64,000 bases of DNA, from assembly GCF_018128945.1 (NCBI RefSeq), contig NZ_CP068393.1, forward strand, positions 1,550,001 through 1,614,000, read 5' to 3'. Shown piece after piece: positions 1 to 64,000 of this stretch. The stretch comes from Aristaeella hokkaidonensis (GTDB lineage: Bacteria > Bacillota > Clostridia > Christensenellales > Aristaeellaceae). The notes under the pieces are model-generated. The model saw only the letters and a program-made list of their open reading frames with translations. It had not been told where the DNA came from and did no database searches. The translations under genes were made by a program, and so were the position numbers. Every line of letters begins with the position of its first letter. Within the stretch, counting starts at the first letter, position 1.

Positions 1-2328
1 CCCGATTCCTTCGAATACGCGGTCATCGAGGTCAATCCCCGTGTCAGCCGCTCCTCCGCTCTGGCCAGCAAAGCCACCGGTTATCCGATCGCCAAGATCA
101 CAACCCGTCTGGCCCTGGGTTATTCCCTGGACGAGATCGCCAACGATATTACCGGCAAAACCTGCGCCTGCTTCGAGCCCACCGTCGACTATGTGGTCGT
201 CAAGTTCCCGAAGTGGCCCTTTGATAAGTTCTATGGTTCTTCCCGCCGTCTGGGCACCCAGATGAAGGCCACCGGCGAAGTCATGGCCATCGGCCAGCGC
301 TTCGAGGAAGCCCTGATGAAGGCTGTCCGCGGTGCGGAAATCTCCCTGGATACGCTGAACGCGCTTCCCCTGACGGACGAACCCATCCGGGATCGCCTGG
401 CCCGCCAGGATGACCGCCGTCTCTTCACCGTCTTTGAAGCCCTGAAGCAGGGTATGACCGTGGACGAGATCTTTGAGATCACAAAGATCGACCGGTTCTT
501 CCTCTACCGGCTCCGCGCCATGGCTGAACTGGAAATGCGGACCGAAGGCAAAGGCCTGCAGCCCGGCGACTATGAAACCTTCAAGAAAATGGGTTATCCG
601 GACAAAGCCATCATGCGGATCACCGGTGCGAAGGAAGTCCCCGGCTGGAAGATGAGCTATAAGATGGTGGATACCTGCGGTGCTGAATTTGCTGCAGAGA
701 CACCTTACTTCTACTCCTGCACGGACAAGGCCTGCGAGTCCCGGAGCCTGAAGCGTTCCGGCCGTCCTGTGGTCATCGTGCTTGGTTCCGGTCCCATCCG
801 GATCGGCCAGGGTATCGAGTTCGACTACTCCTCCGTCCACTGTGTGTGGACCCTGCGCCGCATCGGCTATGATGTGGTCATCATCAACAATAACCCGGAG
901 ACCGTCTCCACCGACTATGACACCGCAGACCGCCTGTACTTCGAGCCTCTCACTCCGGAAGACGTCATGAACGTCATCGCCGTGGAAAAGCCCGTCGGCG
1001 TCGTGGTAGCCTTCGGCGGCCAGACCGCCATCAAGCTGACCCAGTTCCTGGATTCCCAGGGCATCCGCATCCTGGGCACCAGCGCTGAATCCATTGATAT
1101 CGCTGAAGACCGTGAGCGGTTCGACGCCCTGCTGGAACAGTTCAGCATCCGCCGTCCCCGCGGCATGGGTGTCCGCACCATGGAAGAAGCGGTTGCCGCC
1201 GCGGAAGGCCTGGGGTATCCCGTGCTGCTGCGTCCCTCCTACGTGATCGGCGGCCAGAACATGACCATTTCCCGCAGCCGGAAGCACACCGTGGACTACA
1301 TGACCCGGATCCTCTCCGGCGGCATCGAGAACCCTGTGCTGGTGGACCAGTATCTGCCCGGCATTGAGCTGGAAGTGGATGTCATCTCCGACGGCAAGGA
1401 TGTGCTGATCCCCGGTATCATGGAACATATTGAACGTGCCGGTGTTCACAGCGGCGACTCCATCGCCGTTTATCCGCCTTTCAACCTGACGGAAAAGTTC
1501 CAGGAGAAGATCTGCGATATCTCCACCAAGCTCGCCCTCGCGCTGGGCACCAAGGGCCTGGTCAACATCCAGTACCTGATCTATGACAATGAACTGTACG
1601 TCATCGAAGTGAATCCCCGGGCTTCCCGGACAATCCCCTATATTTCAAAGGTCACCGGCGTTCCCATGGTGGATCTCGCTTCCCGCGTCATGCTGGACGA
1701 GCCGTTGAAGGATCTGGGCTACGGTACCGGGCTCTATCCAGTCCCGCCCTACTGTGCCATCAAGGTACCGGTCTTCTCCTTTGAGAAGCTGAACGACGCT
1801 GACTCCATCCTCGGACCGGAAATGAAGTCCACCGGTGAAGTGCTGGGCATCGGCATCACCAAGGCAGAAGCGTTGTTCAAAGGCCTGTCCGCTGCCGGCT
1901 TCCATCTGCCCACCGCCCGTGAAAAGGATCACACCGGCGTGCTTCTGTCCGTTGAGGATGAGGACTTCCCGGATGCCATTGCCGTTGCCAAGCGCTGCTA
2001 CGATCAGGGTATCAGCGTCTACGCCACCAAGGATACCGCCCGGGCCATTTCCGCCGTCGGCATCCACGTGACTCCCGTTGCTGACCCGAAGATCAGCGAT
2101 GAGATCATCGGCCTGATGGAAAACGGCTCCGTGAACTACATCATCTATACCGGTGCTGTCAAGGACGACACTGTGGGCGACTACACTGTTCTCCACCGCA
2201 AGGCCATGGTTCTGGGTATCCCCTGCATGACCTCACTGGACACCGCCAACGCCCTGATGGACATCCTCGGTTCCCGCTTTACCCTGCAGAATACCGAGCT
2301 TGTCGACATCAATCACATGCGTCACTAA
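1..2328 (+). CDS. carB: carbamoyl-phosphate synthase large subunit (5' end outside window)
   Basis: The reading frame is open from base 1, so the start lies upstream; about 775 C-terminal residues are present. CarB makes carbamoyl phosphate from bicarbonate, ammonia delivered by the CarA glutaminase, and two ATP, for pyrimidine and arginine synthesis in the cytoplasm. Visible parts in order are the end of the first ATP-grasp half (VIEVNPRVSRSSALASK), the oligomerisation region, the second ATP-grasp half (GSGPIRIGQGIEFDY, then YVIEVNPRASRTIPYISK) and the C-terminal MGS-like allosteric domain (HTGVLLSVEDEDF onward). The two near-identical EVNPR motifs show the internal duplication of the family. 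A terminator follows 19 bases after the stop, so carB ends its transcript. I see no frameshift. Confidence 0.97.
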   Translation, partial: PDSFEYAVIEVNPRVSRSSALASKATGYPIAKITTRLALGYSLDEIANDITGKTCACFEPTVDYVVVKFPKWPFDKFYGSSRRLGTQMKATGEVMAIGQRFEEALMKAVRGAEISLDTLNALPLTDEPIRDRLARQDDRRLFTVFEALKQGMTVDEIFEITKIDRFFLYRLRAMAELEMRTEGKGLQPGDYETFKKMGYPDKAIMRITGAKEVPGWKMSYKMVDTCGAEFAAETPYFYSCTDKACESRSLKRSGRPVVIVLGSGPIRIGQGIEFDYSSVHCVWTLRRIGYDVVIINNNPETVSTDYDTADRLYFEPLTPEDVMNVIAVEKPVGVVVAFGGQTAIKLTQFLDSQGIRILGTSAESIDIAEDRERFDALLEQFSIRRPRGMGVRTMEEAVAAAEGLGYPVLLRPSYVIGGQNMTISRSRKHTVDYMTRILSGGIENPVLVDQYLPGIELEVDVISDGKDVLIPGIMEHIERAGVHSGDSIAVYPPFNLTEKFQEKICDISTKLALALGTKGLVNIQYLIYDNELYVIEVNPRASRTIPYISKVTGVPMVDLASRVMLDEPLKDLGYGTGLYPVPPYCAIKVPVFSFEKLNDADSILGPEMKSTGEVLGIGITKAEALFKGLSAAGFHLPTAREKDHTGVLLSVEDEDFPDAIAVAKRCYDQGISVYATKDTARAISAVGIHVTPVADPKISDEIIGLMENGSVNYIIYTGAVKDDTVGDYTVLHRKAMVLGIPCMTSLDTANALMDILGSRFTLQNTELVDINHMRH

Positions 2329-2346
2329 TTATCACACATAATGAAC

Positions 2347-2380
2347 AAGGGCCATCGGATAGTCCCGATGACCCTTTTCT
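2347..2380 (+). terminator. Rho-independent terminator after carB
   Basis: A hairpin pairs GGGCCATCGG with CCGATGACCC around a short loop and is followed by TTTTCTT. It lies just past the carB stop. Confidence 0.8.
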
Positions 2381-2431
2381 TATACTTTCCCATAATGTAA
2401 TACTGTCATTTCTCCACGCCGCAACGGATCA

Positions 2432-3595
2432 TTATGCATTAATAAGCTCTTTCGCTAACGCTTCGATTTGCGCCTTGTTCTCTTCCGTCATGGCGGACAG
2501 GATCTTCACCTCTGTCTCCGCGAACGTTGTGTTCTTGCAGCCTTCAAGCATGCCTTTCATCACTTTCGCTGCCGTCGGGGCCCAGCTGCCGTTCTCAATG
2601 AAGCCGATCTTCCGGTTCTGGTAGTTCCGTTCCGTCAGGTGCTCAATGAACTCCCTCATGAAGGGGAACACATCAGCGTTATAGGTTGTGGTAGCCAGCA
2701 CAATCTTTCCGTACCGGAAAGCGTCCTCCACTGCTTCCGCCATGTCGTCCCGGGCCAGGTCGCTGATGGCCACCTTCGGGCAGCCCAGTTCCTGCAGCTT
2801 CGCCGCCATGAATTCGGCCGCCTCTTTCGTATGGCCGTACACGGAGGTGTAGAATACAGCAACACCCTCGCTTTCCACGCCGTAGGAGGACCAGGTGTTG
2901 TACAGGTCCAGGTAGTAGCCGAGATTCTCATTCAGGATCGGTCCATGCAGCGGACAGATGATCTGGATATCCAGGGCTGCGGCTTTCTTCAGCACTGCCT
3001 GTACCTGGGCACCGTACTTACCCACGATGCCGAAGTAATACCGGCGGGCTTCGCAGGCCCAGCCTTCTTCGTCCTCCGCGTCCAGCGCGCCGAACTTGCC
3101 AAAGGCATCCGCGGAAAACAGCACCTTGTCCGTGCTGTCATAGGTGAACATGACCTCAGGCCAGTGGACCATGGGCGCGGTCACAAAGGTCAGCACGTGG
3201 CTGCCCAGTTCCAGTTTGTCCCCTTCCTTCACCACAATACCCCGGCCGGTATAGTCCGTGCCGGTGAAGTTCTTCATCATCGTGAAGGCCTTGGCGGTTG
3301 CTACAACTTTGGCTTCCGGATATGCTTCCATGAAGGCGGAGATTCCGGAGGAATGGTCCGGTTCCATATGCTGTACAATCAGGTAGTCCGGTTTTTTCCC
3401 TTCCAAAGCGGCTTCCAGGTTGCCCATCCATTCCTGGACGAAGTTCCGGTCAGCCGTATCCATCACAGCCACCTTCTCGTCCAGAATGACATAGGAATTG
3501 TAAGCCATGCCTTCCGGCACGATATACATTCCTTCAAACAGGTCGATCTCATGATCATTGACCCCGATATAACGGATATCCTTTGTCACATTCAT
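2432..3595 (-). CDS. A-type flavoprotein / flavodiiron protein
   Basis: Flavodiiron proteins reduce O2 to water (or NO to N2O) with electrons from rubredoxin or NADH and protect strict anaerobes in the cytoplasm. The N-terminal metallo-beta-lactamase-like domain carries the diiron ligands in HMEPDH and later HWPEVM and CPLHGPI. The C-terminal flavodoxin domain begins near VAVFYTSVYGHTKEAAEFMA. I start at the ATG at 3595 (MNVTKDIRYIG) because GGAGGG at 3605-3610 lies nine bases upstream; an in-frame ATG eight codons earlier overlaps that site. The protein is 387 residues, normal for the two-domain form without a fused rubredoxin. It is a single gene, divergent from the antiporter. Confidence 0.93.
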   Translation of the reverse strand: MNVTKDIRYIGVNDHEIDLFEGMYIVPEGMAYNSYVILDEKVAVMDTADRNFVQEWMGNLEAALEGKKPDYLIVQHMEPDHSSGISAFMEAYPEAKVVATAKAFTMMKNFTGTDYTGRGIVVKEGDKLELGSHVLTFVTAPMVHWPEVMFTYDSTDKVLFSADAFGKFGALDAEDEEGWACEARRYYFGIVGKYGAQVQAVLKKAAALDIQIICPLHGPILNENLGYYLDLYNTWSSYGVESEGVAVFYTSVYGHTKEAAEFMAAKLQELGCPKVAISDLARDDMAEAVEDAFRYGKIVLATTTYNADVFPFMREFIEHLTERNYQNRKIGFIENGSWAPTAAKVMKGMLEGCKNTTFAETEVKILSAMTEENKAQIEALAKELINA

Positions 3596-3628
3596 CTTAC
3601 ATATCCCTCCCGGATTCATTCTGATGTA

Positions 3629-3657
3629 ATTCTACCACAAGTCATTAACCCGAACAA
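3629..3657 (-). promoter_or_regulatory. promoter of the flavodiiron gene
   Basis: On the minus strand TTGTTC (3652-3657) and TAGAAT (3629-3634) are 17 bp apart, 34 bases before the chosen start codon. Confidence 0.6.
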
Positions 3658-3736
3658 TGATTAACGTTGACACTTATAATTCACAGAAACAATGCCGTCA
3701 GCGCTGTTTTGTTATCTGTTTTTAGCCTTAAAACAT

Positions 3737-3755
3737 AAGTTTTCATTATTCATTG
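3737..3755. repeat. short 7-bp-period AT-rich tract
   Basis: The stretch ending TTTCATTATTCATTG matches part of a tract at 8303-8333 and keeps a 7-bp period. It is one member of a scattered family described in the findings. Unlike most members it lies between divergent genes. Confidence 0.5.
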
Positions 3756-3857
3756 CTCTTTACCGAAAAATCATTGTGATTTTTCTGATTTGGTGATACA
3801 ATCCATCGGCGTGCGAAATGCCGCACAATGGATTTCTGAAAGGAAGCGTAGCCTTTT

Positions 3858-5174
3858 ATGCAGACACTTTTGCTGCTTGCCCTGGCCCTTTTCGCCGGTC
3901 TGCTCATGACACGGCTTTTTGTAAAATTCCGCTTGCCGGACGTTACCGCCTATCTGGTGGCCGGCATCCTGATCGGTCCCTGTGTGCTGGGCCGTCTGGG
4001 GGTGCCCTGCCTGGGCTTCAATACCTCTGAACAAGTGGATTCCCTGTCCATGATTTCCGATGTGGCCCTGGGCTTCATCGCCTTCGCCATCGGTCATGAA
4101 TTCCGCCTTTCTGCCCTGAAGCAGACGGGAAAACAGGCTACCATCATCGGTATCCTGCAGGCCGTGGTTGCTACAGCTTTTGTGGATATCGCCTTGATTG
4201 CCCTGCATTTCATGATGCCCGATCTGCTTCCGATGCCCGTAGCCATCACCCTCGGTGCCATCGCCGCTGCAACCGCTCCGGCCGCCACCCTGATGGTTGT
4301 CCGTCAGTACAAGGCTAAAGGTCCGGTCACGGATGTGCTGCTCCCTGTTGTCGCCCTGGATGACGCTGTCGGTCTGGTGATCTTTGCCGTTTCCTTCGGT
4401 ATTGCCCAGTCCATGAAGAATGGCACCACCCATATTGCAGCCCTGATCATTGAGCCCCTGATGGAAGTCATTCTTTCTGTCGGTTTCGGCGCCCTGGTCG
4501 GCCTTGGTCTCACCTGGCTGGAGCGGTTCTTCCACTCCCACCGCAACCGTAACGCCCTGATCGTCGGCAGCGTGGTGCTCACCGTGGCCGTCAGCCAGCT
4601 GAAAATCCCGATTGGTCCTTTCACCTTCGGTTTCTCTTCCCTGCTGGTCTGCATGATGCTGGGCACTATCTTCTGCAACTTCTGCCCCCTGAGCGAGGAC
4701 CTGATGCTGCAGGCGGACCGTTGGTCCGGCCCGGCCATCACCCTGTTCTTCGTGCTCAGCGGTGCGGCGCTGGATTTCAGTGTCTTTGCGGATCTTTCCG
4801 TAGTACTGATCGGTGTGATCTATATCCTGTTCCGTTCCATGGGTAAGATTATCGGCGCCCATTGGTCTTCTGTTCTTGCAAAGAGTCCGAAAACCGTCAA
4901 AAAGTATCTGGGCATCACCCTGCTGCCCCAGGCCGGTGTGGCTCTGGGTATGTGCTCCACAGCCTACCGCGTGCTCGGCGGTGTCGAAGGTACCCTGATC
5001 CGGAACATTGTCCTGTTCTCCGTGCTGATCTATGAACTGGTCGGCCCGAGCCTGACCAAGTGGGCCCTGACCAAGGCCGGTGACATCCAGGCCAAATCCG
5101 CCGACATGCTCACCCGCCGCCAGCGGCGCCTGCAGGAAATCACAAAGCCTGTTCCCCCGGCTTTCGACAAATAA
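3858..5174 (+). CDS. CPA2-family cation:proton antiporter (Kef/NhaS type)
   Basis: The 438-residue protein is an integral membrane protein with about 12 hydrophobic segments, starting directly with LLLLALALFAGLL. It resembles monovalent cation/proton antiporters of the CPA2 superfamily, which exchange Na+ or K+ for H+ across the cell membrane. The paired-helix motif region VVALDDAVGLVIFA (about residues 164-177) contains the Asp-Asp typical of the ion site. There is no C-terminal TrkA-N nucleotide-binding domain; the tail ends shortly after the last helix. The ribosome binding site (GAAAGGA) is about 14 bases from the ATG, rather far. The gene stands alone and is closed by a terminator. Confidence 0.88.
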   Translation: MQTLLLLALALFAGLLMTRLFVKFRLPDVTAYLVAGILIGPCVLGRLGVPCLGFNTSEQVDSLSMISDVALGFIAFAIGHEFRLSALKQTGKQATIIGILQAVVATAFVDIALIALHFMMPDLLPMPVAITLGAIAAATAPAATLMVVRQYKAKGPVTDVLLPVVALDDAVGLVIFAVSFGIAQSMKNGTTHIAALIIEPLMEVILSVGFGALVGLGLTWLERFFHSHRNRNALIVGSVVLTVAVSQLKIPIGPFTFGFSSLLVCMMLGTIFCNFCPLSEDLMLQADRWSGPAITLFFVLSGAALDFSVFADLSVVLIGVIYILFRSMGKIIGAHWSSVLAKSPKTVKKYLGITLLPQAGVALGMCSTAYRVLGGVEGTLIRNIVLFSVLIYELVGPSLTKWALTKAGDIQAKSADMLTRRQRRLQEITKPVPPAFDK

Positions 5175-5181
5175 GATTCTC

Positions 5182-5213
5182 ACCCTCCCTTCCCGGTGAA
5201 GGGAGGGTTTCTT
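5182..5213 (+). terminator. terminator after the antiporter
   Basis: A perfect 10-bp stem CCCTCCCTTC / GAAGGGAGGG with a 5-base loop is followed by TTTCTT. Confidence 0.88.
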
Positions 5214-5231
5214 ATTCCTCAATAAAACAGT

Positions 5232-5260
5232 TTCCTTCCTGAAAGTGATTGTGCTATAAT
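5232..5260 (+). promoter_or_regulatory. extended -10 promoter of the leader/methyltransferase transcript
   Basis: TGCTATAAT (5252-5260) is a perfect -10 box with an upstream TGN extension. The -35 at 5232-5237 (TTCCTT) is weak, as is usual for extended -10 promoters. Confidence 0.7.
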
Positions 5261-5299
5261 TTCCATGTTGTGTTTGTAAAACATGACAGGAGGTAACCA

Positions 5300-5374
5300 A
5301 TGAGGATGCGAGATAACAACTCGGTGCAGTTCTTTAAAACTGACAGCAGGTTGCACCGAGTAAGCAAACAGTAA
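5300..5374 (+). CDS. 24-residue leader peptide
   Basis: A short ORF follows an unusually strong ribosome binding site (AGGAGG at 5288-5293, six bases before the ATG). It starts MRMRDNNSVQFF and ends RLHRVSKQ, then TAA at 5372. It has no match I can name. It lies between a good promoter and the methyltransferase gene, and the 5' arms of two competing RNA hairpins fall inside its codons 7-20. That placement is typical of leader peptides in translation-coupled attenuators, in which a stalled ribosome changes RNA folding. Its role is inferred; the ORF, its ribosome binding site and the base pairing are directly visible. Confidence 0.7.
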   Translation: MRMRDNNSVQFFKTDSRLHRVSKQ

Positions 5375-5406
5375 CAGAATCTGTTGTCAGGAACTGCACC
5401 TTTCTT
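5320..5406 (+). promoter_or_regulatory. attenuator with mutually exclusive hairpins
   Basis: CTCGGTGCA (5320-5328) pairs perfectly with TGCACCGAG (5352-5360). Alternatively GGTGCAGTTC (5323-5332) pairs perfectly with GAACTGCACC (5391-5400). The second fold is extended by CTGACAGCAG (5340-5349) with CTGTTGTCAG (5381-5390, one G-U) and is followed by TTTCTT, like a terminator. The two folds share 5323-5328, so only one can form at a time. Confidence 0.75.
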
Positions 5407-5444
5407 CCCAATATCAATCATGAAAAAGAAAGGAACGCAGAATA

Positions 5445-6212
5445 ATGAATCATCAGGAATTAAAAGAACTCTGGAAACAGGAAGAAGCCATCGCCCACAT
5501 TCACGGCTGGGATTTCTCCCACATCGCCGACAAGTACGAAGAGGAACATGATATCCCCTGGGACTACGACAGTCTTGTCCGTCAGTACCTGAAGAAGGAC
5601 ATGAAGCTCCTGGACTATGACACCGGCGGCGGTGAATTCCTTCTTTCCCTGGGACATCCCTATGAGAACACCGCGGCAACCGAAGGCTTCCCGCCCAACG
5701 TGAAGCTCTGCCAGGAAAAGCTGATTCCCCTGGGAATCGACCTGAAGGAGTGTTCCGATCCGGCTCATCTCCCCTATAATGACAGCTCCTTCGATCTGGT
5801 GATCAACCGGCACGGCGATTTTTGCCCGGATGAGCTGTACCGGGTGCTGAAACCCTGCGGCCTGTTTATCACCCAGCAGGTCGGCGACCGTAATGACCTG
5901 GACCTGGTGCGGATGGTATTCCCGGATACAGCGGATCCCACTTCCGGTCTTCACCTTTCCGTGCAGCAAAGGGCTTTTGAGCAGGCCGGTTTCGAGATTG
6001 TCAGGGCGGAAGAACACTTTGGACAGATCCGCTTCTATGATGTGGGCGCGTTTGTCTGGTTCGCCCGTATCATTGAGTGGGAGTTTCCCGGTTTCTCTGT
6101 GGACAGCTGCTTTGACCGTCTGCTGCAGATGCAGGCACAGTTAGAGGAAAAAGGCAGCATCGACGGCACCACTCACCGGTACCTGATCATTGCCCGGAAG
6201 CCCCTGAAATAA
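5445..6212 (+). CDS. class I SAM-dependent methyltransferase
   Basis: The 255-residue soluble protein has a Rossmann methyltransferase core: motif I reads KLLDYDTGGGEFLLSLG (near residue 50), followed by an acidic strand end (ATEGFP) and the post-motif region LPYNDSSFDLVINRHGDF. The conserved D-x-D-T-G-G-G-E-F supports S-adenosylmethionine binding. The substrate is not visible. The gene is monocistronic, with ribosome binding site AAAGGA at 5430-5434, and sits behind a leader-peptide attenuator. In Gram-positive bacteria such attenuators usually control resistance genes that respond to ribosome-targeting antibiotics, so an rRNA or drug methyltransferase is a reasonable inference, but other small-molecule methylation is possible. 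Confidence 0.85.
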   Translation: MNHQELKELWKQEEAIAHIHGWDFSHIADKYEEEHDIPWDYDSLVRQYLKKDMKLLDYDTGGGEFLLSLGHPYENTAATEGFPPNVKLCQEKLIPLGIDLKECSDPAHLPYNDSSFDLVINRHGDFCPDELYRVLKPCGLFITQQVGDRNDLDLVRMVFPDTADPTSGLHLSVQQRAFEQAGFEIVRAEEHFGQIRFYDVGAFVWFARIIEWEFPGFSVDSCFDRLLQMQAQLEEKGSIDGTTHRYLIIARKPLK

Positions 6213-6224
6213 ACCGTATAAGCC

Positions 6225-6262
6225 AGAGAGGTTTCAGTTCAAGCTGAAACCTCTCTTTTATT
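6225..6262 (+). terminator. terminator after the methyltransferase
   Basis: A perfect 12-bp stem GAGAGGTTTCAG / CTGAAACCTCTC with a 6-base loop is followed by TTTTATTT. Confidence 0.92.
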
Positions 6263-6356
6263 TCATTCAAAACCTTTTTTATTCTTGAAGGTCCGTTCCT
6301 TTTTTGTTATCATCGCAGTACAAAGAACAATAACGGACAAATACAGGAGGCCGCGG

Positions 6357-6986
6357 ATGAATACAAACATCTTCAAAAGGAACGAGCTCCTTGCGCAGAA
6401 AGTCATCAAAGGGCTGGAATCCCGCAATATGAGCGGATACTATGCCGCCTCAAAGGAAGAAGCCCTGAAGCTCGCCCTCAGCCTGATTCCGGAATACAGC
6501 ACCGTCACCATGGGCGGTGCCATGAGTGCCCATGAAATCGGCCTGGTGCAGGCCGTCAAAGACGGCAATTATCATTTCATTGATCGGGATGCTATGGAAG
6601 ATAAGCGGGCCGCCATGCTGGCCGCCTATGACGCGGATGTCTTCCTTGCCAGTGTGAACGCCATGACAGACGACGGTATCCTCGTGAACATTGACGGAAA
6701 CGCCAACCGCGTATCCGCCATCTGCCAGGGTCCAAAGGAAGTCCTGTTTATCGTGGGGATGAATAAGGTCTGCGGTGATCTGGACAATGCCATGAAGCGT
6801 GCCCGGAACATCGCCGCCCCGACCAATGCCCAGCGGTTCGGCCTGTCCACGCCCTGCGCGAAAACCGGCAAGTGCATGGACTGCAAGAGCCCGGATACCA
6901 TCTGCTGCCAGTTCCTGATCACCCGGTTCAGCCGCCATGCCGGCCGGATCCACGTAATCCTGGTAAATGACTCCCTTGGTTTCTGA
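6357..6986 (+). CDS. LUD-domain (lactate utilization / DUF162) protein
   Basis: The 209-residue protein matches the LUD domain shared by LutC/YkgG-type proteins, a fold related to CoA-transferase and ribose-isomerase-like proteins. Typical features are VTMGGAMSAHEIGL, FLASVNAMTDDGILVNIDG and VLFIVGMNKV. A C-terminal cysteine cluster (CAKTGKCMDC, then ICC) suggests metal or Fe-S binding. The ATG at 6357 is preferred over an ATG 24 codons upstream because AGGAGG lies at 6345-6350. LutA and LutB partners are absent, so a role in lactate oxidation cannot be claimed; stand-alone LUD proteins are common in Clostridia and their function is unclear. Confidence 0.85.
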   Translation: MNTNIFKRNELLAQKVIKGLESRNMSGYYAASKEEALKLALSLIPEYSTVTMGGAMSAHEIGLVQAVKDGNYHFIDRDAMEDKRAAMLAAYDADVFLASVNAMTDDGILVNIDGNANRVSAICQGPKEVLFIVGMNKVCGDLDNAMKRARNIAAPTNAQRFGLSTPCAKTGKCMDCKSPDTICCQFLITRFSRHAGRIHVILVNDSLGF

Positions 6987-7009
6987 TTAATCCATAACGG
7001 AGTAAAGTG

Positions 7010-8221
7010 ATGAAAAAAGGATTGTCTCCCGTTACCCTCCATTACACGCTTATTACCGGCGGGTTCTGGATGGCCTTCTGTGTGGTTACCGCCTATGCGG
7101 CCGTCTATCTGCAGGGTATCGGCTGCTCCAATGCCGAGCTCGGCCTCATCCTGGCATTGGGCAACGTGGGCGGAGCACTGCTCAGTCCTGTCCTCGGCGC
7201 CCGGATTGACCGGAACCGGAATCTCCGTCATGCCTCGGTAGTGAATGTGCTGCTGGCCATTCAGGTGGCGCTGCTCATCGTCCTGCGGGTACATCCCCGC
7301 CGGGATTTCTTCAATGCTGCCTGCTATGTGCTGTACATCACCGCCATGATGCCGGTCAACGCCATGAACCTGGATCTGTGCGTACGGCTGGAGCGGGCCA
7401 AGGCACCCCTCAATTTCGGTTTCGCCCGTTCCATGGGCAGTTTTTCATTCGTCATCCTGAGCACCCTTCTGGGCATCATTACAGCCCGCTGGGGCCATCT
7501 GTCCCTGCCCTTTGCCGGATTGGCTGTTGTCCTGCTCCAGTTCGCCGGCAACCGGCTGATTGACCGGGATCTCCGGGAAGCTGAAGCCGCCATGCCGCCG
7601 GCTGAAACAGAAATCCGGGAGCAGTCTTCCTCCCTGCCCGTCTTTATCCGGGAAAACAGGATGTTCTGCCTCATGCTCTTCGGTACTATTATCATCTTCA
7701 TCGCGCACAACATGGACGGCAACTTCCTGATCAATGAAATCCGTGCCCTCGGCGGAGATACCGCTATCATGGGCTATGTTGCTGCCTTCACAGCCATCAC
7801 GGAAGTGCCCATCATGATGTTCTCCTCAAAACTGCCGAAGAAATGGGATACGGTGCATTATATCCGTCTCTCCTTTGTATTCTTTGTACTGAAGATCCTG
7901 GCCTACGCCCTGGCACCGACCATTCCGCTGTTCTTTGCCGCCCGCGTACTTCAGGCGCCCAGCTACGCCCTCTATACCGTGCTGATCGTCAGCTACGCTG
8001 ACCGCCAGGTAGCCCGGAAGGATTCCGCGAAAGCCCAGAGCCTCGCCTTCAGCATGACAACCATCGGCTCTGTTCTGGCCAGCCTCATCGGCGGACAGAT
8101 GTTCGATACCGCCGGTGTCAAACCGACTATGCTCACCGCCGTCGCTATCTGTGCTGTCGGCACAGTCATTGCATTGTTCGGCACACGGCAAGTAAAAGGC
8201 CGTGCCAACTCTACACTCTAA
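7010..8221 (+). CDS. MFS transporter
   Basis: This protein of about 403 residues has 12 predicted membrane helices in two six-helix halves split by a polar loop near residues 185-210 (DRDLREAEAAMPPAETEIRE). It is a major facilitator superfamily permease, closest in general look to the LacY/nucleoside-permease-like group; the loop after helix 2 (LGARIDRNRN) resembles the MFS A-motif. The substrate is unknown. The ATG at 7010 is preferred to the adjacent GTG at 7007 because CGGAG lies seven bases upstream. It follows the LUD gene by 23 bases and is probably cotranscribed. Its last codons (N-S-T-L-stop) lie inside a 7-bp-period repeat tract. Confidence 0.88.
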   Translation: MKKGLSPVTLHYTLITGGFWMAFCVVTAYAAVYLQGIGCSNAELGLILALGNVGGALLSPVLGARIDRNRNLRHASVVNVLLAIQVALLIVLRVHPRRDFFNAACYVLYITAMMPVNAMNLDLCVRLERAKAPLNFGFARSMGSFSFVILSTLLGIITARWGHLSLPFAGLAVVLLQFAGNRLIDRDLREAEAAMPPAETEIREQSSSLPVFIRENRMFCLMLFGTIIIFIAHNMDGNFLINEIRALGGDTAIMGYVAAFTAITEVPIMMFSSKLPKKWDTVHYIRLSFVFFVLKILAYALAPTIPLFFAARVLQAPSYALYTVLIVSYADRQVARKDSAKAQSLAFSMTTIGSVLASLIGGQMFDTAGVKPTMLTAVAICAVGTVIALFGTRQVKGRANSTL

Positions 8222-8248
8222 ACTCTTCACTCTCCACTCATCACTGAT
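8207..8248 (+). repeat. six-unit 7-bp repeat across the MFS stop codon
   Basis: Six consecutive heptads (AACTCTA, CACTCTA, AACTCTT, CACTCTC, CACTCAT, CACTGAT) keep strict 7-bp register. The MFS stop codon is inside the second unit. Confidence 0.75.
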
Positions 8249-8257
8249 TTCTCAATC

Positions 8258-8290
8258 AAAAAACTCCTGCGTTCTTCGCAGGAGTTTTTT
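8258..8290. terminator. bidirectional terminator between MFS and GT2
   Basis: The stem AACTCCTGCG / CGCAGGAGTT has A-runs upstream and six T downstream, so it can serve both convergent genes. Confidence 0.9.
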
Positions 8291-8302
8291 CCGACATTCT
8301 TC

Positions 8303-8333
8303 AGTTTTAAGTTTTAAGTTTTCATTATTCATT
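8303..8333. repeat. 7-bp-period AT-rich tract downstream of GT2
   Basis: Heptads AGTTTTA, AGTTTTA, AGTTTTC and ATTATTC run in register. The tract abuts a hairpin that spans the GT2 stop codon. Confidence 0.65.
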
Positions 8334-8363
8334 GGCTGAGGTCGCATTCATGCGTCCTCAGCC
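8334..8363 (-). other. hairpin spanning the GT2 stop codon
   Basis: GGCTGAGG pairs with CCTCAGCC (8356-8363), with an inner CGCA-TTCA-TGCG. The minus-strand stop codon (8358-8360) is in the stem. No T-run follows. Confidence 0.6.
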
Positions 8364-9224
8364 CAGCCCCACCCTGAACAGGTACAGCCACAGCCTGTTT
8401 TTATACTTCTCGTACAGTCCCCGTTTCCGGTACATATTCTTCAGATGCCAGTACAGTTCTCCCTTGATCCGGGTATTCTCTGCCGGGTGCTTTACGCTGT
8501 CCAGCACCTGCCGGATGGAGGTACTGTTTGCCGTACGCCGGTAATCGTACAGGGAATCCTTCATAAAGGACACCTGATTCACTCCGGAAAAATAATCCAT
8601 TACAAAGGCGAAGTCCTCACCCCAGGTCAGGTCTTCCTGGAAATGGCAGCCGCACTTCTCCACGATCTCCCGCAGGAACAGTTTGTTCCACAGCACACCG
8701 TAGAAATAGGAGTTGGCATGATCACACAGGTGACGCATCATCTCTTCACTGGGAACTGTATCGTCCCGCCCCGCCAGATTATGGAAACTGCGTCTGTCGC
8801 CGAAATACTGATCATATCCGCCGATCACCAGCTCGGAGCCGTCCTTCTCCGCCCGCCGGACCATCCGCTCGATGGAATCCAGCGGCAGTGTATCGTCTGC
8901 GTCAATGAAACGGATATATTTACCTTCACACTTGGCCAGGCCCGCATTCCGCGCATAGGAAATGCCAAGATTACCCTGGGTGATCACGGTCAGACGCGGA
9001 TCTTTTTCTGCGGCTTCCTTTGCCATCGCCGCTGTCCCGTCTTCACTTCCGTCATCAATAAGTATAATCTGCAGATTCTGCCATGTCTGGTTCAGCAGGC
9101 AATCCAGCAGACGCGGCAGGGTTTTTGTCACGTTATAAGCCGGAATAACAACGCTGACCATAGGTTCAGACTGTGCAGGATTCAAATGTTTCATCTCCTG
9201 TCGTTCTTTTTCGGAACTGTCCAT
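8358..9224 (-). CDS. family 2 glycosyltransferase
   Basis: The protein is a GT-A fold glycosyltransferase of family GT2, which transfers a sugar from a nucleotide sugar to a lipid, glycan or protein acceptor. The N-terminal VSVVIPAYNVTKTLPRLLDC, the nucleotide-binding IILIDDGSEDGT and the metal-binding FIDADDTL motifs are intact. It is 288 residues as drawn. A second ATG at 9194 could be the true start because a TAAAAT box lies directly before the first ATG, but the ribosome binding site there (AGGAG) touches the codon, so the start is uncertain. No membrane segment is evident. The acceptor cannot be read from context, since no polysaccharide cluster is adjacent. Confidence 0.88.
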   Translation of the reverse strand: MDSSEKERQEMKHLNPAQSEPMVSVVIPAYNVTKTLPRLLDCLLNQTWQNLQIILIDDGSEDGTAAMAKEAAEKDPRLTVITQGNLGISYARNAGLAKCEGKYIRFIDADDTLPLDSIERMVRRAEKDGSELVIGGYDQYFGDRRSFHNLAGRDDTVPSEEMMRHLCDHANSYFYGVLWNKLFLREIVEKCGCHFQEDLTWGEDFAFVMDYFSGVNQVSFMKDSLYDYRRTANSTSIRQVLDSVKHPAENTRIKGELYWHLKNMYRKRGLYEKYKNRLWLYLFRVGLG

Positions 9225-9274
9225 ATTTTACCATGCATCCTGCTGTTTGAAAAGCTGTCATCCGTCCCCTCAGC

Positions 9275-9303
9275 TGGACAGAACTGTGAAAACCGGATAA
9301 AAT
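9275..9303 (+). promoter_or_regulatory. promoter of the MprF-like/mscS pair
   Basis: TGGACA (9275-9280) and TAAAAT (9298-9303) are 17 bp apart, 36 bases before the start codon. Confidence 0.6.
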
Positions 9304-9339
9304 AATAGGGATATAGTTATGGAGAAAGGAGACGCCGGC

Positions 9340-10410
9340 ATGAATCAAAAGCTGAAGAGTGTCCTCAGCATACTGTTCATCGTTCTCTCCTTTGTCGCCG
9401 TCTTCTGTATCGCTTTCGGCAATCCCGAACTGGCTAACGCCTGGGATACGCTCCGCAGTCTGGATGCCCGCTGGATTGCCGGTCTGCTGCTTTGCTGGGC
9501 TGCCTATACCTTCTTTGATGCGCTGGGCACCTGGTACTGCCTGAAAAAGCAAGGTTTCCGGCTGAACCTCTGGACCGTACTCAGCGTCACGCTGATCGGT
9601 TTCTTTTACAGTAATATCACCCCCGGTGCCAGCGGCGGTCAGCCGATGCAGGTCAATTCACTCCGCAAGGCCGGTGTTCCCGTAGGAAACGGCACCACCT
9701 CTGTCACCATCCGGCTCATCGCCAATCAGTTTATGGTTTCCCTGCTCAGCCTGCTCTTCCTGCTGTTCAACCGTTCCTTTGTTTATCAGCAGCTTGGCGG
9801 CGTCATCTGGGCGGTCCGCATTGGCTGGATCATCAATTTCAGCGTGGTTCCGCTGGTACTGCTGGCCGCTTTCCGGCGTACACTCATCCGTAAGCTTGCC
9901 TCCGGTCTGATCGGACTCCTTGCCCGGATCCGGCTGATTAAAGACAAGGAAGCAGCCCTCAACGGAACATATGAGGTACTGGATACCTACCATACGGCCA
10001 TCCGCGATTTGCTCTCCTCCCCTGTGCAGCTGTTCTTCCAGTGCCTGTGCAGTACGCTGAGCATGCTCGCCCTGACCGGTTCCATTGTCTTTGTCTATTA
10101 TGCCTTCGGGCTTTCCGGCACTCCCTGGTATCATCTGCTGACCCTGGGCCTTCTGCTCTTTGTCAGCGCCAGCTATACGCCCCTTCCCGGTGCCAGCGGC
10201 GCCCAGGAAGGCGGTTTTATGTGCTATTTCAACGGAATCTTTCCCGGCGGAACAAAAGGCCTCGCCCTTTTGCTCTGGCGTTTCTTTACCTATTACCTCT
10301 TCCTGTTTGTCGGTGTGATCACGCTGTTGCTGGAGAAAATCGGCCTTTGCGGCCATACTCGCAAACAGGATAACGATCCGACGAATCAAACGGAGGATGC
10401 TGTATGTTAA
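9340..10410 (+). CDS. lysylphosphatidylglycerol synthase transmembrane-domain (UPF0104) protein
   Basis: The 356-residue membrane protein belongs to the MprF N-terminal (flippase-like) family. It has about eight hydrophobic segments and the conserved NITPGASGGQPMQ motif (about residues 96-108) plus a later TPLPGASGAQEGGF. It lacks the C-terminal aminoacyl-transferase domain of MprF, so by itself it should not aminoacylate lipid; family members are thought to move lipids or lipid-linked sugars. I place the start at 9340 (MNQKLKSVL), where AAAGGAG is nine bases away, rather than at 9319. It overlaps mscS by 7 bp, which indicates an operon. Confidence 0.86.
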   Translation: MNQKLKSVLSILFIVLSFVAVFCIAFGNPELANAWDTLRSLDARWIAGLLLCWAAYTFFDALGTWYCLKKQGFRLNLWTVLSVTLIGFFYSNITPGASGGQPMQVNSLRKAGVPVGNGTTSVTIRLIANQFMVSLLSLLFLLFNRSFVYQQLGGVIWAVRIGWIINFSVVPLVLLAAFRRTLIRKLASGLIGLLARIRLIKDKEAALNGTYEVLDTYHTAIRDLLSSPVQLFFQCLCSTLSMLALTGSIVFVYYAFGLSGTPWYHLLTLGLLLFVSASYTPLPGASGAQEGGFMCYFNGIFPGGTKGLALLLWRFFTYYLFLFVGVITLLLEKIGLCGHTRKQDNDPTNQTEDAVC

Positions 10411-11324
10411 ATGCTGTCAGATACATTGCTGCCAGGTCCACGCCGGTTCCCGGTATGGGCGAGCAGGTTGCCAATGACCTTAAGGATACAGTCAACAACG
10501 CAGCTGAGAGTGCCGATGCTTTTCTCTCCCACCTGCCCCAGCTTGTCAGCCGGCTGCTGATTGCCGGTGCGGTACTGATCGTAGGGCTTCTTCTCCTGAA
10601 GCTCGGCAAACTGATTATTATCAAGGTTTCCAGACGGCGCTGCCAGAATGGCCGCGTCAACACCCAGCGTTCCGAAACCTTCCGTTCCATTATCACCAGC
10701 GTTTTCAGCTATATCATGTTCTTTATCCTGGCCACGATCATTCTCCGGCTCTTCGGCGTGGACGTTACCTCCATCCTGGCTGCTGCCGGGGTTGTCGGTA
10801 TTGCGCTGGCCTTCGGTGCCCAGACGCTGGTCAAGGACCTGCTTTCCGGTCTGTTCATCTGGGGTGAAGGCTCCATTGCTGTCGGCGACCTGGTCAGCAT
10901 CAACGGACTGGACGGCACAGTGGAAACCATTACCATCCGGACAACTTCCATCCGCAACTACAACGGAAACATCTACTGCATCCCCAACGGCGATATTCGC
11001 ACCATCACCAACATGAGCCGCGGTTTTAAGCGGGCCATTGTCAATATCCCCTGCCCCTATGAGGAAAACCAGGAGCGCCTGGTGAACATGGTCAAAGAGG
11101 AAATGGAGATCGCCGCCAAGGAAGTGGAAGGCATGAAAACCGTTCCGGATGTCATGAGCATCGTCGCTTTCGATAAGAATTCAGTCCGGCTCCAGGTGGC
11201 CGTTGTCTGTCCTGTCGGTGAGCACTGGCGTATTGAGCGGGAAATCCGCACCCGGGTCAAAGCCCGCTTTGACCGTGAAGGCATCATTATGCCACACTAC
11301 ACTGTTCCCGAATCCGACACCTGA
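10404..11324 (+). CDS. mscS: small-conductance mechanosensitive channel
   Basis: MscS channels open under membrane tension and release solutes during hypo-osmotic shock. The 306-residue protein has three N-terminal hydrophobic segments, the pore helix region AAGVVGIALAFGAQTLVKDLLSGLFI (about residues 130-155) and the beta-domain with IRNYNGNIYCIPNGDI, all hallmarks of the family. The C-terminal alpha/beta domain ends MPHYTVPE. Ribosome binding site GGAGG is nine bases before the ATG, inside the end of the preceding gene. The 7-bp overlap with the upstream membrane protein suggests translational coupling. A strong inverted repeat after the stop ends the transcript. Confidence 0.93.
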   Translation: MLNAVRYIAARSTPVPGMGEQVANDLKDTVNNAAESADAFLSHLPQLVSRLLIAGAVLIVGLLLLKLGKLIIIKVSRRRCQNGRVNTQRSETFRSIITSVFSYIMFFILATIILRLFGVDVTSILAAAGVVGIALAFGAQTLVKDLLSGLFIWGEGSIAVGDLVSINGLDGTVETITIRTTSIRNYNGNIYCIPNGDIRTITNMSRGFKRAIVNIPCPYEENQERLVNMVKEEMEIAAKEVEGMKTVPDVMSIVAFDKNSVRLQVAVVCPVGEHWRIEREIRTRVKARFDREGIIMPHYTVPESDT

Positions 11325-11344
11325 AAAAACACTCGTTCAAAAGG

Positions 11345-11375
11345 AACCGCCTGTCTGTGAAGACAGGCGGATTTC
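11345..11375. terminator. hairpin between mscS and sfsA
   Basis: A perfect 10-bp stem CCGCCTGTCT / AGACAGGCGG with a GTGA loop lies between convergent genes. T-richness is modest on either side (ATTTC on plus, TTCCTTTT on minus). Confidence 0.75.
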
Positions 11376-11377
11376 AA

Positions 11378-12031
11378 TTACTTGATGATTGATAATTGAT
11401 CGGTTTCCACATGGCATGGAAGGAAAAGAATTTCCACTCCCGCGTCCGCCGCTTCCTGCATTGCACTGCCAAACTCCGGGTGTGTCTGTATATTCGGCCT
11501 CACTTCCGTAATTCCGTCCATCTGGATTGCAAAAGCAATCACTGTCCTGTACCCGTTCTTCACGGCCTTTGCCAGTTCCCGGAGGTGTTTGACGCCACGA
11601 TCCGTCGGAGCGTCAGGAAAATAGCCGATTCCGTCTATTTCCAGTGTACAGCCCTTGACTTCCATTAGTGTCTTTTCCATGTCCCGTTCCAGATAGAAGT
11701 CGATTCTCGAATCACCGTAGGTGTATTCGGGAATGATGACGTCATACCCCTGACGTTCCAGCCATTCCCGCACGACAGCATTCGGTGCCTGGCTGTCAAT
11801 GTTGACCAGCATGCCGTTCTCTTTGCGGACGGTCACCAGGTCATACTTTGTCTTTCGTCCTTCCGTTCCCGGTGCGGTCAGCCAGACCTCCGCCCCGGGT
11901 AGGAGCAGTTCCCTGCACCGTCCCGTATTCTTGACGTGTACCGTCTCCCTGCGGCCGTCCATCTCCACATGGGCAATAAACCTGTTCGGCCTGTCCAGGA
12001 AAGTTCCCTTTGTAATATTGCTGTATCTCAT
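11378..12031 (-). CDS. sfsA: SfsA family protein (sugar fermentation stimulation homologue)
   Basis: The 217-residue protein is full length for SfsA. Conserved blocks are FIAHVEMDGRRETVHVKNTGRC near the N terminus, the OB-like region, and the nuclease-fold motif SRIDFYLERDMEKTLMEVKGCTLE with D, E and K in the order used by PD-(D/E)XK enzymes, followed by GYFPDAPTDRGVKHLREL. SfsA was named for maltose fermentation effects in E. coli, and family members are annotated as DNA/RNA nucleases; the physiological substrate remains uncertain. It is transcribed alone. Its last codons (LSIIK and stop) are written in a 7-bp-period repeat (TTGATGA, TTGATAA, TTGATCG on the plus strand). Confidence 0.92.
   Translation of the reverse strand: MRYSNITKGTFLDRPNRFIAHVEMDGRRETVHVKNTGRCRELLLPGAEVWLTAPGTEGRKTKYDLVTVRKENGMLVNIDSQAPNAVVREWLERQGYDVIIPEYTYGDSRIDFYLERDMEKTLMEVKGCTLEIDGIGYFPDAPTDRGVKHLRELAKAVKNGYRTVIAFAIQMDGITEVRPNIQTHPEFGSAMQEAADAGVEILFLPCHVETDQLSIIK
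11382..11402 (-). repeat. three heptads over the 3' end of sfsA
   Basis: TTGATGA, TTGATAA and TTGATCG follow each other in register and encode the SfsA C terminus on the minus strand. Confidence 0.55.
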
Positions 12032-12078
12032 ACGTTTTTATCTCTCAATTCAGTCTTCGGATAGTTCTCCGCGATCGA

Positions 12079-12108
12079 ATCATAACATTGTTTTTATTCA
12101 TAGTGCAA
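12079..12108 (-). promoter_or_regulatory. sfsA promoter
   Basis: Minus-strand TTGCAC (12103-12108) and TATGAT (12079-12084) are 18 bp apart, about 48 bases before the sfsA ATG. Confidence 0.6.
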
Positions 12109-12139
12109 GCCGTCTGACAAAGGGGCTTTATCCCGTCTG

Positions 12140-12167
12140 TTGACATCCTGTAAAAGCATGATAGAAT
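12140..12167 (+). promoter_or_regulatory. promoter of the MATE gene
   Basis: A consensus TTGACA (12140-12145) and TAGAAT (12162-12167) are 16 bp apart, leaving a leader of about 80 bases. Confidence 0.75.
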
Positions 12168-12257
12168 GACCGTTGCAATCAGTCGTTTGCCTGCCGGAAA
12201 GGTTTTACTTCAGGCCCGGACCGGCTGTTTATCTCGAAGAGGAGTCGTCAGAAACAA

Positions 12258-13640
12258 GTGCGGGAAAGAAGCAGATTTGACCGGTCCATGCTTGGTACGG
12301 TCTTCACCCTGGCCTGGCCAACAATGCTGGAACAGCTGACTCAGACAGCTGTCCAGTATATCGATACGGCAATGGTTGGTTCCCTGGGCACCCAGGCCAC
12401 AGCTGCCGTAGGTGCTACAGGCACGGTAAACTGGTTAATCGGCAGTGTCGTTTCCGCTGTTGGAATCGGTTTCCTCGCCTTTATCGCCAGGAAGATCGGT
12501 GCCGGCAGGCCGGATGAAGCCAGAAAAGCCAGTGCCCAGGCCTGTACCATTACCCTGCTGCTTGGTTCACTGCTGACCCTCCTGACGGTCATGGCTGCCG
12601 GTTATGTACCGGCCTGGATGCAGGTGGATCCCGCCATCCGCGATCTTGCCTCTGAATACTTCCTGATCATCTATATCCCTATGCTTTTCAGGACAGCATC
12701 CATTCTGCTCGGAACCGTCCTTCGTTCCGCCGGAGACACCCGGACGCCGATGCGGATCGGCCTGATTGTGAACGGCATCAATGTAGTGCTGAACATCCTG
12801 CTGATTTATCCTTCCCGTACATTATCCGTCCTGAATCTGTCCATTCCCTTCCCGGGCGCCGGTCTCGGCGTGAAGGGCGCTGCTCTGGCCAGCGCTGCTT
12901 CCTTTGTCTATGGCGGCCTGGCCATGACGCGGGCCTTATGGAAGCATCCCTCTATCTCACCGATCGGCCAGTCCTTCCGGCCTGATCCGGTGATCCTGCG
13001 TCCCTGCTTCCGGGTTGCCCTTCCGAATCTGGCCCAGCGCTTCGCCACTTCCTTCGGCTATGTGGTTTTCGCCTCCATGATCAATGCCCTCGGCGGAATC
13101 TCCACTGCGGCCCATACCATCGCAAACACGGTTGAGAGCGCCTTCTATATTCCCGGTTGGGGTATGCAGACAGCCGCGGCCACCTTAAGCGGAAACGCTT
13201 ATGGTGCAAAGGATCATGACAGGCTGAAACGTCTGGGAAGTACAATTCTGCCGCTCGAGGTAGGTCTGATGATCGTCTCCGGCGGCCTGCTCTTCCTGTT
13301 TGCGGAGCCTCTGGTTCGCCTGTTCAGTGCGGATGAGAATGTAGTCCGTCTGGGAACCACCGTCCTGCGGATGGTTGCAGTCTCCGAACCGTTCTACGGT
13401 GTTCCGATCGTCGTGGAAGGCCTGATGCAGGGTGTCGGAAAAACTACAGCACCCTTTGTTTACAACGTTATCTGCATGTGGGCTGTCCGGATTGCCGGAA
13501 CCTTTGTTTGCACGCAGCTTCTGGGCCTGGGGCTGATTGCAGCCTGGGGCTGTATGATCGGCCATAACATGCTGCTTTTTGTCTTCTTTTTCTGGCATTA
13601 TCTCACCGGCCGCTGGGATCCCTTCATCAGCCGGAAATAG
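12258..13640 (+). CDS. MATE family efflux transporter
   Basis: The 460-residue protein has 12 hydrophobic helices and the MATE/NorM pattern, with AWPTMLEQLTQTAVQYIDTAMVGSLG at the N terminus and the pseudo-symmetric second half starting near residue 245 (ALPNLAQRFATSFGYVVFASMI). These carriers expel cationic drugs or metabolites in exchange for Na+ or H+. The start is a GTG at 12258; GAGGAG at 12239-12244 is somewhat distant (13 bases), and the next in-frame start, the ATG at 12288, has no ribosome binding site. It is followed after 17 bases by a small helical protein gene. Confidence 0.92.
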   Translation: MRERSRFDRSMLGTVFTLAWPTMLEQLTQTAVQYIDTAMVGSLGTQATAAVGATGTVNWLIGSVVSAVGIGFLAFIARKIGAGRPDEARKASAQACTITLLLGSLLTLLTVMAAGYVPAWMQVDPAIRDLASEYFLIIYIPMLFRTASILLGTVLRSAGDTRTPMRIGLIVNGINVVLNILLIYPSRTLSVLNLSIPFPGAGLGVKGAALASAASFVYGGLAMTRALWKHPSISPIGQSFRPDPVILRPCFRVALPNLAQRFATSFGYVVFASMINALGGISTAAHTIANTVESAFYIPGWGMQTAAATLSGNAYGAKDHDRLKRLGSTILPLEVGLMIVSGGLLFLFAEPLVRLFSADENVVRLGTTVLRMVAVSEPFYGVPIVVEGLMQGVGKTTAPFVYNVICMWAVRIAGTFVCTQLLGLGLIAAWGCMIGHNMLLFVFFFWHYLTGRWDPFISRK

Positions 13641-13657
13641 CAATGGAGGTTGCGCAT

Positions 13658-13840
13658 ATGGATTCATCCAACCGGAATACAGATCCTGAAACCCGCAGGG
13701 TGCAGCTCAGGAAGCTGTATCTCAGCCAGAAGCAAACCCTGGACACGTTCCTGAATAACGGAGCCATTACAAAGGCCCAGTATGATAAATCCCTGGGTGA
13801 CCTGACAAAGAAGATGGGAATAACTCCGGAAGAGGAATAA
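13658..13840 (+). CDS. small SHOCT-like protein
   Basis: A 60-residue soluble protein starts at 13658 (MDSSNRNTD), eight bases after GGAGG. Its second half (LRKLYLSQKQTLDTFL, then NGAITKAQYDKSL and a short helix) has the helix-turn-helix layout of SHOCT-like modules: a short helix, a loop with G-x-I-T, and a second helix with a conserved Tyr/Phe. Such modules commonly form the end of larger proteins and may mediate oligomerisation. It is probably cotranscribed with the MATE gene and ends in an acidic PEEE tail. No function can be assigned. Confidence 0.7.
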   Translation: MDSSNRNTDPETRRVQLRKLYLSQKQTLDTFLNNGAITKAQYDKSLGDLTKKMGITPEEE

Positions 13841-13860
13841 ACCGTCTGAAGCCGAAAAAA

Positions 13861-13893
13861 GGCCTCTGTTTCTGTTGAAACAGAGGTCTTTTG
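13861..13893. terminator. terminator between the MATE operon and lacI-type gene
   Basis: The stem CCTCTGTTTC / GAAACAGAGG with loop TGTT is followed by TCTTTTG on the plus strand and GGCCTTTTTT on the minus strand, so it can act both ways. Confidence 0.88.
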
Positions 13894-13924
13894 TGTGCAG
13901 TTTCGTGGTAATGCCTTATCTTGC

Positions 13925-14953
13925 TTACACCGTTTCACCTTCGATGATTTTTCCGACTACGGTGACCTGCTTCGGTATGTGGGTATCCGGATACTCTATC
14001 GCGTCAATCAGCATGCTGAATACTTCCTGGGCAATCCTTGTGCAATCCTGGCTGAATGTTGTCAGACGTGGGGTAATAATCTGGCTCATAAGTGTTCCGT
14101 CATATCCAACCAGGGCAATATCTTCCGGCACCTTGATGCCCTTCGCATGCAGCCGCGCCATCGCGCCCACAGCGCTCCCATCATCCGGACAAAGGACGCA
14201 GGTAGGCCGGTCCGGAAGTTTCATCAGCTCAAGGATATCCTCCGTGCAAGCCACAGCGTTCTGGAAAAGTCCTTCACGAACATATTCCACCGGAACCCTG
14301 ACGCCCAATTCAACACATGCTTTATAGAAACCGGCCAGGCGCTCACGACTGACCATTCCCTTCTGACCCTGGATAATGGCAATTTTCCGGTGCCCATGCA
14401 GGTATACATAGCGGACAATCTGTTCCATACTGGCCCGGTTATCACTGGTCACACAATCAACGCCTTCATAGGTGTGGTCAACAATGACCGTGGGAATGCT
14501 GCTGGTTGCAAGATGCATAATTCCGGCGGCATCGAAATCCGCCTGGACAACAATTACACCGTCCAGGCATCTTTGCCGGGCATTCTCATAATACTGCTGG
14601 CCTGTAAAGTCACCCCGGCCTATAAAGGTCAGGTCATATCCAAGTTTCTCCGATTCACGCCGGAGGGAATCGAAAAGGGTGCTGAAATACACATGGGTCA
14701 TCATATCTTCATAGATGATACCAATGTTGTTTGATTTGCTTGTCTTCAGCGTCCTGGCGGCTGCATTCGGATAATATCCCATTTCTTTTGCCGTCTGGCA
14801 GATAAACGCAGTCCTTTCCTTGCCTTCATTGGTTAAACCGTTTAAAGCGCGTGAAACAGTCGCAATTGAAACACCGCATGCCTCAGCTATATCCTTCAGT
14901 CTGACCATATCCGAACCATTTCTTTCCGCTAGATTGTAATCGTTTTCTGCCAT
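13925..14953 (-). CDS. LacI-family transcriptional regulator
   Basis: The N-terminal helix-turn-helix VRLKDIAEACGVSIATVSRALNG (residues 16-38) and the hinge helix YPNAAARTLKTSKSNNIGI are typical of LacI/GalR repressors; the rest is a periplasmic-binding-like ligand domain. The 342-residue form starts at an ATG lying only five bases after the -10 box, so its transcript would be nearly leaderless; an internal ATG at 14908, directly before the HTH, is the alternative. No sugar gene is adjacent, so the regulon is elsewhere or it acts on the sugar operons further along. A palindrome over its own promoter suggests autorepression. Confidence 0.92.
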   Translation of the reverse strand: MAENDYNLAERNGSDMVRLKDIAEACGVSIATVSRALNGLTNEGKERTAFICQTAKEMGYYPNAAARTLKTSKSNNIGIIYEDMMTHVYFSTLFDSLRRESEKLGYDLTFIGRGDFTGQQYYENARQRCLDGVIVVQADFDAAGIMHLATSSIPTVIVDHTYEGVDCVTSDNRASMEQIVRYVYLHGHRKIAIIQGQKGMVSRERLAGFYKACVELGVRVPVEYVREGLFQNAVACTEDILELMKLPDRPTCVLCPDDGSAVGAMARLHAKGIKVPEDIALVGYDGTLMSQIITPRLTTFSQDCTRIAQEVFSMLIDAIEYPDTHIPKQVTVVGKIIEGETV

Positions 14954-14958
14954 TGTTT

Positions 14959-14988
14959 ATTGTAAACCAAGCTTGTTAATCGTGTCAA
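14959..14988 (-). promoter_or_regulatory. promoter of the LacI-type gene
   Basis: Minus-strand TTGACA (14983-14988) and TACAAT (14959-14964) are 18 bp apart. The -10 box ends five bases before the first ATG. Confidence 0.75.
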
Positions 14989-14994
14989 CGATTA
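14977..14994. promoter_or_regulatory. probable LacI-type autoregulatory operator
   Basis: TAATCGT and ACGATTA form a perfect 7-bp inverted repeat with a 4-bp spacer, overlapping the -35 box. Confidence 0.6.
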
Positions 14995-15145
14995 CATAGT
15001 CATACTCAATGGATAGTTTTTGTTCTTTATTCAATGGAATGATTCACTTTCGGTTTTCCGGGTTAACATCAGCCGGACAAACCGGAATGTGCTGTTCTGC
15101 GTTATCCTTCGGTAATAAACCATTGATCCATTCCGGGACCTGCAT

Positions 15146-15373
15146 CACAAGACAAGGGGACGATTATTTTGTCTTGTTGGTGCCTGGCGGGATTCGAATT
15201 CCGTTCGCTCAATGGTCGCCCGAAACCCTTGGAGCGGGTTCCGTTCTCCCTTTTGCGCTAACAAACTCGCCTCACTTCCGGCTTCGCCGGACAGCACACA
15301 GTGCTGACATTCGGCTCCTTTGCCACTCCCTACGGTCGTGTGGTTCGGATCCCTGCCGGGCTCAAACCAACAG
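15146..15373. repeat. structured repeat element, copy A
   Basis: This non-coding block ends at the left in a minus-strand tRNA 3'-end-like stretch (15178-15205) and at the right in GGTTCGGATCCCTGCCGGG, which is roughly the inverse of the left end. Two abutting hairpins lie inside: TCCGGC-TTC-GCCGGA (15277-15291) and CAGCAC-ACA-GTGCTG (15292-15306). Copy B (16223-16446) has the same order of parts. No protein is encoded. Together with the LacI promoter at 14959-14994 it fills the gene-free stretch from 14954 to 15406. Confidence 0.7.
15178..15205 (-). pseudogene. tRNA 3'-end remnant
   Basis: On the minus strand TTCGAATCCCGCCAGGCACCA resembles a T-loop, acceptor strand and CCA end, but no 5' half, anticodon arm or T-stem pairing is present. 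It is part of repeat copy A. Confidence 0.5.
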
Positions 15374-15401
15374 AAAAAGCTCTCCACAAGGGAGAGCTTT
15401 T
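15373..15401 (-). terminator. terminator of the phosphatase gene
   Basis: AGCTCTCC (15378-15385) pairs with GGAGAGCT (15391-15398) and is flanked by A and T runs, giving TTTTTC after the stem on the minus strand. Confidence 0.85.
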
Positions 15402-15406
15402 CTGCT

Positions 15407-16132
15407 TTATTCGTTTCTGTATTCTGTGTAAAACGGATGCGTATCATCCAGCCGCAACAGCATGGGGCTTCCTCCGTCTGCCGCTCCGGTATCAATATCC
15501 ACCCAGGTTTTCGTCACAAGCATCTGACCGTCTGCACCCACACCATACTCATGCGTCGGCGTATGACCGATAATGACCAGCTTGTTATCCCAGTATCTGT
15601 CTTCCAGGACCGGACGCGTCCACATCAGTTCAAACGCATCGTATTCATCCATTCTTTTCTCCGGTGCGAAATCCTTCAGTCCCCCGTGCACCAGCACAAA
15701 GCGCTTCATTGGCACAGCTGTTTCTACGTAAACCGATGCTGACCGGATATAGTCCAGCAGCCTGTTCAGCTCTTCCGGATCTTTTTCCTTCAGTTTCATC
15801 ATGTTTTCTATGGTGATAGAACTGCCGTTCCGGTTCCAGTGTTTCAAAGCGCGTTCCTGCTCCGACGTCAGTGATTCTTCCTCTGCCTGGCTCTCATCCC
15901 TGGTAAACAGGAAATCGCATTTCAGCAGCATATCCTCGTGGTTTCCCTTGATGAATGTCACGTTTTCCTGCCGCATCATCCAGCGCAGCATGGCGATTCC
16001 ACCATCGCCAAAGCGGTCAATCACATCCCCGATTACATACAGATGATCTGATGACGAGAAGCCCGCCTTCTCAAGCATTTTAAGGAATTTGTCCAGAGGA
16101 AATCCATGTAAGTCCGAAGTCGCAAAAAGCAT
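15407..16132 (-). CDS. calcineurin-like metallophosphoesterase (PPP-type phosphatase)
   Basis: The protein contains the full set of PPP metal-binding motifs: SDLHG at the N terminus, GDVIDRFGDG, FIKGNHE, VLVHGG and IIGHTPT. These bind two metals and hydrolyse phosphoprotein or nucleotide phosphoesters; bacterial relatives include PrpE-like and diadenosine tetraphosphatase-like enzymes. I start at 16132 (MLFATSDLHG), which puts the first motif near the N terminus as in the family; ATGs at 16177 and 16219 are possible but would add an unusual 15-29 residue tail. No clear ribosome binding site distinguishes them. The product is about 241 residues and cytoplasmic. It is a single gene lying between the two repeat elements. 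Confidence 0.88.
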   Translation of the reverse strand: MLFATSDLHGFPLDKFLKMLEKAGFSSSDHLYVIGDVIDRFGDGGIAMLRWMMRQENVTFIKGNHEDMLLKCDFLFTRDESQAEEESLTSEQERALKHWNRNGSSITIENMMKLKEKDPEELNRLLDYIRSASVYVETAVPMKRFVLVHGGLKDFAPEKRMDEYDAFELMWTRPVLEDRYWDNKLVIIGHTPTHEYGVGADGQMLVTKTWVDIDTGAADGGSPMLLRLDDTHPFYTEYRNE

Positions 16133-16222
16133 TGTGTGTTCCAGTCTTTCCAATCGTTCTGGTATCGCCGCGTTCATAACGCGTTTATGAATACTATCAC
16201 ACATACGCGCACAAAACAAGCC

Positions 16223-16446
16223 AACAGGACAAGGGGAAGCGGCTTGAGGCGGGTGGGAGCCCGGCGGGATTCCTCCGCAAGCTCAATCGGCGCAGCGGTT
16301 CTTGCTTCCGCTGCAAACCGCTGCTTGTTTCGCTTGACTCACTCACCTCGTTTTCGCCTTCGGCGAATGCCCCACTGGGGCACCACTCGGATCATTCCCC
16401 CACTCCCTACGGTCGTGCGTTCGGATCCCTGCCGGACTAAAACCAA
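16223..16446. repeat. structured repeat element, copy B
   Basis: It has the same architecture as copy A. The left end has a minus-strand tRNA-like GAATCCCGCCGGGCT; two abutting hairpins follow, TTCGCC-TTC-GGCGAA (16353-16367) and TGCCCC-ACT-GGGGCA (16368-16382); then CACTCCCTACGGTCGTG and GTTCGGATCCCTGCCGG, shared word for word with copy A. The stem sequences differ from copy A but all pair perfectly. It ends just past the tRNA-Arg terminator. Confidence 0.7.
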
Positions 16447-16480
16447 AGAAAAATACCACCCATGAAGGGTGGTATTTTTC
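16447..16480 (-). terminator. terminator of tRNA-Arg
   Basis: AAATACCACCC pairs with GGGTGGTATTT around ATGA; TTTTTC follows on the minus strand. Confidence 0.88.
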
Positions 16481-16482
16481 TT

Positions 16483-16559
16483 TGGTGAGCCCGGCGGGAT
16501 TCGAACCCACGACCTTTTGATTCGTAGTCAAACACTCTATCCAGCTGAGCTACGAGCCC
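16483..16559 (-). tRNA. tRNA-Arg (anticodon ACG)
   Basis: The minus strand folds as a complete tRNA: acceptor GGGCTCG with CGGGCTC, D-arm AGCTCAGCTGGATAGAGT, anticodon stem TTTGA/TCAAA with loop CTACGAA (anticodon ACG), T-arm GTGGGTTCGAATCCCGC, and an encoded CCA. The ACG anticodon, read as ICG after deamination, decodes CGU/CGC/CGA. It is a single tRNA gene with its own promoter and terminator. Confidence 0.97.
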
Positions 16560-16584
16560 ACATGCTGTCCGTGACAGCTAAAGT

Positions 16585-16613
16585 ATAATATCACAATGTT
16601 TTTGCACTGTCAA
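16585..16613 (-). promoter_or_regulatory. tRNA-Arg promoter
   Basis: Minus-strand TTGACA (16608-16613) and TATTAT (16585-16590) are 17 bp apart, about 26 bp before the tRNA. Confidence 0.85.
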
Positions 16614-16655
16614 CGTTTTTTTGCACCTTTGCATGTAATATCATTCTCTGTTTTC

Positions 16656-16684
16656 TTGTAACTGTTCCCTCTTTTGGTTATAAT
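16656..16684 (+). promoter_or_regulatory. GH13 amylase promoter
   Basis: TTGTAA (16656-16661) and a perfect TATAAT (16679-16684) are 17 bp apart, 33 bases before the start. Confidence 0.8.
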
Positions 16685-16717
16685 ATAAAGGTTGATTGAA
16701 CTTTCAGGAGGTTTTTC

Positions 16718-18811
16718 ATGGCTGTCAGTCATTCCATCCTTTCCGCCGTCTTCAGTGACGAGTCTCCGGATTACCGCTTCCCTTCGGAACCGGATTGCGG
16801 GGATTCTGTACGGATCCGTCTGCGGGTCGCCAAGGACAGTGCGGAACGTGTTATTCTGCTTTTTGAGTCCATCACTGTCGGCACAATGATGTACAAGATC
16901 AAAAGTGATGACTTTTTTGATTATTATGAAGCCGGTATCATCTGCAACGAAAATGAGGTTATCTACCGTTTCCTGATTGAATGCCCGGACGGTACTAAAA
17001 TCGCTTTTGACAAAAGCGGTGTCCGCGCTGATGAGCATCATGTACCGGATTATAACCCGGCATATGCCTTCCGTTTCATTCCCGGTTTTCATGTCCCCGA
17101 CTGGGCCAAGGGCGCCGTTCAGTACCAGATCTTCCCGGATCGTTTCTGCAACGGAGACCCCTCCAACGATGTTGTGGACAATGAGTACTATTACACCGTT
17201 GGCCACTCAAAGCATATTGCTGACTGGGATGCCCTGCCCGGTGATACGGATATCCGCTGTTTCTACGGCGGCGATCTTCAGGGGATTATCGATAAACTGG
17301 ATTACCTGCAGGATCTGGGAATTGAGGTCCTTTACCTCAATCCTGTCTTCGTTTCCCCTTCCAGCCATAAGTACGATTGCCAGGACTATGAACATATTGA
17401 TCCCCATTTTGGCGTGATTACCGACGATATGGATCATGTCATGCAGGCCTGGGAAAAGCATAACGGTTATGCGCCCAAATATATTCGCCGTGTCACCAGT
17501 GAGGAAAACCTGGAGAAGAGCGATGCGCTCTTTGCCACCCTCTGCCAGGAGCTTCACCGCCGGGGAATGAAAATTATCCTGGACGGTGTATTCAATCACT
17601 GCGGATCCTTCAATAAGTGGATGGATCATGAAGGGATATATCTCGGAAAAGCCGGTTTCCAGCCAGGTGCCTACCAGAGCATCCACAGCCCCTATCGCTC
17701 CTATTTCCACTTCAACGATTCAGGCAACGGCAGAACCCCCATGTATGAGGGCTGGTGGGGCTATTCCACCCTGCCTAAGCTGAATTATGAAGATTCTCCC
17801 GACCTGTGCGAAGAAGTGTATAAAATCGCCGAAAAATGGCTTTCTCCGCCTTATTGCATCGACGGCTGGCGCCTGGACGTTGCAGCCGACCTGGGGCACA
17901 GCACTGAATTCAACCATAAATTCTGGCAGACCTTCCGTGATCGTGTCAAAGCCGTCAATCCCAATGCGCTGATCGTTGCGGAGCATTACGGTGACCCCAC
18001 CGCCTGGCTGAACGGCCGTGAATGGGACAGCATCATGAATTATGATGCCTTTATGGAGCCGGTAACCTGGTTCCTCACCGGTATGGAAAAGCATTCTGAC
18101 TCTTACCGGGATGACCTGTACCAGAACGGCTCCGCCTTCTTCGGGATCATGGCGGACAAGATGTCCCGGTTCAAATACCCGTCCCTCATGTGCGCGATGA
18201 ACGAGCTCTCCAATCATGATCATTCCCGTTTCCTGACGCGCACCAACCGGATGATCGGCAGGATCACCACCCTGGGTTCCGGCGCTGCCGCAGCCGGGAT
18301 CAACAAGGGCGTTTTCCGGGAAGCCGTCACAATCCAGATGACCTGGCCCGGCGCCCCCACCGTCTACTACGCTGATGAAGCGGGTCAGGTGGGCTGGACA
18401 GATCCGGATAACCGCCGCACCTATCCCTGGGGACATGAAGACCAGAGCCTCATTGATCTGCACCGGGATCTGATCCGCCTGCGCCGTACCCTCCCCGTGC
18501 TGAAGACCGGTTCCATCAAGCCGCTGCTGGCGGATTACGGCCGGATCGCCTACGCCCGGTTCAACAGTGATACACGTTGTATAATCGCTGTAAACAATAC
18601 CGGAAACCTGACCGACTTCAGGCTTCATGTCCGGGATGCCGGAGCGCCGGAGGGAGAAACCTTCCGTTGCTGCATCCAGACCACCCAGGACGGGCATCTG
18701 GCAAGCAACGAAGTCTGGGGCATCGTCACGGATGGCGTTCTTACCTTCAATCTTCCCCCGTTCTCATCCATTGTCCTGAGCAACGCGGTGATTGAAGGCA
18801 GCGAAAACTGA
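16718..18811 (+). CDS. GH13 alpha-amylase / neopullulanase-like enzyme
   Basis: This is a 697-residue cytoplasmic (no signal peptide) glycoside hydrolase of family 13, of the kind that cleaves maltodextrins, cyclodextrins or pullulan fragments. An N-terminal beta-rich domain of about 125 residues, comparable to CBM34, precedes the (beta/alpha)8 barrel (AVQYQIFPDRF). The four barrel motifs are visible: DGVFNHCG, GWRLDVA with nucleophile D387, AEHYG with acid/base E422, and NHDHSRF with D501. A long insert follows the first motif. The start is fixed by AGGAGG eight bases upstream. It is monocistronic, ended by a terminator, and convergent with a sugar-sensor GGDEF gene. Confidence 0.94.
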   Translation: MAVSHSILSAVFSDESPDYRFPSEPDCGDSVRIRLRVAKDSAERVILLFESITVGTMMYKIKSDDFFDYYEAGIICNENEVIYRFLIECPDGTKIAFDKSGVRADEHHVPDYNPAYAFRFIPGFHVPDWAKGAVQYQIFPDRFCNGDPSNDVVDNEYYYTVGHSKHIADWDALPGDTDIRCFYGGDLQGIIDKLDYLQDLGIEVLYLNPVFVSPSSHKYDCQDYEHIDPHFGVITDDMDHVMQAWEKHNGYAPKYIRRVTSEENLEKSDALFATLCQELHRRGMKIILDGVFNHCGSFNKWMDHEGIYLGKAGFQPGAYQSIHSPYRSYFHFNDSGNGRTPMYEGWWGYSTLPKLNYEDSPDLCEEVYKIAEKWLSPPYCIDGWRLDVAADLGHSTEFNHKFWQTFRDRVKAVNPNALIVAEHYGDPTAWLNGREWDSIMNYDAFMEPVTWFLTGMEKHSDSYRDDLYQNGSAFFGIMADKMSRFKYPSLMCAMNELSNHDHSRFLTRTNRMIGRITTLGSGAAAAGINKGVFREAVTIQMTWPGAPTVYYADEAGQVGWTDPDNRRTYPWGHEDQSLIDLHRDLIRLRRTLPVLKTGSIKPLLADYGRIAYARFNSDTRCIIAVNNTGNLTDFRLHVRDAGAPEGETFRCCIQTTQDGHLASNEVWGIVTDGVLTFNLPPFSSIVLSNAVIEGSEN

Positions 18812-18822
18812 TTAAATAATAT

Positions 18823-18858
18823 GGGGATCGGAACAAGTTCCGATCCCCCTGCTTTTTG
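18823..18858 (+). terminator. terminator after the GH13 gene
   Basis: GGGGATCGGAAC and GTTCCGATCCCC pair perfectly with almost no loop; CTGCTTTTTG follows. Confidence 0.88.
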
Positions 18859-18869
18859 CACACCGGATA

Positions 18870-20798
18870 TTACTCATATCTTTCGGTGTGCCTTTTTTCT
18901 TTCTGGCGGTACAATTCCTCGTCGCTTCTCTGGATGCATTCCTCAATGGTGGACAAGCCGTTCATATGGATAACCACTGCTCCGCAGCTGGCCTCCACAT
19001 TGAATGCCCTGTCTTCCTGTTTGTTCAGGGCTTTCAGCTGTTTCTGGAAGTCTCTCATAAACCGCTTGGCGGCCTGGTCGTCTGCCCTGGGCATCACCGC
19101 CAGGAATTCATCACCGCCCATACGGGCCAGGATAGCGTCCTTTGGGGCAGCCCTGCGGATCGCGTCACCCGTCAGGCGAATAGCATAGTCCCCCGCCTGG
19201 TGTCCGAAGGTATCATTGATCTGCTTCAGCCGGTCCATATCAAAACTGATAAAGGCCGCGCTTTCCCCCATGGCACACAGCCGCTGCCAGATTGGCGACA
19301 GCTGCTCTTCCAGGCCACGCCTGTTCAGCAGCCGCGTCATCACGTCCGTGATGCTGCTCAGTCTTCTTTCCTCATACAGCACCTTCAGCTCATCACGCTT
19401 ATGCATATTGCTCAGCGCGCCGGAAAGGATGATATTCCAGTGCTGGAAGAAGTTTGTGGGCACTTCCCCGGGCTGATAGTGGAACAGGGCATAACCATAT
19501 GCCTTTTCTCTCTGGTGCAGCAGGACCAGGTACAGCACCTGAGGTTCTTCCGCCCGTTCCGCCATCTCCGGCAGCAGCTTGCAGCGGTCAAAGGTAATCA
19601 TCGGCATCCCGTGATCCTGCCGGTCCTTCATTACATGAACCAGGCAGGCTTTTTCCGTCTGTTCCTCCGCGAAAACAGGCTCACCGTATACGTCCTTTCC
19701 TTTCTCAAACAGACACAGGTAATAGTCCCGCACCATCCTGGTATCATCCATCTTGTTCACCAGCACACGGTGCAGATCCTTCAGGTCATCGCAGGCGTTC
19801 AGCTCAATTGTCAGGTAAGTCATGCTGACTTCCCGGGAATTCATGTTGTCCACCAGTTCAGCCCGTTCCATGCTGGTTTTGACGTAGAAGTCTTCCCCGC
19901 GTCCGCCGCAGCCGCAGCTTTCCCCAAGGATCAGCTGCCCGCCAATGGCAATCCGCTTTATTTCTTTCTTCCCGTTTTCACCGTATTCACCGCGGATCTG
20001 CCTGTCCAGTTCCTCCATGGCTTTGGAAGCCATCTCTTCAAAATTCTGTTCAACAGTTGTCAGCATCGGCTCATTGAGCGCAAAGTTCTGCACGTTATCA
20101 AAGCCTGTAACGATAACGTCCTCCGGAATTCTCAGTCCATGCTTCTTCAGCGTCCGCATCAGGCCGATTGCCATGAAGTCATTGGCGCATACCACCGCTT
20201 CCGGGCGGCGTTCAGGATCGGAGAAAAAGGCTTCATAGGCCATGTCTCCGCAGTTCAGCCACATGGTCCCGTGGGCAATATCCTTCTCCTCATCTACAGG
20301 CAGTCCATGCAAGGCCATTTCCTCTTTGTAAACCTGCAGCCGTTTTTCTCCGTCCGGATGTCCTTCATATCCGGCAAGGAACACCACCCGCTTCAGTCCG
20401 TGATCCTCCAGCAGATGCTTCATCAGCGGGCGGATTGCCAGGTTTTCGTCCGTATACACACAGTCGTATTCGTCTTCCTGATGTCGGATTGAAACAATGG
20501 GGCATTTCGCTCTTCTCTTCAGTTCCTCATAAAGCTGATCCCTGAATCCTTCGATCTCGTAAGTGTCAGGTGCAACAATGATTCCATCCAGCTGTTCTAT
20601 GGGAGCAAAGGAGAACATTCCCCTTTCCTGGCTGTCATACTCATTCTGGCTTGAGAAAAAGCCAACCGTCGTGAATATAATCACGTCATAGTTAAGCCTG
20701 TGTGCTTCCTCCTCCAGGGCATGATATACCGCATTGTCAAAAACCGTATAGGCTTTGCAAAGGAAGACTCCGATGGTCTTTCTTTTGCCGGCTATCAT
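18870..20798 (-). CDS. diguanylate cyclase with LacI-type sugar-sensor domain
   Basis: This 642-residue protein joins an N-terminal periplasmic-binding-like sensor (KTIGVFLCKAYTVFDNAVYHALEEEA through VIVTGFDNVQNFALNEPMLTTVEQ) of the LacI/XylR type, without a DNA-binding helix-turn-helix, to a middle region and a C-terminal GGDEF domain (ARMGGDEF, about residues 559-565). An intact GGDEF makes cyclic di-GMP from two GTP. There is no signal peptide or membrane segment, so it should sense a cytoplasmic sugar. A short cysteine patch (ESCGCGG) ends the sensor. The start at 20798 is set by GAGGTGG. Its long leader carries a strong hairpin. A link from sugar state to surface behaviour is likely, possibly to the pilus operon upstream. 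Confidence 0.88.
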   Translation of the reverse strand: MIAGKRKTIGVFLCKAYTVFDNAVYHALEEEAHRLNYDVIIFTTVGFFSSQNEYDSQERGMFSFAPIEQLDGIIVAPDTYEIEGFRDQLYEELKRRAKCPIVSIRHQEDEYDCVYTDENLAIRPLMKHLLEDHGLKRVVFLAGYEGHPDGEKRLQVYKEEMALHGLPVDEEKDIAHGTMWLNCGDMAYEAFFSDPERRPEAVVCANDFMAIGLMRTLKKHGLRIPEDVIVTGFDNVQNFALNEPMLTTVEQNFEEMASKAMEELDRQIRGEYGENGKKEIKRIAIGGQLILGESCGCGGRGEDFYVKTSMERAELVDNMNSREVSMTYLTIELNACDDLKDLHRVLVNKMDDTRMVRDYYLCLFEKGKDVYGEPVFAEEQTEKACLVHVMKDRQDHGMPMITFDRCKLLPEMAERAEEPQVLYLVLLHQREKAYGYALFHYQPGEVPTNFFQHWNIILSGALSNMHKRDELKVLYEERRLSSITDVMTRLLNRRGLEEQLSPIWQRLCAMGESAAFISFDMDRLKQINDTFGHQAGDYAIRLTGDAIRRAAPKDAILARMGGDEFLAVMPRADDQAAKRFMRDFQKQLKALNKQEDRAFNVEASCGAVVIHMNGLSTIEECIQRSDEELYRQKEKRHTERYE

Positions 20799-20833
20799 CT
20801 TTCCACCTCGTTCCGTGCACATATACTGTACCG

Positions 20834-20866
20834 TCCCGGATTCATATTGTTGATATGAAACCGGGA
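20834..20866 (-). promoter_or_regulatory. hairpin in the diguanylate cyclase leader
   Basis: TCCCGGATTCATAT (20834-20847) and ATATGAAACCGGGA (20853-20866) pair with one mismatch across a 5-base loop, about 36 bases before the start codon. The rest of the gene-free stretch 20823-21189 holds the promoter at 21052-21079, the pilus operon terminator and AT-rich sequence. Confidence 0.55.
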
Positions 20867-21051
20867 ATCAGTCAGCTGGTGCCTTTTTATATTGAATATG
20901 CGTCTGATTGCGTGTAGGAAATATGTTGCGAAATCGTCTGGTTACAGCATTTCGTTTTTTCTTTCCGCTTTATGCGTTTTTCTTCTGTATGTCTGTGTTC
21001 TAAGTAACTCTTTTTTGTTATCGGATGCACGTTCTCACTTTCTCTGCATAT

Positions 21052-21079
21052 ATTATAACACATTTCGATGATATGTAAA
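21052..21079 (-). promoter_or_regulatory. promoter of the diguanylate cyclase gene
   Basis: Minus-strand TTTACA (21074-21079) and TATAAT (21052-21057) are 16 bp apart. The leader to the start at 20798 is about 245 bases. Confidence 0.65.
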
Positions 21080-21143
21080 TTACGTGATACGGATTTTTAT
21101 TTGTTTTTCTTGTAACTTTTATGTAACTATGCGATTTCCCCCA

Positions 21144-21174
21144 CAAAAAAAGCATCCGGTATGATACCGGATGC
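21144..21174 (-). terminator. terminator of the pilus operon
   Basis: GCATCCGG and CCGGATGC pair around TATGATA (extendable to 11 bp); seven T follow on the minus strand. Confidence 0.92.
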
Positions 21175-21189
21175 CTGTTTATCGGTCAT

Positions 21190-22260
21190 TCAGTTCTTCA
21201 TGAATCGTGCCTGGCGTTCTACCGTTTCAGGATGAATAGCGTACAGGGAAGCCTGCTCCTTGTCGATCTTGCCATCCCTGAGCAGTTTTGCCAGTTCAGT
21301 ATCCATGGACAGCATATCCGCACCGCCGCCGAAGATCGCGTTATCAATCTGATGCGTCTTTCCTTCGCGGATCAGGTTCTGGATAGCCGGATTGACGCAC
21401 ATGACCTCAAATACCGGATGCAGCGTTCCGTCCTTCGTCAGGATCAGCCGCTGGGATACAACCGCACGGAGCACCATGGAAAGCTGTGCCCGGATCTGGT
21501 TCTGCTGGTTGGCAGGGAAAGCGTCAATCACACGGTCAATCGTCTTTGCCGCGCCCAGCGTATGCAGGGAGGACAGCAGCAGATGGCCGGTTTCCGCCGC
21601 CGTAATGGCAGTGGATATGGTTTCTATGTCACGCATTTCACCGAGCATGATCACGTCCGGTGCCTGGCGCAGGGCGGCACGCAGTGCACGGGCAAAGCTC
21701 GATGCGTCTCCGGGAACTTCCCTCTGGCTGACGATGCATTGCTTGTGCGGGTGCAAATACTCGATGGGGTCTTCAATAGTAATTATATGGCCGCTGCGGG
21801 TTGCGTTAATCTGGTCTACCAGGCAGGCCAGCGTAGTACTTTTACCGTTGCCTGCCGGCCCCGTCACAAGAACCATGCCGCTCCGCAGATCAGCAAGCCG
21901 CATAACCACGTCTGGAATATTATAGGTTTTCGGATCCGGAACGCCGAACGCAACAACACGGCAGGTCATCGCAAGGGAGCCCCTTTGACGATACGTATTG
22001 CAGCGGAAACGGCTCAGGTCACGTACAGCGAATGAAAAGTCATCATCGCCCTCGTTGATGAGCGTATCCTGTTCCCGCCGTGCCAGCTCGTATGCTCTTC
22101 CCACCAGCACAGCAATATCATTCGGCAAGGCCTTCTCTTCAGAGATCGGGATCATCTTGCCGTGTGATTTTGTCATGATATGGGATCCGGGCACAACAAA
22201 CACGTCGGATCCATGATATTCCAATGCTTTTCTCAGGATATCATCGAGCGTTTCTACCAT
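21190..22260 (-). CDS. pilT: PilT-type type IV pilus ATPase
   Basis: PilT-type hexameric ATPases depolymerise type IV pili and drive retraction at the cytoplasmic face. Present are the Walker A loop GPAGNGKSTT (about residues 134-143), the Asp box IITIEDPIEYLH, Walker B with VIMLGEMRD, the His box HTLGAAKTIDRVID, and the C-terminal AIQNLIREGK that matches the PilT signature AIRNLIRE. The Walker loop has Asn in place of the usual Ser before GK. The ATG at 22260 is used because GGAGG lies ten bases upstream; a TTG at 22266 is too close. It overlaps the previous gene by 7 bp and is the last gene of the operon. Confidence 0.92.
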   Translation of the reverse strand: MVETLDDILRKALEYHGSDVFVVPGSHIMTKSHGKMIPISEEKALPNDIAVLVGRAYELARREQDTLINEGDDDFSFAVRDLSRFRCNTYRQRGSLAMTCRVVAFGVPDPKTYNIPDVVMRLADLRSGMVLVTGPAGNGKSTTLACLVDQINATRSGHIITIEDPIEYLHPHKQCIVSQREVPGDASSFARALRAALRQAPDVIMLGEMRDIETISTAITAAETGHLLLSSLHTLGAAKTIDRVIDAFPANQQNQIRAQLSMVLRAVVSQRLILTKDGTLHPVFEVMCVNPAIQNLIREGKTHQIDNAIFGGGADMLSMDTELAKLLRDGKIDKEQASLYAIHPETVERQARFMKN

Positions 22261-22694
22261 TCCCAATCATCCTCCGGCTCTTCAACTGCCAGCTTATGAG
22301 AGATCCATTTGGCCCGCTGCGTATCCTCAATGGGAAGCAGCTGTACGATACACTCAAGGTTGCGGTTGTCCAGGGGTTCGGTCCAGGTGACCCGGTCTTC
22401 ATCCAGTGCCATGCCTTCCGGCAGCAGTTCCTTTACTTTATCCAGATACGCCTGCATATCCATCGCTTCCTTCCGTGCGGATACCAGCACGCTGTCCAGC
22501 TTTGCGAAATTCTGTTCGCTTTGCGCATTCAGTTCATAAACCTTCTGTACCATTTCAGCACTTCTGGTGCAGAGATTATAATCGTTCTTCGCGGCAATCT
22601 GTGTCAGCATGGCAAGCATGCACAGGGAAAGCACCACCACGATCAGGATCAGGGACGCAGCGCCTGGTCCCAGGGCTATTTTACGCTTGTTCAC
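22254..22694 (-). CDS. single-span membrane protein of the pilus operon
   Basis: The 146-residue protein has a short basic N terminus (MNKRKIALG), one hydrophobic helix (about residues 12-34) and an extracytoplasmic, partly coiled-coil region ending in the acidic EEPEDDWEW. There is no prepilin cleavage motif. It overlaps both neighbours by a few bases, so it belongs to the pilus operon; by position it may be an alignment or minor structural component, but no family was recognised. Confidence 0.7.
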   Translation of the reverse strand: MNKRKIALGPGAASLILIVVVLSLCMLAMLTQIAAKNDYNLCTRSAEMVQKVYELNAQSEQNFAKLDSVLVSARKEAMDMQAYLDKVKELLPEGMALDEDRVTWTEPLDNRNLECIVQLLPIEDTQRAKWISHKLAVEEPEDDWEW

Positions 22695-23092
22695 TGGCTC
22701 ACCTCCCTGGGAATAAACCGGGTGGAAGGCAGAGTGATCAGCGTCTTTTCTCCCTGAACACCTGTGATTTCATAGGATCGGAGCGTTCCGGATTCGGTCT
22801 CTTCACTTTGGGGAACCACCTTCAGCAGATATCCATCCTTCTGAAGCTCCCAGCTGCCATCCCTGGCTGTAAATCCATAAGACGCAAGTACGGCATCGGG
22901 ATCATCCGAGGCATACAGATCCTCTGCGATGTTTTCCGCCTCCAGCATGGAGGCATTGATTATGTGAGCCGTCCTGCTCTTCAGCTTCGCGCTGGCAAAG
23001 ATCTGCACCAGAATTCCTGCGGAGCACATGAAGAAAAAAATCACAAGCAGCAGTTCGATCAGCAATGTATTGGAGCGGCTTCTGCTTTTCAT
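22691..23092 (-). CDS. minor pilin-like protein
   Basis: The 133-residue protein begins MKSRSRSNTLLIELLLVIFFF. The run LLIELLLVIFF, with a Glu five or so residues into the hydrophobic helix, is the hallmark of type IV prepilins, although the Gly usually found just before the cleavage site is absent. A globular region rich in beta strands follows (YGFTARDGSWELQKDGYLLKV). It overlaps both neighbours by 4 bp in the pilus operon. I call it a minor pilin by motif and context; processing by a prepilin peptidase is not certain, and no such peptidase gene lies here. Confidence 0.7.
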   Translation of the reverse strand: MKSRSRSNTLLIELLLVIFFFMCSAGILVQIFASAKLKSRTAHIINASMLEAENIAEDLYASDDPDAVLASYGFTARDGSWELQKDGYLLKVVPQSEETESGTLRSYEITGVQGEKTLITLPSTRFIPREVSQ

Positions 23093-23616
23093 TTCACTGC
23101 ACCTCCCGTCCGCAATGCCATCCGGATGGTGCTCTTCGTACCGGCTGGTGTTTCAAGCTCCACCGTCAGCATATTGTTTTCTATGGAAGGCACAAAACCG
23201 TTCAGTTCACACAGAGACTCGCCGTTTTCAGGTTTGAATTCAACGCCTTCACTGTTATAGCTTTCCCACAGGAAGGAACGGGGTTCCCCGTCAAGGGGAT
23301 CTGAATCCATTGCGCAGTACAGTCTCTTATAGTACTTCACGCCGTCATATTCATTAACTACAGACAGGGCAGTGATATCCTCACTCATCTGCTCAATCTG
23401 TATGTCTCCGCCGTCTTCAGCCCATACAGCGCTGCGGATCACCGCAGAAGCGATCCGGGAATGATTGTTTTCTTCAGCGCTGTCCACTGTGTTCTTATAA
23501 ATCTGGGCTCCCATGGTTACCAGGAAGGCACTCAGACAGGCGAACAGGGACAGGAGCAGCAGAACAAATACGCTCTGGATAATTCGGGGAGAACGGGAAA
23601 CAACAGGCTTACTCAC
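23089..23616 (-). CDS. pilus-operon membrane protein (DUF4860-like)
   Basis: The 175-residue protein has one N-terminal membrane helix (SVFVLLLLSLFACLSAFLVTM) after a basic start, then a beta-rich extracytoplasmic domain with EYDGVKYYKRLYCAM and a C-terminal LTVELETPAGTKSTIRMAL. It looks like the DUF4860 proteins found next to minor pilins in Clostridia, but that match is from memory and tentative. Overlaps of 4 bp on both sides place it firmly in the operon. It could be a pilin-like tip component. Confidence 0.65.
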   Translation of the reverse strand: MSKPVVSRSPRIIQSVFVLLLLSLFACLSAFLVTMGAQIYKNTVDSAEENNHSRIASAVIRSAVWAEDGGDIQIEQMSEDITALSVVNEYDGVKYYKRLYCAMDSDPLDGEPRSFLWESYNSEGVEFKPENGESLCELNGFVPSIENNMLTVELETPAGTKSTIRMALRTGGAVK

Positions 23617-23927
23617 TTGTCCATTTTCCCTCCCCTCTCTGCAACCTTAATGGAAGGCATCAGGTTGGATGCCAGGGGCTCATAGAACACGTGGTATTTT
23701 TCTTCGTTGTAGGACAGGTGATAATGCTCCCGCAGATAGTCGAGATCGTCCGGATAGACGCCTTCCACGGCATAGCAGGTCAGCGCCGCGTTTTTCACGG
23801 CGTCCCGTACAATCTGAAGTTCCCGTCCGTTGTTTTTGGTTGTAATACTGTTAATCAGCAGGACAAAGGAAAGGATCAGGACAATGAAAATGGCAATGGA
23901 TGCAACATCTTTTTTATTCATTTTCAT
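23613..23927 (-). CDS. small pilin-like membrane protein
   Basis: The 104-residue protein has an N-terminal hydrophobic helix (DVASIAIFIVLILSFVLLINSI) and then AALTCYAVEGVYPDDLDYLREHY. An alpha1-like helix followed by a G-x-Y-P turn is seen in many small pilins and pseudopilins. No prepilin peptidase motif is evident. Ribosome binding site AGGAGGG is six bases from the ATG. It is separated from pilC by 111 bases of 7-bp-period AT-rich sequence, the only gap inside the operon. Confidence 0.65.
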   Translation of the reverse strand: MKMNKKDVASIAIFIVLILSFVLLINSITTKNNGRELQIVRDAVKNAALTCYAVEGVYPDDLDYLREHYHLSYNEEKYHVFYEPLASNLMPSIKVAERGGKMDK

Positions 23928-23990
23928 CTTCTTCCCTCCTCCCCGCTTTTCTTGTTTTGCACATCACAAATGAACATTGAACGCACACTC

Positions 23991-24025
23991 ATTCAATTCT
24001 TCATTTTTCATCTTTCATTCTTCAT
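23991..24025 (-). repeat. five-unit 7-bp repeat downstream of pilC
   Basis: ATTCAAT, TCTTCAT, TTTTCAT, CTTTCAT and TCTTCAT are in strict register and lie directly after the pilC stop in the reading direction of the operon. Confidence 0.7.
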
Positions 24026-24038
24026 AGAGCCCAATGGC

Positions 24039-25103
24039 TTACATTGAGCCCAATACGCCTGCCATCGGCAGCATGACGCTCAGCAGGATCGCGCCGATCA
24101 CAATGGACAGCAGCGCAACCAGCGTCGGTTCCACAATGGAGATCAGATGATCCAGGCCGTCTTCCACCTGTTCTTCATAGATCTCAGCGATTTTCTCCAT
24201 CACCTGGGGCTCATGTCCGGACGCAGCGCCGACCTTCAGCATACGGTTATGGAAATCAGCAAACAGTCCGCTCTTGGACAGGGCCTCCTGGAAGGTCTGA
24301 TCTTTCTTCATTTCATCGCGGATGAAGTTAACTTTATTAATTGATTCCTGATCTGCCAGCGCGGCAGGGGCCATTTCCAGCGCATTTTCCATCGGGAAAC
24401 CGCTGTGCAGCATCAGTCCGAGAATACCGGCCACCCGGGAAGCTGAAAGCTTTTCCGTCAGTCTTCGTACCGGCGGGAAGAGATTCTTCAGGAAATGCAT
24501 GACCTTATCTTTCATCCTGGTTCTCATCAGGATCACAATCACAATCGTGCAGATCACGACCAGCGCAATCAGTCCGAGAACGATCCATCCGGCCCAGGAA
24601 CCGATCTTCATCAGCACAGAACCGCTTCCGGAAGCGTCAACGCCCAGGGAGGCAAGCACCCTGCGGAAGATGGGCAGCACACGCCAGAGCAGTACACCGA
24701 TAATAATCACAAGCATCACGCCAAGCACCAGCGGATAAGTGATCGCGCTGACAGCAGCAGAGCGGATACGTCCTTCTCTCTGATAGTAGGTGGAAAGGCT
24801 GACCATAATGTCTTCCAGGCGGCCGGTCTGCTCACCGATATCCACCATTTCGATCATATAGGAAGGCCATTCTTCCTCGTTCTCTTTCATAGCAACATAA
24901 AGAGAACCTGTTTCGTCTACAACTTTATACAGATTGGTATAAGGATGAACCTTGTCATTCCCTTTCATTTCGTCCTCGGCCAGCATTTCAATACCGTCGC
25001 GGAGCGTCATGCCGGAGCTGAGCATCAAGGCAATCTGATCGCAGAAGCTGCTAAGTTCCTCCGAGGACATAATTCTCTTTTTCTTCTTTATATCGGTCGC
25101 CAT
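24039..25103 (-). CDS. pilC: type II secretion F / PilC family inner-membrane platform protein
   Basis: PilC is the membrane platform that couples the pilus ATPase to pilin assembly. The 354-residue protein has the two T2SSF domains: SSEELSSFCDQIALMLSSGMTLRDGIEML with GEQTGRLEDIM near the N terminus, and ASRVAGILGLMLHSGFPMENALEMA in the second half. Three hydrophobic helices follow the usual pattern, at about residues 122-143, 170-192 and 330-350. The start at 25103 (MATDIKKKKR) is set by GGAGG five bases away; the upstream ATG overlaps this site. It is the first dedicated pilus gene after the transglutaminase lipoprotein. Confidence 0.92.
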   Translation of the reverse strand: MATDIKKKKRIMSSEELSSFCDQIALMLSSGMTLRDGIEMLAEDEMKGNDKVHPYTNLYKVVDETGSLYVAMKENEEEWPSYMIEMVDIGEQTGRLEDIMVSLSTYYQREGRIRSAAVSAITYPLVLGVMLVIIIGVLLWRVLPIFRRVLASLGVDASGSGSVLMKIGSWAGWIVLGLIALVVICTIVIVILMRTRMKDKVMHFLKNLFPPVRRLTEKLSASRVAGILGLMLHSGFPMENALEMAPAALADQESINKVNFIRDEMKKDQTFQEALSKSGLFADFHNRMLKVGAASGHEPQVMEKIAEIYEEQVEDGLDHLISIVEPTLVALLSIVIGAILLSVMLPMAGVLGSM

Positions 25104-25142
25104 GATATGATCCTCCAAATATATCGCTTTAACCCATTCGGA

Positions 25143-25967
25143 TTAATAATATCTTTCTGTTGTATAGGCATCCGTCTTGGAGCTGGCATTCATTTCAGCG
25201 GTAGGATCGAAGAATTCATTCTTGCCATTTACCACCGCCACGACCCAAGCATGATAGGTATTGGAACCGACCGTACCAATCATCAGGCGGGCCGGAACTC
25301 CCTGGGATCGCAGCATCGCGCATGTCATTGCCGCCAGGTCCTGGCAGATGCCCATCTTGTTGTTCCAGCAGTCATCAATCTGGGGCAGCAGTCCGGGTTT
25401 GACAGTCACGCTCTTGATGTAGTCATATACAAAGTTCTTGAGCACATATTTGCAGATCGTACCGTAAATCTCAGTCTGATCTGTCATGCCCTCACACAGT
25501 TTCTCCGCCTGCTGAACGCAAGCTGTATTCTCATTGTAGGAGACATATTGATTCGGATAGAGGAAACAACTGAGCTCATCGGGCATTTTTACGCTCAGCT
25601 TAACAGTGCCCTCTTTGGAATACTTCTTCCCGCTCACATTTTCAAAAAGAGAAATCTGATATTTTCCGTTACCAAACTGCAGCGGGAAAACCTCATACTC
25701 TCCATCACTGTTCAGGTCGTAATTCAGTTTTGCTCCTGATGTAGCAATCTGCAGTTTCAGCCTTTTGGTGGTCTTTTTTGCCTTGACCATGATATATCCT
25801 TCAGACATGTTGCTACAGTCAATGGTCATTTTGCCGTCTTTCTTAACGGTTTGTCCGGTTGCTTCTGGAAGATTCAGCCCGCATGCGGCAACAATCACGG
25901 CCGCACAAACCACAAGAACCAGCGCTGCGCAAATAATGAAGCGCGTCTTGCCCATTCTTGCGATCAT
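25143..25967 (-). CDS. transglutaminase-like lipoprotein heading the pilus operon
   Basis: The 274-residue protein has a lipoprotein-type signal (hydrophobic stretch ending VAAC), a beta-rich middle and a C-terminal transglutaminase-like papain-fold domain. The catalytic triad is in the right order: C208 in GICQDLAAM, H239 in YHAWVV and D254 in FDPTAE. Such domains act as transglutaminases, cysteine proteases or amidases, and need not crosslink. Its lipid-anchored surface position and place as first gene of the pilus operon (40 bases before pilC) suggest it works on pilins or on the wall. Ribosome binding site GGGGAGG is eight bases from the ATG. Confidence 0.82.
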   Translation of the reverse strand: MIARMGKTRFIICAALVLVVCAAVIVAACGLNLPEATGQTVKKDGKMTIDCSNMSEGYIMVKAKKTTKRLKLQIATSGAKLNYDLNSDGEYEVFPLQFGNGKYQISLFENVSGKKYSKEGTVKLSVKMPDELSCFLYPNQYVSYNENTACVQQAEKLCEGMTDQTEIYGTICKYVLKNFVYDYIKSVTVKPGLLPQIDDCWNNKMGICQDLAAMTCAMLRSQGVPARLMIGTVGSNTYHAWVVAVVNGKNEFFDPTAEMNASSKTDAYTTERYY

Positions 25968-26011
25968 AGCTATTTCCTCCCCTGTTGACCATATGTAAAC
26001 CCAATATAGTC

Positions 26012-26040
26012 AGTTTAGCACAACTATATACCTTTTGCAA
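26012..26040 (-). promoter_or_regulatory. pilus operon promoter
   Basis: Minus-strand TTGCAA (26035-26040) and TAAACT (26012-26017) are 17 bp apart, 45 bases before the lipoprotein gene. Confidence 0.5.
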
Positions 26041-26063
26041 TAAATATAAACGCCTGCACAAAC

Positions 26064-26093
26064 AAAAATCCCGCAGCCTTACGGCTGCGGGAT
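26064..26093 (-). terminator. terminator after the HU gene
   Basis: A perfect 11-bp stem ATCCCGCAGCC / GGCTGCGGGAT is followed by TTTTTG on the minus strand. Confidence 0.92.
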
Positions 26094-26105
26094 CGGATAA
26101 CCGGA

Positions 26106-26381
26106 TTACTTGTTCACAGCGTCCTTCAGAGCTTTGCCGGCCTTGAAAGCGGGAGCCTTGCAAGCAGCGATCTTCACGGAAGCGCCGGTGCGGGGATTGC
26201 GGGCAACACGGGCAGGACGGTTCTTGGCTTCGAAGGTGCCAAATCCGATCAGCTGCACTTTCTCACCCTTAGCCATGCTCTCAGCGATCACGTCCAGAAC
26301 GGCGTTCAGAGCGGCTTCAGAATCTTTCTTGGTCATTTCAGTCTTGGCTGCCAGAGCAGCAATCAGTTCACCCTTATTCAT
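26106..26381 (-). CDS. HU family DNA-binding protein
   Basis: The 91-residue protein is a typical [21 protein letters not shown], the core [21 protein letters not shown] with the DNA-contacting beta arm (R-N-P-R-T-G and the intercalating Pro), and a short C-terminal helix. HU dimers bend and compact DNA. The gene has AAGGAGG before the ATG, a near-consensus promoter and its own terminator, as expected for an abundant protein. It is the only HU gene in the window. Confidence 0.97.
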
Positions 26382-26414
26382 TATGGGGACCTCCTTGAAA
26401 GAATTTTCAATTGT

Positions 26415-26442
26415 AGTATAACCATTCCAGTCCTTATGTCAA
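26415..26442 (-). promoter_or_regulatory. HU promoter
   Basis: Minus-strand TTGACA (26437-26442) and TATACT (26415-26420) are 16 bp apart. Confidence 0.8.
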
Positions 26443-26606
26443 GTCTTTTTTTGCCGAAACGCCTTATTTTGTGCCATTCTGGGCGTTTTAGACACAAAAT
26501 ATGCCATGTTTTTGCCCTTATCCGCCTCTCAGGCACCCTTGCGCGCCCGGAACCCCTGTGATATCATCTTTTCCGGGCTTTTTATGTAATTAAAGGAGTG
26601 AAAAAC

Positions 26607-27500
26607 ATGCTTCCGAAAATGATCGTTATTGAAGGGACCAACGCCTCCGGGAAAAGCTCTCTGGGCGTGAAGCTGGCTGCCCGTTTCGGAGGCGAAATCA
26701 TATCTGCTGACTCCAGGCAGGTTTTCTGTCGTCTGGATCTCGGTTCCGGCAAGATTACCCCTGAAGAGATGGAGGGGGTCCCACATCACCTGCTGGACGT
26801 CAGGAATCCCGGCGAATTCTTCTCCATGGCGGATTTCCAGCGTCTGGCCTATGAGGCCATAGACGATATTCTCTCCCGGGATCGTCTCCCCTTCCTGGTG
26901 GGCGGCACAGGCCTGTATGTGGACGCTGTCGCAGACGGATATGAAATCAGCGACAAAGCGCCGGATCACAGTCTCCGTGCGCATCTGGAGACCTTTGAAA
27001 CGCCGGAACTGTATGAAATGCTGAAGCAGAAACTCCCGGATACCGATATAGATCCACGTAACCGTCACCGTGTCATGCGCGCTCTGGAAAAACTGGAAGC
27101 CGGTGATGACCGTCCTGCCGGGAAAAATCCGCGTTATAAGCTTTTGAAGCTCGGCGTCACCTGGCCCCGTGAAATCCTGAAGCAGCGGATTGATGAACGT
27201 CTGGAACGCAGGCTTCAGGAAGGCATGGTGGAAGAAGTCAAAGCCCTGCTGGATGAAGGTGTCAGTGAGGAATTCATGGTCAAGCTTGGGCTTGAATACA
27301 AATACCTGACCTGGTATCTGACCGGTAAAATCGGTTATGAGCAGATGAAGGAAGAGCTGGGAAACGCCATCAAAAAGTTCGCTAAGCGTCAGATGACCTG
27401 GTTCCGGCGCGATCCCCGGATTCACTGGCTGGACATGTCAGCGGACCCGGTTGCCGAGGCATCCGACTTGATCGAGGCGTTCCTTTCTGAAAACGTATAA
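26607..27500 (+). CDS. miaA: tRNA dimethylallyltransferase
   Basis: MiaA transfers a dimethylallyl group to A37 of tRNAs that read codons starting with U. The 297-residue protein has the P-loop GTNASGKSSL at the N terminus, ISADSRQVFCRLDLGSGK in place of the commoner DSxQVYxGMDIGTAK, VGGTGLYVDA, and DPRNRHRVMRALE, which contacts the tRNA. The ATG at 26607 is chosen because AAAGGAG is eight bases upstream; the GTG at 26598 overlaps that site. It is monocistronic with a strong terminator. The motif differences and slightly short length suggest a divergent MiaA subgroup, but the overall assignment is firm. Confidence 0.9.
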   Translation: MLPKMIVIEGTNASGKSSLGVKLAARFGGEIISADSRQVFCRLDLGSGKITPEEMEGVPHHLLDVRNPGEFFSMADFQRLAYEAIDDILSRDRLPFLVGGTGLYVDAVADGYEISDKAPDHSLRAHLETFETPELYEMLKQKLPDTDIDPRNRHRVMRALEKLEAGDDRPAGKNPRYKLLKLGVTWPREILKQRIDERLERRLQEGMVEEVKALLDEGVSEEFMVKLGLEYKYLTWYLTGKIGYEQMKEELGNAIKKFAKRQMTWFRRDPRIHWLDMSADPVAEASDLIEAFLSENV

Positions 27501-27507
27501 AATCAAT

Positions 27508-27539
27508 AAAACTCCTGCGATTACCGCAGGAGTTTTTTC
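27508..27539 (+). terminator. terminator after miaA
   Basis: ACTCCTGCG and CGCAGGAGT flank ATTAC, with TTTTTT following. The stem sequence is the same as in the terminator at 8258-8290. Confidence 0.92.
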
Positions 27540-27543
27540 TACC

Positions 27544-27564
27544 ATTCTTCATTTTTCATTGGAT
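27544..27564 (-). repeat. three heptads after the zinc-ribbon gene
   Basis: ATTCTTC, ATTTTTC and ATTGGAT run in register and abut a stop-codon hairpin, as at 8303-8363. Confidence 0.5.
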
Positions 27565-27592
27565 GAGCAGCTGATTACCTCAGCTGCTCATC
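27562..27592 (-). other. perfect hairpin spanning a stop codon
   Basis: GATGAGCAGCTGA (27562-27574) pairs perfectly with TCAGCTGCTCATC (27580-27592). The stop codon of the zinc-ribbon gene (27575-27577) is in the 5-base loop. No T-run follows. Confidence 0.7.
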
Positions 27593-28267
27593 TAAGTACT
27601 GCGTATTGTCCTGTGCCCTGACCGCATAAGCCTGATACATGGCTTTCCAAAGCTGTTCCCTCTGTTCCGGAAGTAGTTTCTCATCTACCTTCATCCGTTC
27701 AATCATCTGTGCAGCCGGCACGGCGAGCCGTTTCTCCTTGTTCCGTTCCAGGGAAAAACCAAACAGTTTTCCCATGACCTGGCTGTCACCCTCCAGGAAG
27801 ATTTCCGTATACTCGCGGCAAAGCCGCAGCAGGTATTCCTGCTGCTTTTGCTTTGGATCCTCAAACTTCTGCAGGCAGCTGACCAGCTGCGGTGCCTCAA
27901 ACAGCTGGGATCGCATGCTGTTACGCTTTTCTTCGGAGAATTCTCCCGGCTTGCGGTATAATTCCAGCACCCAGCATTTGATGATCGAAAAATCAAGCGC
28001 CCAGCCCTTTTTCGGACCTTCCTCGCCGATAAAGAGCAGTTCCCACTCAATATCACGGTCTCCCGGACATGCCTCCAGGCCTTTCAGCAGGATCTTCTTC
28101 TTTTCCGGATAACTGTTGATTGCCCGTGCTTTGCGGATCCACTTTTCCGCTTCCTCGTTCACGGTCTCAGAAGCTTTTTCCGCTGCCAGTTTTGTTCCGC
28201 AGTACGGACAGAAGGCTGCTTCTTCATTCTCAATGGTTTTACCGCATTGTCTGCAAATCATACTCAT
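27575..28267 (-). CDS. zinc-ribbon protein of unknown function
   Basis: The 230-residue protein starts with a zinc ribbon (CRQCGKTIENEEAAFCPYCG, residues 5-24), then a mostly helical soluble region with no membrane segment. Helices such as AEKWIRKARAINSYPEKKKILLKGLEACPGDRDIEWELLFIG resemble tetratricopeptide-like pairs. No catalytic motif was recognised. The start at 28267 has AGAGGTG six bases upstream. It is monocistronic. Similar zinc-ribbon plus helical proteins are frequent in gut Clostridia and are uncharacterised. Confidence 0.72.
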   Translation of the reverse strand: MSMICRQCGKTIENEEAAFCPYCGTKLAAEKASETVNEEAEKWIRKARAINSYPEKKKILLKGLEACPGDRDIEWELLFIGEEGPKKGWALDFSIIKCWVLELYRKPGEFSEEKRNSMRSQLFEAPQLVSCLQKFEDPKQKQQEYLLRLCREYTEIFLEGDSQVMGKLFGFSLERNKEKRLAVPAAQMIERMKVDEKLLPEQREQLWKAMYQAYAVRAQDNTQYLDEQLR

Positions 28268-28375
28268 GTTTTCACCTCTGCAGGGCTTTGTTCTTTAACA
28301 AGCATATGTCATCGCGACGAAAAAAGCAACAAAAAACGGAAGAGCTTCTGCTCTTCCGTTGAAACAGTACTTTTA

Positions 28376-29575
28376 TCAGCGCTGCTTTTTCTTGGACAGG
28401 ATGTCAAACACCACGGCAGCCAGCAGCACGAAGCCCTTGACCACACGCTGATAGTTCGCGTCCAGATTGATCTGGAACATGCCCAGGTTGATCACACCGA
28501 TCAGGGTAGCGCCGATCACCATGCCCAGCACGGATCCGGCTCCGCCGCTGGCAGATACGCCGCCCACAACGCAGGCGGAGATGGCATCCATTTCGAAGTT
28601 CTTTCCGGCGTCAGCGTTTGCCGCGGTATACCGGGAAACAACCGTCATAGCGGAGATTGCTGTCAGGATTGCCATGTTCAGGTAAGCGATGAACATGATC
28701 TTCTTGGTGTTTACACCGGACAGGCGAGCCGCTTCGATATTGCCGCCCACCACATAGAAGTGACGGCCGATCGTAGTCTTGCTCGTAATGAAAGCGTAGA
28801 ACAGAACCACCGCAGCAACCCACAGAAGAACCGTCGGGATACCGCCGGCATAAGCCAGTTTGAACATGACCAGCAGGATCACAGCAGCACCAAGCACGCT
28901 CTTGACGATATCCATGCCGATCGTGTCAACTTCATAACCCTTCTTCAGCCGAGTCAGCCTGTTTTTGAAGATCAGAAGCACTACCAGCAGTGCGGCAACG
29001 ATGCCTACAACCATGCACGGCACATTCAGCTGACCTTCAGAGGTCTTGAACAGCACGCCGGAGAAAATGTTCAGGAAATCCGGCTTATCTTTGAAGGAAA
29101 TCGAATTCGTGATGGATACGCTGAGAATAGAAGTACCCAGGCCGCGGAAAGCCAGGTAACCGGCCAGTGTTGCAATCCACGGAGGCACACGCACATAAGC
29201 AATCAGGGCGCCCAGGCCGCATCCGTAGATGATACCGACCAGCAGCATGGCCACCAGGGACACGCCCGTGCTCCATCCCCAGATGACCATCATCATACCG
29301 CCGATAGCACCCAGCAGGCAGACAAATGCGCCGCAGCTCAGATCGATGTTACCGCCGGTCAGCATGCACATCAGCATACCGCAGCCGAGGATGTATACAT
29401 AAGCGTTCTGGTTAATCAGGGAAGCGAAGCTGGTCGGTTTGAACATCCGGCCGTTCGTCATAATTGTGAAGAAAATAAACACCAGGATCAGGATGATGAG
29501 CATGGCATTCTTTTTCAGCATGGAAACCGGGTCAGCTTTTCTGATATTGGATTGATTGATAACTTTTCCTTCCAT
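28376..29575 (-). CDS. sugar ABC transporter permease (GguB/XylH-like)
   Basis: The 399-residue membrane protein belongs to the BPD_transp_2 family of simple-sugar importers (about ten helices). Conserved features are GNIDLSCGAFVCLLGAIGG, the coupling-region RVPPWIATLAGYLAFRGLG and VGGVSASGGAGSVLGMVIG. The length near 400, rather than about 320, and the insert around NSISFKDKPDFLNIF match permeases of ChvE-GguAB or xylose systems. It is the fourth and last gene of the first sugar operon and 47-50% similar by eye to the next gene, so the two probably form a heterodimeric pore fed by the ATPase at 30787-32331. Confidence 0.88.
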   Translation of the reverse strand: MEGKVINQSNIRKADPVSMLKKNAMLIILILVFIFFTIMTNGRMFKPTSFASLINQNAYVYILGCGMLMCMLTGGNIDLSCGAFVCLLGAIGGMMMVIWGWSTGVSLVAMLLVGIIYGCGLGALIAYVRVPPWIATLAGYLAFRGLGTSILSVSITNSISFKDKPDFLNIFSGVLFKTSEGQLNVPCMVVGIVAALLVVLLIFKNRLTRLKKGYEVDTIGMDIVKSVLGAAVILLVMFKLAYAGGIPTVLLWVAAVVLFYAFITSKTTIGRHFYVVGGNIEAARLSGVNTKKIMFIAYLNMAILTAISAMTVVSRYTAANADAGKNFEMDAISACVVGGVSASGGAGSVLGMVIGATLIGVINLGMFQINLDANYQRVVKGFVLLAAVVFDILSKKKQR

Positions 29576-29596
29576 TGTCTTGCCATCCTCCTTTCC

Positions 29597-30784
29597 TTAC
29601 CGCTTCTGCCGCTTGGACAGTACATCGAAGACAACCGCCAGCAGTAGCACAAGTCCTTTAACCACCTTCTGGTAGTTGGAGTCAACGCCGACCATATTCA
29701 TGCCCTGGTTGATAACACCCATCAGCACAGCACCGATAATCATACCGGATACCTTGCCGACGCCGCCGTATGCGGAAGCACCGCCGATGAAGCAGGATGC
29801 TATAGCGTCCATTTCATAGCCTTCACCGTAGGTGGGGTCAATGCCCTTGGCACGGGCCGCAGTCAGGATACCGGCCAGACCGGCCATCAGACCGATGCTG
29901 GCATAAGCGAACCAGTACACATTCCGGGTCTTCACGCCGGACAGAGCCGTTGCTTTCTCATTGCCGCCGACCGCGTAGAGATGACGTCCCATAGCTGTCT
30001 TGGTCGTAATGTACTGGTAAATCCCAAGCACCAGGGCAATCCAGATCAGCACCATGGGAATGCCTCTGTAGCTTGCCATCTGCCAGGTCAGGAAAAGAAT
30101 CACGGCAGAGATAAGAAGGGTCGTAATGCTCTGTCCAATGATGGACTGATGGATGTTCAGTTTCTTCTGGACCAGGATCTTCCTGACAGTCATCAGGATA
30201 TAGATCAGTGTGGCCGCAATGCCAAAGATCAGACAGGTCAGGTTCAGGCTGCTTTCCGAACCCGTCATCTGCTTGATAAAGTCCGGAATATAGCTTGTCC
30301 GGCCGCTGCCGAAGAGGAACAGGAAAGTACTGTTTGTGATATCCACCCGGTATCCCTGCAGCACCACATTGGACAGTCCGCGGAATGCGTACATGCCTGA
30401 CAGTGTGGCAATGAATGCCGGCACATGCAGTTTAGCAATCCAGAAGCCCTGGAAAGTACCGATCGCAAGGCCGATGCCCAGCATAGCAATCACAGCGATC
30501 CACATGTTCACCTTGTTGTCCATCAGCACACAGCCGACAGCCGCAGCAAAACAGACCACAGAGCCAACAGACAGGTCGATGTTACCACCGGTCAGGATAC
30601 ACAGCAGCATACCGGCTGCCAGTACGAACACATAACCGTTCTGGGAGATCAGGTTGTTGATACTGCCGGGCTTGAGGGAGCCGCCGCCCGTAGCAATGGC
30701 GAAGAAGATCACCACAACCACCAGTGCGATTACCATGGTGTATTTCTGGAAAAAAGCGCCAACGCTCATCTTGTTTTCATTCAT
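29597..30784 (-). CDS. sugar ABC transporter permease (GguB/XylH-like)
   Basis: The 395-residue integral membrane protein is a paralogue of the preceding entry. It has the same order of motifs: GNIDLSVGSVVCFAAAVG, KLHVPAFIATLSGMYAFRGL, VGGNEKATALSGVKTRNVYW, and GGASAYGGVGKVSGMIIG. It starts two bases after the ATPase stop codon, so translation is coupled. Having two permease genes after one fused ATPase is unusual for GguAB/MglAC types, where one permease gene forms a homodimer. Confidence 0.88.
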   Translation of the reverse strand: MNENKMSVGAFFQKYTMVIALVVVVIFFAIATGGGSLKPGSINNLISQNGYVFVLAAGMLLCILTGGNIDLSVGSVVCFAAAVGCVLMDNKVNMWIAVIAMLGIGLAIGTFQGFWIAKLHVPAFIATLSGMYAFRGLSNVVLQGYRVDITNSTFLFLFGSGRTSYIPDFIKQMTGSESSLNLTCLIFGIAATLIYILMTVRKILVQKKLNIHQSIIGQSITTLLISAVILFLTWQMASYRGIPMVLIWIALVLGIYQYITTKTAMGRHLYAVGGNEKATALSGVKTRNVYWFAYASIGLMAGLAGILTAARAKGIDPTYGEGYEMDAIASCFIGGASAYGGVGKVSGMIIGAVLMGVINQGMNMVGVDSNYQKVVKGLVLLLAVVFDVLSKRQKR

Positions 30785-30786
30785 CG

Positions 30787-32331
30787 TTATGCACCCCTTC
30801 CCGACTGGAGGATTACAGCCATGATGCTTTCCTGGGTTGCTTCCTCCGCTTTCATTTCGCCGACAAACTTACCTTCGTTCATGATATAGATCCGGTCGCT
30901 CATACCCAGCACTTCCGGCAGCTCGGAAGAGATCATGACCACGGACTTCCCGGCAGCTGCCAGGTCATTGATGATGCAGTAGATCTCGTATTTCGCGCCG
31001 ACGTCGATACCGCGGGTCGGCTCGTCCAGCAGCATGATGTCCGGTTCGGCGAACATCCACTTGGCCAGCAGCACCTTCTGCTGGTTACCGCCGGAGAGGT
31101 TGCCCACCAGCTGTTCAACTGTGGGGGTCTTGATCTTCAGCTTGTCACGGTATTCTTCTGCAACGGCATATTCCTTATCGCCGTCGATCACCGTGTGGCT
31201 GGAGATTGCGTCCAGGTGAGCAAGAGAAGTATTAACCTTAATGGACTGGCTCAGCACCAGGCCGTTACCTTTACGGTCTTCTGTAACATAAGCGATCTTA
31301 TGCTTGATGGCATCTGCTTCGCTCTTCTTCATCTTGACCGGCTTTCCGTCGATCTTCATTTCGCCGGAGATATTGGTTCCGTAGCTCTGGCCGAAAATAC
31401 TCATGGCCAGTTCCGTCCGTCCGGCGCCCATCAGGCCGTAGATACCGACAACCTCGCCCTTGCGGACGTACATGGAAACGTCGTCCACAACCTTGCGTTC
31501 CGGATACAGCGGATGGTGAACTGTCCAGTTGTTGATCTCCAGCTGAACGTCTCCAATGGCGACGCCTTCCCGTTTCGGGAAGCGGTTGGTCATTTCGCGG
31601 CCGACCATGCCCTTGATGATCCTTTCCTCGGAAACCTGCTCGGTTCCGTGGTTGTCAATCGTCTCGATGGTCGCGCCGTCGCGAACCACCGTTATCGTAT
31701 CCGCTACGTAGGCGACCTCATTGAGTTTATGGGAGATGATAATCATGGTCATCCCCTGCTTCTTGAACTCAAGCATGAGGTCCAGCAGCGCGCGGGAATC
31801 TTCTTCGTTCAGAGAGGATGTGGGCTCATCCAGGATCAGCAGTCTCGCTTTTTTAGCCAATGCCTTGGCGATTTCAACCAGCTGCTGCTTACCGGTACCG
31901 ATATTCTTGACCTGAACCTTGGAGCTTTCGGAAAGGCCCACCATCTTCAGGTATTTATCGGCTTCGGAATAAGTGGTATTCCAGTCAATGGCAAGTTTAT
32001 GCCCGCGCTCATTGCCCAGATACATATTCTCACCAATCGTCATTTCCGGAACCAGCGCCAGTTCCTGATGGATAATGACGATGCCCAGTTTCTCAGAATC
32101 TTTGATGTTATGGAATTGGCAGACATTTCCGTCGTAGACGATATCTCCCTCATAGGTGCCGTAAGGATAAATACCGCTCAGCACGTTCATCAGGGTGGAT
32201 TTTCCGGCGCCGTTCTCCCCTACCAGCGCGTGGATCTCGCCTTCTTCAACCTTGAAATTCACGTTGTCAAGAGCCTTGACGCCCGGGAATGTCTTGGTGA
32301 TATTCCTCATTTCCAGCAAAATCTTTGCCAT
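30787..32331 (-). CDS. sugar ABC transporter ATPase (GguA/XylG/MglA-like)
   Basis: The 514-residue cytoplasmic protein carries two fused ABC domains. The first has Walker [10 protein letters not shown], and Walker [12 protein letters not shown]. The second has a degenerate Walker A ([16 protein letters not shown]), signature [16 protein letters not shown] and [18 protein letters not shown], as usual for simple-sugar importers. The insert [14 protein letters not shown] after the first Walker A is typical of the GguA/XylG branch. I start at 32331 (MAKILLEM), six bases after GGAGG, not at the ATG seven codons upstream. A strong hairpin lies between this gene and the upstream binding-protein gene. 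Confidence 0.93.
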
Positions 32332-32382
32332 TGTTCTCCTCCAGCCTTTCATTTGGATGGAAAATAAATGTTTTCCTTAAAC

Positions 32383-32411
32383 GATGCAGGCGGGCCAGGC
32401 CCGCCTGCATC
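32383..32411 (-). promoter_or_regulatory. intergenic hairpin between sugar-binding protein and ATPase genes
   Basis: GATGCAGGCGGGCC and GGCCCGCCTGCATC pair perfectly over 14 bp across one unpaired base (a minimal loop in RNA forms by opening the top pairs). No T-run follows on the minus strand, so it more likely stabilises the upstream mRNA or attenuates than terminates fully. Confidence 0.75.
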
Positions 32412-32433
32412 TTAATTGGTTACCGGGAATTCA

Positions 32434-33483
32434 TTACTGAAGCTGATCCTCGGTGTAGTAGCCGGAATCGATCAGGATGGTCTTGTAGTTTTCAGCGTTC
32501 GCGAACACGGGATCGCACAGGAAGGAAGGAACAACCTTCACATTGTTGTTGTAGGTCTCTTCGTCGTTCACGTCAACTGTTTCGCCAGCCAGGATCTGAC
32601 CAACCATCTTCACAACCTGAGCAGCCAGAGTACGGGTGTCTTTGAACACGGACATGCTCTGCTTGCCGGCGATCATGTTCTTGGTGTTGGCGATGTCGCA
32701 GTCCTGACCGGTGATGATCGGCCAGCCCAGGGTATCAACATCGTAGTTGTCTTCCAGAGCGTTGGTCACGCCCAGAGCGGTGGAGTCGTTGGAGCAGACC
32801 CAAGCGTCGATCTTCTTGCCGTCAGCATAGTTGGCGGTCAGGATATCTTCAGCGCGCTTCTGAGCAACGTCGGTCTTCCAGGTGGGGGTAGCAACGTCAG
32901 CGAACTCGGTCTGTCCGGAGGTCACAACGATCTTGCCTTCGTCGATGTACTTCTTCAGGACGGACATAGCGCCGTTGAAGAAGAAGCCCGCATTGTTGTC
33001 ACCGGGGTCGCCGGCGGTGAATTCGAAGGTGAAGGGGCCAGCAGCATTCGCGAGGTCCAGAGCCTTTTCAACAAATTCGCCCTGCACGACGCCAACCTTG
33101 AAGTTGTCGAAGGTGGCATAGTAGTCAACGTTCGCGTTGTCCATCAGCAGACGGTCATAAGCGATAACCTTGACGCCCTTTTCAGCGGCCTTGTCCAGAG
33201 CGGCGCCGAGGGAGGAACCTTCGATAGCGGCGATAACGATAACTTCGCAACCGTCGTCGATCATGGTTTCAACCTGGTTCAGCTGGGTGGGAACGTCGTT
33301 GGAGGCGTACTGGAGTTCAGCTTCGAAGCCAGCTTCGGTCAGCAGCTTTTCCATGTATTCGCCGTCCTGATTCCAGCGCTGCAGGTCTTTGGTGGGCATG
33401 GACACGCCAACTTTGGCGGCCAGAGCGGAGGCACAGGACAGAACCAGCGCCAGAGCGAGTACCAGAGCAAGAATCTTCTTCAT
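32434..33483 (-). CDS. ChvE-like multiple-monosaccharide-binding protein
   Basis: The 349-residue extracytoplasmic binding protein starts MKKILALVLALALVLSC with a signal peptide; ASALAA is a plausible signal peptidase I site, and a lipobox around LSC is less convincing. The mature part matches ChvE-type proteins that bind several aldoses: VGVSMPTKDLQRWNQDGEYM, VIVIAAIEGSSLG, IAYDRLLMDN, FTFEFTAGDPGDNNAGFFF and PIITGQDCD. It is the first gene of its operon and delivers sugar to the permeases at 28376-30784. The start at 33483 follows AAAGGAG by 12 bases. Two LacI-type palindromes lie upstream of its promoter. Confidence 0.92.
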   Translation of the reverse strand: MKKILALVLALALVLSCASALAAKVGVSMPTKDLQRWNQDGEYMEKLLTEAGFEAELQYASNDVPTQLNQVETMIDDGCEVIVIAAIEGSSLGAALDKAAEKGVKVIAYDRLLMDNANVDYYATFDNFKVGVVQGEFVEKALDLANAAGPFTFEFTAGDPGDNNAGFFFNGAMSVLKKYIDEGKIVVTSGQTEFADVATPTWKTDVAQKRAEDILTANYADGKKIDAWVCSNDSTALGVTNALEDNYDVDTLGWPIITGQDCDIANTKNMIAGKQSMSVFKDTRTLAAQVVKMVGQILAGETVDVNDEETYNNNVKVVPSFLCDPVFANAENYKTILIDSGYYTEDQLQ

Positions 33484-33546
33484 AGTATGGGTACACTCCT
33501 TTTTAATTTTTTTCCCGGATTGTTCATCCGGAAATGAACTGACCAT

Positions 33547-33575
33547 ATTTTACACTTTCAGATATCGTTTGTAAA
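33547..33575 (-). promoter_or_regulatory. promoter of the ChvE-like operon
   Basis: Minus-strand TTTACA (33570-33575) and TAAAAT (33547-33552) are 17 bp apart. Confidence 0.75.
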
Positions 33576-33591
33576 GGCTTTTTCAAAAAAA

Positions 33592-33608
33592 TTGGAAACG
33601 ATACCGAA
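33592..33608. promoter_or_regulatory. possible LacI-family operator
   Basis: GGAAACGATACC is an imperfect palindrome with a central CG, lying just upstream of the -35 box of the ChvE-like operon. Confidence 0.4.
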
Positions 33609-33640
33609 AGAAAACAATTATGTATTTCCTTGCTTTTGGA

Positions 33641-33654
33641 GGCAAACGTTTTCA
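33641..33654. promoter_or_regulatory. cre-like site upstream of the ChvE-like operon
   Basis: On the minus strand TGAAAACGTTTGCC fits the catabolite-responsive consensus TGWAARCGYTWNCW at all but the last base. It overlaps the 3' end of the small membrane protein gene upstream. Confidence 0.5.
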
Positions 33655-33948
33655 CGATTTGGGACCCTGTTCCTCACTTTTTGCTTCCGTCTCTTGTGTC
33701 TCAAGGTCTACAGGATTCTGGTCCTGATCTTCCCTTCCTTTTTTCCAGGTTTTCCATGCTAAAACCAGCAGCGCTGCTCCGGCTCCGGCAAAGAAAACGA
33801 TAGCCAGAATCTGTACCGCACGCGGCATGGTCGTCGGAACATTATCGATCAGGTTTTTCAGAAGCTCGTAGGCCAGGTAAAGAATATAACCGCCGGCGAC
33901 AGCCATTATTGAAGATCTGCCCGTATTGTTATTCATAAGTGAACACAT
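33652..33948 (-). CDS. small two-helix membrane protein
   Basis: A small protein with two hydrophobic helices (IMAVAGGYILYLAYELL and AVQILAIVFFAGAGAALLVLAW) and a charged C-terminal tail (KKGREDQDQNPVDLETQE). The longest form would begin at 33978, but that ATG overlaps the -10 box of its promoter, so translation must start downstream; I use 33948 (AGGA four bases upstream), with 33936 also possible. It lies between the galactose and ChvE-like operons with its own promoter and ends inside a cre-like site. No function is evident. Confidence 0.6.
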   Translation of the reverse strand: MCSLMNNNTGRSSIMAVAGGYILYLAYELLKNLIDNVPTTMPRAVQILAIVFFAGAGAALLVLAWKTWKKGREDQDQNPVDLETQETEAKSEEQGPKS

Positions 33949-33976
33949 CCCATCCTGTTTTTTCTTCTTTTGTACC

Positions 33977-34004
33977 ATTTTACATGCATTTCATTCAAAT
34001 GCAA
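33977..34004 (-). promoter_or_regulatory. promoter of the small membrane protein gene
   Basis: Minus-strand TTGCAT (33999-34004) and TAAAAT (33977-33982) are 16 bp apart. The position rules out the most upstream ATG as start. Confidence 0.6.
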
Positions 34005-34026
34005 GCCAGCCCTCTGATCTGTCTGC

Positions 34027-34063
34027 AACAGAAAGCGGTTCTTCCCTTCCGGGTAAGAACCGC
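34027..34063 (-). terminator. terminator of the mgl-like operon
   Basis: GCGGTTCTTCCC and GGGTAAGAACCGC pair with one bulge; TTTCTGTT follows on the minus strand. Confidence 0.8.
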
Positions 34064-34102
34064 CTGTATAACAACTTCTGTGCCGTAACCGCATAATGCA
34101 GT

Positions 34103-34351
34103 TTACAGTTTAAACACTCCGGTGGCTTCCAGGACAATCAGGATCGCCACGATGATCAGCAAAAGACTGATTACGCCGATAACCTTGTCCATCGTCTTTA
34201 CGCTGACGTTGACGCGATCATACAGGGATTCCTTCTTGTCCTTGACTGCCTGGGAAAAGAAGCCCAGCTCCTTTTCCTGTTTCTCAAGCTTTTTTTCCCG
34301 CTCTTCCAGCGTCTTTTCGTTCTGTTCAGGTTCTCTTTCTTTTGAATCCAT
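34103..34351 (-). CDS. small coiled-coil, tail-anchored membrane protein
   Basis: The 82-residue protein has a highly charged, helical N terminus (EREPEQNEKTLEEREKKLEKQEKE, strongly coiled-coil-like) and one C-terminal membrane helix (VIGVISLLLIIVAILIVLEAT). It begins three bases after the permease stop, so it is cotranslated with the mgl-like genes. No family was recognised. As the last gene of a sugar-import operon it may be a small accessory or regulatory subunit of the permease, but this rests only on position. Confidence 0.65.
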   Translation of the reverse strand: MDSKEREPEQNEKTLEEREKKLEKQEKELGFFSQAVKDKKESLYDRVNVSVKTMDKVIGVISLLLIIVAILIVLEATGVFKL

Positions 34352-34354
34352 AGC

Positions 34355-35374
34355 TTACTTCTTCGCAATATACTTGCGGATGTCCAGTGCAACAGCCAGG
34401 ACGATAACCAGGCCCTGCACCACATAGTTGTAATACGGGTTGACGCCGAGGAACTGCAGGATGATCTTCAGCAGTTCAAACACCAGCACACCGATCAGGA
34501 TACCGGGCACCGTACCGATACCGCCTGTGGTGGAAACACCGCCGATCGTACATCCCGCGATGGCTTCCAGTTCATAGCCCTGGCCCATGGAAGCAGAGGC
34601 TCCGCCAGACTTTGCAGCAAGCAGGTAGCCGGCAACGGCGTACATAATACCGGCTGTTGTGTAAATCCGGATCAGCGTCTTTGTGGTATTCACACCGGAA
34701 ACCTCAGCAGCGATATCATTACCGCCAATGGCATACATGTACTTGCCGAAACGCATTTTATTATAGATGAACCAGAACACGAGACCGAAAACCGCGGCCA
34801 CGAACAGCAGGTAAGGCAGGTGGAATCCCCTCACATTGCCGATGCGGCCGTTGATCAGGGTGGTGTAGATCTTCTGGAATCCACCGATCGGCTGTGCGTC
34901 GGAGATCACCAGGGAAATGCCGTAAATAATCGTCTGGGTGCCCAGCGTTGCGATGAACGGCGGCACATGCAGCTTTGATACAACCAGGCCGTTAATCAGG
35001 CCCCAGATCAGACCTCCCAGCACGACAATCACAAATACCAGACCGATGTTCATTTCAGGGAGGAATTTCCACAATCTTCCGTTATAATCTCCCCGCTGGC
35101 ACATAATGCCTGCCACAACAGCCGCGAAACCGACCTGGCGTCCGGCGGACAGGTCCGTGCCCTTTGTAATCAGGCAGCCGGAAACACCCAGTGCAATCAG
35201 GAACCGGATGGCTGTATTGCTCAGCAGGTTCGTCAGGTTTGCCCAGGAGAAAAAGTTTTCCACCAGGCAGCCTACGACGATTGCCGCGATCAGCAGCAGG
35301 AAGACGATAGGATTCCGGGTAATGACCTTTATCAGCTTATTTGCGAAGCTTTCCTGTGTTTTAGTCGTTTCCAT
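34355..35374 (-). CDS. mglC: galactose/methyl-galactoside ABC transporter permease
   Basis: The 339-residue membrane protein is an MglC-type permease. Typical blocks are GVSGCLITKGTDLSAGRQVG, KLHVPPFIATLGTQTIIYG, the MglC-like loop DAQPIGGFQKIYTTL, and TIGGVSTTGGIGTVPGILIG. It would form a homodimer driven by MglA. The ATG at 35374 (METTKTQESF) is eight bases after GGAGG; the ATG at 35395 contains that site. It is 17 bases after the mglA stop. Confidence 0.92.
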   Translation of the reverse strand: METTKTQESFANKLIKVITRNPIVFLLLIAAIVVGCLVENFFSWANLTNLLSNTAIRFLIALGVSGCLITKGTDLSAGRQVGFAAVVAGIMCQRGDYNGRLWKFLPEMNIGLVFVIVVLGGLIWGLINGLVVSKLHVPPFIATLGTQTIIYGISLVISDAQPIGGFQKIYTTLINGRIGNVRGFHLPYLLFVAAVFGLVFWFIYNKMRFGKYMYAIGGNDIAAEVSGVNTTKTLIRIYTTAGIMYAVAGYLLAAKSGGASASMGQGYELEAIAGCTIGGVSTTGGIGTVPGILIGVLVFELLKIILQFLGVNPYYNYVVQGLVIVLAVALDIRKYIAKK

Positions 35375-35391
35375 CTTTATTGCCTCCTTCG

Positions 35392-36903
35392 TCATTCAAA
35401 CTGTGTCGCATAGGTCATGATGTTTTCCTGGGTGGCTTCACTGCCCTCCACAAAACCGGTGACCCTGCCGTCGCACATTACCATAATCCGGTCGGACATA
35501 CCGATCAGCTCGCTCATTTCCGAGGAGATCATGATGATGCTCTTTCCTTCTTTGGCCAGGTCCGCAATAATGCAGTAGATTTCATATTTCGCTCCGACGT
35601 CAATACCGCGGGTCGGCTCATCCAGGATCAGCACATCAGGGTTATTCGCAAGCCAACGTCCCACCAGTACCTTCTGCTGGTTTCCGCCGGACAGGGATTT
35701 GATCAGCGTTTTGGAGGACGGGGTTTTGATATTCATTTTCTTCACGTTGTCCTGTACCAGCTGCTCCACCTTTTTGCCGTTGATGAAGTATCCGTGATCC
35801 AGGTACTTGTTCAACGAAGAAATGGAGATATTGTCCGCCACGCTCAGCACGCCCATGATTCCGCTTCCGCGCCGGTCTTCCGTCAGCATGGCGATTCCCT
35901 GGTCGATGGCGTCTTTCGGGCGTGTGATTGTAATCTCCTGCCCCTTGTAGAAAATCTGCCCCGTGGTATGGGACCGGATACCGAACAGTCCTTCCATCAG
36001 TTCCGTCCGCTGTGCGCCCACCAGGCCGCCGACGCCGAGGATTTCTCCCCTGCGAAGCTGGAAACTGACATTCCGGAAGGACCTGGGATTAATAGAGGTG
36101 AAATCCTTCACTTCAAAGACCACTTCGCCCGGAACATTCTCCCGTTTGGGATACAGATTGGTCAGTTCCCGTCCCACCATCAGGGTGATGATTTTATCCG
36201 TGGTCAGTTCGTCTGCTTCCCAGGTTCCGATATACCTGCCGTCCCGCATGATGGTGACTTCGTCGCCGATCCGCAGGATCTCGTCCATTTTATGGGAGAT
36301 ATAAACAACCGCAACGCCTTCAGCCTTCAGGTCCTCGATGATCCGGAACAGGGCCTCCACTTCGTTTGCCGTCAGGGAGGAAGTCGGCTCGTCCAGGATC
36401 AGCACCCGGCAGTTCGCTGATACCGCCTTCGCGATTTCCACAGACTGCATTTGAGAAACGCTGAGTTCCCCGACCTTCTGTTTCGGGTCAAAGTTCATCC
36501 GGACCTTCTTCAGCAGATCCGCGGTATCCGCATACATCTTCGCATGATCCACCATCGGAATAAAGCCCAGCGCCTTTTTCATGGGATAACGTCCCAGGAA
36601 AATATTCTCGCCAACCGTCCTTGCCGGTATGGGCTGCAGTTCCTGGTGCACCATGGCAATTCCTTTGTTCAGGGCATCCATCGGGTCATCGATGGTCACC
36701 GGTTGCCCGTCCATCAGAATCTGACCCTCATCCATTTTGTATATGCCGAACATACACTTCATCAGGGTGGATTTGCCGGCGCCGTTTTCCCCCATCAGGG
36801 CATGTACTTTGCCTGGCCGAAGCTTCAGTTGTACATTGTCCAGCGCTTTAACGCCCGGGAAAGACTTGCTGACGCCCGTCATTTCCAGTACGTATTCGGA
36901 CAT
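35392..36903 (-). CDS. mglA: galactose/methyl-galactoside ABC transporter ATPase
   Basis: The 503-residue protein has two fused ABC domains: Walker [11 protein letters not shown]-loop VHQELQPIPARTVGENIFLGR and Walker [13 protein letters not shown] in the first; [31 protein letters not shown] and [13 protein letters not shown] in the second. VHQEL followed by P-x-x-x-x-V-x-E-N is typical of MglA. It powers import through MglC. The start has GAGGAGG nine bases upstream. It follows mglB after an intergenic hairpin with a T-run that should lower its expression relative to the binding protein. Confidence 0.93.
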   Translation of the reverse strand: MSEYVLEMTGVSKSFPGVKALDNVQLKLRPGKVHALMGENGAGKSTLMKCMFGIYKMDEGQILMDGQPVTIDDPMDALNKGIAMVHQELQPIPARTVGENIFLGRYPMKKALGFIPMVDHAKMYADTADLLKKVRMNFDPKQKVGELSVSQMQSVEIAKAVSANCRVLILDEPTSSLTANEVEALFRIIEDLKAEGVAVVYISHKMDEILRIGDEVTIMRDGRYIGTWEADELTTDKIITLMVGRELTNLYPKRENVPGEVVFEVKDFTSINPRSFRNVSFQLRRGEILGVGGLVGAQRTELMEGLFGIRSHTTGQIFYKGQEITITRPKDAIDQGIAMLTEDRRGSGIMGVLSVADNISISSLNKYLDHGYFINGKKVEQLVQDNVKKMNIKTPSSKTLIKSLSGGNQQKVLVGRWLANNPDVLILDEPTRGIDVGAKYEIYCIIADLAKEGKSIIMISSEMSELIGMSDRIMVMCDGRVTGFVEGSEATQENIMTYATQFE

Positions 36904-37013
36904 GAGGGCATGCCTCCTCTCGTATTGGTTTCTTCAGTACCCTTTGCGCCGTGTCCCCGAAAAGGCACGGGGCAAAAAGCGCTTCTTTTTTTGTATTATA
37001 TCTTATTATACTC

Positions 37014-37050
37014 CGAAAAGGTGGGTGAGCCAAGAGCCGGCTCACCCACC
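37014..37050 (-). terminator. attenuating terminator between mglB and mglA
   Basis: GGTGGGTGAGCC and GGCTCACCCACC pair perfectly around AAGAGCC; TTTTC follows on the minus strand. It lies inside the operon, so it should be leaky. Confidence 0.82.
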
Positions 37051-37089
37051 TCCAAATCAAATCACAATCTGATCTGTATCAGCGGATGA

Positions 37090-38103
37090 TTACTGGGCGT
37101 CCACGTAGGCCTTGTTGACCATGACATAGTCAACCCAGTAGTAGTTATCGATCGCTTCGCCGTTCAGCAGTTTCACAGCAACGTCAACCGCGGCATGGCT
37201 CTGGCCGATATGGTCGTTCAGCACGGTACCGGTCATGTTGCCTTCCTTGATCAGGTCGATTGCTTCGGGCAGAGCGTCAACACCCAGCAGGTAGATGTCT
37301 TCGCCAACCTTACGGCCGGCAGCTTCGATGGCGGTTTCAGCGCCCAGCGCCATACCGTCGTTGTTGCAGAACACAACTTCGATCTTGTCGCCATACTTGC
37401 TCAGGGCGTTCGCGCACAGTTCCTGGCCCTTGGTCTGATCCCAGTTGCCCACCTGGTCATCCAGGCATTCAACTTCGTATCCGGCGTCGGTCAGTGCTTT
37501 GATGGAGAAGGTGGTGCGATACTGGGCATCGATGTTTTCCGGATCGCCTTCGATCATGATGTAGGAGATCTTTCCATCGCCGTTGATGTCGCCGTGGTTC
37601 TCCAGATCAGCAACCATCTGGCCCTGGAAGGTACCGGACTGACGGGCGTCAGCACCGACGTAGCAAACCTGGGCATTGTTCAGGATGCCTTCATACTTCT
37701 CATCCAGGGTGTTGCCGTCAGCGTCATAAGCCAGGGGCTCACGGTTGATCAGCACCAGCGGGATGCCAGCTGCCACGATCTCGTCGATCACAGCGTCAGC
37801 GGAAGAGGTCTGCACCAGGTTCAGGATGATCACATCCATGCCCTGGGTGATGAAGTTGCGGACCTGGTTGGTCTGCTCAGCCATGTCGTTCTTGCCGTCG
37901 GCCATGGTGATTTCATACTTCACGTCTTCGGTCTCAAGGGTCTTGAAGTAAGCTTCAATCTCGTTCCGGTACAGGGTCATAAAGTTGTCAGTGTACTGAT
38001 AGATGGATACGCCGACTTTGTAGGTCTTGGCTTCCGCGGTCGCGAAGCTGAAGCAGCTCAGCACCAGGATAGCAGCCAACAGGATAGCAAGGGTCTTCTT
38101 CAT
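37090..38103 (-). CDS. mglB: galactose/glucose-binding protein
   Basis: The 337-residue extracytoplasmic binding protein has a signal peptide (MKKTLAILLAAILVLSC, with a cleavage site near TAEAKT) and then the MglB fold. The calcium-binding EF-hand-like loop is intact (DINGDGKISYIMIEGDPENIDA), as are NREPLAYDAD and the sugar-contacting FCNNDGMALGAETA. It binds D-galactose or D-glucose and feeds MglAC. As the first gene of the operon it should be most abundant, consistent with the terminator-like hairpin after it. Ribosome binding site AAGGAG is eight bases from the ATG. Confidence 0.94.
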   Translation of the reverse strand: MKKTLAILLAAILVLSCFSFATAEAKTYKVGVSIYQYTDNFMTLYRNEIEAYFKTLETEDVKYEITMADGKNDMAEQTNQVRNFITQGMDVIILNLVQTSSADAVIDEIVAAGIPLVLINREPLAYDADGNTLDEKYEGILNNAQVCYVGADARQSGTFQGQMVADLENHGDINGDGKISYIMIEGDPENIDAQYRTTFSIKALTDAGYEVECLDDQVGNWDQTKGQELCANALSKYGDKIEVVFCNNDGMALGAETAIEAAGRKVGEDIYLLGVDALPEAIDLIKEGNMTGTVLNDHIGQSHAAVDVAVKLLNGEAIDNYYWVDYVMVNKAYVDAQ

Positions 38104-38175
38104 GTTACCGTCTCCTTAAAAATATTATTTTTTCATGCGGATCCACCGCATTGAAACCTCGTTCAACCGGTACGC

Positions 38176-38204
38176 ATTGTAGCATACATCTGGTGGCAAT
38201 TCTA
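38176..38204 (-). promoter_or_regulatory. mglB promoter (extended -10)
   Basis: On the minus strand TGCTACAAT ends at 38176 with a TGN extension; the -35 (TAGAAT, 38199-38204, 17 bp spacing) is weak. Confidence 0.6.
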
Positions 38205-38247
38205 CCGATTTGGACAAGTACGAATGAATTCGAACTTTTACCGAATA

Positions 38248-38267
38248 AAAACGTAACGTTTCGTTTT
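38248..38267. promoter_or_regulatory. LacI-type operator upstream of mglB
   Basis: AAAACGTAACGTTTCGTTTT is a 20-bp palindrome with one mismatched pair and a central CG, the usual form of LacI-family operators. It lies about 45 bp upstream of the -35. Confidence 0.6.
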
Positions 38268-38294
38268 ATGTGATAAAGTCTCGATGTTGTACAT

Positions 38295-38328
38295 ACAAAA
38301 AGGCTTCCTTCCCTGTCGGAAGGAAGCC
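38295..38328 (-). terminator. terminator of the third sugar operon
   Basis: GGCTTCCTTCC and GGAAGGAAGCC pair perfectly around CTGTC; TTTTTGT follows on the minus strand. Confidence 0.93.
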
Positions 38329-38366
38329 AAAAGGAGAGAGAATATGAGGATACCCTGCTTATACGC

Positions 38367-39338
38367 TTACTTAATGACCTTCAGTGCTTTACGGTCAATG
38401 GTCAGTGCAACGAAGACCAGGAACACGATACCCTTGATCATCTGCTGCACCTGCGGTTCATAACCGAGAATGGACAGGCCGCTGTTTAGAACCGCATACA
38501 TCAGCGTACCAATCACGATGTTGGAGAAACGCACCTTGGCGCCGCCCGTGATCGGCAGTCCGCCCAGAACCAGGGAAATCAGGATCTGTGTTTCCAGCTG
38601 GTTGCCGGCTGTAGCGGTAATGGAACCGACCTTGATTACGTTGACGAAGGCAGCCAGGCCGGTCAGCGCACCTGCGCTGACGAAGGCAAGGAACTTCACC
38701 CGGGCGGTCCGGACGCCGGAGAACCGGGCCGCGGTCTCACCGGAGCCGACAGCCTTCACGTCGTTGCCGATCCGGGTAAACTTGAACAGGAAGAAGGCAA
38801 TCACCAGCACCGCCAGGGTAATGGTAATCTTCAGCCAGTCCTGATCCAGCGCCTTGATGGCATTGCTTGCAGGCACAGCGGTCTCTGTCGTGAAATACGC
38901 GCAGACTCCGCGGAACAGGTACATTGTACAGATGGTAACGATGAAACTCGGCAACCTGAACTTCACATGGAAGAATCCGTTCACTGCGCCGATAAGCGCA
39001 CCGGTCAGGATACCGCCGACAATCGCCAGCGGAATGCTGTAGAAGGACAGTGCGCTGACCACAATGGAAGCCACACCCAGCGTGGATCCTTCCGTAAAGT
39101 CGATGGAACCCAGTGTCATGATAAAGAACACACCGGTTGCCACGATTGTCGGGTAATAAATCTGTGACAGCAGCAGCCGCATCTTCTTCGGTGTCAGGAT
39201 CTTGCCGTTTGTCATAATGTGCATGACCAGCAGGATCACCACAAAGCCGATCAGCGGCAGCAGCGCTTTCAGGCGATCGCCTGTCAGGAAAGCGCGAAGT
39301 TTGGATTGTTCATTCTTTTCCACGTTTTTCTTTTCCAT
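38367..39338 (-). CDS. ABC transporter permease of the third sugar-type system
   Basis: The 323-residue membrane protein of the BPD_transp_2 family has GSIDFTEGSTLGVASIV, KFRLPSFIVTICTMYLFRG, AVGSGETAARFSGVRTARV and VLGGLPITGGAKVRFSNIVIG. It is the last gene of the operon and pairs with the second permease at 40864-41814, giving a heterodimer as in autoinducer-2 or rhamnose importers. The substrate is not readable from sequence. A terminator follows. Confidence 0.88.
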   Translation of the reverse strand: MEKKNVEKNEQSKLRAFLTGDRLKALLPLIGFVVILLVMHIMTNGKILTPKKMRLLLSQIYYPTIVATGVFFIMTLGSIDFTEGSTLGVASIVVSALSFYSIPLAIVGGILTGALIGAVNGFFHVKFRLPSFIVTICTMYLFRGVCAYFTTETAVPASNAIKALDQDWLKITITLAVLVIAFFLFKFTRIGNDVKAVGSGETAARFSGVRTARVKFLAFVSAGALTGLAAFVNVIKVGSITATAGNQLETQILISLVLGGLPITGGAKVRFSNIVIGTLMYAVLNSGLSILGYEPQVQQMIKGIVFLVFVALTIDRKALKVIK

Positions 39339-39352
39339 TCTTCCCGCCCCCT

Positions 39353-40852
39353 TTACACCATCTTCGCAATCAGCGTTTCTTCATTCAGATCCGGATCGCG
39401 CTGGAATTCACCGTTAATCCTGCCGTCCTTCATGACGAGGATCCGGTCCGACATGCCCAGCAGTTCCGGAATCTCTTCGCTGATCATGATGATGGATCTT
39501 CCCTGTTCCTTCAGTTCCGCCATCAGTGCGTATATTGCCTGCTTCACTTTCACGTCAATACCGCGGGTCGGGGAATCCAGCACCAGGATCTGGCTGCCCT
39601 TGCCCAACCAGCGGGCCAGAACCACCTTCTGCTTGTTTCCACCGGACAGATCGGAAACAAACTGGTTTACATTCTGCATTTTGGTCTGCATGTTCTTCGC
39701 CTGTTCATTCGCGAAGCGCGTCATTTTCCGTCCATTCAGCAGGCCGTGGTTGGACAGGTCCTCCAGGGAAGGCAGGACTACATTGTTGCGGATGGATTCA
39801 TTCAGGATAATGGATTCGTTATCCCGGTCCTTGGATGCATAGGCAATGGACTTTTTAATGGCTGTGGGAATATCGTTGATTTCCGTTCCGTCCGCCAGGG
39901 TCACCGTACCCTCCCGGTTCCAGGAAGCTCCGAAAACCGCCTTGCCGATTTCATGCATGCCGCACTCGGACAGGCCGCCGAAGCCCAGGATTTCACCCTT
40001 ATGCAGGTCAAAGGATACGTCTTCCAGTTCACCGTTCACCGTCACGTTTCTCACAGAAAGCACGGTCTCGTCAGATACCGGCTGGCCGAAGTCTGTCCGG
40101 TAATAGGCGGAACCGATTTCCCGGCCGACCATCAGGCGCTTCAGGTCATCCTCTGTCACTTCAGAGGAAACCACGGTATCAATATACTCGCCGTCCCGCA
40201 GCACGGATACCTTATCCGTATGGGCCAGCACCTCACCCAGGTCATGGCTGATAAAGATCACCGTGCGGCCGTCCGCCCGGACGGCGTCCATGATCTTATA
40301 CAGTTCCAGACGGCCGTTCTGGCTCAGCGCCGTTGTTGTCTCGTCAATGACCAGGATCTTGGGCTTCATATAGGTCGCCTTGACGATTTCCACCAGCTTG
40401 CGGTCTTCAAAGTTATAGTGGTCGATCATCACGCCCGCCTTGATCCGTCCGAAGCCGTATTCATCCAGCAATCTCTGCGCTTCCCGGTTCATGGCGCGGG
40501 TATCCTTGATTCCCTTGTGCATGAAGGGTCCTTCATGCCCCAGATATATATTTTCTGCCACCGTCAGGCCGGACAGCGTGCCCATTTCCTGAACGATGAT
40601 CGCGATTCCTGCGTTGTTTGCATCCACCTGATTGCGGATACTCAATTCCTCCCCGTCCAGCGTGAAGGTTCCTCCGCCGATGGAATAGATCCCGCACAGC
40701 ATCTGGCAGAAGGTGCTCTTGCCGGATCCGTTCTCCCCGATCAGGCCCCGGATCTCACCTGCGGACACTGTCAGGGATACGTCATTCACGGCATGCGTAA
40801 TACCGAAGCGCTTGTCAATGTGCTCGGCAACGAGAACTGTCCTGTTATCCAT
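39353..40852 (-). CDS. ABC transporter ATPase of the third sugar-type system
   Basis: The 499-residue fused ATPase has Walker [10 protein letters not shown] in the first half, a degenerate second half ([17 protein letters not shown]), and the signature [18 protein letters not shown] with [15 protein letters not shown]. Two departures from its relatives stand out: first-half Walker B reads [11 protein letters not shown] rather than LDEPTSSL, and second-half Walker B has DSPT instead of DEPT, losing the catalytic Glu. This divergence suggests a branch distinct from MglA/GguA. The start at 40852 ([11 protein letters not shown]) follows GAGGG by eight bases; the GTG at 40867 overlaps the upstream stop. 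Confidence 0.9.
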
Positions 40853-40863
40853 ACGCACTGCCC

Positions 40864-41814
40864 TCACTTTACGACGCTGCCTTTACTGCCGCGGGCAGTC
40901 AGGGCAACGATAATCAGAAGCGCCGCGCCTGTGACCACATTCTGGATGGTGGTCGGTGCGCCCAGCGCAACAAAGCCGCTGAAAATCATGGAGATGATGA
41001 ACTCACCCACCACAATGGCGGTAATCGGCATGCCGTATTTTTTGAACGCAACGCCGAAGAAAGTTCCCATCAGCGGCTGGAAGTTACGGCTCATGGTGCT
41101 CATGCCGGTCAGTGCCGTCATGGTCGTGCCGTAGGAGACTGTCAGGATAGCCATGATCCCGACGAAGAAGTGAAGCAGCATAAAGCCGATCAGCTTGTAC
41201 TTCTTCACGCTGATACCCATGTTCTTCGCGGTAAACTCATTGGAGCCGATCGCGTTGCAGTAGGTACCGATCTTGGTATAGTTCAGGATGAAATACATCA
41301 GCCCGAAGGCAAGTCCGGCCAGGATAATGTTTCCGGGCGCGCCGCTGAAGAAGCGCAGTTCCGGTGCCAGCGTCTGTTTTACGCCGCCGGCCACGATGAC
41401 AGCCACGCACTCAAAGATGAGCATCAGGCCGACCGTAACAATCATGGAAGGCACATTCAGCTGGTTGTACAGTGTTCCGATCAGCAAGCCGATCAGCGTA
41501 CCGCAGCCCAGGCATCCGACCACAAAGCCGATATAGCCGAAGTGCTGTGACAGGATTACGCCCACAATGGAAGACAGTACGATATTGGAACCGACTGCAA
41601 AGTCAAACAGACCCATGACCACAATGAAATACAGGCCGCAGCCGCCGACTGAATAGATGATGGACGATTGCAGATAGGAATAAAGGTTGGCAGGGGAACC
41701 GAAATTGTCCGGTGTCAGGATCTTGAATACGGCGTAGAAAAACAAAACCATCGCCGCCAGCATCATGACGCCGTACGCTTTTGTTCCCTTCAGCTTCTGC
41801 AGTTTGGTGGGCAT
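40864..41814 (-). CDS. ABC transporter permease of the third sugar-type system
   Basis: The 316-residue membrane protein is more divergent than the other permeases: [66 protein letters not shown], and a longer cytoplasmic stretch [24 protein letters not shown] near the end. The core G-x-x-D-F-A-V-G replaces the usual GGIDLSVG. It is the first permease after the binding protein and is separated from it by a terminator-like hairpin. Confidence 0.86.
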
Positions 41815-41916
41815 GTACTTCGCTCCCTTTGGCTCCGGCTTGTTCAGCCGGCCTGATAATCTGAACCTGTGAAGTTTTTATCGGTCTCTGTATAGTATAG
41901 CATGAAATGAATTACG

Positions 41917-41957
41917 AGAAAAACCGGGACGGTCACCGCGCCTGGTGACCGCCCGGA
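41917..41957 (-). terminator. attenuating terminator after the third binding-protein gene
   Basis: CCGGGACGGTCACC and GGTGACCGCCCGG pair with one bulge; TTTTTCTC follows on the minus strand. It lies inside the operon. Confidence 0.85.
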
Positions 41958-41969
41958 TTTTATACCGGA

Positions 41970-43088
41970 TTATTTCGCGTGACGGGCCACAACGTCTTCA
42001 ACAGACAGCGCGGCGCAGGCAGCGGCCAGATCGTCGTAGGACATTTCGGCCAGGGCCTTGATTTCGTCAGCGGTGTAGGGCAGTTCGCTGCCGGTGAAGT
42101 ACTGCGCATAAGCAGCGTAGCTTTCCGGAGAGTCAACGAACATGTAGGGGAAGATCATCTCATAGTAGCCGTCTTCGGTGGTGGGATAGTTGCCCTTAAT
42201 GGCATTGTAAACCATCAGGAAGGCGAAGAAGGGGTCGGCATAGTGTCCGCCGGATTCAGCAGCCATCGCGCCGCTCTCGAGCTTGGCGTCCAGGTCAGGC
42301 AGGAAGTCGGTGGAAACCACAGCGATCTTGCCGGTCAGGCCCTTGGCTTCGATACCGGCGATAGCGCCCAGCAGGGTGTCTCCGCCGCCGCCGGCAACGA
42401 TCAGAGCGTCGATGTCGGGATTGGCGTCGATGATAGCTTCAGCGGTCTGACGGCCGGTATCAGTGGTGGTACGGCCGTACTGCGGCTCGAGCAGTTCAAT
42501 CGTGTCGTCAGCGTGAGCGGCATTCCACTCTTCAACGCCGGCCTTGTAGCCTTCCCAGCGTCCCTGGAAAGTAGCGTCACCGGGTTCCCAGCCTTCCAGG
42601 CCGATCTTCCGGCAGCCCTTGTTGGCCAGGATGGTCACCAGCTGCTTGCCGTTGTCGAACTCGGATTCATGCACAGCGCCTACATAGTACTTGGAGGCCT
42701 TCGCCGCAGCATCTTCATCAGGATAGGCGGCCGGATCGATTACGCGGAAGAACTGCGCGACATACATTTCGTTGTCATTGCAGGTCTTGATGACGGAACC
42801 CATCTCAGAAGAAGAGGAGTTGCAGATAATCATACCGTCGCAGTCGGCCATCGCCAGGGTTTCGGCGGAAGCGGTCACCTGCTCGGAGATGTGAGCCTGG
42901 TCAACCCACTGGGTTTCAACGCCCAGAGCATCGGCAGCCGCGTCGATCAGACGTTTGACTTCGCTGCCCAGCGTGTCGGTGGAACTCCAGATCGAGATAC
43001 CGATCTTGATTTTGTCTTCCGCATGAACGGTGCCGACAAGGCCGAGCACCATTGACAGTGCGAGTACGAGAGCAATGATCTTTTTCAT
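41970..43088 (-). CDS. substrate-binding protein of the third sugar-type ABC importer
   Basis: The 372-residue protein has a signal peptide (MKKIIALVLALSMVLG, cleavage near VHAEDK) and a Peripla_BP_4-type fold: IKIGISIWSSTDTLGSEVKRLIDAAA, then ADCDGMIICNSSSSE, and VVSTDFLPDLDAKLESG. Compared with MglB it lacks the calcium loop and is longer, with a C-terminal extension (SVEDVVARHAK). The ligand is unknown; the upstream CE2 esterase and HAD phosphatase genes hint at a plant-glycan-derived molecule. Ribosome binding site AAGGAGG is close to the ATG. Confidence 0.88.
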   Translation of the reverse strand: MKKIIALVLALSMVLGLVGTVHAEDKIKIGISIWSSTDTLGSEVKRLIDAAADALGVETQWVDQAHISEQVTASAETLAMADCDGMIICNSSSSEMGSVIKTCNDNEMYVAQFFRVIDPAAYPDEDAAAKASKYYVGAVHESEFDNGKQLVTILANKGCRKIGLEGWEPGDATFQGRWEGYKAGVEEWNAAHADDTIELLEPQYGRTTTDTGRQTAEAIIDANPDIDALIVAGGGGDTLLGAIAGIEAKGLTGKIAVVSTDFLPDLDAKLESGAMAAESGGHYADPFFAFLMVYNAIKGNYPTTEDGYYEMIFPYMFVDSPESYAAYAQYFTGSELPYTADEIKALAEMSYDDLAAACAALSVEDVVARHAK

Positions 43089-43191
43089 AATACTTGTCCT
43101 CCTTAAAGTTTATGATACTGTTAAACGAAGATAGATCATCTCCACTGAAGGCGCTCTGTATGAATTTGATCCATCCGTTTGATTTAGTAAA

Positions 43192-43220
43192 ATTATAACA
43201 GACGCAAAAATGCGGTTCAA
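43192..43220 (-). promoter_or_regulatory. promoter of the third sugar operon
   Basis: Minus-strand TTGAAC (43215-43220) and a perfect TATAAT (43192-43197) are 17 bp apart, leaving a leader of about 100 bases. Confidence 0.8.
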
Positions 43221-43229
43221 CGAACCGCA
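43211..43229. promoter_or_regulatory. inverted repeat over the -35 box of the third sugar operon
   Basis: TGCGGTTC and GAACCGCA are perfect 8-bp arms with a 3-bp spacer and cover the -35 hexamer, as a repressor site would. Confidence 0.6.
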
Positions 43230-43283
43230 AGTTGAATATTATTGGTTTGGTTTGTTTTCATTCGACGCTCCGGGTAGAAAAAA

Positions 43284-43332
43284 CATATACCAGGTATAAA
43301 AAGCTTATACCTGGTATAAAAAGCATATACCC
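43284..43332. repeat. tandem 20-bp palindromic repeats upstream of the third sugar operon
   Basis: Units at 43284-43303, 43304-43323 and a partial one from 43324 have a 20-bp period. Each full unit holds a palindrome (TATACCAGGTATA; TTATACCTGGTATAA) followed by an A-run and G. They start 15 bases past the HAD gene stop and end about 64 bp upstream of the -35 of the sugar operon. Confidence 0.75.
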
Positions 43333-43345
43333 ATTTCCTGAGGGA

Positions 43346-44005
43346 TCAGTCAAACAGGAATTTATGCAATTCGTCCACCGTTTTGAAATAAAGACCGCAG
43401 TTTGTTTTCATGAAGGATTCAATCTGTGGAATGTCGTTGGACCATCCTGCCGCGGCAAAGGGAACGCCGGCCGCCTTGGCCATATCATAGCCCGGCTTCA
43501 GGTCGTCCACAACTAGTAGCTCTTCCGGTTTCAATCCGTAATTTTTCATGATCTGTTCCAGCGGATAAACGGACGGTTTACGCTGTTCCGGCGGGCATTC
43601 CCAACCGAAGATCAGATCCGGTTCCGGCAGGTTGTTTTCCCGGTAATCCCGCCTGATATAGTCTGCGAAGGAATGGCTCACTACGCAGATCTTCCCGCCC
43701 CTTCTCTTCTGCTCCAGCAGGATCTCCCGGATTCCCGGATAGGCTTTGGGAATATGATGCTTCACATATTCCTTCCAGTATTCTTCCTCATCCATCATCT
43801 GCTCCCAGGTCATCCCGCAGATGTTTGTGAACAGCTCGATCACGCCCGGGTCAAAGTTGTACCGGAAGTATTCCTCCAGCGTCAGGTGGACATTCGGAAA
43901 GTATTTTTCCATGTACTCGACAAAGCAGGGATAATGAACCGTCGCGGTGGAGTTCACCGTGGTATCATCATGATCCAGTACCAGGCAGGGATATCTCAGT
44001 TTCAT
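43346..44005 (-). CDS. HAD-superfamily phosphatase
   Basis: The 219-residue cytoplasmic protein has the HAD motifs: LVLDHDDTTVNST (nucleophile Asp and Asp+2), VVSHS for the second motif, a Lys in RKPSVYPL, and LLVVDDLKPGYDMAKAAG for the acidic fourth motif. A helical cap lies between the first two. It probably hydrolyses a small phosphorylated metabolite. The ATG at 44005 overlaps the upstream stop as ATGA, so I prefer it to the ATG at 44017; neither has a clear ribosome binding site, which fits translational coupling to the CE2 esterase gene. Confidence 0.86.
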   Translation of the reverse strand: MKLRYPCLVLDHDDTTVNSTATVHYPCFVEYMEKYFPNVHLTLEEYFRYNFDPGVIELFTNICGMTWEQMMDEEEYWKEYVKHHIPKAYPGIREILLEQKRRGGKICVVSHSFADYIRRDYRENNLPEPDLIFGWECPPEQRKPSVYPLEQIMKNYGLKPEELLVVDDLKPGYDMAKAAGVPFAAAGWSNDIPQIESFMKTNCGLYFKTVDELHKFLFD

Positions 44006-45060
44006 TGTCTTGTCCATTGTCTGATCGCGTCCGTCACTTTCCCGGCCAGCAGCCGCTGGGTTATTTCATTGGGGTGATAATCTGCTCCGTATCCGTCCCT
44101 GGCGGCATTCTGCTCTTCCAGCATGAGCACATGGATGCTCCGGTCCCCTGTTTCCCTGCTGTAGTGATTCACCGCCTGTTGCACCATGGGATTCAGTCCC
44201 GTTCCCATCACGCCGAGAATACAGAGGATTTCTGCCTTGGGATTATGTTTCCGCACAGTCTTCAGGAAGGCCGCATACTGTTCCGCAAACAGAAGCCCCC
44301 GCTCCGGGCTTGTTCCGCACCAGCTCAGGTCGTTGGTCCCCAGGTTAAGCACAATCCAGTCCGGCTGAAAGGCGCTGAAATCCCGTTCAATTTCTTCCGC
44401 TCTCTTTCCTGAAGCCAGCCGGAAGTCGTTTCGCCCTTCCTTCTCATAAAACGGCTGCACCAGGTCTGCTTCATTGCGTACCGCCGGATTGTCCGTATAT
44501 CCGGAGATGAGGCCATGACCGGAAAAGCAGGTCATCACAGCATCCGCGTTCAGCTCCTCTGCCGTCAGATAAGCATAGGATTTCTCCGCGTTTTCCGTTG
44601 CCGTGGTGAATGTTTCCGCTTCACTCTTCCCTTCCACGCCGTATCCGCAGGTGATGGAATCCCCGATAAATTCGATCTTCATCGGTTTTTCCGGAAGTGG
44701 GCTGATCTTTCCGTCCGTATCGATCTTTCTCAGCGCCATCAGGTTCGAGGTGCTTTCATTCAGCTTGATCAGCCGGATCTCTGCGTCCCGCGCCTCTGCT
44801 CCGTCAAAAACCGTCACAGTTTCTTCCTTGGCAGTCAGCCGGGCGTCAACAACCTTCTTCCCGTCCAGCCGGATCGCAAACCGTGGCAGATAAGGCTCCT
44901 TTTCCGGATCCAGCACCGTATCATCTGCCAGCAGTTCCAGCTTCACCTTCGTGGCGCCCGTTACCCGGAATCCAATTTCCGCCGCGGATGAAATCATCCA
45001 CAGCCCTTCCCCGTCATCCACAATATGCCCCAATGTCTTTATCTGCATTTTATTAACCAT
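44002..45060 (-). CDS. CE2-type SGNH carbohydrate esterase
   Basis: The 352-residue protein has the two-part layout of carbohydrate esterase family 2: an N-terminal jelly-roll of about 110 residues (GHIVDDGEGLWMISSAAEIGFRV) and a C-terminal SGNH hydrolase with GDSITCGYG (nucleophile Ser), LNLGTNDLSWCG, and DYHPNEI near the end (catalytic His). CE2 enzymes remove acetyl groups from xylan or mannan oligosaccharides. There is no signal peptide, so it should act on imported acetylated oligosaccharides. It is coupled to the downstream HAD gene. Confidence 0.87.
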   Translation of the reverse strand: MVNKMQIKTLGHIVDDGEGLWMISSAAEIGFRVTGATKVKLELLADDTVLDPEKEPYLPRFAIRLDGKKVVDARLTAKEETVTVFDGAEARDAEIRLIKLNESTSNLMALRKIDTDGKISPLPEKPMKIEFIGDSITCGYGVEGKSEAETFTTATENAEKSYAYLTAEELNADAVMTCFSGHGLISGYTDNPAVRNEADLVQPFYEKEGRNDFRLASGKRAEEIERDFSAFQPDWIVLNLGTNDLSWCGTSPERGLLFAEQYAAFLKTVRKHNPKAEILCILGVMGTGLNPMVQQAVNHYSRETGDRSIHVLMLEEQNAARDGYGADYHPNEITQRLLAGKVTDAIRQWTRQ

Positions 45061-45082
45061 AGTCCGGGATATCCTTTCATAA

Positions 45083-45110
45083 TTATGAATTATGAATTGT
45101 GAATTATGAA
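45083..45110 (-). repeat. TTATGAA heptad tract at the 3' side of the CotH gene
   Basis: TTATGAA, TTATGAA, TTGTGAA and TTATGAA run in register. Bases 45081-45106 are identical to 47152-47177. Confidence 0.75.
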
Positions 45111-47108
45111 TTATTCCTCCGGCTTTTTATTCGTCTCTTCCAGCAGCTTCAGCGTCTCTCCGAAGTATTCCTCCACTTCGGCATTCGTCAGCTTCATAGC
45201 CTTTTTCAGCATTTCCGGAATCTTCTTGGGTCTCACCCGGGCATAATACTTGGTGGCGTGAATGTTCTTTTTCCAGTTTTCCATCTTCATGTTCTTCCAG
45301 CGCTCAATATGTCTTGGAAGAATCGGTTTCAGCACTTCAATCACGTCATCAAAATGCTTTTCCACATTGTCCCAGCGGAACACGGTGGAAAGAAGTTCGC
45401 TCACCCGTTGCAGGAATCGCGCCTTCATCTCCGGCACTTTGAACAGTGCGTTCAGCGGTTCATGCCGGAAGCCCTGGATCTTGGCGTTCAGGGGTTTGAT
45501 GTAGTATTCAATCGGTGTGGGATCCAGGTTCCGCCAGCAGGCTTCCACGTCGAAAAGCAGGTACTTCCACTTGCCGCCGGGCACCCGGTATACCCGGACA
45601 TTAGTAAAGTCCACATTGCCCAGGATAATCTCAAAGGCGGCATGGGTGAACATATTGTCTATGTCCAGCCGTTCCTCCAGCCAGGCCAGGTTTTCAGGCT
45701 TGTTCAGGTCATTCTTCTTGCAGAAATCGCACAGCTCAAGCCAGTCTTTATTATCCCCGTTCTGAAGGAACTCGTCTGTTCCTGTCCGGGCCAGGATATC
45801 AATATTGTCAATATCCGTTTCCTCTGTCACGCCCTCATAGGCCGCCACAAAGTACTTGTTGATCTTTTCCCGCAGGTTGTAGTGTCCCCAGTACCGGCCG
45901 TTGATATAGACCTGGATCACTTCATGATCCTGGTACAGGATATCCTGTCCCTCTGCCAGGCTGCTGGCTACGATATCCCTCAGGCGCGTGGCGGAAAAGT
46001 CACTGTTGGCCGCCCGCAGCAGCAAACTCTTATATCCGACATAATCCCTTGTCCGGAACGGATTGAACATAAACTGATCCGCGCCCCAGGCTTTCCGGGC
46101 ATACAGGGCGATGCTCTTCTGGCTGTTGATCCGTGCGCTGTGGCCGGAGCAGGTCATGGTGCCTGTCTGGCTGATTTCCTGTTTTCCGTCTTTGTTGAAA
46201 TACTCAATATGAACCGGATACTCATATCCTTTGGAGTAATTCGGAATACTGCCGGTTCCCTTCGTCAGTATGCCTGTTTTCTTGCTGAACAGGTACTGGT
46301 CGTCTGAAATCAGGGAAACAATCGCTGTTTTCGGGGCGTCGTCAATGAAATAGGTTGCCCCTGCCACCGGTGAGGAAACAGCGTTGTCCAGGAAAGCTTT
46401 CACCCGCAGCGGCGTAGTCTTTTTCAGTGTCAGGCCTTCTTTGGGAAAAACCTTGCTCTTCTTCGTGGGTGTTTCTCCGTCCGTGGTATAGTGCAGTTCC
46501 GCACCCTCTTCACCCCGGACCTCCACTGTCACACTGCCCTCATAGAAACCGGCAGCTGTCACGATCTCCGGTTCCTGCAGGCGCCGGGTATAAGCTTCGG
46601 ACTCGTTTTTCTTTCCCCGTGTGGGCTTTTCAAAAAAACCGTATTCCCCGCCGCCGGAAGGCAGGCCGTAGCTCACGCATCCGTACTGTTCCGGCATCTT
46701 CAGTTTCTGGACTTCATCCTCGTCCTCGTCCGTCAGCCGCAGCGTCTCTCCGCTGGAAGAGATCTTGAAATCCGCATAGAATGTATCGCCCTTGCCCGGC
46801 GTTTTGTTTTCCGTTCCGGTACACCAGATGGTCAGGTACTCCCCTGCCTTCAGCTTTGTTCCGTCCGGAAAAGTGAACTTGTACAGATCCTTCTTGCTGT
46901 CTGTGAAGCCCCAGCCGGACAGGTTTTCCGTACTGTCTCCGTTGTTGTACAGTTCCACCCAGTCCCAGGCATGCCCGTTCTCATAATATCCGTTGGAGGC
47001 CATCACCTCATTGATGATCACATCCGCCCGTGCTGCGCTGGCAAATCCCAGAACAGCTGCAAATAAAAACAGACAGATGACAATGCCCACCCCTTGTTTG
47101 ATCTTCAT
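45111..47108 (-). CDS. secreted CotH-kinase family protein with lamin-tail and chitobiase-like domains
   Basis: This 665-residue protein has a signal peptide (MKIKQGVGIVICLFLFAAVLG, cleavage after ARA), a lamin-tail domain (VIINEVMASNGY through RLTDED, residues about 29-130), a chitobiase C-terminal-like beta domain (GFYEGSVTVEV, LHYTTDGETPT) and the CotH kinase domain (SARINSQKSIALYARKAWGA, YINGRYWGHYNLREKINKYF, LLFDVEACW). CotH of Bacillus spores is an atypical protein kinase; secreted versions with LTD domains are found in many non-sporulation settings, with unknown substrates. The start at 47108 follows AAAGGGG by eight bases. The gene is bracketed by a 26-bp perfect direct repeat. Confidence 0.88.
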   Translation of the reverse strand: MKIKQGVGIVICLFLFAAVLGFASAARADVIINEVMASNGYYENGHAWDWVELYNNGDSTENLSGWGFTDSKKDLYKFTFPDGTKLKAGEYLTIWCTGTENKTPGKGDTFYADFKISSSGETLRLTDEDEDEVQKLKMPEQYGCVSYGLPSGGGEYGFFEKPTRGKKNESEAYTRRLQEPEIVTAAGFYEGSVTVEVRGEEGAELHYTTDGETPTKKSKVFPKEGLTLKKTTPLRVKAFLDNAVSSPVAGATYFIDDAPKTAIVSLISDDQYLFSKKTGILTKGTGSIPNYSKGYEYPVHIEYFNKDGKQEISQTGTMTCSGHSARINSQKSIALYARKAWGADQFMFNPFRTRDYVGYKSLLLRAANSDFSATRLRDIVASSLAEGQDILYQDHEVIQVYINGRYWGHYNLREKINKYFVAAYEGVTEETDIDNIDILARTGTDEFLQNGDNKDWLELCDFCKKNDLNKPENLAWLEERLDIDNMFTHAAFEIILGNVDFTNVRVYRVPGGKWKYLLFDVEACWRNLDPTPIEYYIKPLNAKIQGFRHEPLNALFKVPEMKARFLQRVSELLSTVFRWDNVEKHFDDVIEVLKPILPRHIERWKNMKMENWKKNIHATKYYARVRPKKIPEMLKKAMKLTNAEVEEYFGETLKLLEETNKKPEE

Positions 47109-47146
47109 CTGCCTGACCCCTTTCGTATTGGTATAACAATATATCA

Positions 47147-47174
47147 TTATGAATTATGAATTATGAATTGTGAA
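47147..47174 (-). repeat. TTATGAA heptad tract at the 5' side of the CotH gene
   Basis: Three TTATGAA units and one TTGTGAA unit lie between the CotH start and the FRG stop. Bases 47152-47177 match 45081-45106 exactly. Confidence 0.75.
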
Positions 47175-47183
47175 TTAGTTTTT

Positions 47184-47984
47184 TCATTTCACATAATAGT
47201 GCCGCGCGATCCACTTGCTCAGCCCTTCCAGTCCCGGATAAAGCAAACGTTCCGAGATGTTCAGGCTGTCCAGCATATCCCTTACACGCCATCTCAGCTG
47301 CCGGTCAATCACATATTTAACTGTATTCTGCGTATGGGCATCCAGGAAAGCCTCTATGTCCGTCATACCCATCGGGATCACGGAGAAGAAGGAATACTGC
47401 ATAATAATCCGGTCATTCGTGCTCGGCGGCTCGATAATGACCATGGACCGGTCTCCCATATCCTCGTCGTACTGATACAGGCTGTCCGTAATCTTTGTCA
47501 GCATTTCCACGGAAAACAGCGTCGTCTGTTCCCGGCCGATGGCCAGCCTGTACTTTTCCGGCAGATGTTCAATCTGCTCGTTCATGTCAATCCGCCACAC
47601 CACGCAGTCATGGGCGTCCATTTCCTCCAGACATTCCTCCGTCATGGCAAAATGAAGCGCCACCAGTGCGGAATGGGTCCAGTCCAGCAGCCTTGTCGGC
47701 AGGCCATTGTGCTGTCCGGTAATCATCTGGTACCAGACGTTCCGTGCTACCGTAGGATCCTCCCGTACAGCATATTTGGCAAAGTTGTTCAGGATAGCCG
47801 GTTCCAGCGTTTTCTGTTTTTCCTTGCAGCAGCGGCTCAGGCTGGTCGCCATTTTGTACTCGGAATCCGGCATTCCCCGGTACAGAAAACCGGACCGGTT
47901 CCGTTTCAGTTCCGGTCTGTAATCCTGTTCAGAAAGCAGTGGCATCAGGTCTTCCAGTGTCGTAATCCTAATCTCCTGAATCAT
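47184..47984 (-). CDS. FRG-domain protein
   Basis: The 266-residue soluble protein contains an FRG domain, named for its conserved F/Y-R-G: FLYRGMPDSEYKMATSLSR (about residues 33-51), then GLPTRLLDWTHSALVALHFA (about residues 92-111). The domain is widespread in bacteria and phages; its biochemical activity is not established, and some members occur near mobile or defence genes. Here it stands alone with its own promoter and AAGGAG, with no toxin, nuclease or transposase next to it. No fusion partner is visible. Confidence 0.82.
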   Translation of the reverse strand: MIQEIRITTLEDLMPLLSEQDYRPELKRNRSGFLYRGMPDSEYKMATSLSRCCKEKQKTLEPAILNNFAKYAVREDPTVARNVWYQMITGQHNGLPTRLLDWTHSALVALHFAMTEECLEEMDAHDCVVWRIDMNEQIEHLPEKYRLAIGREQTTLFSVEMLTKITDSLYQYDEDMGDRSMVIIEPPSTNDRIIMQYSFFSVIPMGMTDIEAFLDAHTQNTVKYVIDRQLRWRVRDMLDSLNISERLLYPGLEGLSKWIARHYYVK

Positions 47985-48010
47985 GCCGTTTCACTCCTTC
48001 CATACAGATT

Positions 48011-48039
48011 ATTTTATCATAAAGGACGCCTAAACAAAA
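48011..48039 (-). promoter_or_regulatory. promoter of the FRG gene
   Basis: Minus-strand TTTTGT (48034-48039) and TAAAAT (48011-48016) are 17 bp apart. Confidence 0.5.
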
Positions 48040-48063
48040 GTGGCGCGTTCAGATCGAACGCGC
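48036..48063 (-). terminator. terminator overlapping the GH2 stop codon
   Basis: GCGCGTTC (48043-48050) pairs with GAACGCGC (48056-48063); CACTTTTGTTT follows on the minus strand. The stop codon (48049-48051) is part of the hairpin. Confidence 0.75.
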
Positions 48064-51009
48064 GCTTTCTTTTCTGATCAGGAAGGAAAAATGAAAGTCT
48101 TTTGTCATGGGGTATTGGTATGAATCGCCGGCAATCGGTCCGCAGCTCCCGCTTCCGATCCCGGCCTGAAACAGGGAAACAGCCGCGTAAGTACCGCTGC
48201 GAACGATATCTTCCCGGTGACGCATTGAGATCAGTTCTCGGTCTGAATAGGGTTTAATGCCCAGTTCAAACGCGTTTCCGACCGCCTCAAAAATGTATGT
48301 CTCCCGACCATCCGAGAGTGCGGCGAACCTTGTGTCCGCCCGGTTTCCCGATTCCTGCGGACGGATATAGGGTTCAGTCATGTCGGACACGCGGCATTCC
48401 ACATGAGCTACAGGCGCATGCTCCTTCATATCAGCATAGCTCTCACCATCGCGGCCGTAGTAGGATACCCGGTCAAAAGCTTTGTCCAGGCGGAACGCCT
48501 TGGCATATCGCGGGAGCAATGCCCTGCCCTTCACCGGGTGGAGCGTGCACTGTACAAGGACGCCGTCTTCGGTGCCGGTATAGGCTGTTGTTTCCTCAAA
48601 GCGCAGCTTTCCGCAGGCAAGAACCTTCCTGACCTCAATCCGCCCGCTTTCCCTGTCGATACCGGTAATCTTTTCCTTTGTGTCATAGAACCGCTGAACA
48701 TGCAGAGCCTGGGGAATCATTCCCAGAAGCAGTGCGTCGTTATCCGTGGCCGCCCGGTAAAGCAGTGTATCCTCCCGCGCGGAATTCAGCGTGCCGAATG
48801 AAACACGTCCCTGTGCATCCACGGCAAAGTCCTTCGGAAGCGCCGTTCTTTTCAGCTCACCGGCTTTTCGGAAACACTCGTTCAGAATGAGCTGCTCGAC
48901 AGACGCGGTCCGGCCGGTGACTGTATCCACAGTTTCTATATCGACGAAAAAGTCAGCTCCGCCGTCATGCTCCGGCAGTGGAATGCAAATGACTTTTTTG
49001 CTGAGAGGCGGCACGGAATAAGCTTCTTCATGGAAAAGCTCCCCGCCCGCGGAGAAACGCAGAAAATACCGGCTTCCGTCAGAAAAAGCGGTTGTATTGA
49101 AGACCTCAAATCGGTTCTGACCGCAATAGCTGACCCGGATCGGCCGATAGATAAACCGGATATGCTTCGCACCGGAGGATGGTGTCCGGTTGGGAAAGAA
49201 GAGCCCGTCTACGCAGAAATTTCCATCGTGCATATACTCGCCGTGATCGCCGCCGTATGTATAGCTTCCGTCCCCGTGCCTGACCGCGTGGTCATTCATC
49301 TCCCATACGCAGCCTCCCAGCAGGTTGTCATAGGCATAGATTTCCTTCCAGTAGCTCTCCACGCTGCCCGGACCAAGTCCCATGGCATGGGCATATTCGC
49401 AAAGGAAATACGGCCTGTCCAGAAATGCTTTCTGTTCATGCGTTCCCTCGCCGATCCTGTGCAGGTCTCCGGCAGGGGGATACATCTGGCTTGCCACGTC
49501 ATAAGCAATCTTTTTGGAGTGTACCGCTCCTTCATAATGAATCGGGAGTTCGGAACGTGATTTGATAAAAGCCGCCATTTCATCCTGGCAGGCAAACCCG
49601 CCGGATTCGTTTCCCAGGCTCCACATGATAATGGACGGATGGTTTTTGTCCCGTTCAAACATCTGTTCAGCCCGTCTCACATAGTGTGACGCCCATTTGC
49701 GGTTTTTGCTGATCCTGCTGAAATCAGGCGGAAAAGTCATTGTCTGGGCGCCGTGCGTCTCAATATCCGCCTCATCGATGATATAAATGCCCAGTTCGTC
49801 GGCCAGTTCCAGCAGGAGCGGATCCGGCGGATAGTGGGAGGTGCGGATGGTGTCGATGTTGTACTCCTTGCACAGCTCCACATCCCTCACGATCTCCGCG
49901 GCGGTCATCGTATAGCCGGTGCCGGGCGTGGTATCGTGATGATTGACTCCTTTGAGCTTCAGCAAACGCCCGTTCAGCTTAAAGAGATTTCCCTCAATGC
50001 TGACGCGCCTGAAGCCAACCTTCGTGCTGACCGCGCAGCTTTCGGTTTCAAGCAGCAGCTCGTAAAGAACGGGGTATTCGGCGTTCCATTCCACTGGCTC
50101 AAGGTCTCCGAATCTGACAATACTTGATTGTTCTCCGCAGATGGCAAGTGTCGCTTCTTTTTCAATGCCCGGACCTTTCAGCGAGATCCGGCAGGATGCT
50201 GCGCCAATACCTTGTACACTGATCTCTGCGCGATATCTTCCCCCGGAATAAAAAGGCGCGAAAGAGAAATCGAAAATATCCGTTTCATCACAGAGGAACA
50301 ACAGCACGTCCCGGAAAATACCGTTGTTCCGGAACATATCCTGGCACTCCAGGTATGTTCCGGTGCACCAGCGATGAACAACGCAGACAAGCTCGTTCGC
50401 GCCCTCCGTAAGGAAGGGGGTCAGATCGAACTCACAGGTATTGTGGCTTCCTTCCGAATAGCCGACATAAGCACCGTTCATGTACAGGTCAATGCAGCTG
50501 GCCACGCCCAGGAAAGAAATAACGGCCTTTCCCGGCTTGTCCGTTATGTGGATAAAACGGCGGTACACGCCGACAGAATTGTATTCATCCTCCGGTGTGA
50601 CCCAATGAAATCCCGGTCTGGTATCTGCGCCCATTGTGAAGAAGATCCTGCCGGTTTTTTCGGTCGTAGGAATCACTGGCGGTCTGAACGGAAACTGATA
50701 TCGGGTGTTGAGATAGAATGGCTTTGCATAACCGGTAAACTGCCAGCAGGACGGAACCTGTATCCGGTCAAACGCCAGATTGTCCGTATCAAGCACCGCG
50801 GGCAGTTCCTTCGGATCCCGGTAAAAGCGGAAATCCCACTCACCGCTCAGCACCTCAGCCTTGTCAGATCGGTATCTCTTTTCCCTGGTTTCTATTCCCT
50901 CCATCCGTTCCTTTCGGCTGAAGGGGATGAAATAGCTTCTGGAAGGCAGAGTATTGTCCTGAATCATATCAAAGTTATGATAATTCTCAGTGTTCAATAC
51001 ATATTTCAT
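48049..51009 (-). CDS. glycoside hydrolase family 2 beta-galactosidase
   Basis: The 986-residue LacZ-like enzyme cleaves terminal beta-galactosides. The order is an N-terminal sugar-binding domain (LSGEWDFRFYRDPKELP), immunoglobulin-like domains, the barrel with LKGVNHHDTTPGTGYTM, acid/base E468 in WSLGNESGG, and nucleophile E538 in YFLCEYAHAMG, followed by the C-terminal small-chain domains. There is no signal peptide, so it is cytoplasmic. It is the last gene of an operon with a pectin-acetylesterase-like protein and an ABC exporter pair. Ribosome binding site GGAGG is eight bases from the ATG. Confidence 0.94.
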   Translation of the reverse strand: MKYVLNTENYHNFDMIQDNTLPSRSYFIPFSRKERMEGIETREKRYRSDKAEVLSGEWDFRFYRDPKELPAVLDTDNLAFDRIQVPSCWQFTGYAKPFYLNTRYQFPFRPPVIPTTEKTGRIFFTMGADTRPGFHWVTPEDEYNSVGVYRRFIHITDKPGKAVISFLGVASCIDLYMNGAYVGYSEGSHNTCEFDLTPFLTEGANELVCVVHRWCTGTYLECQDMFRNNGIFRDVLLFLCDETDIFDFSFAPFYSGGRYRAEISVQGIGAASCRISLKGPGIEKEATLAICGEQSSIVRFGDLEPVEWNAEYPVLYELLLETESCAVSTKVGFRRVSIEGNLFKLNGRLLKLKGVNHHDTTPGTGYTMTAAEIVRDVELCKEYNIDTIRTSHYPPDPLLLELADELGIYIIDEADIETHGAQTMTFPPDFSRISKNRKWASHYVRRAEQMFERDKNHPSIIMWSLGNESGGFACQDEMAAFIKSRSELPIHYEGAVHSKKIAYDVASQMYPPAGDLHRIGEGTHEQKAFLDRPYFLCEYAHAMGLGPGSVESYWKEIYAYDNLLGGCVWEMNDHAVRHGDGSYTYGGDHGEYMHDGNFCVDGLFFPNRTPSSGAKHIRFIYRPIRVSYCGQNRFEVFNTTAFSDGSRYFLRFSAGGELFHEEAYSVPPLSKKVICIPLPEHDGGADFFVDIETVDTVTGRTASVEQLILNECFRKAGELKRTALPKDFAVDAQGRVSFGTLNSAREDTLLYRAATDNDALLLGMIPQALHVQRFYDTKEKITGIDRESGRIEVRKVLACGKLRFEETTAYTGTEDGVLVQCTLHPVKGRALLPRYAKAFRLDKAFDRVSYYGRDGESYADMKEHAPVAHVECRVSDMTEPYIRPQESGNRADTRFAALSDGRETYIFEAVGNAFELGIKPYSDRELISMRHREDIVRSGTYAAVSLFQAGIGSGSCGPIAGDSYQYPMTKDFHFSFLIRKESARSI

Positions 51010-51035
51010 GTTCCGATCCTCCGCCCTGATGGTGC

Positions 51036-52169
51036 TCAGGTCAGCAGATTCCTGCCGATCTGCGTGGTTTCCCCGTCAATCACGTTTCTGACCCACTGCA
51101 ATCCGGTGCAGCCTTCGCGCTCAAAGCGCATGAATTCCGGAATCCAGAGGCAGCAGTGGGAAGTCGCCCCGTTGGATTCGACCGGACGCCCTTTGATATC
51201 GTTGAAGTTGTAGTTATAAAGGAAATAGCTGATGTCGGGAATGGCGGCGGACAGGCGTTTCACCGTGCCGCAGATGATGCGTTCCATACGTTCCCCTGCT
51301 TCCGGCGGCCAGCCCATCTCTTTTTTCGTATCGATAAAGTTCTGGTACCGCATCAGGACGCAGTCGCGCAGGGAGATCACATAACCGATCTTCACCCTGC
51401 CTTTTTGATGCGCATAGAGGTATTCCAGCCCGTCAGCCACCGGATCGCCGGTATGAAGCGCTGCGCCGATGGATTCCGGCACCTGCCAGAGCGTCTCGGC
51501 ACATTCCTTTAAGGCAAAGTCTATGGCTGCCCCATCCACGATGCAGGTACAATCATCGCAGTCAGGGAAGCTCTCCAGGATGTCATTGCCGACCAGTGCC
51601 GTACCGAAACCGCCCGCGCTGCTGCCCAGCACAACCAGTTTCTCCGGATGCGGGCAGAATTGCTTTGCAAAATCGATACACTGATGCAAATTGATATTCC
51701 CGTGAGCACGGAAGATTCGCTCCTTCCCTTCCAGATCCGTATAGGTAAACTCCCCCGCCCCGCCGTGGAAATCGCCGGTGGCGTAGGGTACACACAGGAG
51801 ACTCCAGCCGTAAAAGGGGCTCTTTTTGCTCTTCTCGTGGAACATGCCCAGCCGGGCATAGGCGTCCTTGCTGGGTTTGCACCAGCTGTCATAAAAGGTC
51901 GGATTGTTCTCATCGAATGTATCGCCGGAGGGGCGTGCAGCGGTATATTTGTCATAGGCGAAGCCGCCGCCGTCCAGCATGATGAGCAGTTTGTTCTCCC
52001 TGCCCATACGGAACAGCCCGTGATAGCGGCTGCCGTCGCTGCAGACGGTGCCTTCCGGATAAAACCTGAAAAGATGATCCGGTCTGGCCGTTCCGTCATA
52101 GTCGTCCACCTCTTGATACCGCTTCATATCGTACAGCAGGCGAATCCATTCCAGATACTTGAATATCAT
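51036..52169 (-). CDS. pectin acetylesterase (PAE/Notum-like) family protein
   Basis: The 377-residue protein has the features of the pectinacetylesterase family: the oxyanion-hole region KLLIMLDGGGFAYD, the nucleophile elbow GSSAGGFG with S184, and a C-terminal SHCCLWIPEF with the likely catalytic His. There is no signal peptide, so it would act on intracellular substrates, such as acetylated oligosaccharides. It sits 12 bases after the exporter gene and 26 before the GH2 gene. GAGGAG is six bases before the ATG. The family call is by motif; the specific substrate is inferred. Confidence 0.8.
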   Translation of the reverse strand: MIFKYLEWIRLLYDMKRYQEVDDYDGTARPDHLFRFYPEGTVCSDGSRYHGLFRMGRENKLLIMLDGGGFAYDKYTAARPSGDTFDENNPTFYDSWCKPSKDAYARLGMFHEKSKKSPFYGWSLLCVPYATGDFHGGAGEFTYTDLEGKERIFRAHGNINLHQCIDFAKQFCPHPEKLVVLGSSAGGFGTALVGNDILESFPDCDDCTCIVDGAAIDFALKECAETLWQVPESIGAALHTGDPVADGLEYLYAHQKGRVKIGYVISLRDCVLMRYQNFIDTKKEMGWPPEAGERMERIICGTVKRLSAAIPDISYFLYNYNFNDIKGRPVESNGATSHCCLWIPEFMRFEREGCTGLQWVRNVIDGETTQIGRNLLT

Positions 52170-52181
52170 AGACTTCTCCTC

Positions 52182-53903
52182 TCAATGCCCGGCAAACGCC
52201 TTGAAAAATGCATTCCTGTCCTTTAATTCCTCAACGGTTCCTTCATCCTCGACGGTTCCGTTGCGCATCACGATCACATGCTGGGCTTCCGCTACCGTTC
52301 GGTAGTTATGTGCCACGATGATGGCTGTCCGGCCCTGTATAAGGGCCCGGATGCCTGCCCTGATCTTTTCCTCCGTCACGGGGTCAAGATTGGCGGTGGC
52401 TTCGTCCAGGATCAGATAGTCCGGATTCTTCAGCATGGCCCTGGCAATGGCAATGCGCTGCTGTTCGCCTCCGGAGAGCTTCTCTCCGTTGAAACCGACG
52501 TTGAAGTCGAGTCCTCCCTCATGGGAGGCGATCAGGTCTTCCAGGCAGGCCAGGGAGATGACAGCCTGCAGCTCCTCTTCCTTAACATCCCTGACGCCAT
52601 AGCAGATATTGTCGCGGATACTTCCTTCGAAAAGGCCGGCGTTCTGGCTGACAACGCCGAAGCGGTCACGCCAGGCGCGCAGGGACACCTCGTTTCCGGC
52701 CTCGCCGATCCGGATGTTTCCGCCGTAATCCGGATACAGGCGGTTCAGCAGGCGCAGCACTGTTGTTTTACCGCTGCCGTTCGGGCCGACAATGGCTGTA
52801 ATCTTTCCTTTGGGGATATGCGTGCTGACGCTGTGGATAACTTCCCTGTCGTTGTAGCCGAAGGAGACCTTATCCATACACAGATCCCCGGCTGCCGTAA
52901 ACTCGCTTTTCCCCTGATCCGGATCCTCTTCTTCTTCCTCCAGGATGGAGACGATCTTTTTGCTGCCGCCCTTTGTAGCGGAGAACACGGACGGGAACTG
53001 GGCAAAGAACTGGAACACCAGCACCAGGTTGTTGCCGTAAGCGTAGAACGCGGCCAGCGTCGTACCGGACTGAACGCGGCCGTTCCGGATCAGCATGCTG
53101 CCGATGAGAAAAGCAACGGTAAACAGAACGAAAATCAGAAAGGTCTGGCCGAACATCACAAGGGTATTGGCCATGGCGTTGTATTTGTCCGCCTCGTAGC
53201 GATCCTCAATGCAGCGAAGGCCGGCCGCATTCTCTTTTTCCTCGCTGTTCATGGCTTTGATGAAGCGGATTCTGCCGAAACGTTCTGCGAGAAACGCGGT
53301 AAAAGCAGACAGCTTTCCGGCCACATACACAGCCCCCCGCTCGCTGAAGCGGGCGGAGAAAAACATAATACCGATGGTAACGATAAATCCGATGAGCAGG
53401 TACGGAGTCAGTTCACCGACGGCCGCCTCACCCGCCAGGACAATCGGAAGAAAAGCCAGCAGCGTAAAAATGAGTTGAAGCAGCTTAAAGGGCAGGTAGG
53501 AATACTCCGGGTCTGAGGTGACGCGGCTTAAGACCCGGTTGGGACTTTCACGGTCGTAATAGCTGAACGGGAGTCGCATGACTTTCTTCCAGATCTTTTT
53601 CCGGATCCCCGCCGCCAGCTCCACAAAGCCGAGGTCCGCCACCACGCTGGCATAGGAAAACACATAGCCGAGGATGCACATCAGTGCATAGGTGACAATG
53701 GGCGAAAAATTCTGGAATTTACCGACAGAGATCGCGGCCACAGTGTCAGCCTGCGACGCAACAATCAGTGTACCGACCAGGTACAGCAGCGATCCGAACA
53801 AGGTACGGAGCACGGGCAGCTTCACGCCCTGATAGAGGGTTCTCAATGGCTTCTTCGTCCTGATCGTGACGTTTTCCATTGCAAGGCTGGACTTGTTCTT
53901 CAT
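52182..53903 (-). CDS. ABC exporter half-transporter (second of a heterodimeric pair)
   Basis: The 573-residue protein has an N-terminal six-helix exporter domain and a C-terminal ATPase: Walker A GPNGSGKTT, signature LSGGEQQRIAIARAM and Walker B DYLILDEATANLD. It overlaps the companion gene by 4 bp (ATGA), and the two together resemble heterodimeric exporters of Gram-positive bacteria (BmrCD/LmrCD type) that expel drugs, peptides or lipids. Its place in one transcript with two carbohydrate enzymes is odd. There is no peptidase or MFP partner. Confidence 0.9.
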   Translation of the reverse strand: MKNKSSLAMENVTIRTKKPLRTLYQGVKLPVLRTLFGSLLYLVGTLIVASQADTVAAISVGKFQNFSPIVTYALMCILGYVFSYASVVADLGFVELAAGIRKKIWKKVMRLPFSYYDRESPNRVLSRVTSDPEYSYLPFKLLQLIFTLLAFLPIVLAGEAAVGELTPYLLIGFIVTIGIMFFSARFSERGAVYVAGKLSAFTAFLAERFGRIRFIKAMNSEEKENAAGLRCIEDRYEADKYNAMANTLVMFGQTFLIFVLFTVAFLIGSMLIRNGRVQSGTTLAAFYAYGNNLVLVFQFFAQFPSVFSATKGGSKKIVSILEEEEEDPDQGKSEFTAAGDLCMDKVSFGYNDREVIHSVSTHIPKGKITAIVGPNGSGKTTVLRLLNRLYPDYGGNIRIGEAGNEVSLRAWRDRFGVVSQNAGLFEGSIRDNICYGVRDVKEEELQAVISLACLEDLIASHEGGLDFNVGFNGEKLSGGEQQRIAIARAMLKNPDYLILDEATANLDPVTEEKIRAGIRALIQGRTAIIVAHNYRTVAEAQHVIVMRNGTVEDEGTVEELKDRNAFFKAFAGH

Positions 53904-55651
53904 TGTTTCGCCCCCTCTCCGGCCGACAGCAGGCTCCGGTATTCCGGACAGCAGTTCTTCAGCTCTTCATGGGATCCGCAGCCCATAACACGGCCCTTGT
54001 TAAGCACCAGGATCGTGTCCGCGTCCTGCACGGTGGAAAGATCGTGCGCAACAATGATCCTTGTCTTCCCTGCCGCGTATCGGTCGATCAGCGCAGCAAT
54101 ACGCCCGGACCCTTCATAATCCAGCGCGCTCGTAGCCTCATCCGCAAGAACCATTTTAGTTCCTGCCAGCAGCATTCTGGCCACGGCCAGCCGCTGTCTC
54201 TGTCCGCCGGAGAGCTTCGACGCTCCCGGCCCGACCTCGTAATCCAGGCCGCCGTTCAGCTCGACTGCCTCCAGCATATCGACTTCCTTCAGGAACTTGT
54301 TCAGTTCCTCATCGGAATGAGGCGTCCCGGATCCGTAGCAAAGAAAATCGCGCACGGTTCCGTCAAAGCCCGGGGCATTCTGCGGAAGATAGGAAAACAG
54401 GTTCCGGTAGCTGCTGATCTCAAATTCGCGTATATCCACGCCGCCCAGTGTGATACGGCCCTGCTCCGGACGGTAAAACTGTTCAATCAGGTTCAGCAGC
54501 GTTGATTTCCCGGCTCCACTTCCGCCCACAATGGCAAACTTGCTGCCGTTCTTCACCGTGAAGGAGACATCTGAAAGCGTTTTAGTTCCGCCGCGGGAGA
54601 AGCTGACATGTTCAAACCTGAGATCATCCGGCCGGCCAGCCTTCTGTTCACCGCCGCTGTCCTCATTGAGCGTCAGGATTTCAGAAATACGCAGTGTTGC
54701 GCCCTGGGCTTTCTTGCCCAGCACCCACAGGGTAAGATGGTCCGCAATATACTTCTGATAGGTCGCGCCGAGGCCGAAGTATGCGATAAACTGAGCCGTA
54801 GTGATATCCCCGCCCAGAAGCAGGATTGCACCGGCCGTCATAATGATCAGCGTCGGCACTGCGTACAGGATGTTTGCAATCAGCTGGTTGAAAGCGGCGG
54901 CCATCGTGGTCTTCTTCTGCGCAGCCTTCATCTCGTCAATGAAGCCGTCTCCGTCTGCAATCTCATCCTCGGTCTTGTTGTATGCCTTGATGATCTCCAC
55001 ATGCTCCACCTTTTCGGCAAGCCTGGCTGTCAGGCGGGCAATGGAGTTTTGAAGCCGGGTCTGGCTTTTGTATGTTACGCGGCCGGACCAGAGGGCGCCG
55101 AGAACAATGACCGGAATAATCAGGATAAAGCCAAGCAAAAGCGACCCGTTGCCCATACGGGAAACCTTCACAAGCGTACTTGTGATGAAATACAGTCTTG
55201 GAATCTCAATGACCAGCAGATCAATCAGAAAATCACTTACAAAGCCGGTATCCGTCGTGATGCGGGAGATGAATTCCTTGGGATCACGTGCCTCCGCCTC
55301 CGCGGCAGTCAGGGAAAACACCTTGCGGGAAGCCGCCGCCTGAAAGTTCCGATGGATGCGTGCCTTGGCGATATAGGTAATATAAGTCGAAACAAGTCCG
55401 CCGACAAACTCTGCCAGGGCCAGGGCAAAAAGCGTAAGGCAGATACTGACCGCGGTTTTTACCACAGGACTGTTTACGGCGGTAAACTCCAGGTCAGCCA
55501 GGCCGGCGATTTTTTCAGGAATTGTCAGCTCAATTGCAGCTTTACCCAAATTGAGCAGAAACGCAGACGCAAGGAATAAAACAGGCAGCCGGATCTGTCG
55601 GATTAAGTGGATAAAGTTTTTCCAGATGGATTGATTCCTTGTCTCTGTCAT
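53900..55651 (-). CDS. ABC exporter half-transporter (first of a heterodimeric pair)
   Basis: The protein of about 583 residues has a six-helix membrane domain and a C-terminal ATPase: Walker A GGSGAGKSTLL, signature KLSGGQRQRLAVARML and Walker B KMVLADEATSALD. In this Walker B, Ala precedes DEAT, but the catalytic Glu is kept in both halves, so both sites could be active. The start at 55651 (MTETRNQSIW) follows GAGGGG by about eight bases; the ATG at 55669 contains that site. The gene is the first of the operon, and its promoter lies inside a long inverted repeat, probably an operator. Confidence 0.9.
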   Translation of the reverse strand: MTETRNQSIWKNFIHLIRQIRLPVLFLASAFLLNLGKAAIELTIPEKIAGLADLEFTAVNSPVVKTAVSICLTLFALALAEFVGGLVSTYITYIAKARIHRNFQAAASRKVFSLTAAEAEARDPKEFISRITTDTGFVSDFLIDLLVIEIPRLYFITSTLVKVSRMGNGSLLLGFILIIPVIVLGALWSGRVTYKSQTRLQNSIARLTARLAEKVEHVEIIKAYNKTEDEIADGDGFIDEMKAAQKKTTMAAAFNQLIANILYAVPTLIIMTAGAILLLGGDITTAQFIAYFGLGATYQKYIADHLTLWVLGKKAQGATLRISEILTLNEDSGGEQKAGRPDDLRFEHVSFSRGGTKTLSDVSFTVKNGSKFAIVGGSGAGKSTLLNLIEQFYRPEQGRITLGGVDIREFEISSYRNLFSYLPQNAPGFDGTVRDFLCYGSGTPHSDEELNKFLKEVDMLEAVELNGGLDYEVGPGASKLSGGQRQRLAVARMLLAGTKMVLADEATSALDYEGSGRIAALIDRYAAGKTRIIVAHDLSTVQDADTILVLNKGRVMGCGSHEELKNCCPEYRSLLSAGEGAKQ

Positions 55652-55678
55652 TTGAATCCCCTCAAGCATTCATCAAAA

Positions 55679-55725
55679 ATATCCGCATTAATCGTCGAAC
55701 AGTTTTCGACTCTTCCTGCGGATAT
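55679..55725. promoter_or_regulatory. nested inverted repeat at the exporter operon start
   Basis: ATATCCGCA (55679-55687) and TGCGGATAT (55717-55725) are perfect 9-bp arms. Inside are GTCGAA (55694-55699) and TTCGAC (55705-55710). The outer right arm touches the -10 box. Confidence 0.6.
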
Positions 55726-55752
55726 CCTATCATATTCATTGTTGAAGCAAAA
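55724..55752 (-). promoter_or_regulatory. promoter of the exporter operon
   Basis: Minus-strand TTTTGC (55747-55752) and TAGGAT (55724-55729) are 17 bp apart; this is a weak promoter. Confidence 0.45.
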
Positions 55753-55836
55753 CCTATCCCGGTTTTATCGTACCGAAACACGAAAAAGTGTTCAATAACT
55801 CCAGATACTATTCCCCCGCGCAGCCGCCAACCGCGT

Positions 55837-56373
55837 TTACGGAAGCATAGAGGGCGGATCGGTAAAGCTTTCTATGATCTCCATCAGCGTGTCAATTCCC
55901 CTTCGGTAGACCTCCTCTTTGATCCGCGGTTCACCCTGAACAGCCAGCAGATTCTGCAGCACGCCAAAGATACCGAAAGCATGGTAAAGCGTAGCGACGT
56001 TGACGGAGATATCCCCGGGATCCCGCTGATGTATGGCCGAAATCTCTTCCTGAACGATCTCACGCAGATACAGGCTGAATTCCCGCCCGAACATACCGCT
56101 GTCCAGCAGCAGTTTCAGCTCGTCGCCTTCGTCCTTCAAAGAATCAAAGAATTCCCTGGTCAGGCGCCTGCCCCGGAGCTTTTCCATATATGCTTCGCTC
56201 ATTTCCACAACCACATCATTGAAAAAGCGGTAATTGTTGTAAAACGTGGAGCGGGACACTTTTGCTTCCCGGCATAACTCCCTGACGGAAATTTCAGTAT
56301 AGGGCTTGGTTCGGGACAGCCGAATCAGCGCTTCGCGGATTGCCTTCTTCGAGTATTCGTTTCTCTGGTCCAC
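55837..56373 (-). CDS. TetR-family transcriptional regulator
   Basis: The 178-residue protein has an N-terminal TetR-type helix-turn-helix (AIREALIRLSRTKPYTEISVRELCREAKVSRSTFYNNYRFF, with Y-x-N in place of the usual Y-x-H-F), followed by a helical ligand domain. TetR regulators bind palindromes as dimers and release DNA on binding a ligand. The start is a GTG at 56373, seven bases after GGGGG. It sits upstream of, and in the same direction as, the exporter operon, so it is the obvious candidate regulator. A 14-bp perfect palindrome covers its own -10. Confidence 0.88.
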   Translation of the reverse strand: MDQRNEYSKKAIREALIRLSRTKPYTEISVRELCREAKVSRSTFYNNYRFFNDVVVEMSEAYMEKLRGRRLTREFFDSLKDEGDELKLLLDSGMFGREFSLYLREIVQEEISAIHQRDPGDISVNVATLYHAFGIFGVLQNLLAVQGEPRIKEEVYRRGIDTLMEIIESFTDPPSMLP

Positions 56374-56450
56374 AGGACAGCCCCCTTTTGTGCCAGGTTA
56401 ATCCCTTCTCGTGCTTCAGTTCCTGATCCCGCAGGGAGATGATGGAGCAC

Positions 56451-56485
56451 TGTAAAATTTTACACGATTCATACAAATCCGGCAA
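56451..56485 (-). promoter_or_regulatory. tetR-type promoter with palindromic operator
   Basis: Minus-strand TTGCCG (56480-56485) and TAAAAT (56457-56462) are 17 bp apart. TGTAAAATTTTACA (56451-56464) is a perfect 14-bp palindrome over the -10. Confidence 0.65.
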
Positions 56486-56554
56486 GAAAAGGCGGTACAT
56501 ATCCTGTTTCCAAGCCAGTCAGCACTTATGGCTGCTGTCCGTTTATTTTTTTAC

Positions 56555-56589
56555 ACAAAAAAGCAGCGCATTTTTGCAAATGCGCTGCC
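56555..56589 (-). terminator. terminator of the hydrogenase operon
   Basis: GCAGCGCATTT and AAATGCGCTGC pair perfectly around TTGC; TTTTTTG follows on the minus strand. Confidence 0.93.
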
Positions 56590-56605
56590 TGGAGTAATCT
56601 CCGGA

Positions 56606-58354
56606 TTACTTCTTGTACTTCGGGCGGGCTGTATAGTGGGTATGCAGCAGCTCGTGAGCCAGATGGCTGTTGGGCTCGCCCAGGTAGTCTTTGTAAACCG
56701 CCATGATGGAAGCGTTCTCGTGGGACTTCCGCTGCGGCTTGTTCGCGTCCTCGTTGTACAGGGCCGCGGCACGCAGGGTCTTGGGATCGCATTCCATCCG
56801 CTTCTGGGCGGATACGATGGGCTGACCGCCGCCGGTCACGCAGCCGCCGGGGCAGCCCATGACCTCGATGAAGTGGTAGGTCTTCTCACCGCTGCGGACG
56901 CTGTCCAGCAGCTTCGCCGCGTTGGCAGTGCCGTGGGCAACCGCCACGTTGACGTCCAGATCGCCCACCTTGATGGTGGCTTCCTTCACTCCTTCGATAC
57001 CGCGGACCGCTGTGAAGTCGACCTTGTCCAGCGTTTCCTTGGTCACGATTTCATAGACGGTACGCAGGGCAGCTTCCATAACGCCGCCGGTCGCGCCGAA
57101 GATGACGCCCGCGCCCGTGCTTTCGCCGAGGACGGGATCAAAGTCTTCATCGGGCAGGTTTGCGAAGTCGATACCGGCTTCCTTGATCATCTTGGCCAGT
57201 TCACGGGTGGTGATGACTTCATCAACGTCTGCCAGGCCGTTGTGGCCCAGTTCGGGACGCTTCGCCTCGAACTTCTTGGCGGTACAGGGCATCACGGACA
57301 CAACCTTGATGTCCTTGGGATCGATGCCGACCTTCTCCGCCCAGTAGGTCTTGATCATCGCGCCTTCCATCTCGTGGGGAGATTTGCAGGAAGACAGGTT
57401 CGGAATGAAGTCCGGATAGTAGGTTTCGCAGAACTTGATCCATCCGGGAGAGCAGCTGGTGATCATCGGCAGCACACCGCCGTTGGTCAGGCGGCCGATG
57501 AACTCGGTGCCTTCTTCCATGATGGTCAGGTCAGCAGCCCAGTCGGTGTCAAACACCTTGTCGAAACCAAGGCGGCGCAGGGCAGCGGCCATTTTGCCGG
57601 TCACAGCAGTGCCCATCGGGATGCCGAACTCTTCACCCAGGGCGGCGCGGACCGCGGGAGCGGGCTGCACAACCACTGTCTTGGTTTCGTCATTCAGCAG
57701 ATCCCACACAGCCTTGGTGGAATCCTTCTCATACAGGGCGCCGGTCGGGCAGGCTGCGATACACTGACCGCAGTTGATGCAGGCCACGTCGTTCAGCGGC
57801 TGTTCCCAGGCGCTGCCGATCTTGGTCTTGAAGCCGCGTCCCATGGGGCCGATAACGCCGACAGCCTGAGTGTTGTTACAGGCGGCAACGCAGCGGCGGC
57901 ACAGGATACATTTGTTGTTGTTGCGGACGATGGAGGGGCTCAGATCGTCGATGTCATACTCGTTCATCTTGCCCTTGTACTTGTCCACGTCATCCACGCC
58001 CAGGTCCTGGCACATCTGCTGCAGTTCGCACTTCTGGTTGCGGGCGCAGTCCAGGCACTTCTTGTCGTGGTTGCTCAGCAGCAGCTCCAGGTTCACCCGG
58101 CGGGCTTCCCGGATCTTGGGGGTATTGGTCTTGACGTTCATGCCGTTGCTCACGGGCAGCACGCAGGCCGCGCCGAAAGCGCGGGCGCCGGTGTCAACGA
58201 TACACATACGGCAGGCGCCGATCTGGTTGATATCCTTCAGGTAGCACAGCGTGGGGATGTTGATCCCGGCTTTTTTCGCCGCTTCCAGAACCGTCGTGCC
58301 GGCCGGAACTTCAACACTGACGCCGTCAATCGTAAGCTTAACGAGATTTTCCAT
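56606..58354 (-). CDS. hydA: [FeFe] hydrogenase catalytic subunit HydA
   Basis: The 582-residue protein has the modules of the HydABC-type catalytic subunit in order: an N-terminal [2Fe-2S] domain (TLCYLKDINQIGACRMC), a His-Cys3 cluster (HDKKCLDCARNQKCELQQMC), two [4Fe-4S] clusters (CILCRRCVAAC, CINCGQCIAACP) and the H-cluster domain with TSCSPGWIKF, MPCTAKKFEAKRPE and EVMGCPGGCVTGGGQP. It produces or uses H2 with electrons from NADH and reduced ferredoxin. It is the last gene of its operon; GAGGAGG is about ten bases from the ATG. Confidence 0.97.
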   Translation of the reverse strand: MENLVKLTIDGVSVEVPAGTTVLEAAKKAGINIPTLCYLKDINQIGACRMCIVDTGARAFGAACVLPVSNGMNVKTNTPKIREARRVNLELLLSNHDKKCLDCARNQKCELQQMCQDLGVDDVDKYKGKMNEYDIDDLSPSIVRNNNKCILCRRCVAACNNTQAVGVIGPMGRGFKTKIGSAWEQPLNDVACINCGQCIAACPTGALYEKDSTKAVWDLLNDETKTVVVQPAPAVRAALGEEFGIPMGTAVTGKMAAALRRLGFDKVFDTDWAADLTIMEEGTEFIGRLTNGGVLPMITSCSPGWIKFCETYYPDFIPNLSSCKSPHEMEGAMIKTYWAEKVGIDPKDIKVVSVMPCTAKKFEAKRPELGHNGLADVDEVITTRELAKMIKEAGIDFANLPDEDFDPVLGESTGAGVIFGATGGVMEAALRTVYEIVTKETLDKVDFTAVRGIEGVKEATIKVGDLDVNVAVAHGTANAAKLLDSVRSGEKTYHFIEVMGCPGGCVTGGGQPIVSAQKRMECDPKTLRAAALYNEDANKPQRKSHENASIMAVYKDYLGEPNSHLAHELLHTHYTARPKYKK

Positions 58355-58377
58355 TTGTGTTGTTCCTCCTCGCGCGA

Positions 58378-60174
58378 TTATTCCTTGATGATAGCGCCGA
58401 ACTTACATGTCGCCATGCAGCTTCCGCACTTGATGCACTTGTTCTGGTCGATCACGTGCTGTTCCTTGACGTTGCCGGTGATCGCGTTCACCGGGCACTT
58501 GCGGGCGCAGGCGGTACAGCCGCGGCAGGCGTCGGTGATCTTGTAGTTCAGCAGGGCCTGGCAGTGATGTGCCGGGCAGCGCTTTTCCTTGATGTGCGCT
58601 TCATACTCATCGCGGAAGTACTTGATGGTGGAAAGCACCGGGTTCGGAGCCGTCTGGCCCAGACCGCACAGAGCGCTGCTCTTGATGTTTTCGGCCAGGG
58701 TTTCCAGCTTCTCGATGTCGCCTTCTTCGCCCTTGCCCTGGGTGATCCGTTCAAGGATCTCCAGCATGCGGCGGGTACCAACGCGGCAGGGTGTGCACTT
58801 ACCGCAGCTCTCATCAACTGTGAAGTCGAGGAAGAAGCGGGCGATGTCCACCATACAGTTGTCTTCGTCCATGACGATCATACCGCCGGAACCCATCATG
58901 GCGCCGATCTTGGTCAGGCTGTCATAGTCCACGGAGATGTCCAGCATGCTGGCGGGGATACATCCGCCGGAAGGACCGCCAGTCTGAACGGCCTTGAACT
59001 TCTTGCCGTTCGGGCAGCCGCCGCCGATGTCCTCAATGATGGTGCGCAGCGGGATACCCATGGGAACTTCCACCAGACCGGTGTTGTTGATCTTGCCGCC
59101 CAGGGCGAAAACTTTTGTACCGGTGGAGGAAGGAATACCAATGGACTTGAACCAGTCCGCACCCTTCAGGATGATCTGGGCGATGTTGCCCAGGGTTTCA
59201 ACGTTGTTGATGTTGGTGGGGCTCTCAAACAGACCCTTCACAGCCGGGAACGGGGGCTTCGGACGGGGCTCGCCGCGTTTGCCTTCGATAGAGGCCATCA
59301 GAGCGGTTTCTTCGCCGCACACGAACGCGCCGGCGCCCAGACGGATGTGAATGTCAAAGTTGAAGCCGGTGCCGAAGATGTTCTCACCCAGCAGGCCGTA
59401 TTCATGAGCCTGCTCGATGGCCTTCTCCAGGCGCTTCACGGCGATGGGGTACTCAGCGCGGACGTAAATCCAGCCTTCATCAGCGCCGATGGCGTAGCCG
59501 CCGATGGCCATGGCTTCCAGGATCGCGTGGGGATCGCCTTCCAGCAGGGAGCGGTCCATGAACGCGCCGGGGTCGCCTTCGTCAGCGTTACAGACGAAGT
59601 ACTTGTGCTCAGCCTGGCTGGCACGGGCGAACTGCCACTTCTTACCGGTGGGGAAACCGGCGCCGCCGCGGCCGCGCAGACCGGAATCCAGCACTTCCTG
59701 GCAAACCTGCTCAGGAGTCATTTCGGTCAGGGCCTTTGCCAGGGCCTTATAGCCGTCGAAGGCAATGTATTCATCGATGTTTTCAGGATCGATCACACCG
59801 CAGTTCCGCAGTGCGACGCGCTGCTGCTGCTTGTAGAAGCCGATCTCATTCAGGCTCTTCTGAACGCTGCTCTCGTGGGTCTTGTGATCCACATAGACCA
59901 GGTGCTGAACCTTACGGCCCTTCAGCAGGTGCTCGGATACGATCTCATCCACGTCTTCTTCCTTAACGCGGCTGTAGAAAGTTCCTTCGGGATAAACGAT
60001 AACAACGGGACCGGCTTCGCACAGTCCGAAGCAGCCCGTGCGGACTACCTTGACTTCCTTGTCAAGGCCCTTTTCCTTCAGCTGCTCCTCGAAGCGTTCA
60101 ATCAGCTTCGCGGAACCGGAAGAAGAACAGCCGGTGCCGCCGCAGACCAGCACATGAGAACGATAAAGCTCCAT
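58378..60174 (-). CDS. hydB: hydrogenase flavoprotein subunit HydB (NuoF-like)
   Basis: The 598-residue protein is a NuoF-like subunit with a fused N-terminal thioredoxin-like [2Fe-2S] domain (CGGTGCSSSG, then TGCFGLCEAGP), the FMN/NADH domain (RGRGGAGFPTGKKW, CNADEGDPGAFMDRS), the [4Fe-4S] site ESCGKCTPCRVG, and two C-terminal [4Fe-4S] clusters (CRGCTACARKCP, CIKCGSCMATC). It binds NAD(H) and is thought to be where electron bifurcation happens in HydABC hydrogenases. It sits 23 bases before hydA and has GAGGAGG. Confidence 0.97.
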   Translation of the reverse strand: MELYRSHVLVCGGTGCSSSGSAKLIERFEEQLKEKGLDKEVKVVRTGCFGLCEAGPVVIVYPEGTFYSRVKEEDVDEIVSEHLLKGRKVQHLVYVDHKTHESSVQKSLNEIGFYKQQQRVALRNCGVIDPENIDEYIAFDGYKALAKALTEMTPEQVCQEVLDSGLRGRGGAGFPTGKKWQFARASQAEHKYFVCNADEGDPGAFMDRSLLEGDPHAILEAMAIGGYAIGADEGWIYVRAEYPIAVKRLEKAIEQAHEYGLLGENIFGTGFNFDIHIRLGAGAFVCGEETALMASIEGKRGEPRPKPPFPAVKGLFESPTNINNVETLGNIAQIILKGADWFKSIGIPSSTGTKVFALGGKINNTGLVEVPMGIPLRTIIEDIGGGCPNGKKFKAVQTGGPSGGCIPASMLDISVDYDSLTKIGAMMGSGGMIVMDEDNCMVDIARFFLDFTVDESCGKCTPCRVGTRRMLEILERITQGKGEEGDIEKLETLAENIKSSALCGLGQTAPNPVLSTIKYFRDEYEAHIKEKRCPAHHCQALLNYKITDACRGCTACARKCPVNAITGNVKEQHVIDQNKCIKCGSCMATCKFGAIIKE

Positions 60175-60201
60175 CTGGGTTTTCCTCCTCTTTGTCGTTA
60201 A

Positions 60202-60570
60202 TTAGTCTTTTGCGGCGCCGATGGTATATTCTTCCACAGGCTGACCGTTAACAATGTGCTCAGCTACGATCCGCGGCACCATTTCAGGCTTCACGTGGAT
60301 GTAGGTAACCTTTTCCTTGCCGGGCAGGATCACGTCCAGCATGGGCTCATAACGGCACATACCGATGCAGCCGGTCTGGCTCACGGTCACGTGCTGCAGG
60401 TTCCGCTTCTGGATTTCTTCCATAAAGGCAAGCATCACGGGGCGGGCGCCGGCGGCAATACCGCAGGTGGCCATGCCGATCACAACGCGGCAGGCGTCCG
60501 TGTCCTTGCGCATGTTAATGCTTTCCAGCGTCTTTGCGCGGATGGCTTCCAGATCTGCCAAAGATTTCAT
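60202..60570 (-). CDS. thioredoxin-like [2Fe-2S] ferredoxin of the hydrogenase operon
   Basis: The 122-residue protein is a small thioredoxin-fold [2Fe-2S] protein with four cysteines in two pairs: CRVVIGMATC and TGCIGMC. It resembles the second NuoE-like module found in many Clostridia hydrogenase operons. The start at 60570 (MKSLADLEAIR) has GGAGG nine bases upstream and overlaps the preceding stop as ATGA. It probably passes electrons to or from HydB. Confidence 0.88.
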   Translation of the reverse strand: MKSLADLEAIRAKTLESINMRKDTDACRVVIGMATCGIAAGARPVMLAFMEEIQKRNLQHVTVSQTGCIGMCRYEPMLDVILPGKEKVTYIHVKPEMVPRIVAEHIVNGQPVEEYTIGAAKD

Positions 60571-61124
60571 ATCAATACACCTCCAAAGATTGAGTTGATT
60601 TCCTCGTCCAGCGCTTCCTTCAGCCACGCGGCCACGGAAGGCTCGTTAAAGGGGATGTCGCTGCCCAGCGCATTCCTGACCTCTCTCGTATCGAAACTTC
60701 CCTCTCCTTTCGGGCTTTTGCCCTCAAAAAGGAAATCCGGAAACAACGGATTGGTCAGCATCAGACTCAGCAAAGTACCGGATAAATCCCCAAGCGGAAG
60801 ACAGTCGATGTTGCCGGTGTCCATGGAACAGGTCAGGGTTGTTCCCTTTCCTTCCTCACTTTCCAGATGGAAAGTGCCTCCGGCTCTTTCGGCGTTCTCC
60901 TTCATCATGGGAATTCCCAGTCCAACCTTGCGGGTTGTCCGGGTTGTGGCAAAAGGACTGGTTACCCGGGCCAGCAGCTCCGGGCTCATTCCTTTACCAT
61001 TATCCGCGAGTTCCATGGTCAGCATCCCGTTCTCTTCCAGGGTCAGACGGATGGTCACCAGGCTCGCGCCGGCTGTGATACTGTTCTGCGCCAGATCCAG
61101 CAGGTGAAGACTCAGATCACGCAC
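60567..61124 (-). CDS. histidine-kinase-like ATPase in the hydrogenase operon
   Basis: The 185-residue protein carries a GHKL/HATPase_c fold without a receiver or membrane domain: N-box HLLDLAQNSITAGAS, G1 ELADNGKGM, and G2 TRKVGLGIPMMKENAERAGG. The His-containing dimerisation domain of a histidine kinase is missing. Stand-alone versions like this recur between hydC and hydB in Clostridia. It may be an anti-sigma-like kinase or a signalling partner of the hydrogenase-like sensor upstream. It overlaps hydC by 8 bp and the ferredoxin gene by 4 bp. Confidence 0.88.
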   Translation of the reverse strand: MRDLSLHLLDLAQNSITAGASLVTIRLTLEENGMLTMELADNGKGMSPELLARVTSPFATTRTTRKVGLGIPMMKENAERAGGTFHLESEEGKGTTLTCSMDTGNIDCLPLGDLSGTLLSLMLTNPLFPDFLFEGKSPKGEGSFDTREVRNALGSDIPFNEPSVAAWLKEALDEEINSIFGGVLI

Positions 61125-61587
61125 GATAGGTTTCGAGAATACCGGGGACCTGATCCGGCGTCAGCCGGCCGTATACCTCTTCGCCGATCATCATAACAGG
61201 AGCAAGACCGCAGGCACCCAGGCAACGGGTGGCGTTCAGTGTGAACAGGCCGTCATCTGTAGTGTCTCCGGGCTGGATTTTCAGCTCTTCAGACAGTTTC
61301 TCGATGATCTTCTGGCTTCCCTTGACATAGCAGGCAGTGCCCAGGCACACACCGATCACGTGTTTTCCCTTGGGCTTCAGGGAGAACTGGGAGTAGAAAG
61401 TGGAAACACCGTAGACTTCAGACAGGGTCGTTCCCAGTCCGTCCGCGATCATTTCCTGAACATCCTGCGGCACATAGCCGAAAATGTTCATGGCTTCCTG
61501 CAGGCAGGGCATCACGGCACCGCGTTCACCCTTGTGTTTCTCGATCACTTCCTGCAGCTTTGCGTACTTTTCCTTGTTGTCAGGCAT
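61117..61587 (-). CDS. hydC: hydrogenase subunit HydC (NuoE-like)
   Basis: The 156-residue protein is the NuoE-like subunit with the four-cysteine [2Fe-2S] site: GVCLGTACYVKG, then TRCLGACGLAPVM. With HydA and HydB it forms the trimeric hydrogenase. It is the first gene of its operon, which reads hydC, ATPase, ferredoxin, hydB, hydA with overlaps or gaps of under 30 bases. AAGGAGG lies upstream of the ATG. Confidence 0.95.
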   Translation of the reverse strand: MPDNKEKYAKLQEVIEKHKGERGAVMPCLQEAMNIFGYVPQDVQEMIADGLGTTLSEVYGVSTFYSQFSLKPKGKHVIGVCLGTACYVKGSQKIIEKLSEELKIQPGDTTDDGLFTLNATRCLGACGLAPVMMIGEEVYGRLTPDQVPGILETYRA

Positions 61588-61859
61588 ACAGTCCTTGACC
61601 TCCTTGGGATGTTTTTGAGACTTATGTAAAGGCAGACTCTGCCCATTACAGCTATCCGATTGATTTTATCATATTCGCCCTTGAAAGAAAAGGGCTTTAA
61701 CGGTTGAAATATTAAACTTTTTGGTTAGTCACTGCTAACAAACTCCTTGTTTTTCAAGGCTTCCGGCCTTCGCTCCTGTCCAAAACGCAGGAGGCGCGCC
61801 GGTCATCCTCGCCCGGCACGCCTCAACAATAACCCCTGTACATTATCTGTATCTTAACT
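61588..61859. other. intergenic region upstream of hydC
   Basis: It holds a weak minus-strand -10 (TAAAAT in TTTTATCATA, near 61664-61672), a GCCCTT/AAGGGC inverted repeat (61677-61695), a second short inverted repeat GTTAG-N6-CTAAC (61724-61739), then the upstream operon terminator at 61784-61824. The GTTAG repeat is not close enough to a Rex site to claim one. Confidence 0.45.
61784..61824 (-). terminator. terminator of the PHP/DRTGG/hydrogenase-like operon
   Basis: GAGGCGCGCCGG (61791-61802) and CCGGCACGCCTC (61813-61824) pair with one wobble; CTGCGTTTTGG follows on the minus strand. Confidence 0.7.
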
Positions 61860-61880
61860 CTTCATTTTTCATTTTTGATT
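61860..61880 (-). repeat. three heptads over the PHP gene stop codon
   Basis: CTTCATT, TTTCATT and TTTGATT are in register; the PHP stop codon (61862-61864) lies in the first one. Confidence 0.6.
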
Positions 61881-62554
61881 AGATCAAACAATCCGCCCAG
61901 TGAAAAACGGTCAGTATCAAGCTCGCTCACTGCCTCCAGGATATCCCCTAAATGATGGGCGTCTGAAGACCACAGCCGCTTTTTCCCGGCGATCAGTTTC
62001 TCGTTGACCGGCAGTTCCGGCCGTACCTCCACCACCGGGAAATCCGGTTCTTCCGGAAAAAGTCCCAGGTTCACCAGCAGCCCGTGTCCCCGGTTGATAT
62101 GGGCCGGTACCGCCGCGCCGCCGTGTTCCCGGATAATCCGGGTACACTCCGCCAGGTCCAGGTCAGTCGCGCCGATCAGCAGCCGTTCTTCCACGTCAAC
62201 CGTTTCATCGTCCGTGTTCATCACCAGCTGATTGCCAAAGAAATCCGGCTTGTTTTTCATCGGCGGCAGATGGCTGGAAAAGATCTCCCCGACCTCCACA
62301 GCTGTATCCACATCACGGAAATATCCCAGCAGATGCACTTCTTCCTTTGTGGTGATCTCCATCCCCGGCAGCAGTATCAGGCCGTAATAATCCGCTGCCT
62401 CTTTCACAAAAGGCAGATTCCGGGCTGTATTATGGTCTGTCACCGCAATCGCGTCCAGTCCCTTGATATGCGCCATGCCGCAGATATTCGCCGGCGTCAT
62501 GTCGTCATCCGCGCAGGGACTGAGACAGGAGTGAATATGAAGATCCACCCACAT
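61862..62554 (-). CDS. PHP-domain phosphoesterase
   Basis: The 230-residue protein has the PHP metal-binding motifs: DLHIHSCLSPC at the N terminus, AVTDHNTA, GMEITT with the conserved Glu, HLLG, VPAHINRG and SSDAHHL. PHP proteins hydrolyse phosphoesters of nucleotides or small metabolites. It follows the DRTGG-like gene by three bases, and this pairing next to hydrogenase genes recurs in Clostridia, although its function there is unknown. GGGAGG is eight bases before the ATG. Confidence 0.9.
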   Translation of the reverse strand: MWVDLHIHSCLSPCADDDMTPANICGMAHIKGLDAIAVTDHNTARNLPFVKEAADYYGLILLPGMEITTKEEVHLLGYFRDVDTAVEVGEIFSSHLPPMKNKPDFFGNQLVMNTDDETVDVEERLLIGATDLDLAECTRIIREHGGAAVPAHINRGHGLLVNLGLFPEEPDFPVVEVRPELPVNEKLIAGKKRLWSSDAHHLGDILEAVSELDTDRFSLGGLFDLIKNEK

Positions 62555-62557
62555 GTT

Positions 62558-62911
62558 TTATACCTCCCGGTTCTTTCCGGGCAGTCCTGCCTCCGCCAGC
62601 CGCGCGCAGATCTCATAGGCCGTCAGCGGCGTCTGAAGCACGTTGATTCCTTCACTCTGGGCTTTTTCCAGCGAGGGTGCTTCCATCTCAATATCTTCGG
62701 GGATAATCACTGCAGCCATCTCCATCAGGCTGGCTACAGCAATTACGTTCATATGAGTCTGCACAGTCACCCACGCCATCCCTGCTGTACCGTGAGCCAT
62801 CACCCAGCTCAGCAGGTCGCAGGTATACCCGCAGGAAACCTCCACGCTCTTATCCGCTTCCGGCGTCATATCCTTCGCTTCAATCAGCTCACAAAGCTCT
62901 TTTACAGTCAT
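62558..62911 (-). CDS. DRTGG-like domain protein
   Basis: The 117-residue protein resembles the DRTGG domain found in phosphotransacetylase and CBS proteins: MTVKELCELIEA, VSCGYTCDLLSWVMAHGTAGMAWVTVQTHMNVIAVA, and INVLQTPLTAYEICARL at the end. The domain probably binds a nucleotide. The ATG at 62911 follows GGGAGG by ten bases. It lies between the hydrogenase-like gene and the PHP gene in one operon. Confidence 0.82.
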   Translation of the reverse strand: MTVKELCELIEAKDMTPEADKSVEVSCGYTCDLLSWVMAHGTAGMAWVTVQTHMNVIAVASLMEMAAVIIPEDIEMEAPSLEKAQSEGINVLQTPLTAYEICARLAEAGLPGKNREV

Positions 62912-62949
62912 CGTCACAGTTCCTCCCAATCCTCAAATCATTCTCAGCT

Positions 62950-62983
62950 CTTGCAAAAACTATTCTCGAGTAGTTTTTGCAAG
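62950..62983 (-). other. perfect inverted repeat across the hydrogenase-like gene stop
   Basis: CTTGCAAAAACTA (62950-62962) and TAGTTTTTGCAAG (62971-62983) are perfect 13-bp arms with an 8-bp spacer containing CTCGAG. The stop codon (62960-62962) is in one arm. Confidence 0.75.
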
Positions 62984-64000
62984 ATCGACCATCTGCTGGG
63001 CCATTACACGAAGTTGTTCCTTCATCATGTGTATACAATCCATTTTGGTTGCAACGCCTTGAACAACGTCTTCTGCAAACGTCCTGCATGTCGGACTTCC
63101 GCAGCTTCCGCAGTCGAAGCCCGGCAGTTCCTTATAGATCTTGTCAATGCGTTCCATCTTGCGCATGGCTTCCATCAGATCTTCATCCAGCTTCATCGCG
63201 GAGTTCGGCAGGATGCTCAGGTCGTCGTACAGCGGATACTTCGTCATCATACCATTGTCCACGTTGAGTTCCGGGTTCTGATCCCGGCTGGCAAGGCGAC
63301 GGACGTTGGACCGTGCCACATAGTTGTTTTCAAAGTTCAGCGGTCCGCCCACACAGCCGCCTGTGCAGGCAGCGCCCTCAAAGAACTCAAGGTGTTTCAA
63401 CCTGTTATCTTCAATTTCTTCCAGCACATGGATACAGTTTTCAATTCCGTCCACAGACATGGAGTTCTCCGGGCTTACGGCATTGCATTCGCCGCCGCTT
63501 CTGGCCCAGCCCACGCCCAGGTCCGATGCTGTTTCCAGACTGATATCCACCGGAGCATTCCGGATCTGGCTGGAAAGCAAGCCATAGATCTCGAGCACGG
63601 AAATGGCTCCATCCACCGCGCTCTTCGCGTGGCCGATCGGTCTGCGGATTGCCGTCACCTTTGCCGGACAGGGAGTAATAAAGAAACAGCCGATTTCTTC
63701 TTCCTTCACACCGTGCGAACGGGCATATTCCCGCTTGGCAATCATAGCCGCCACTTCCATCGGCTGGCGTACGTCCACAATATGATCCAGCAGATCCGGG
63801 AAACGGACCTGGATCAGTCGCACGATAGCAGGACAGGCAGAAGAGATCACCGGTCTGGGCAGATCCGGATTCTTCAGGCGTTCCCGGATAGCCCGGGATA
63901 CAACGTCCGCTCCCCTCGCCACCTCAAATGCGTCATCAAAACCCATCTGTTTCAGGCCGTTCAGCACCTGGCTGATGCTCTTCAGGTTCTGGAACTGTCC
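62960..64000 (-). CDS. [FeFe]-hydrogenase-like sensor subunit with Fe-S domain (5' end outside window)
   Basis: The frame continues past base 64000, so the N terminus is missing. Visible are the H-cluster-like motifs in altered form: SSACPAIVRLI, FITPCPAKVTAIRRP, and FFEGAACTGGCVGGPLNFENNY, then a C-terminal four-cysteine Fe-S domain (ELPGFDCGSCGSPTC, later DCIHMM). These forms are typical of the putative sensory (group C/D) hydrogenase relatives, not of HydA. It leads the operon with DRTGG-like and PHP genes, so it may monitor H2 or redox state. No PAS domain is within the window, though one could lie upstream. Confidence 0.86.
   Translation of the reverse strand, partial: GQFQNLKSISQVLNGLKQMGFDDAFEVARGADVVSRAIRERLKNPDLPRPVISSACPAIVRLIQVRFPDLLDHIVDVRQPMEVAAMIAKREYARSHGVKEEEIGCFFITPCPAKVTAIRRPIGHAKSAVDGAISVLEIYGLLSSQIRNAPVDISLETASDLGVGWARSGGECNAVSPENSMSVDGIENCIHVLEEIEDNRLKHLEFFEGAACTGGCVGGPLNFENNYVARSNVRRLASRDQNPELNVDNGMMTKYPLYDDLSILPNSAMKLDEDLMEAMRKMERIDKIYKELPGFDCGSCGSPTCRTFAEDVVQGVATKMDCIHMMKEQLRVMAQQMVDLAKTTRE

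Follow-up and report, generated by a model that had tools for sequence, protein, structure and literature searches.

The two similar units at positions 15146-16446 of the window, the 64,000-nucleotide stretch of DNA that was analysed, belong to a family of hairpin-forming DNA repeats of about 125 bases that is present in tens of copies per genome in one group of gut bacteria. We regard this family as a variant of palindromic mobile DNA. Each unit, about 120-130 bp in size (longer where it carries an internal module), is likely to be a non-autonomous mobile palindrome that is moved in trans as folded single-stranded DNA. That the units are mobile had been suggested by a sequence-only reading of the window, and this is supported by dispersed copies, by empty sites in related genomes and by copies nested in one another.

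Copies A and B and the extent of the family

The sequence-only reading described a dual-hairpin element in two copies, A and B, and the sequences it named are all present in place. CCACTCCCTACGGTCGTG is an exact direct repeat of 18 nt whose copies lie 1,077 bp apart, and a 35-nt stretch from GTTCGGATCCCTGCCGG is 86% repeated at a distance of 1,076 bp. Folding as RNA and as DNA confirmed that both hairpin pairs abut, with 6-bp arms and 3-base loops, and that the arms differ between A and B yet pair perfectly in each. Both copies were also correctly placed beyond terminators: a terminator-like palindrome follows a minus-strand phosphoesterase-like gene (named by eye from its protein) and then comes A, and a palindrome follows the tRNA-Arg at 16483-16559 and then comes B. 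The repeated unit itself had been drawn too wide. A core at 15200-15324 and 16274-16400 is common to the rest of the genome, but the tRNA-like ends lie outside it; likewise, the left end of A does contain a tRNA 3'-end fragment (15177-15199), but the sequence beyond this fragment (15148-15176) is a REP-type palindrome. The features of the two sites are as follows.

15148-15176, no strand: REP-type palindrome CAAGACAAGGGG...TTGTCTTG left of A, from the family of repeats around the Y1 transposase gene at G000:C1:2443636
15177-15199, minus strand: tRNA 3'-end fragment (T loop and acceptor strand) in the left flank of A, found as a direct repeat
15200-15324, minus strand: element core of copy A, subtype GTTTGTTAGCGC...GAGCGAACGGA, covariance model match of 102.9 bits (G000:C1:1565200-1565324)
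15277-15291, minus strand: hairpin H2 of A, TCCGGC GAA GCCGGA, from folding and covariation
15292-15306, minus strand: hairpin H1 of A, CAGCAC TGT GTGCTG, from folding and covariation
15332-15369, plus strand: antisense copy of the tRNA-Arg 3' half in the right flank of A, outside the core, by eye against the tRNA-Arg at 16483-16559
15370-15404, no strand: terminator-like palindrome 3' of the phosphoesterase-like gene, from sequence and folding
16255-16273, minus strand: sense tRNA-Arg 3'-end fragment in the left flank of B, found as a repeat
16274-16400, minus strand: element core of copy B, covariance model match of 126.4 bits (G000:C1:1566274-1566400)
16353-16367, minus strand: hairpin H2 of B, TTCGCC GAA GGCGAA, from folding
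16368-16382, minus strand: hairpin H1 of B, TGCCCC AGT GGGGCA, from folding
16409-16445, plus strand: antisense copy of the tRNA-Arg 3' half in the right flank of B, found as a repeat; present in G023 without the element
16442-16486, no strand: terminator-like palindrome with perfect 20-bp arms after tRNA-Arg, from inverted-repeat analysis
16483-16559, minus strand: tRNA-Arg(acg) gene, from which both tRNA-like flanks of B and the right flank of A probably derive

Read on the minus strand, both copies run from the start through GAGCCGAATG or GATCCGAGTG, H1, H2, a linker, a long-range stem, a third hairpin (H3) and ATTGAG to an end in CGGA, and the linker between H2 and the long-range stem contains GAGTTTG or GAGTGAG. 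The core of copy A is also present in two relatives (G001 and G023).

The recurrence of the unit exceeds what chance would give: searches by blastn with A and B found further copies, and a covariance model, built from a 15-copy alignment with a hand-made structure, matched 68 times in the 3.39-Mb genome of the window (G000) at E ≤ 0.1. Of these matches, 67 have E ≤ 0.0012 and 30 score at least 63 bits; the weakest (18.8 bits, E = 0.095) may be due to chance. The loci of the 30 strongest lie mostly (26/30) outside any stop-free frame of at least 150 codons. At E ≤ 0.001, the model has 72 matches in G002, 59 in G023 and 49 in G205. At E ≤ 0.01, 23 of 41 relatives match: 23 of the 25 of the same genus (own genome included), with no covariance model match in the same-genus genomes G006 and G011, and none of the 16 from other families of the order. 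The copy number is also near zero in G019; two of these three low-copy genomes (G006, G011 and G019) are incomplete. An order-wide sample of 200 genomes, each at least 80% complete, yielded six matching genomes at E ≤ 1e-6, all in the same family as the window: four of the same genus, one of another genus (G169, with at least 17 matches) and G144, with two weak matches. Within this order-wide sample, the element is restricted to one bacterial family. A 20-base end pattern found 114 stretches in named public genomes, in a search that may leave out records near the own genome; among the matches listed (80 of the 114), all come from genomes named Clostridia or Clostridiales bacterium, or Candidatus Limiplasma pullicola, and many of those listed bear ruminant sample names. 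One exact-pattern stretch was found in viral contigs. Spread by phage or plasmid was considered and set aside: with a single copy (L039) as query, neither the 50,697 phage records nor the 72,556 plasmid records gave a match. A literature search, judged from its listings, found no publication about these repeats.

Several loci depart from the basic form. Six (L067, L068, L127, L128, L129 and L136) form a subtype that is longer because it contains an internal module, rich in G+C and about 50-60 bp in length. At L041/L059 and at L046, one element and a one-sided flank are repeated in tandem, upstream of a signal-peptide protein gene and at an apparent gene 3' end, respectively. At L055, L056 and L058, elements lie inside another dispersed repeat, GTCATTTCGACCAAGG-hairpin-GGAGAAATCTCC, as read by eye.

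A second class of elements has its 3' half in common with the first (CAACC..GAAAC..GAC..ATTGAGGTTGCGG), with a longer outer stem and a single hairpin in the 5' half. It covaries as well: in an alignment of 14 copies, 96.6% of 350 cells are paired and 17/25 pairs have changed on both sides, and of 500 shuffles 72 reach the observed number of pair types and none reach the other four measures. These 14 copies were picked by eye as complete from the 23 matches listed, and those at L128 and L141 were excised from a first-class host. Three second-class copies, read by eye, lie inside first-class copies.

G000:C1:293,510-293,740: second-class copy inside a first-class copy (L141)
G000:C1:390,223-390,450: second-class copy inside a first-class copy (L130)
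G000:C1:3,174,250-3,174,501: second-class copy inside a first-class copy (L128)

At L129 (G000:C1:3082700-3082942), a first-class element is interrupted by a third palindromic repeat, GGAAAACTGTCCAGTGGACAGTTTTCAGTGGAGAACGGGCGGCAGCCC.

Covariation and the level at which the arms pair

The change of arms under intact pairing that was noticed in A and B extends to the family, which shows an excess of compensatory changes. In the 15-copy alignment, 90.8% of 360 cells are standard pairs and 19/24 pairs have changed on both sides; none of 500 shuffles reach the observed values in four of five measures, and 42 do so for the number of pair types. The 106 distinct rows of a larger, 114-match alignment are 92.4% paired. 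Having been fitted to the structure, this alignment is biased in its favour, but pairing in slid controls drops to 36-42%. Here, 21/24 pairs have changed on both sides (9/500 shuffles as high), with 609 double-changed cells (0/500) and 58 further pair types (2/500). Compensatory change is present in all six helices, and the single pair 79-120 and the long-range stem CAACC/GGTTG covary as well. In the first helix, 20 of 105 rows lack the outermost pair. In the 15-copy alignment, the unpaired linkers are among the conserved parts while the arms vary.

Low folding z-scores on either strand suggest that both strands fold. As DNA, the core of A scores -2.13 on the element strand and -1.43 on the opposite one, and the core of B -3.50 and -4.13, so that for A single-sequence folding is only moderate evidence. 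Three cores tried in DNA folding gave a similar fold on both strands.

In an RNA whose pairing is under selection, G·U would be tolerated on the RNA's own strand, and its complement A·C would not. We counted pair types in the best 104 of the 114 alignment rows, which represent 96 distinct copies with 30 distinct H1 and 45 distinct H2 sequences. The 1056 pairs of H1 and H2 comprise 1040 Watson-Crick pairs, 5 G·T, 5 A·C and 6 others. As a control, the 757 pairs of 36 distinct tRNA genes from own-genome loci include 47 G·T, a 14-fold increase in odds over H1 and H2; ARAGORN, which was used here, reported no A·C, so only the G·T rate of this control is informative. The first helix has seven G·T and two A·C, and H3, which is poorly aligned (73.6% paired), has 16 and 8. 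All helices together give 13 G·T and 10 A·C without H3 and 29 and 18 with it, counted over cells that are not independent, as the copies are related. A clear balance between G·T and A·C is therefore confined to H1, H2 and the long-range stem. As both types are equally rare in H1 and H2, against the G·T rate of the tRNAs, the pairing looks DNA-level: judged from sequence, the covariation of the arms appears to point to folding as DNA and not as RNA. The loop of H2 is G-N-A in 29 of its 45 distinct sequences (five with even-length loops are unclassed), and C-GNA-G triloops form unusually stable DNA hairpins.

Insertion sites and the tRNA neighbourhood

Apart from B, three sites lack the element in a related genome whose flanking sequences align across the junction. 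On the element strand, L051 reads TTACAGGGGGACAGACC without interruption in G001, and TTACAGG + GGGGAGTG...TTGCGGA + TACAGACC in the own genome, where it is filled. L064 is empty in G001, which reads CCAGGGGACGGCTTC without the element, and L053 is empty in G023 and G008 (matches of 80% and 74%); the more divergent L053 region of G001 also has no element. Ten sites were queried in this way, of which L039, L058, L060 and L066 were left out on account of repeats or rearrangements among their flank matches. Both G001 and G023 have an element at L054, G001 also has one at L055, and at L047 the flank matches in G001 lie close together. Occupied and empty sites in relatives thus indicate that some copies are shared and older, and that others are absent from close relatives. 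At the two best-aligned sites, L051 and L064, there is a G-run at the 5' junction, the other junction leaves at most two unexplained bases, and no target duplication is evident. A table of left flanks holds 85 of the best 106 of 114 rows (103 placed copies), chosen for a GGGG[AG][AGC] start, and so cannot show that the G-run is universal. The elements at L051 and L064 are inserted inside REP-type palindromes. Those at L050 and L057 lie in fragments that resemble 5S rRNA on inspection by eye, close to an rRNA operon with its genuine 5S gene.

A number of orthologous copies are more alike than the sequences that flank them: L187 and L169, for instance, have two differences between flanks that are 79% and 87% identical. 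Such a pattern could reflect a host function, in a comparison that is biased to conserved copies, as orthologs were fetched by model score and decayed copies were missed. Site A was located through its gene, and here five differences between the G000 and G001 copies were counted by eye.

Copy B is absent from the orthologous site in G023, but it is not a clean insertion on its own, because the terminator and the tRNA fragment, too, are not the same in the empty site as in the filled one. On the minus strand, the filled site consists of tRNA-Arg, the terminator-like palindrome, the antisense tRNA-Arg 3' half, GTAGGGAGTG, the element and the sense tRNA-Arg 3' end. In G023, it consists of tRNA-Arg, a terminator, the antisense 3' half and a REP-type palindrome, without the element and the sense fragment. 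This terminator in G023 has the sequence found at site A, so that sites A and B seem to have exchanged sequence; no tRNA gene lies beside site A. Similar sense-terminator-antisense layouts were seen by eye at tRNA-Val (L060), tRNA-Asn (L048) and tRNA-Ser (L066). At L042/L049 (G000:C1:165848-166350), the 3' end of tRNA-Arg(cct), a terminator and an element are duplicated in tandem.

The tRNA-like ends noticed in A and B are real sequence copies, in B of the 3' end of the adjacent tRNA-Arg in sense and antisense, but they do not belong to the element. They seem to have arisen as fold-back copies of a tRNA 3' end, which then received element insertions. Apart from the real tRNA-Arg, nothing in the window matches a tRNA, and no Rfam tRNA match falls within the cores of A and B. 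Of 49 element clusters, ten lie within 300 bp of a tRNA gene (also ten within 500 bp), about 25 times the expectation; 5000 whole-genome draws, from random positions that were intergenic and genic alike, gave a mean of 0.40 and a maximum of four. The elements have mixed orientations to these tRNA genes. The other 39 clusters are not within 500 bp of any tRNA gene, and an origin of the element from tRNA was rejected since most clusters lie away from tRNA genes.

If single-stranded transposition targeted one template, such as that of the lagging strand, insertions would be expected to show an orientation bias. The orientation of clusters on the replichores is 31:15 in the own genome (p = 0.026) and 29:16, 20:18 and 12:10 in three others, for which the 150 matches listed, of 180, were used. 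Pooled over the four genomes it is 92:59 (p = 0.009), a weak and uneven signal from genomes that share some insertions. Relative to the local skew there is no bias (50/103).

Candidate enzymes, known systems and rival readings

Matches to Y1_Tnp are found in 25/41 same-genus genomes. The own genome has two Y1 genes, about 15 kb and 62 kb from the nearest element match, which score like the long (RAYT-like) matches and unlike the short, IS200-like ones of G016, G011, G013 and others. A palindrome other than the element flanks one of them and is of the type that adjoins copy A on its left: the REP-type palindrome CAAGACAAGGGGACGGTTCTTTTGTCTTG lies on both sides of a RAYT-like Y1 transposase gene (L383:154-188, 213-242, 1082-1117). 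Close relatives of this palindrome adjoin copies A and B. No Y1 match was found in six element-bearing genomes (G005, G007, G012, G014, G017 and G020), five of which are 60-87% complete and one of which, G012, is 93% complete. No GTAG or GTGG guide was seen by eye at the foot of H1 or H2 in 15 copies. RAYT as the mobiliser is not supported, as no element of the own genome lies near a Y1 gene.

Other hairpin-bearing systems offer comparisons. IS200/IS605 elements are not known to make a target duplication, and palindrome-associated transposable elements (PATE) are grouped with their ends as a hairpin-bearing likeness. Integron attC sites are folded single strands with variable stems that are recognised by structure, and double-hairpin elements have reportedly been found in Allomyces mitochondria. 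Unlike attC sites, our element was noticed in no gene-cassette array, and the attC core was not seen by eye. In the available text of PMC6006769, IS200/IS605 ends are single-stranded hairpins beside a conserved short target sequence; ours are like them in their hairpins and perhaps in a short adjacent target, for which the G-run at the 5' junction is a candidate, and unlike them in that the two own Y1 matches are RAYT-like (long) rather than IS200-like (short). The same text defines REPs by a GTAG or GTGG within 0-2 nt of the hairpin foot (PMC6006769), a guide that is not seen at the foot of our element. The element is also unlike REP/REPIN sequences in not lying near a RAYT gene in the own genome and in being a double hairpin with mostly 3-base loops, a long-range stem and a junction G-run. 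It is like them in being a short extragenic palindromic repeat with tens to hundreds of copies, ssDNA hairpins and compensatory changes, which the available text of PMC3116915 reports for the REPIN hairpin. Repetitive hairpin elements of sponge mitochondria, with double-hairpin elements mentioned among them, are located near tRNA genes and inside rRNA genes and are potentially mobile in the account that the available text of PMC2800124 gives. Dispersed copies near tRNA genes and in rRNA genes are the likeness to our element; unlike it, those elements are mitochondrial, and their description in that portion of the paper has no linker and long-range stem (PMC2800124). By analogy, the family may work like REP/REPIN or mitochondrial double-hairpin elements, but it departs from REPs in both features that were compared, the guide and a flanking RAYT gene.

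Movement as folded single-stranded DNA is probable by analogy with IS200/IS605 and REP elements, and this model also draws on the G·T/A·C result and the conserved unpaired linkers. The element would be recognised and moved as a folded single DNA strand by an enzyme supplied in trans. Selection would bear mainly on the geometry of the hairpins and on the unpaired linkers, and less on the sequence of the arms, so that arms would stay paired while turning over and G·T would have no advantage over A·C. Strand switching at a terminator palindrome may have copied the tRNA 3' end back, giving the order sense, terminator, antisense and sense. Elements would then have inserted at G-runs in such fold-back copies, making the tRNA-like ends of A and B by-products. 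More tentatively, the element might be defined by DNA shape, with conserved unpaired linkers and replaceable arms, and an enzyme of this bacterial family might read geometry and join beside G-runs; we regard this as possible but doubtful.

Strand switching of this kind could also account for the arms themselves, if hairpin-templated repair or replication strand switching kept them paired in the absence of structural selection and ordinary recombination spread the copies. That G·T is as rare as A·C in H1 and H2 agrees with this, and the fold-back copies of tRNA 3' ends, in the order sense, antisense and sense, are a hint that palindromes do give rise to strand switching in this genome. Covariation of the separated long-range stem and of pair 79-120, as well as conservation of the unpaired linkers, is not expected from local correction, and we hold this reading unlikely. 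Mobilisation as REP/REPIN elements by resident RAYT transposases overlaps with the explanation that we prefer and names the enzyme. It is in keeping with short, mostly extragenic, palindromic repeats in many copies, with compensatory changes as in REPINs (in the available text of PMC3116915), and with the Y1_Tnp matches in the genus. As the Y1 genes of the own genome have no element nearby, no guide was seen by eye at the hairpin foot and the six element-bearing genomes noted above have no Y1 match, we judge it improbable.

The two proposals of the sequence-only reading for the nature of the units, a structured RNA and a tRNA-derived mobile element, fare no better. A structured regulatory RNA (riboswitch or leader) that was spread by recombination and works in transcripts would explain conserved unpaired linkers with variable arms, as in RNA motifs, the often greater similarity of orthologous copies than of their flanks (in the biased sample), and the location of some copies in gene leaders, such as L047 upstream of a signal-peptide protein start (by eye). 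G·T also exceeds A·C in H3, at 16 to 8, but the two are equal in H1 and H2, so that the well-aligned helices show no G·U preference. In the three cores that were folded, one strand folds much as the other does; the elements face either way relative to tRNA genes close by, and copies are nested in one another and within tRNA and 5S-like fragments. Rfam gave no family at threshold over the elements of A and B; its seven matches at E ≤ 5 around them are all below the gathering score. We give this reading little credence. Still less probable, to the point of being very improbable, is an element derived from tRNA with the tRNA ends as its termini. In its favour are the tRNA 3'-end sequences on one or both sides of A, B and the copies near tRNA-Val, -Asn, -Ser and -Arg(cct), and the enrichment of clusters near tRNA genes. 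It is contradicted by copies without tRNA sequence, among clusters that are mostly distant from tRNA genes. The tRNA pieces match the nearby tRNA where compared by eye, with end points that differ, and G023 keeps the antisense tRNA copy without the element.

Covarying stems together with tRNA-like ends hence do not make a tRNA-derived RNA, which is a caution for similar cases. Where G·T and A·C are equally rare, this may serve as a simple criterion for telling structure at the DNA level from structure at the RNA level. The family seems to be the bacterial equivalent of double-hairpin elements. Some of its copies are shared and others lineage-specific, and some sites are empty; such copies and sites make it a testable question whether the fold of the DNA or its sequence is recognised.
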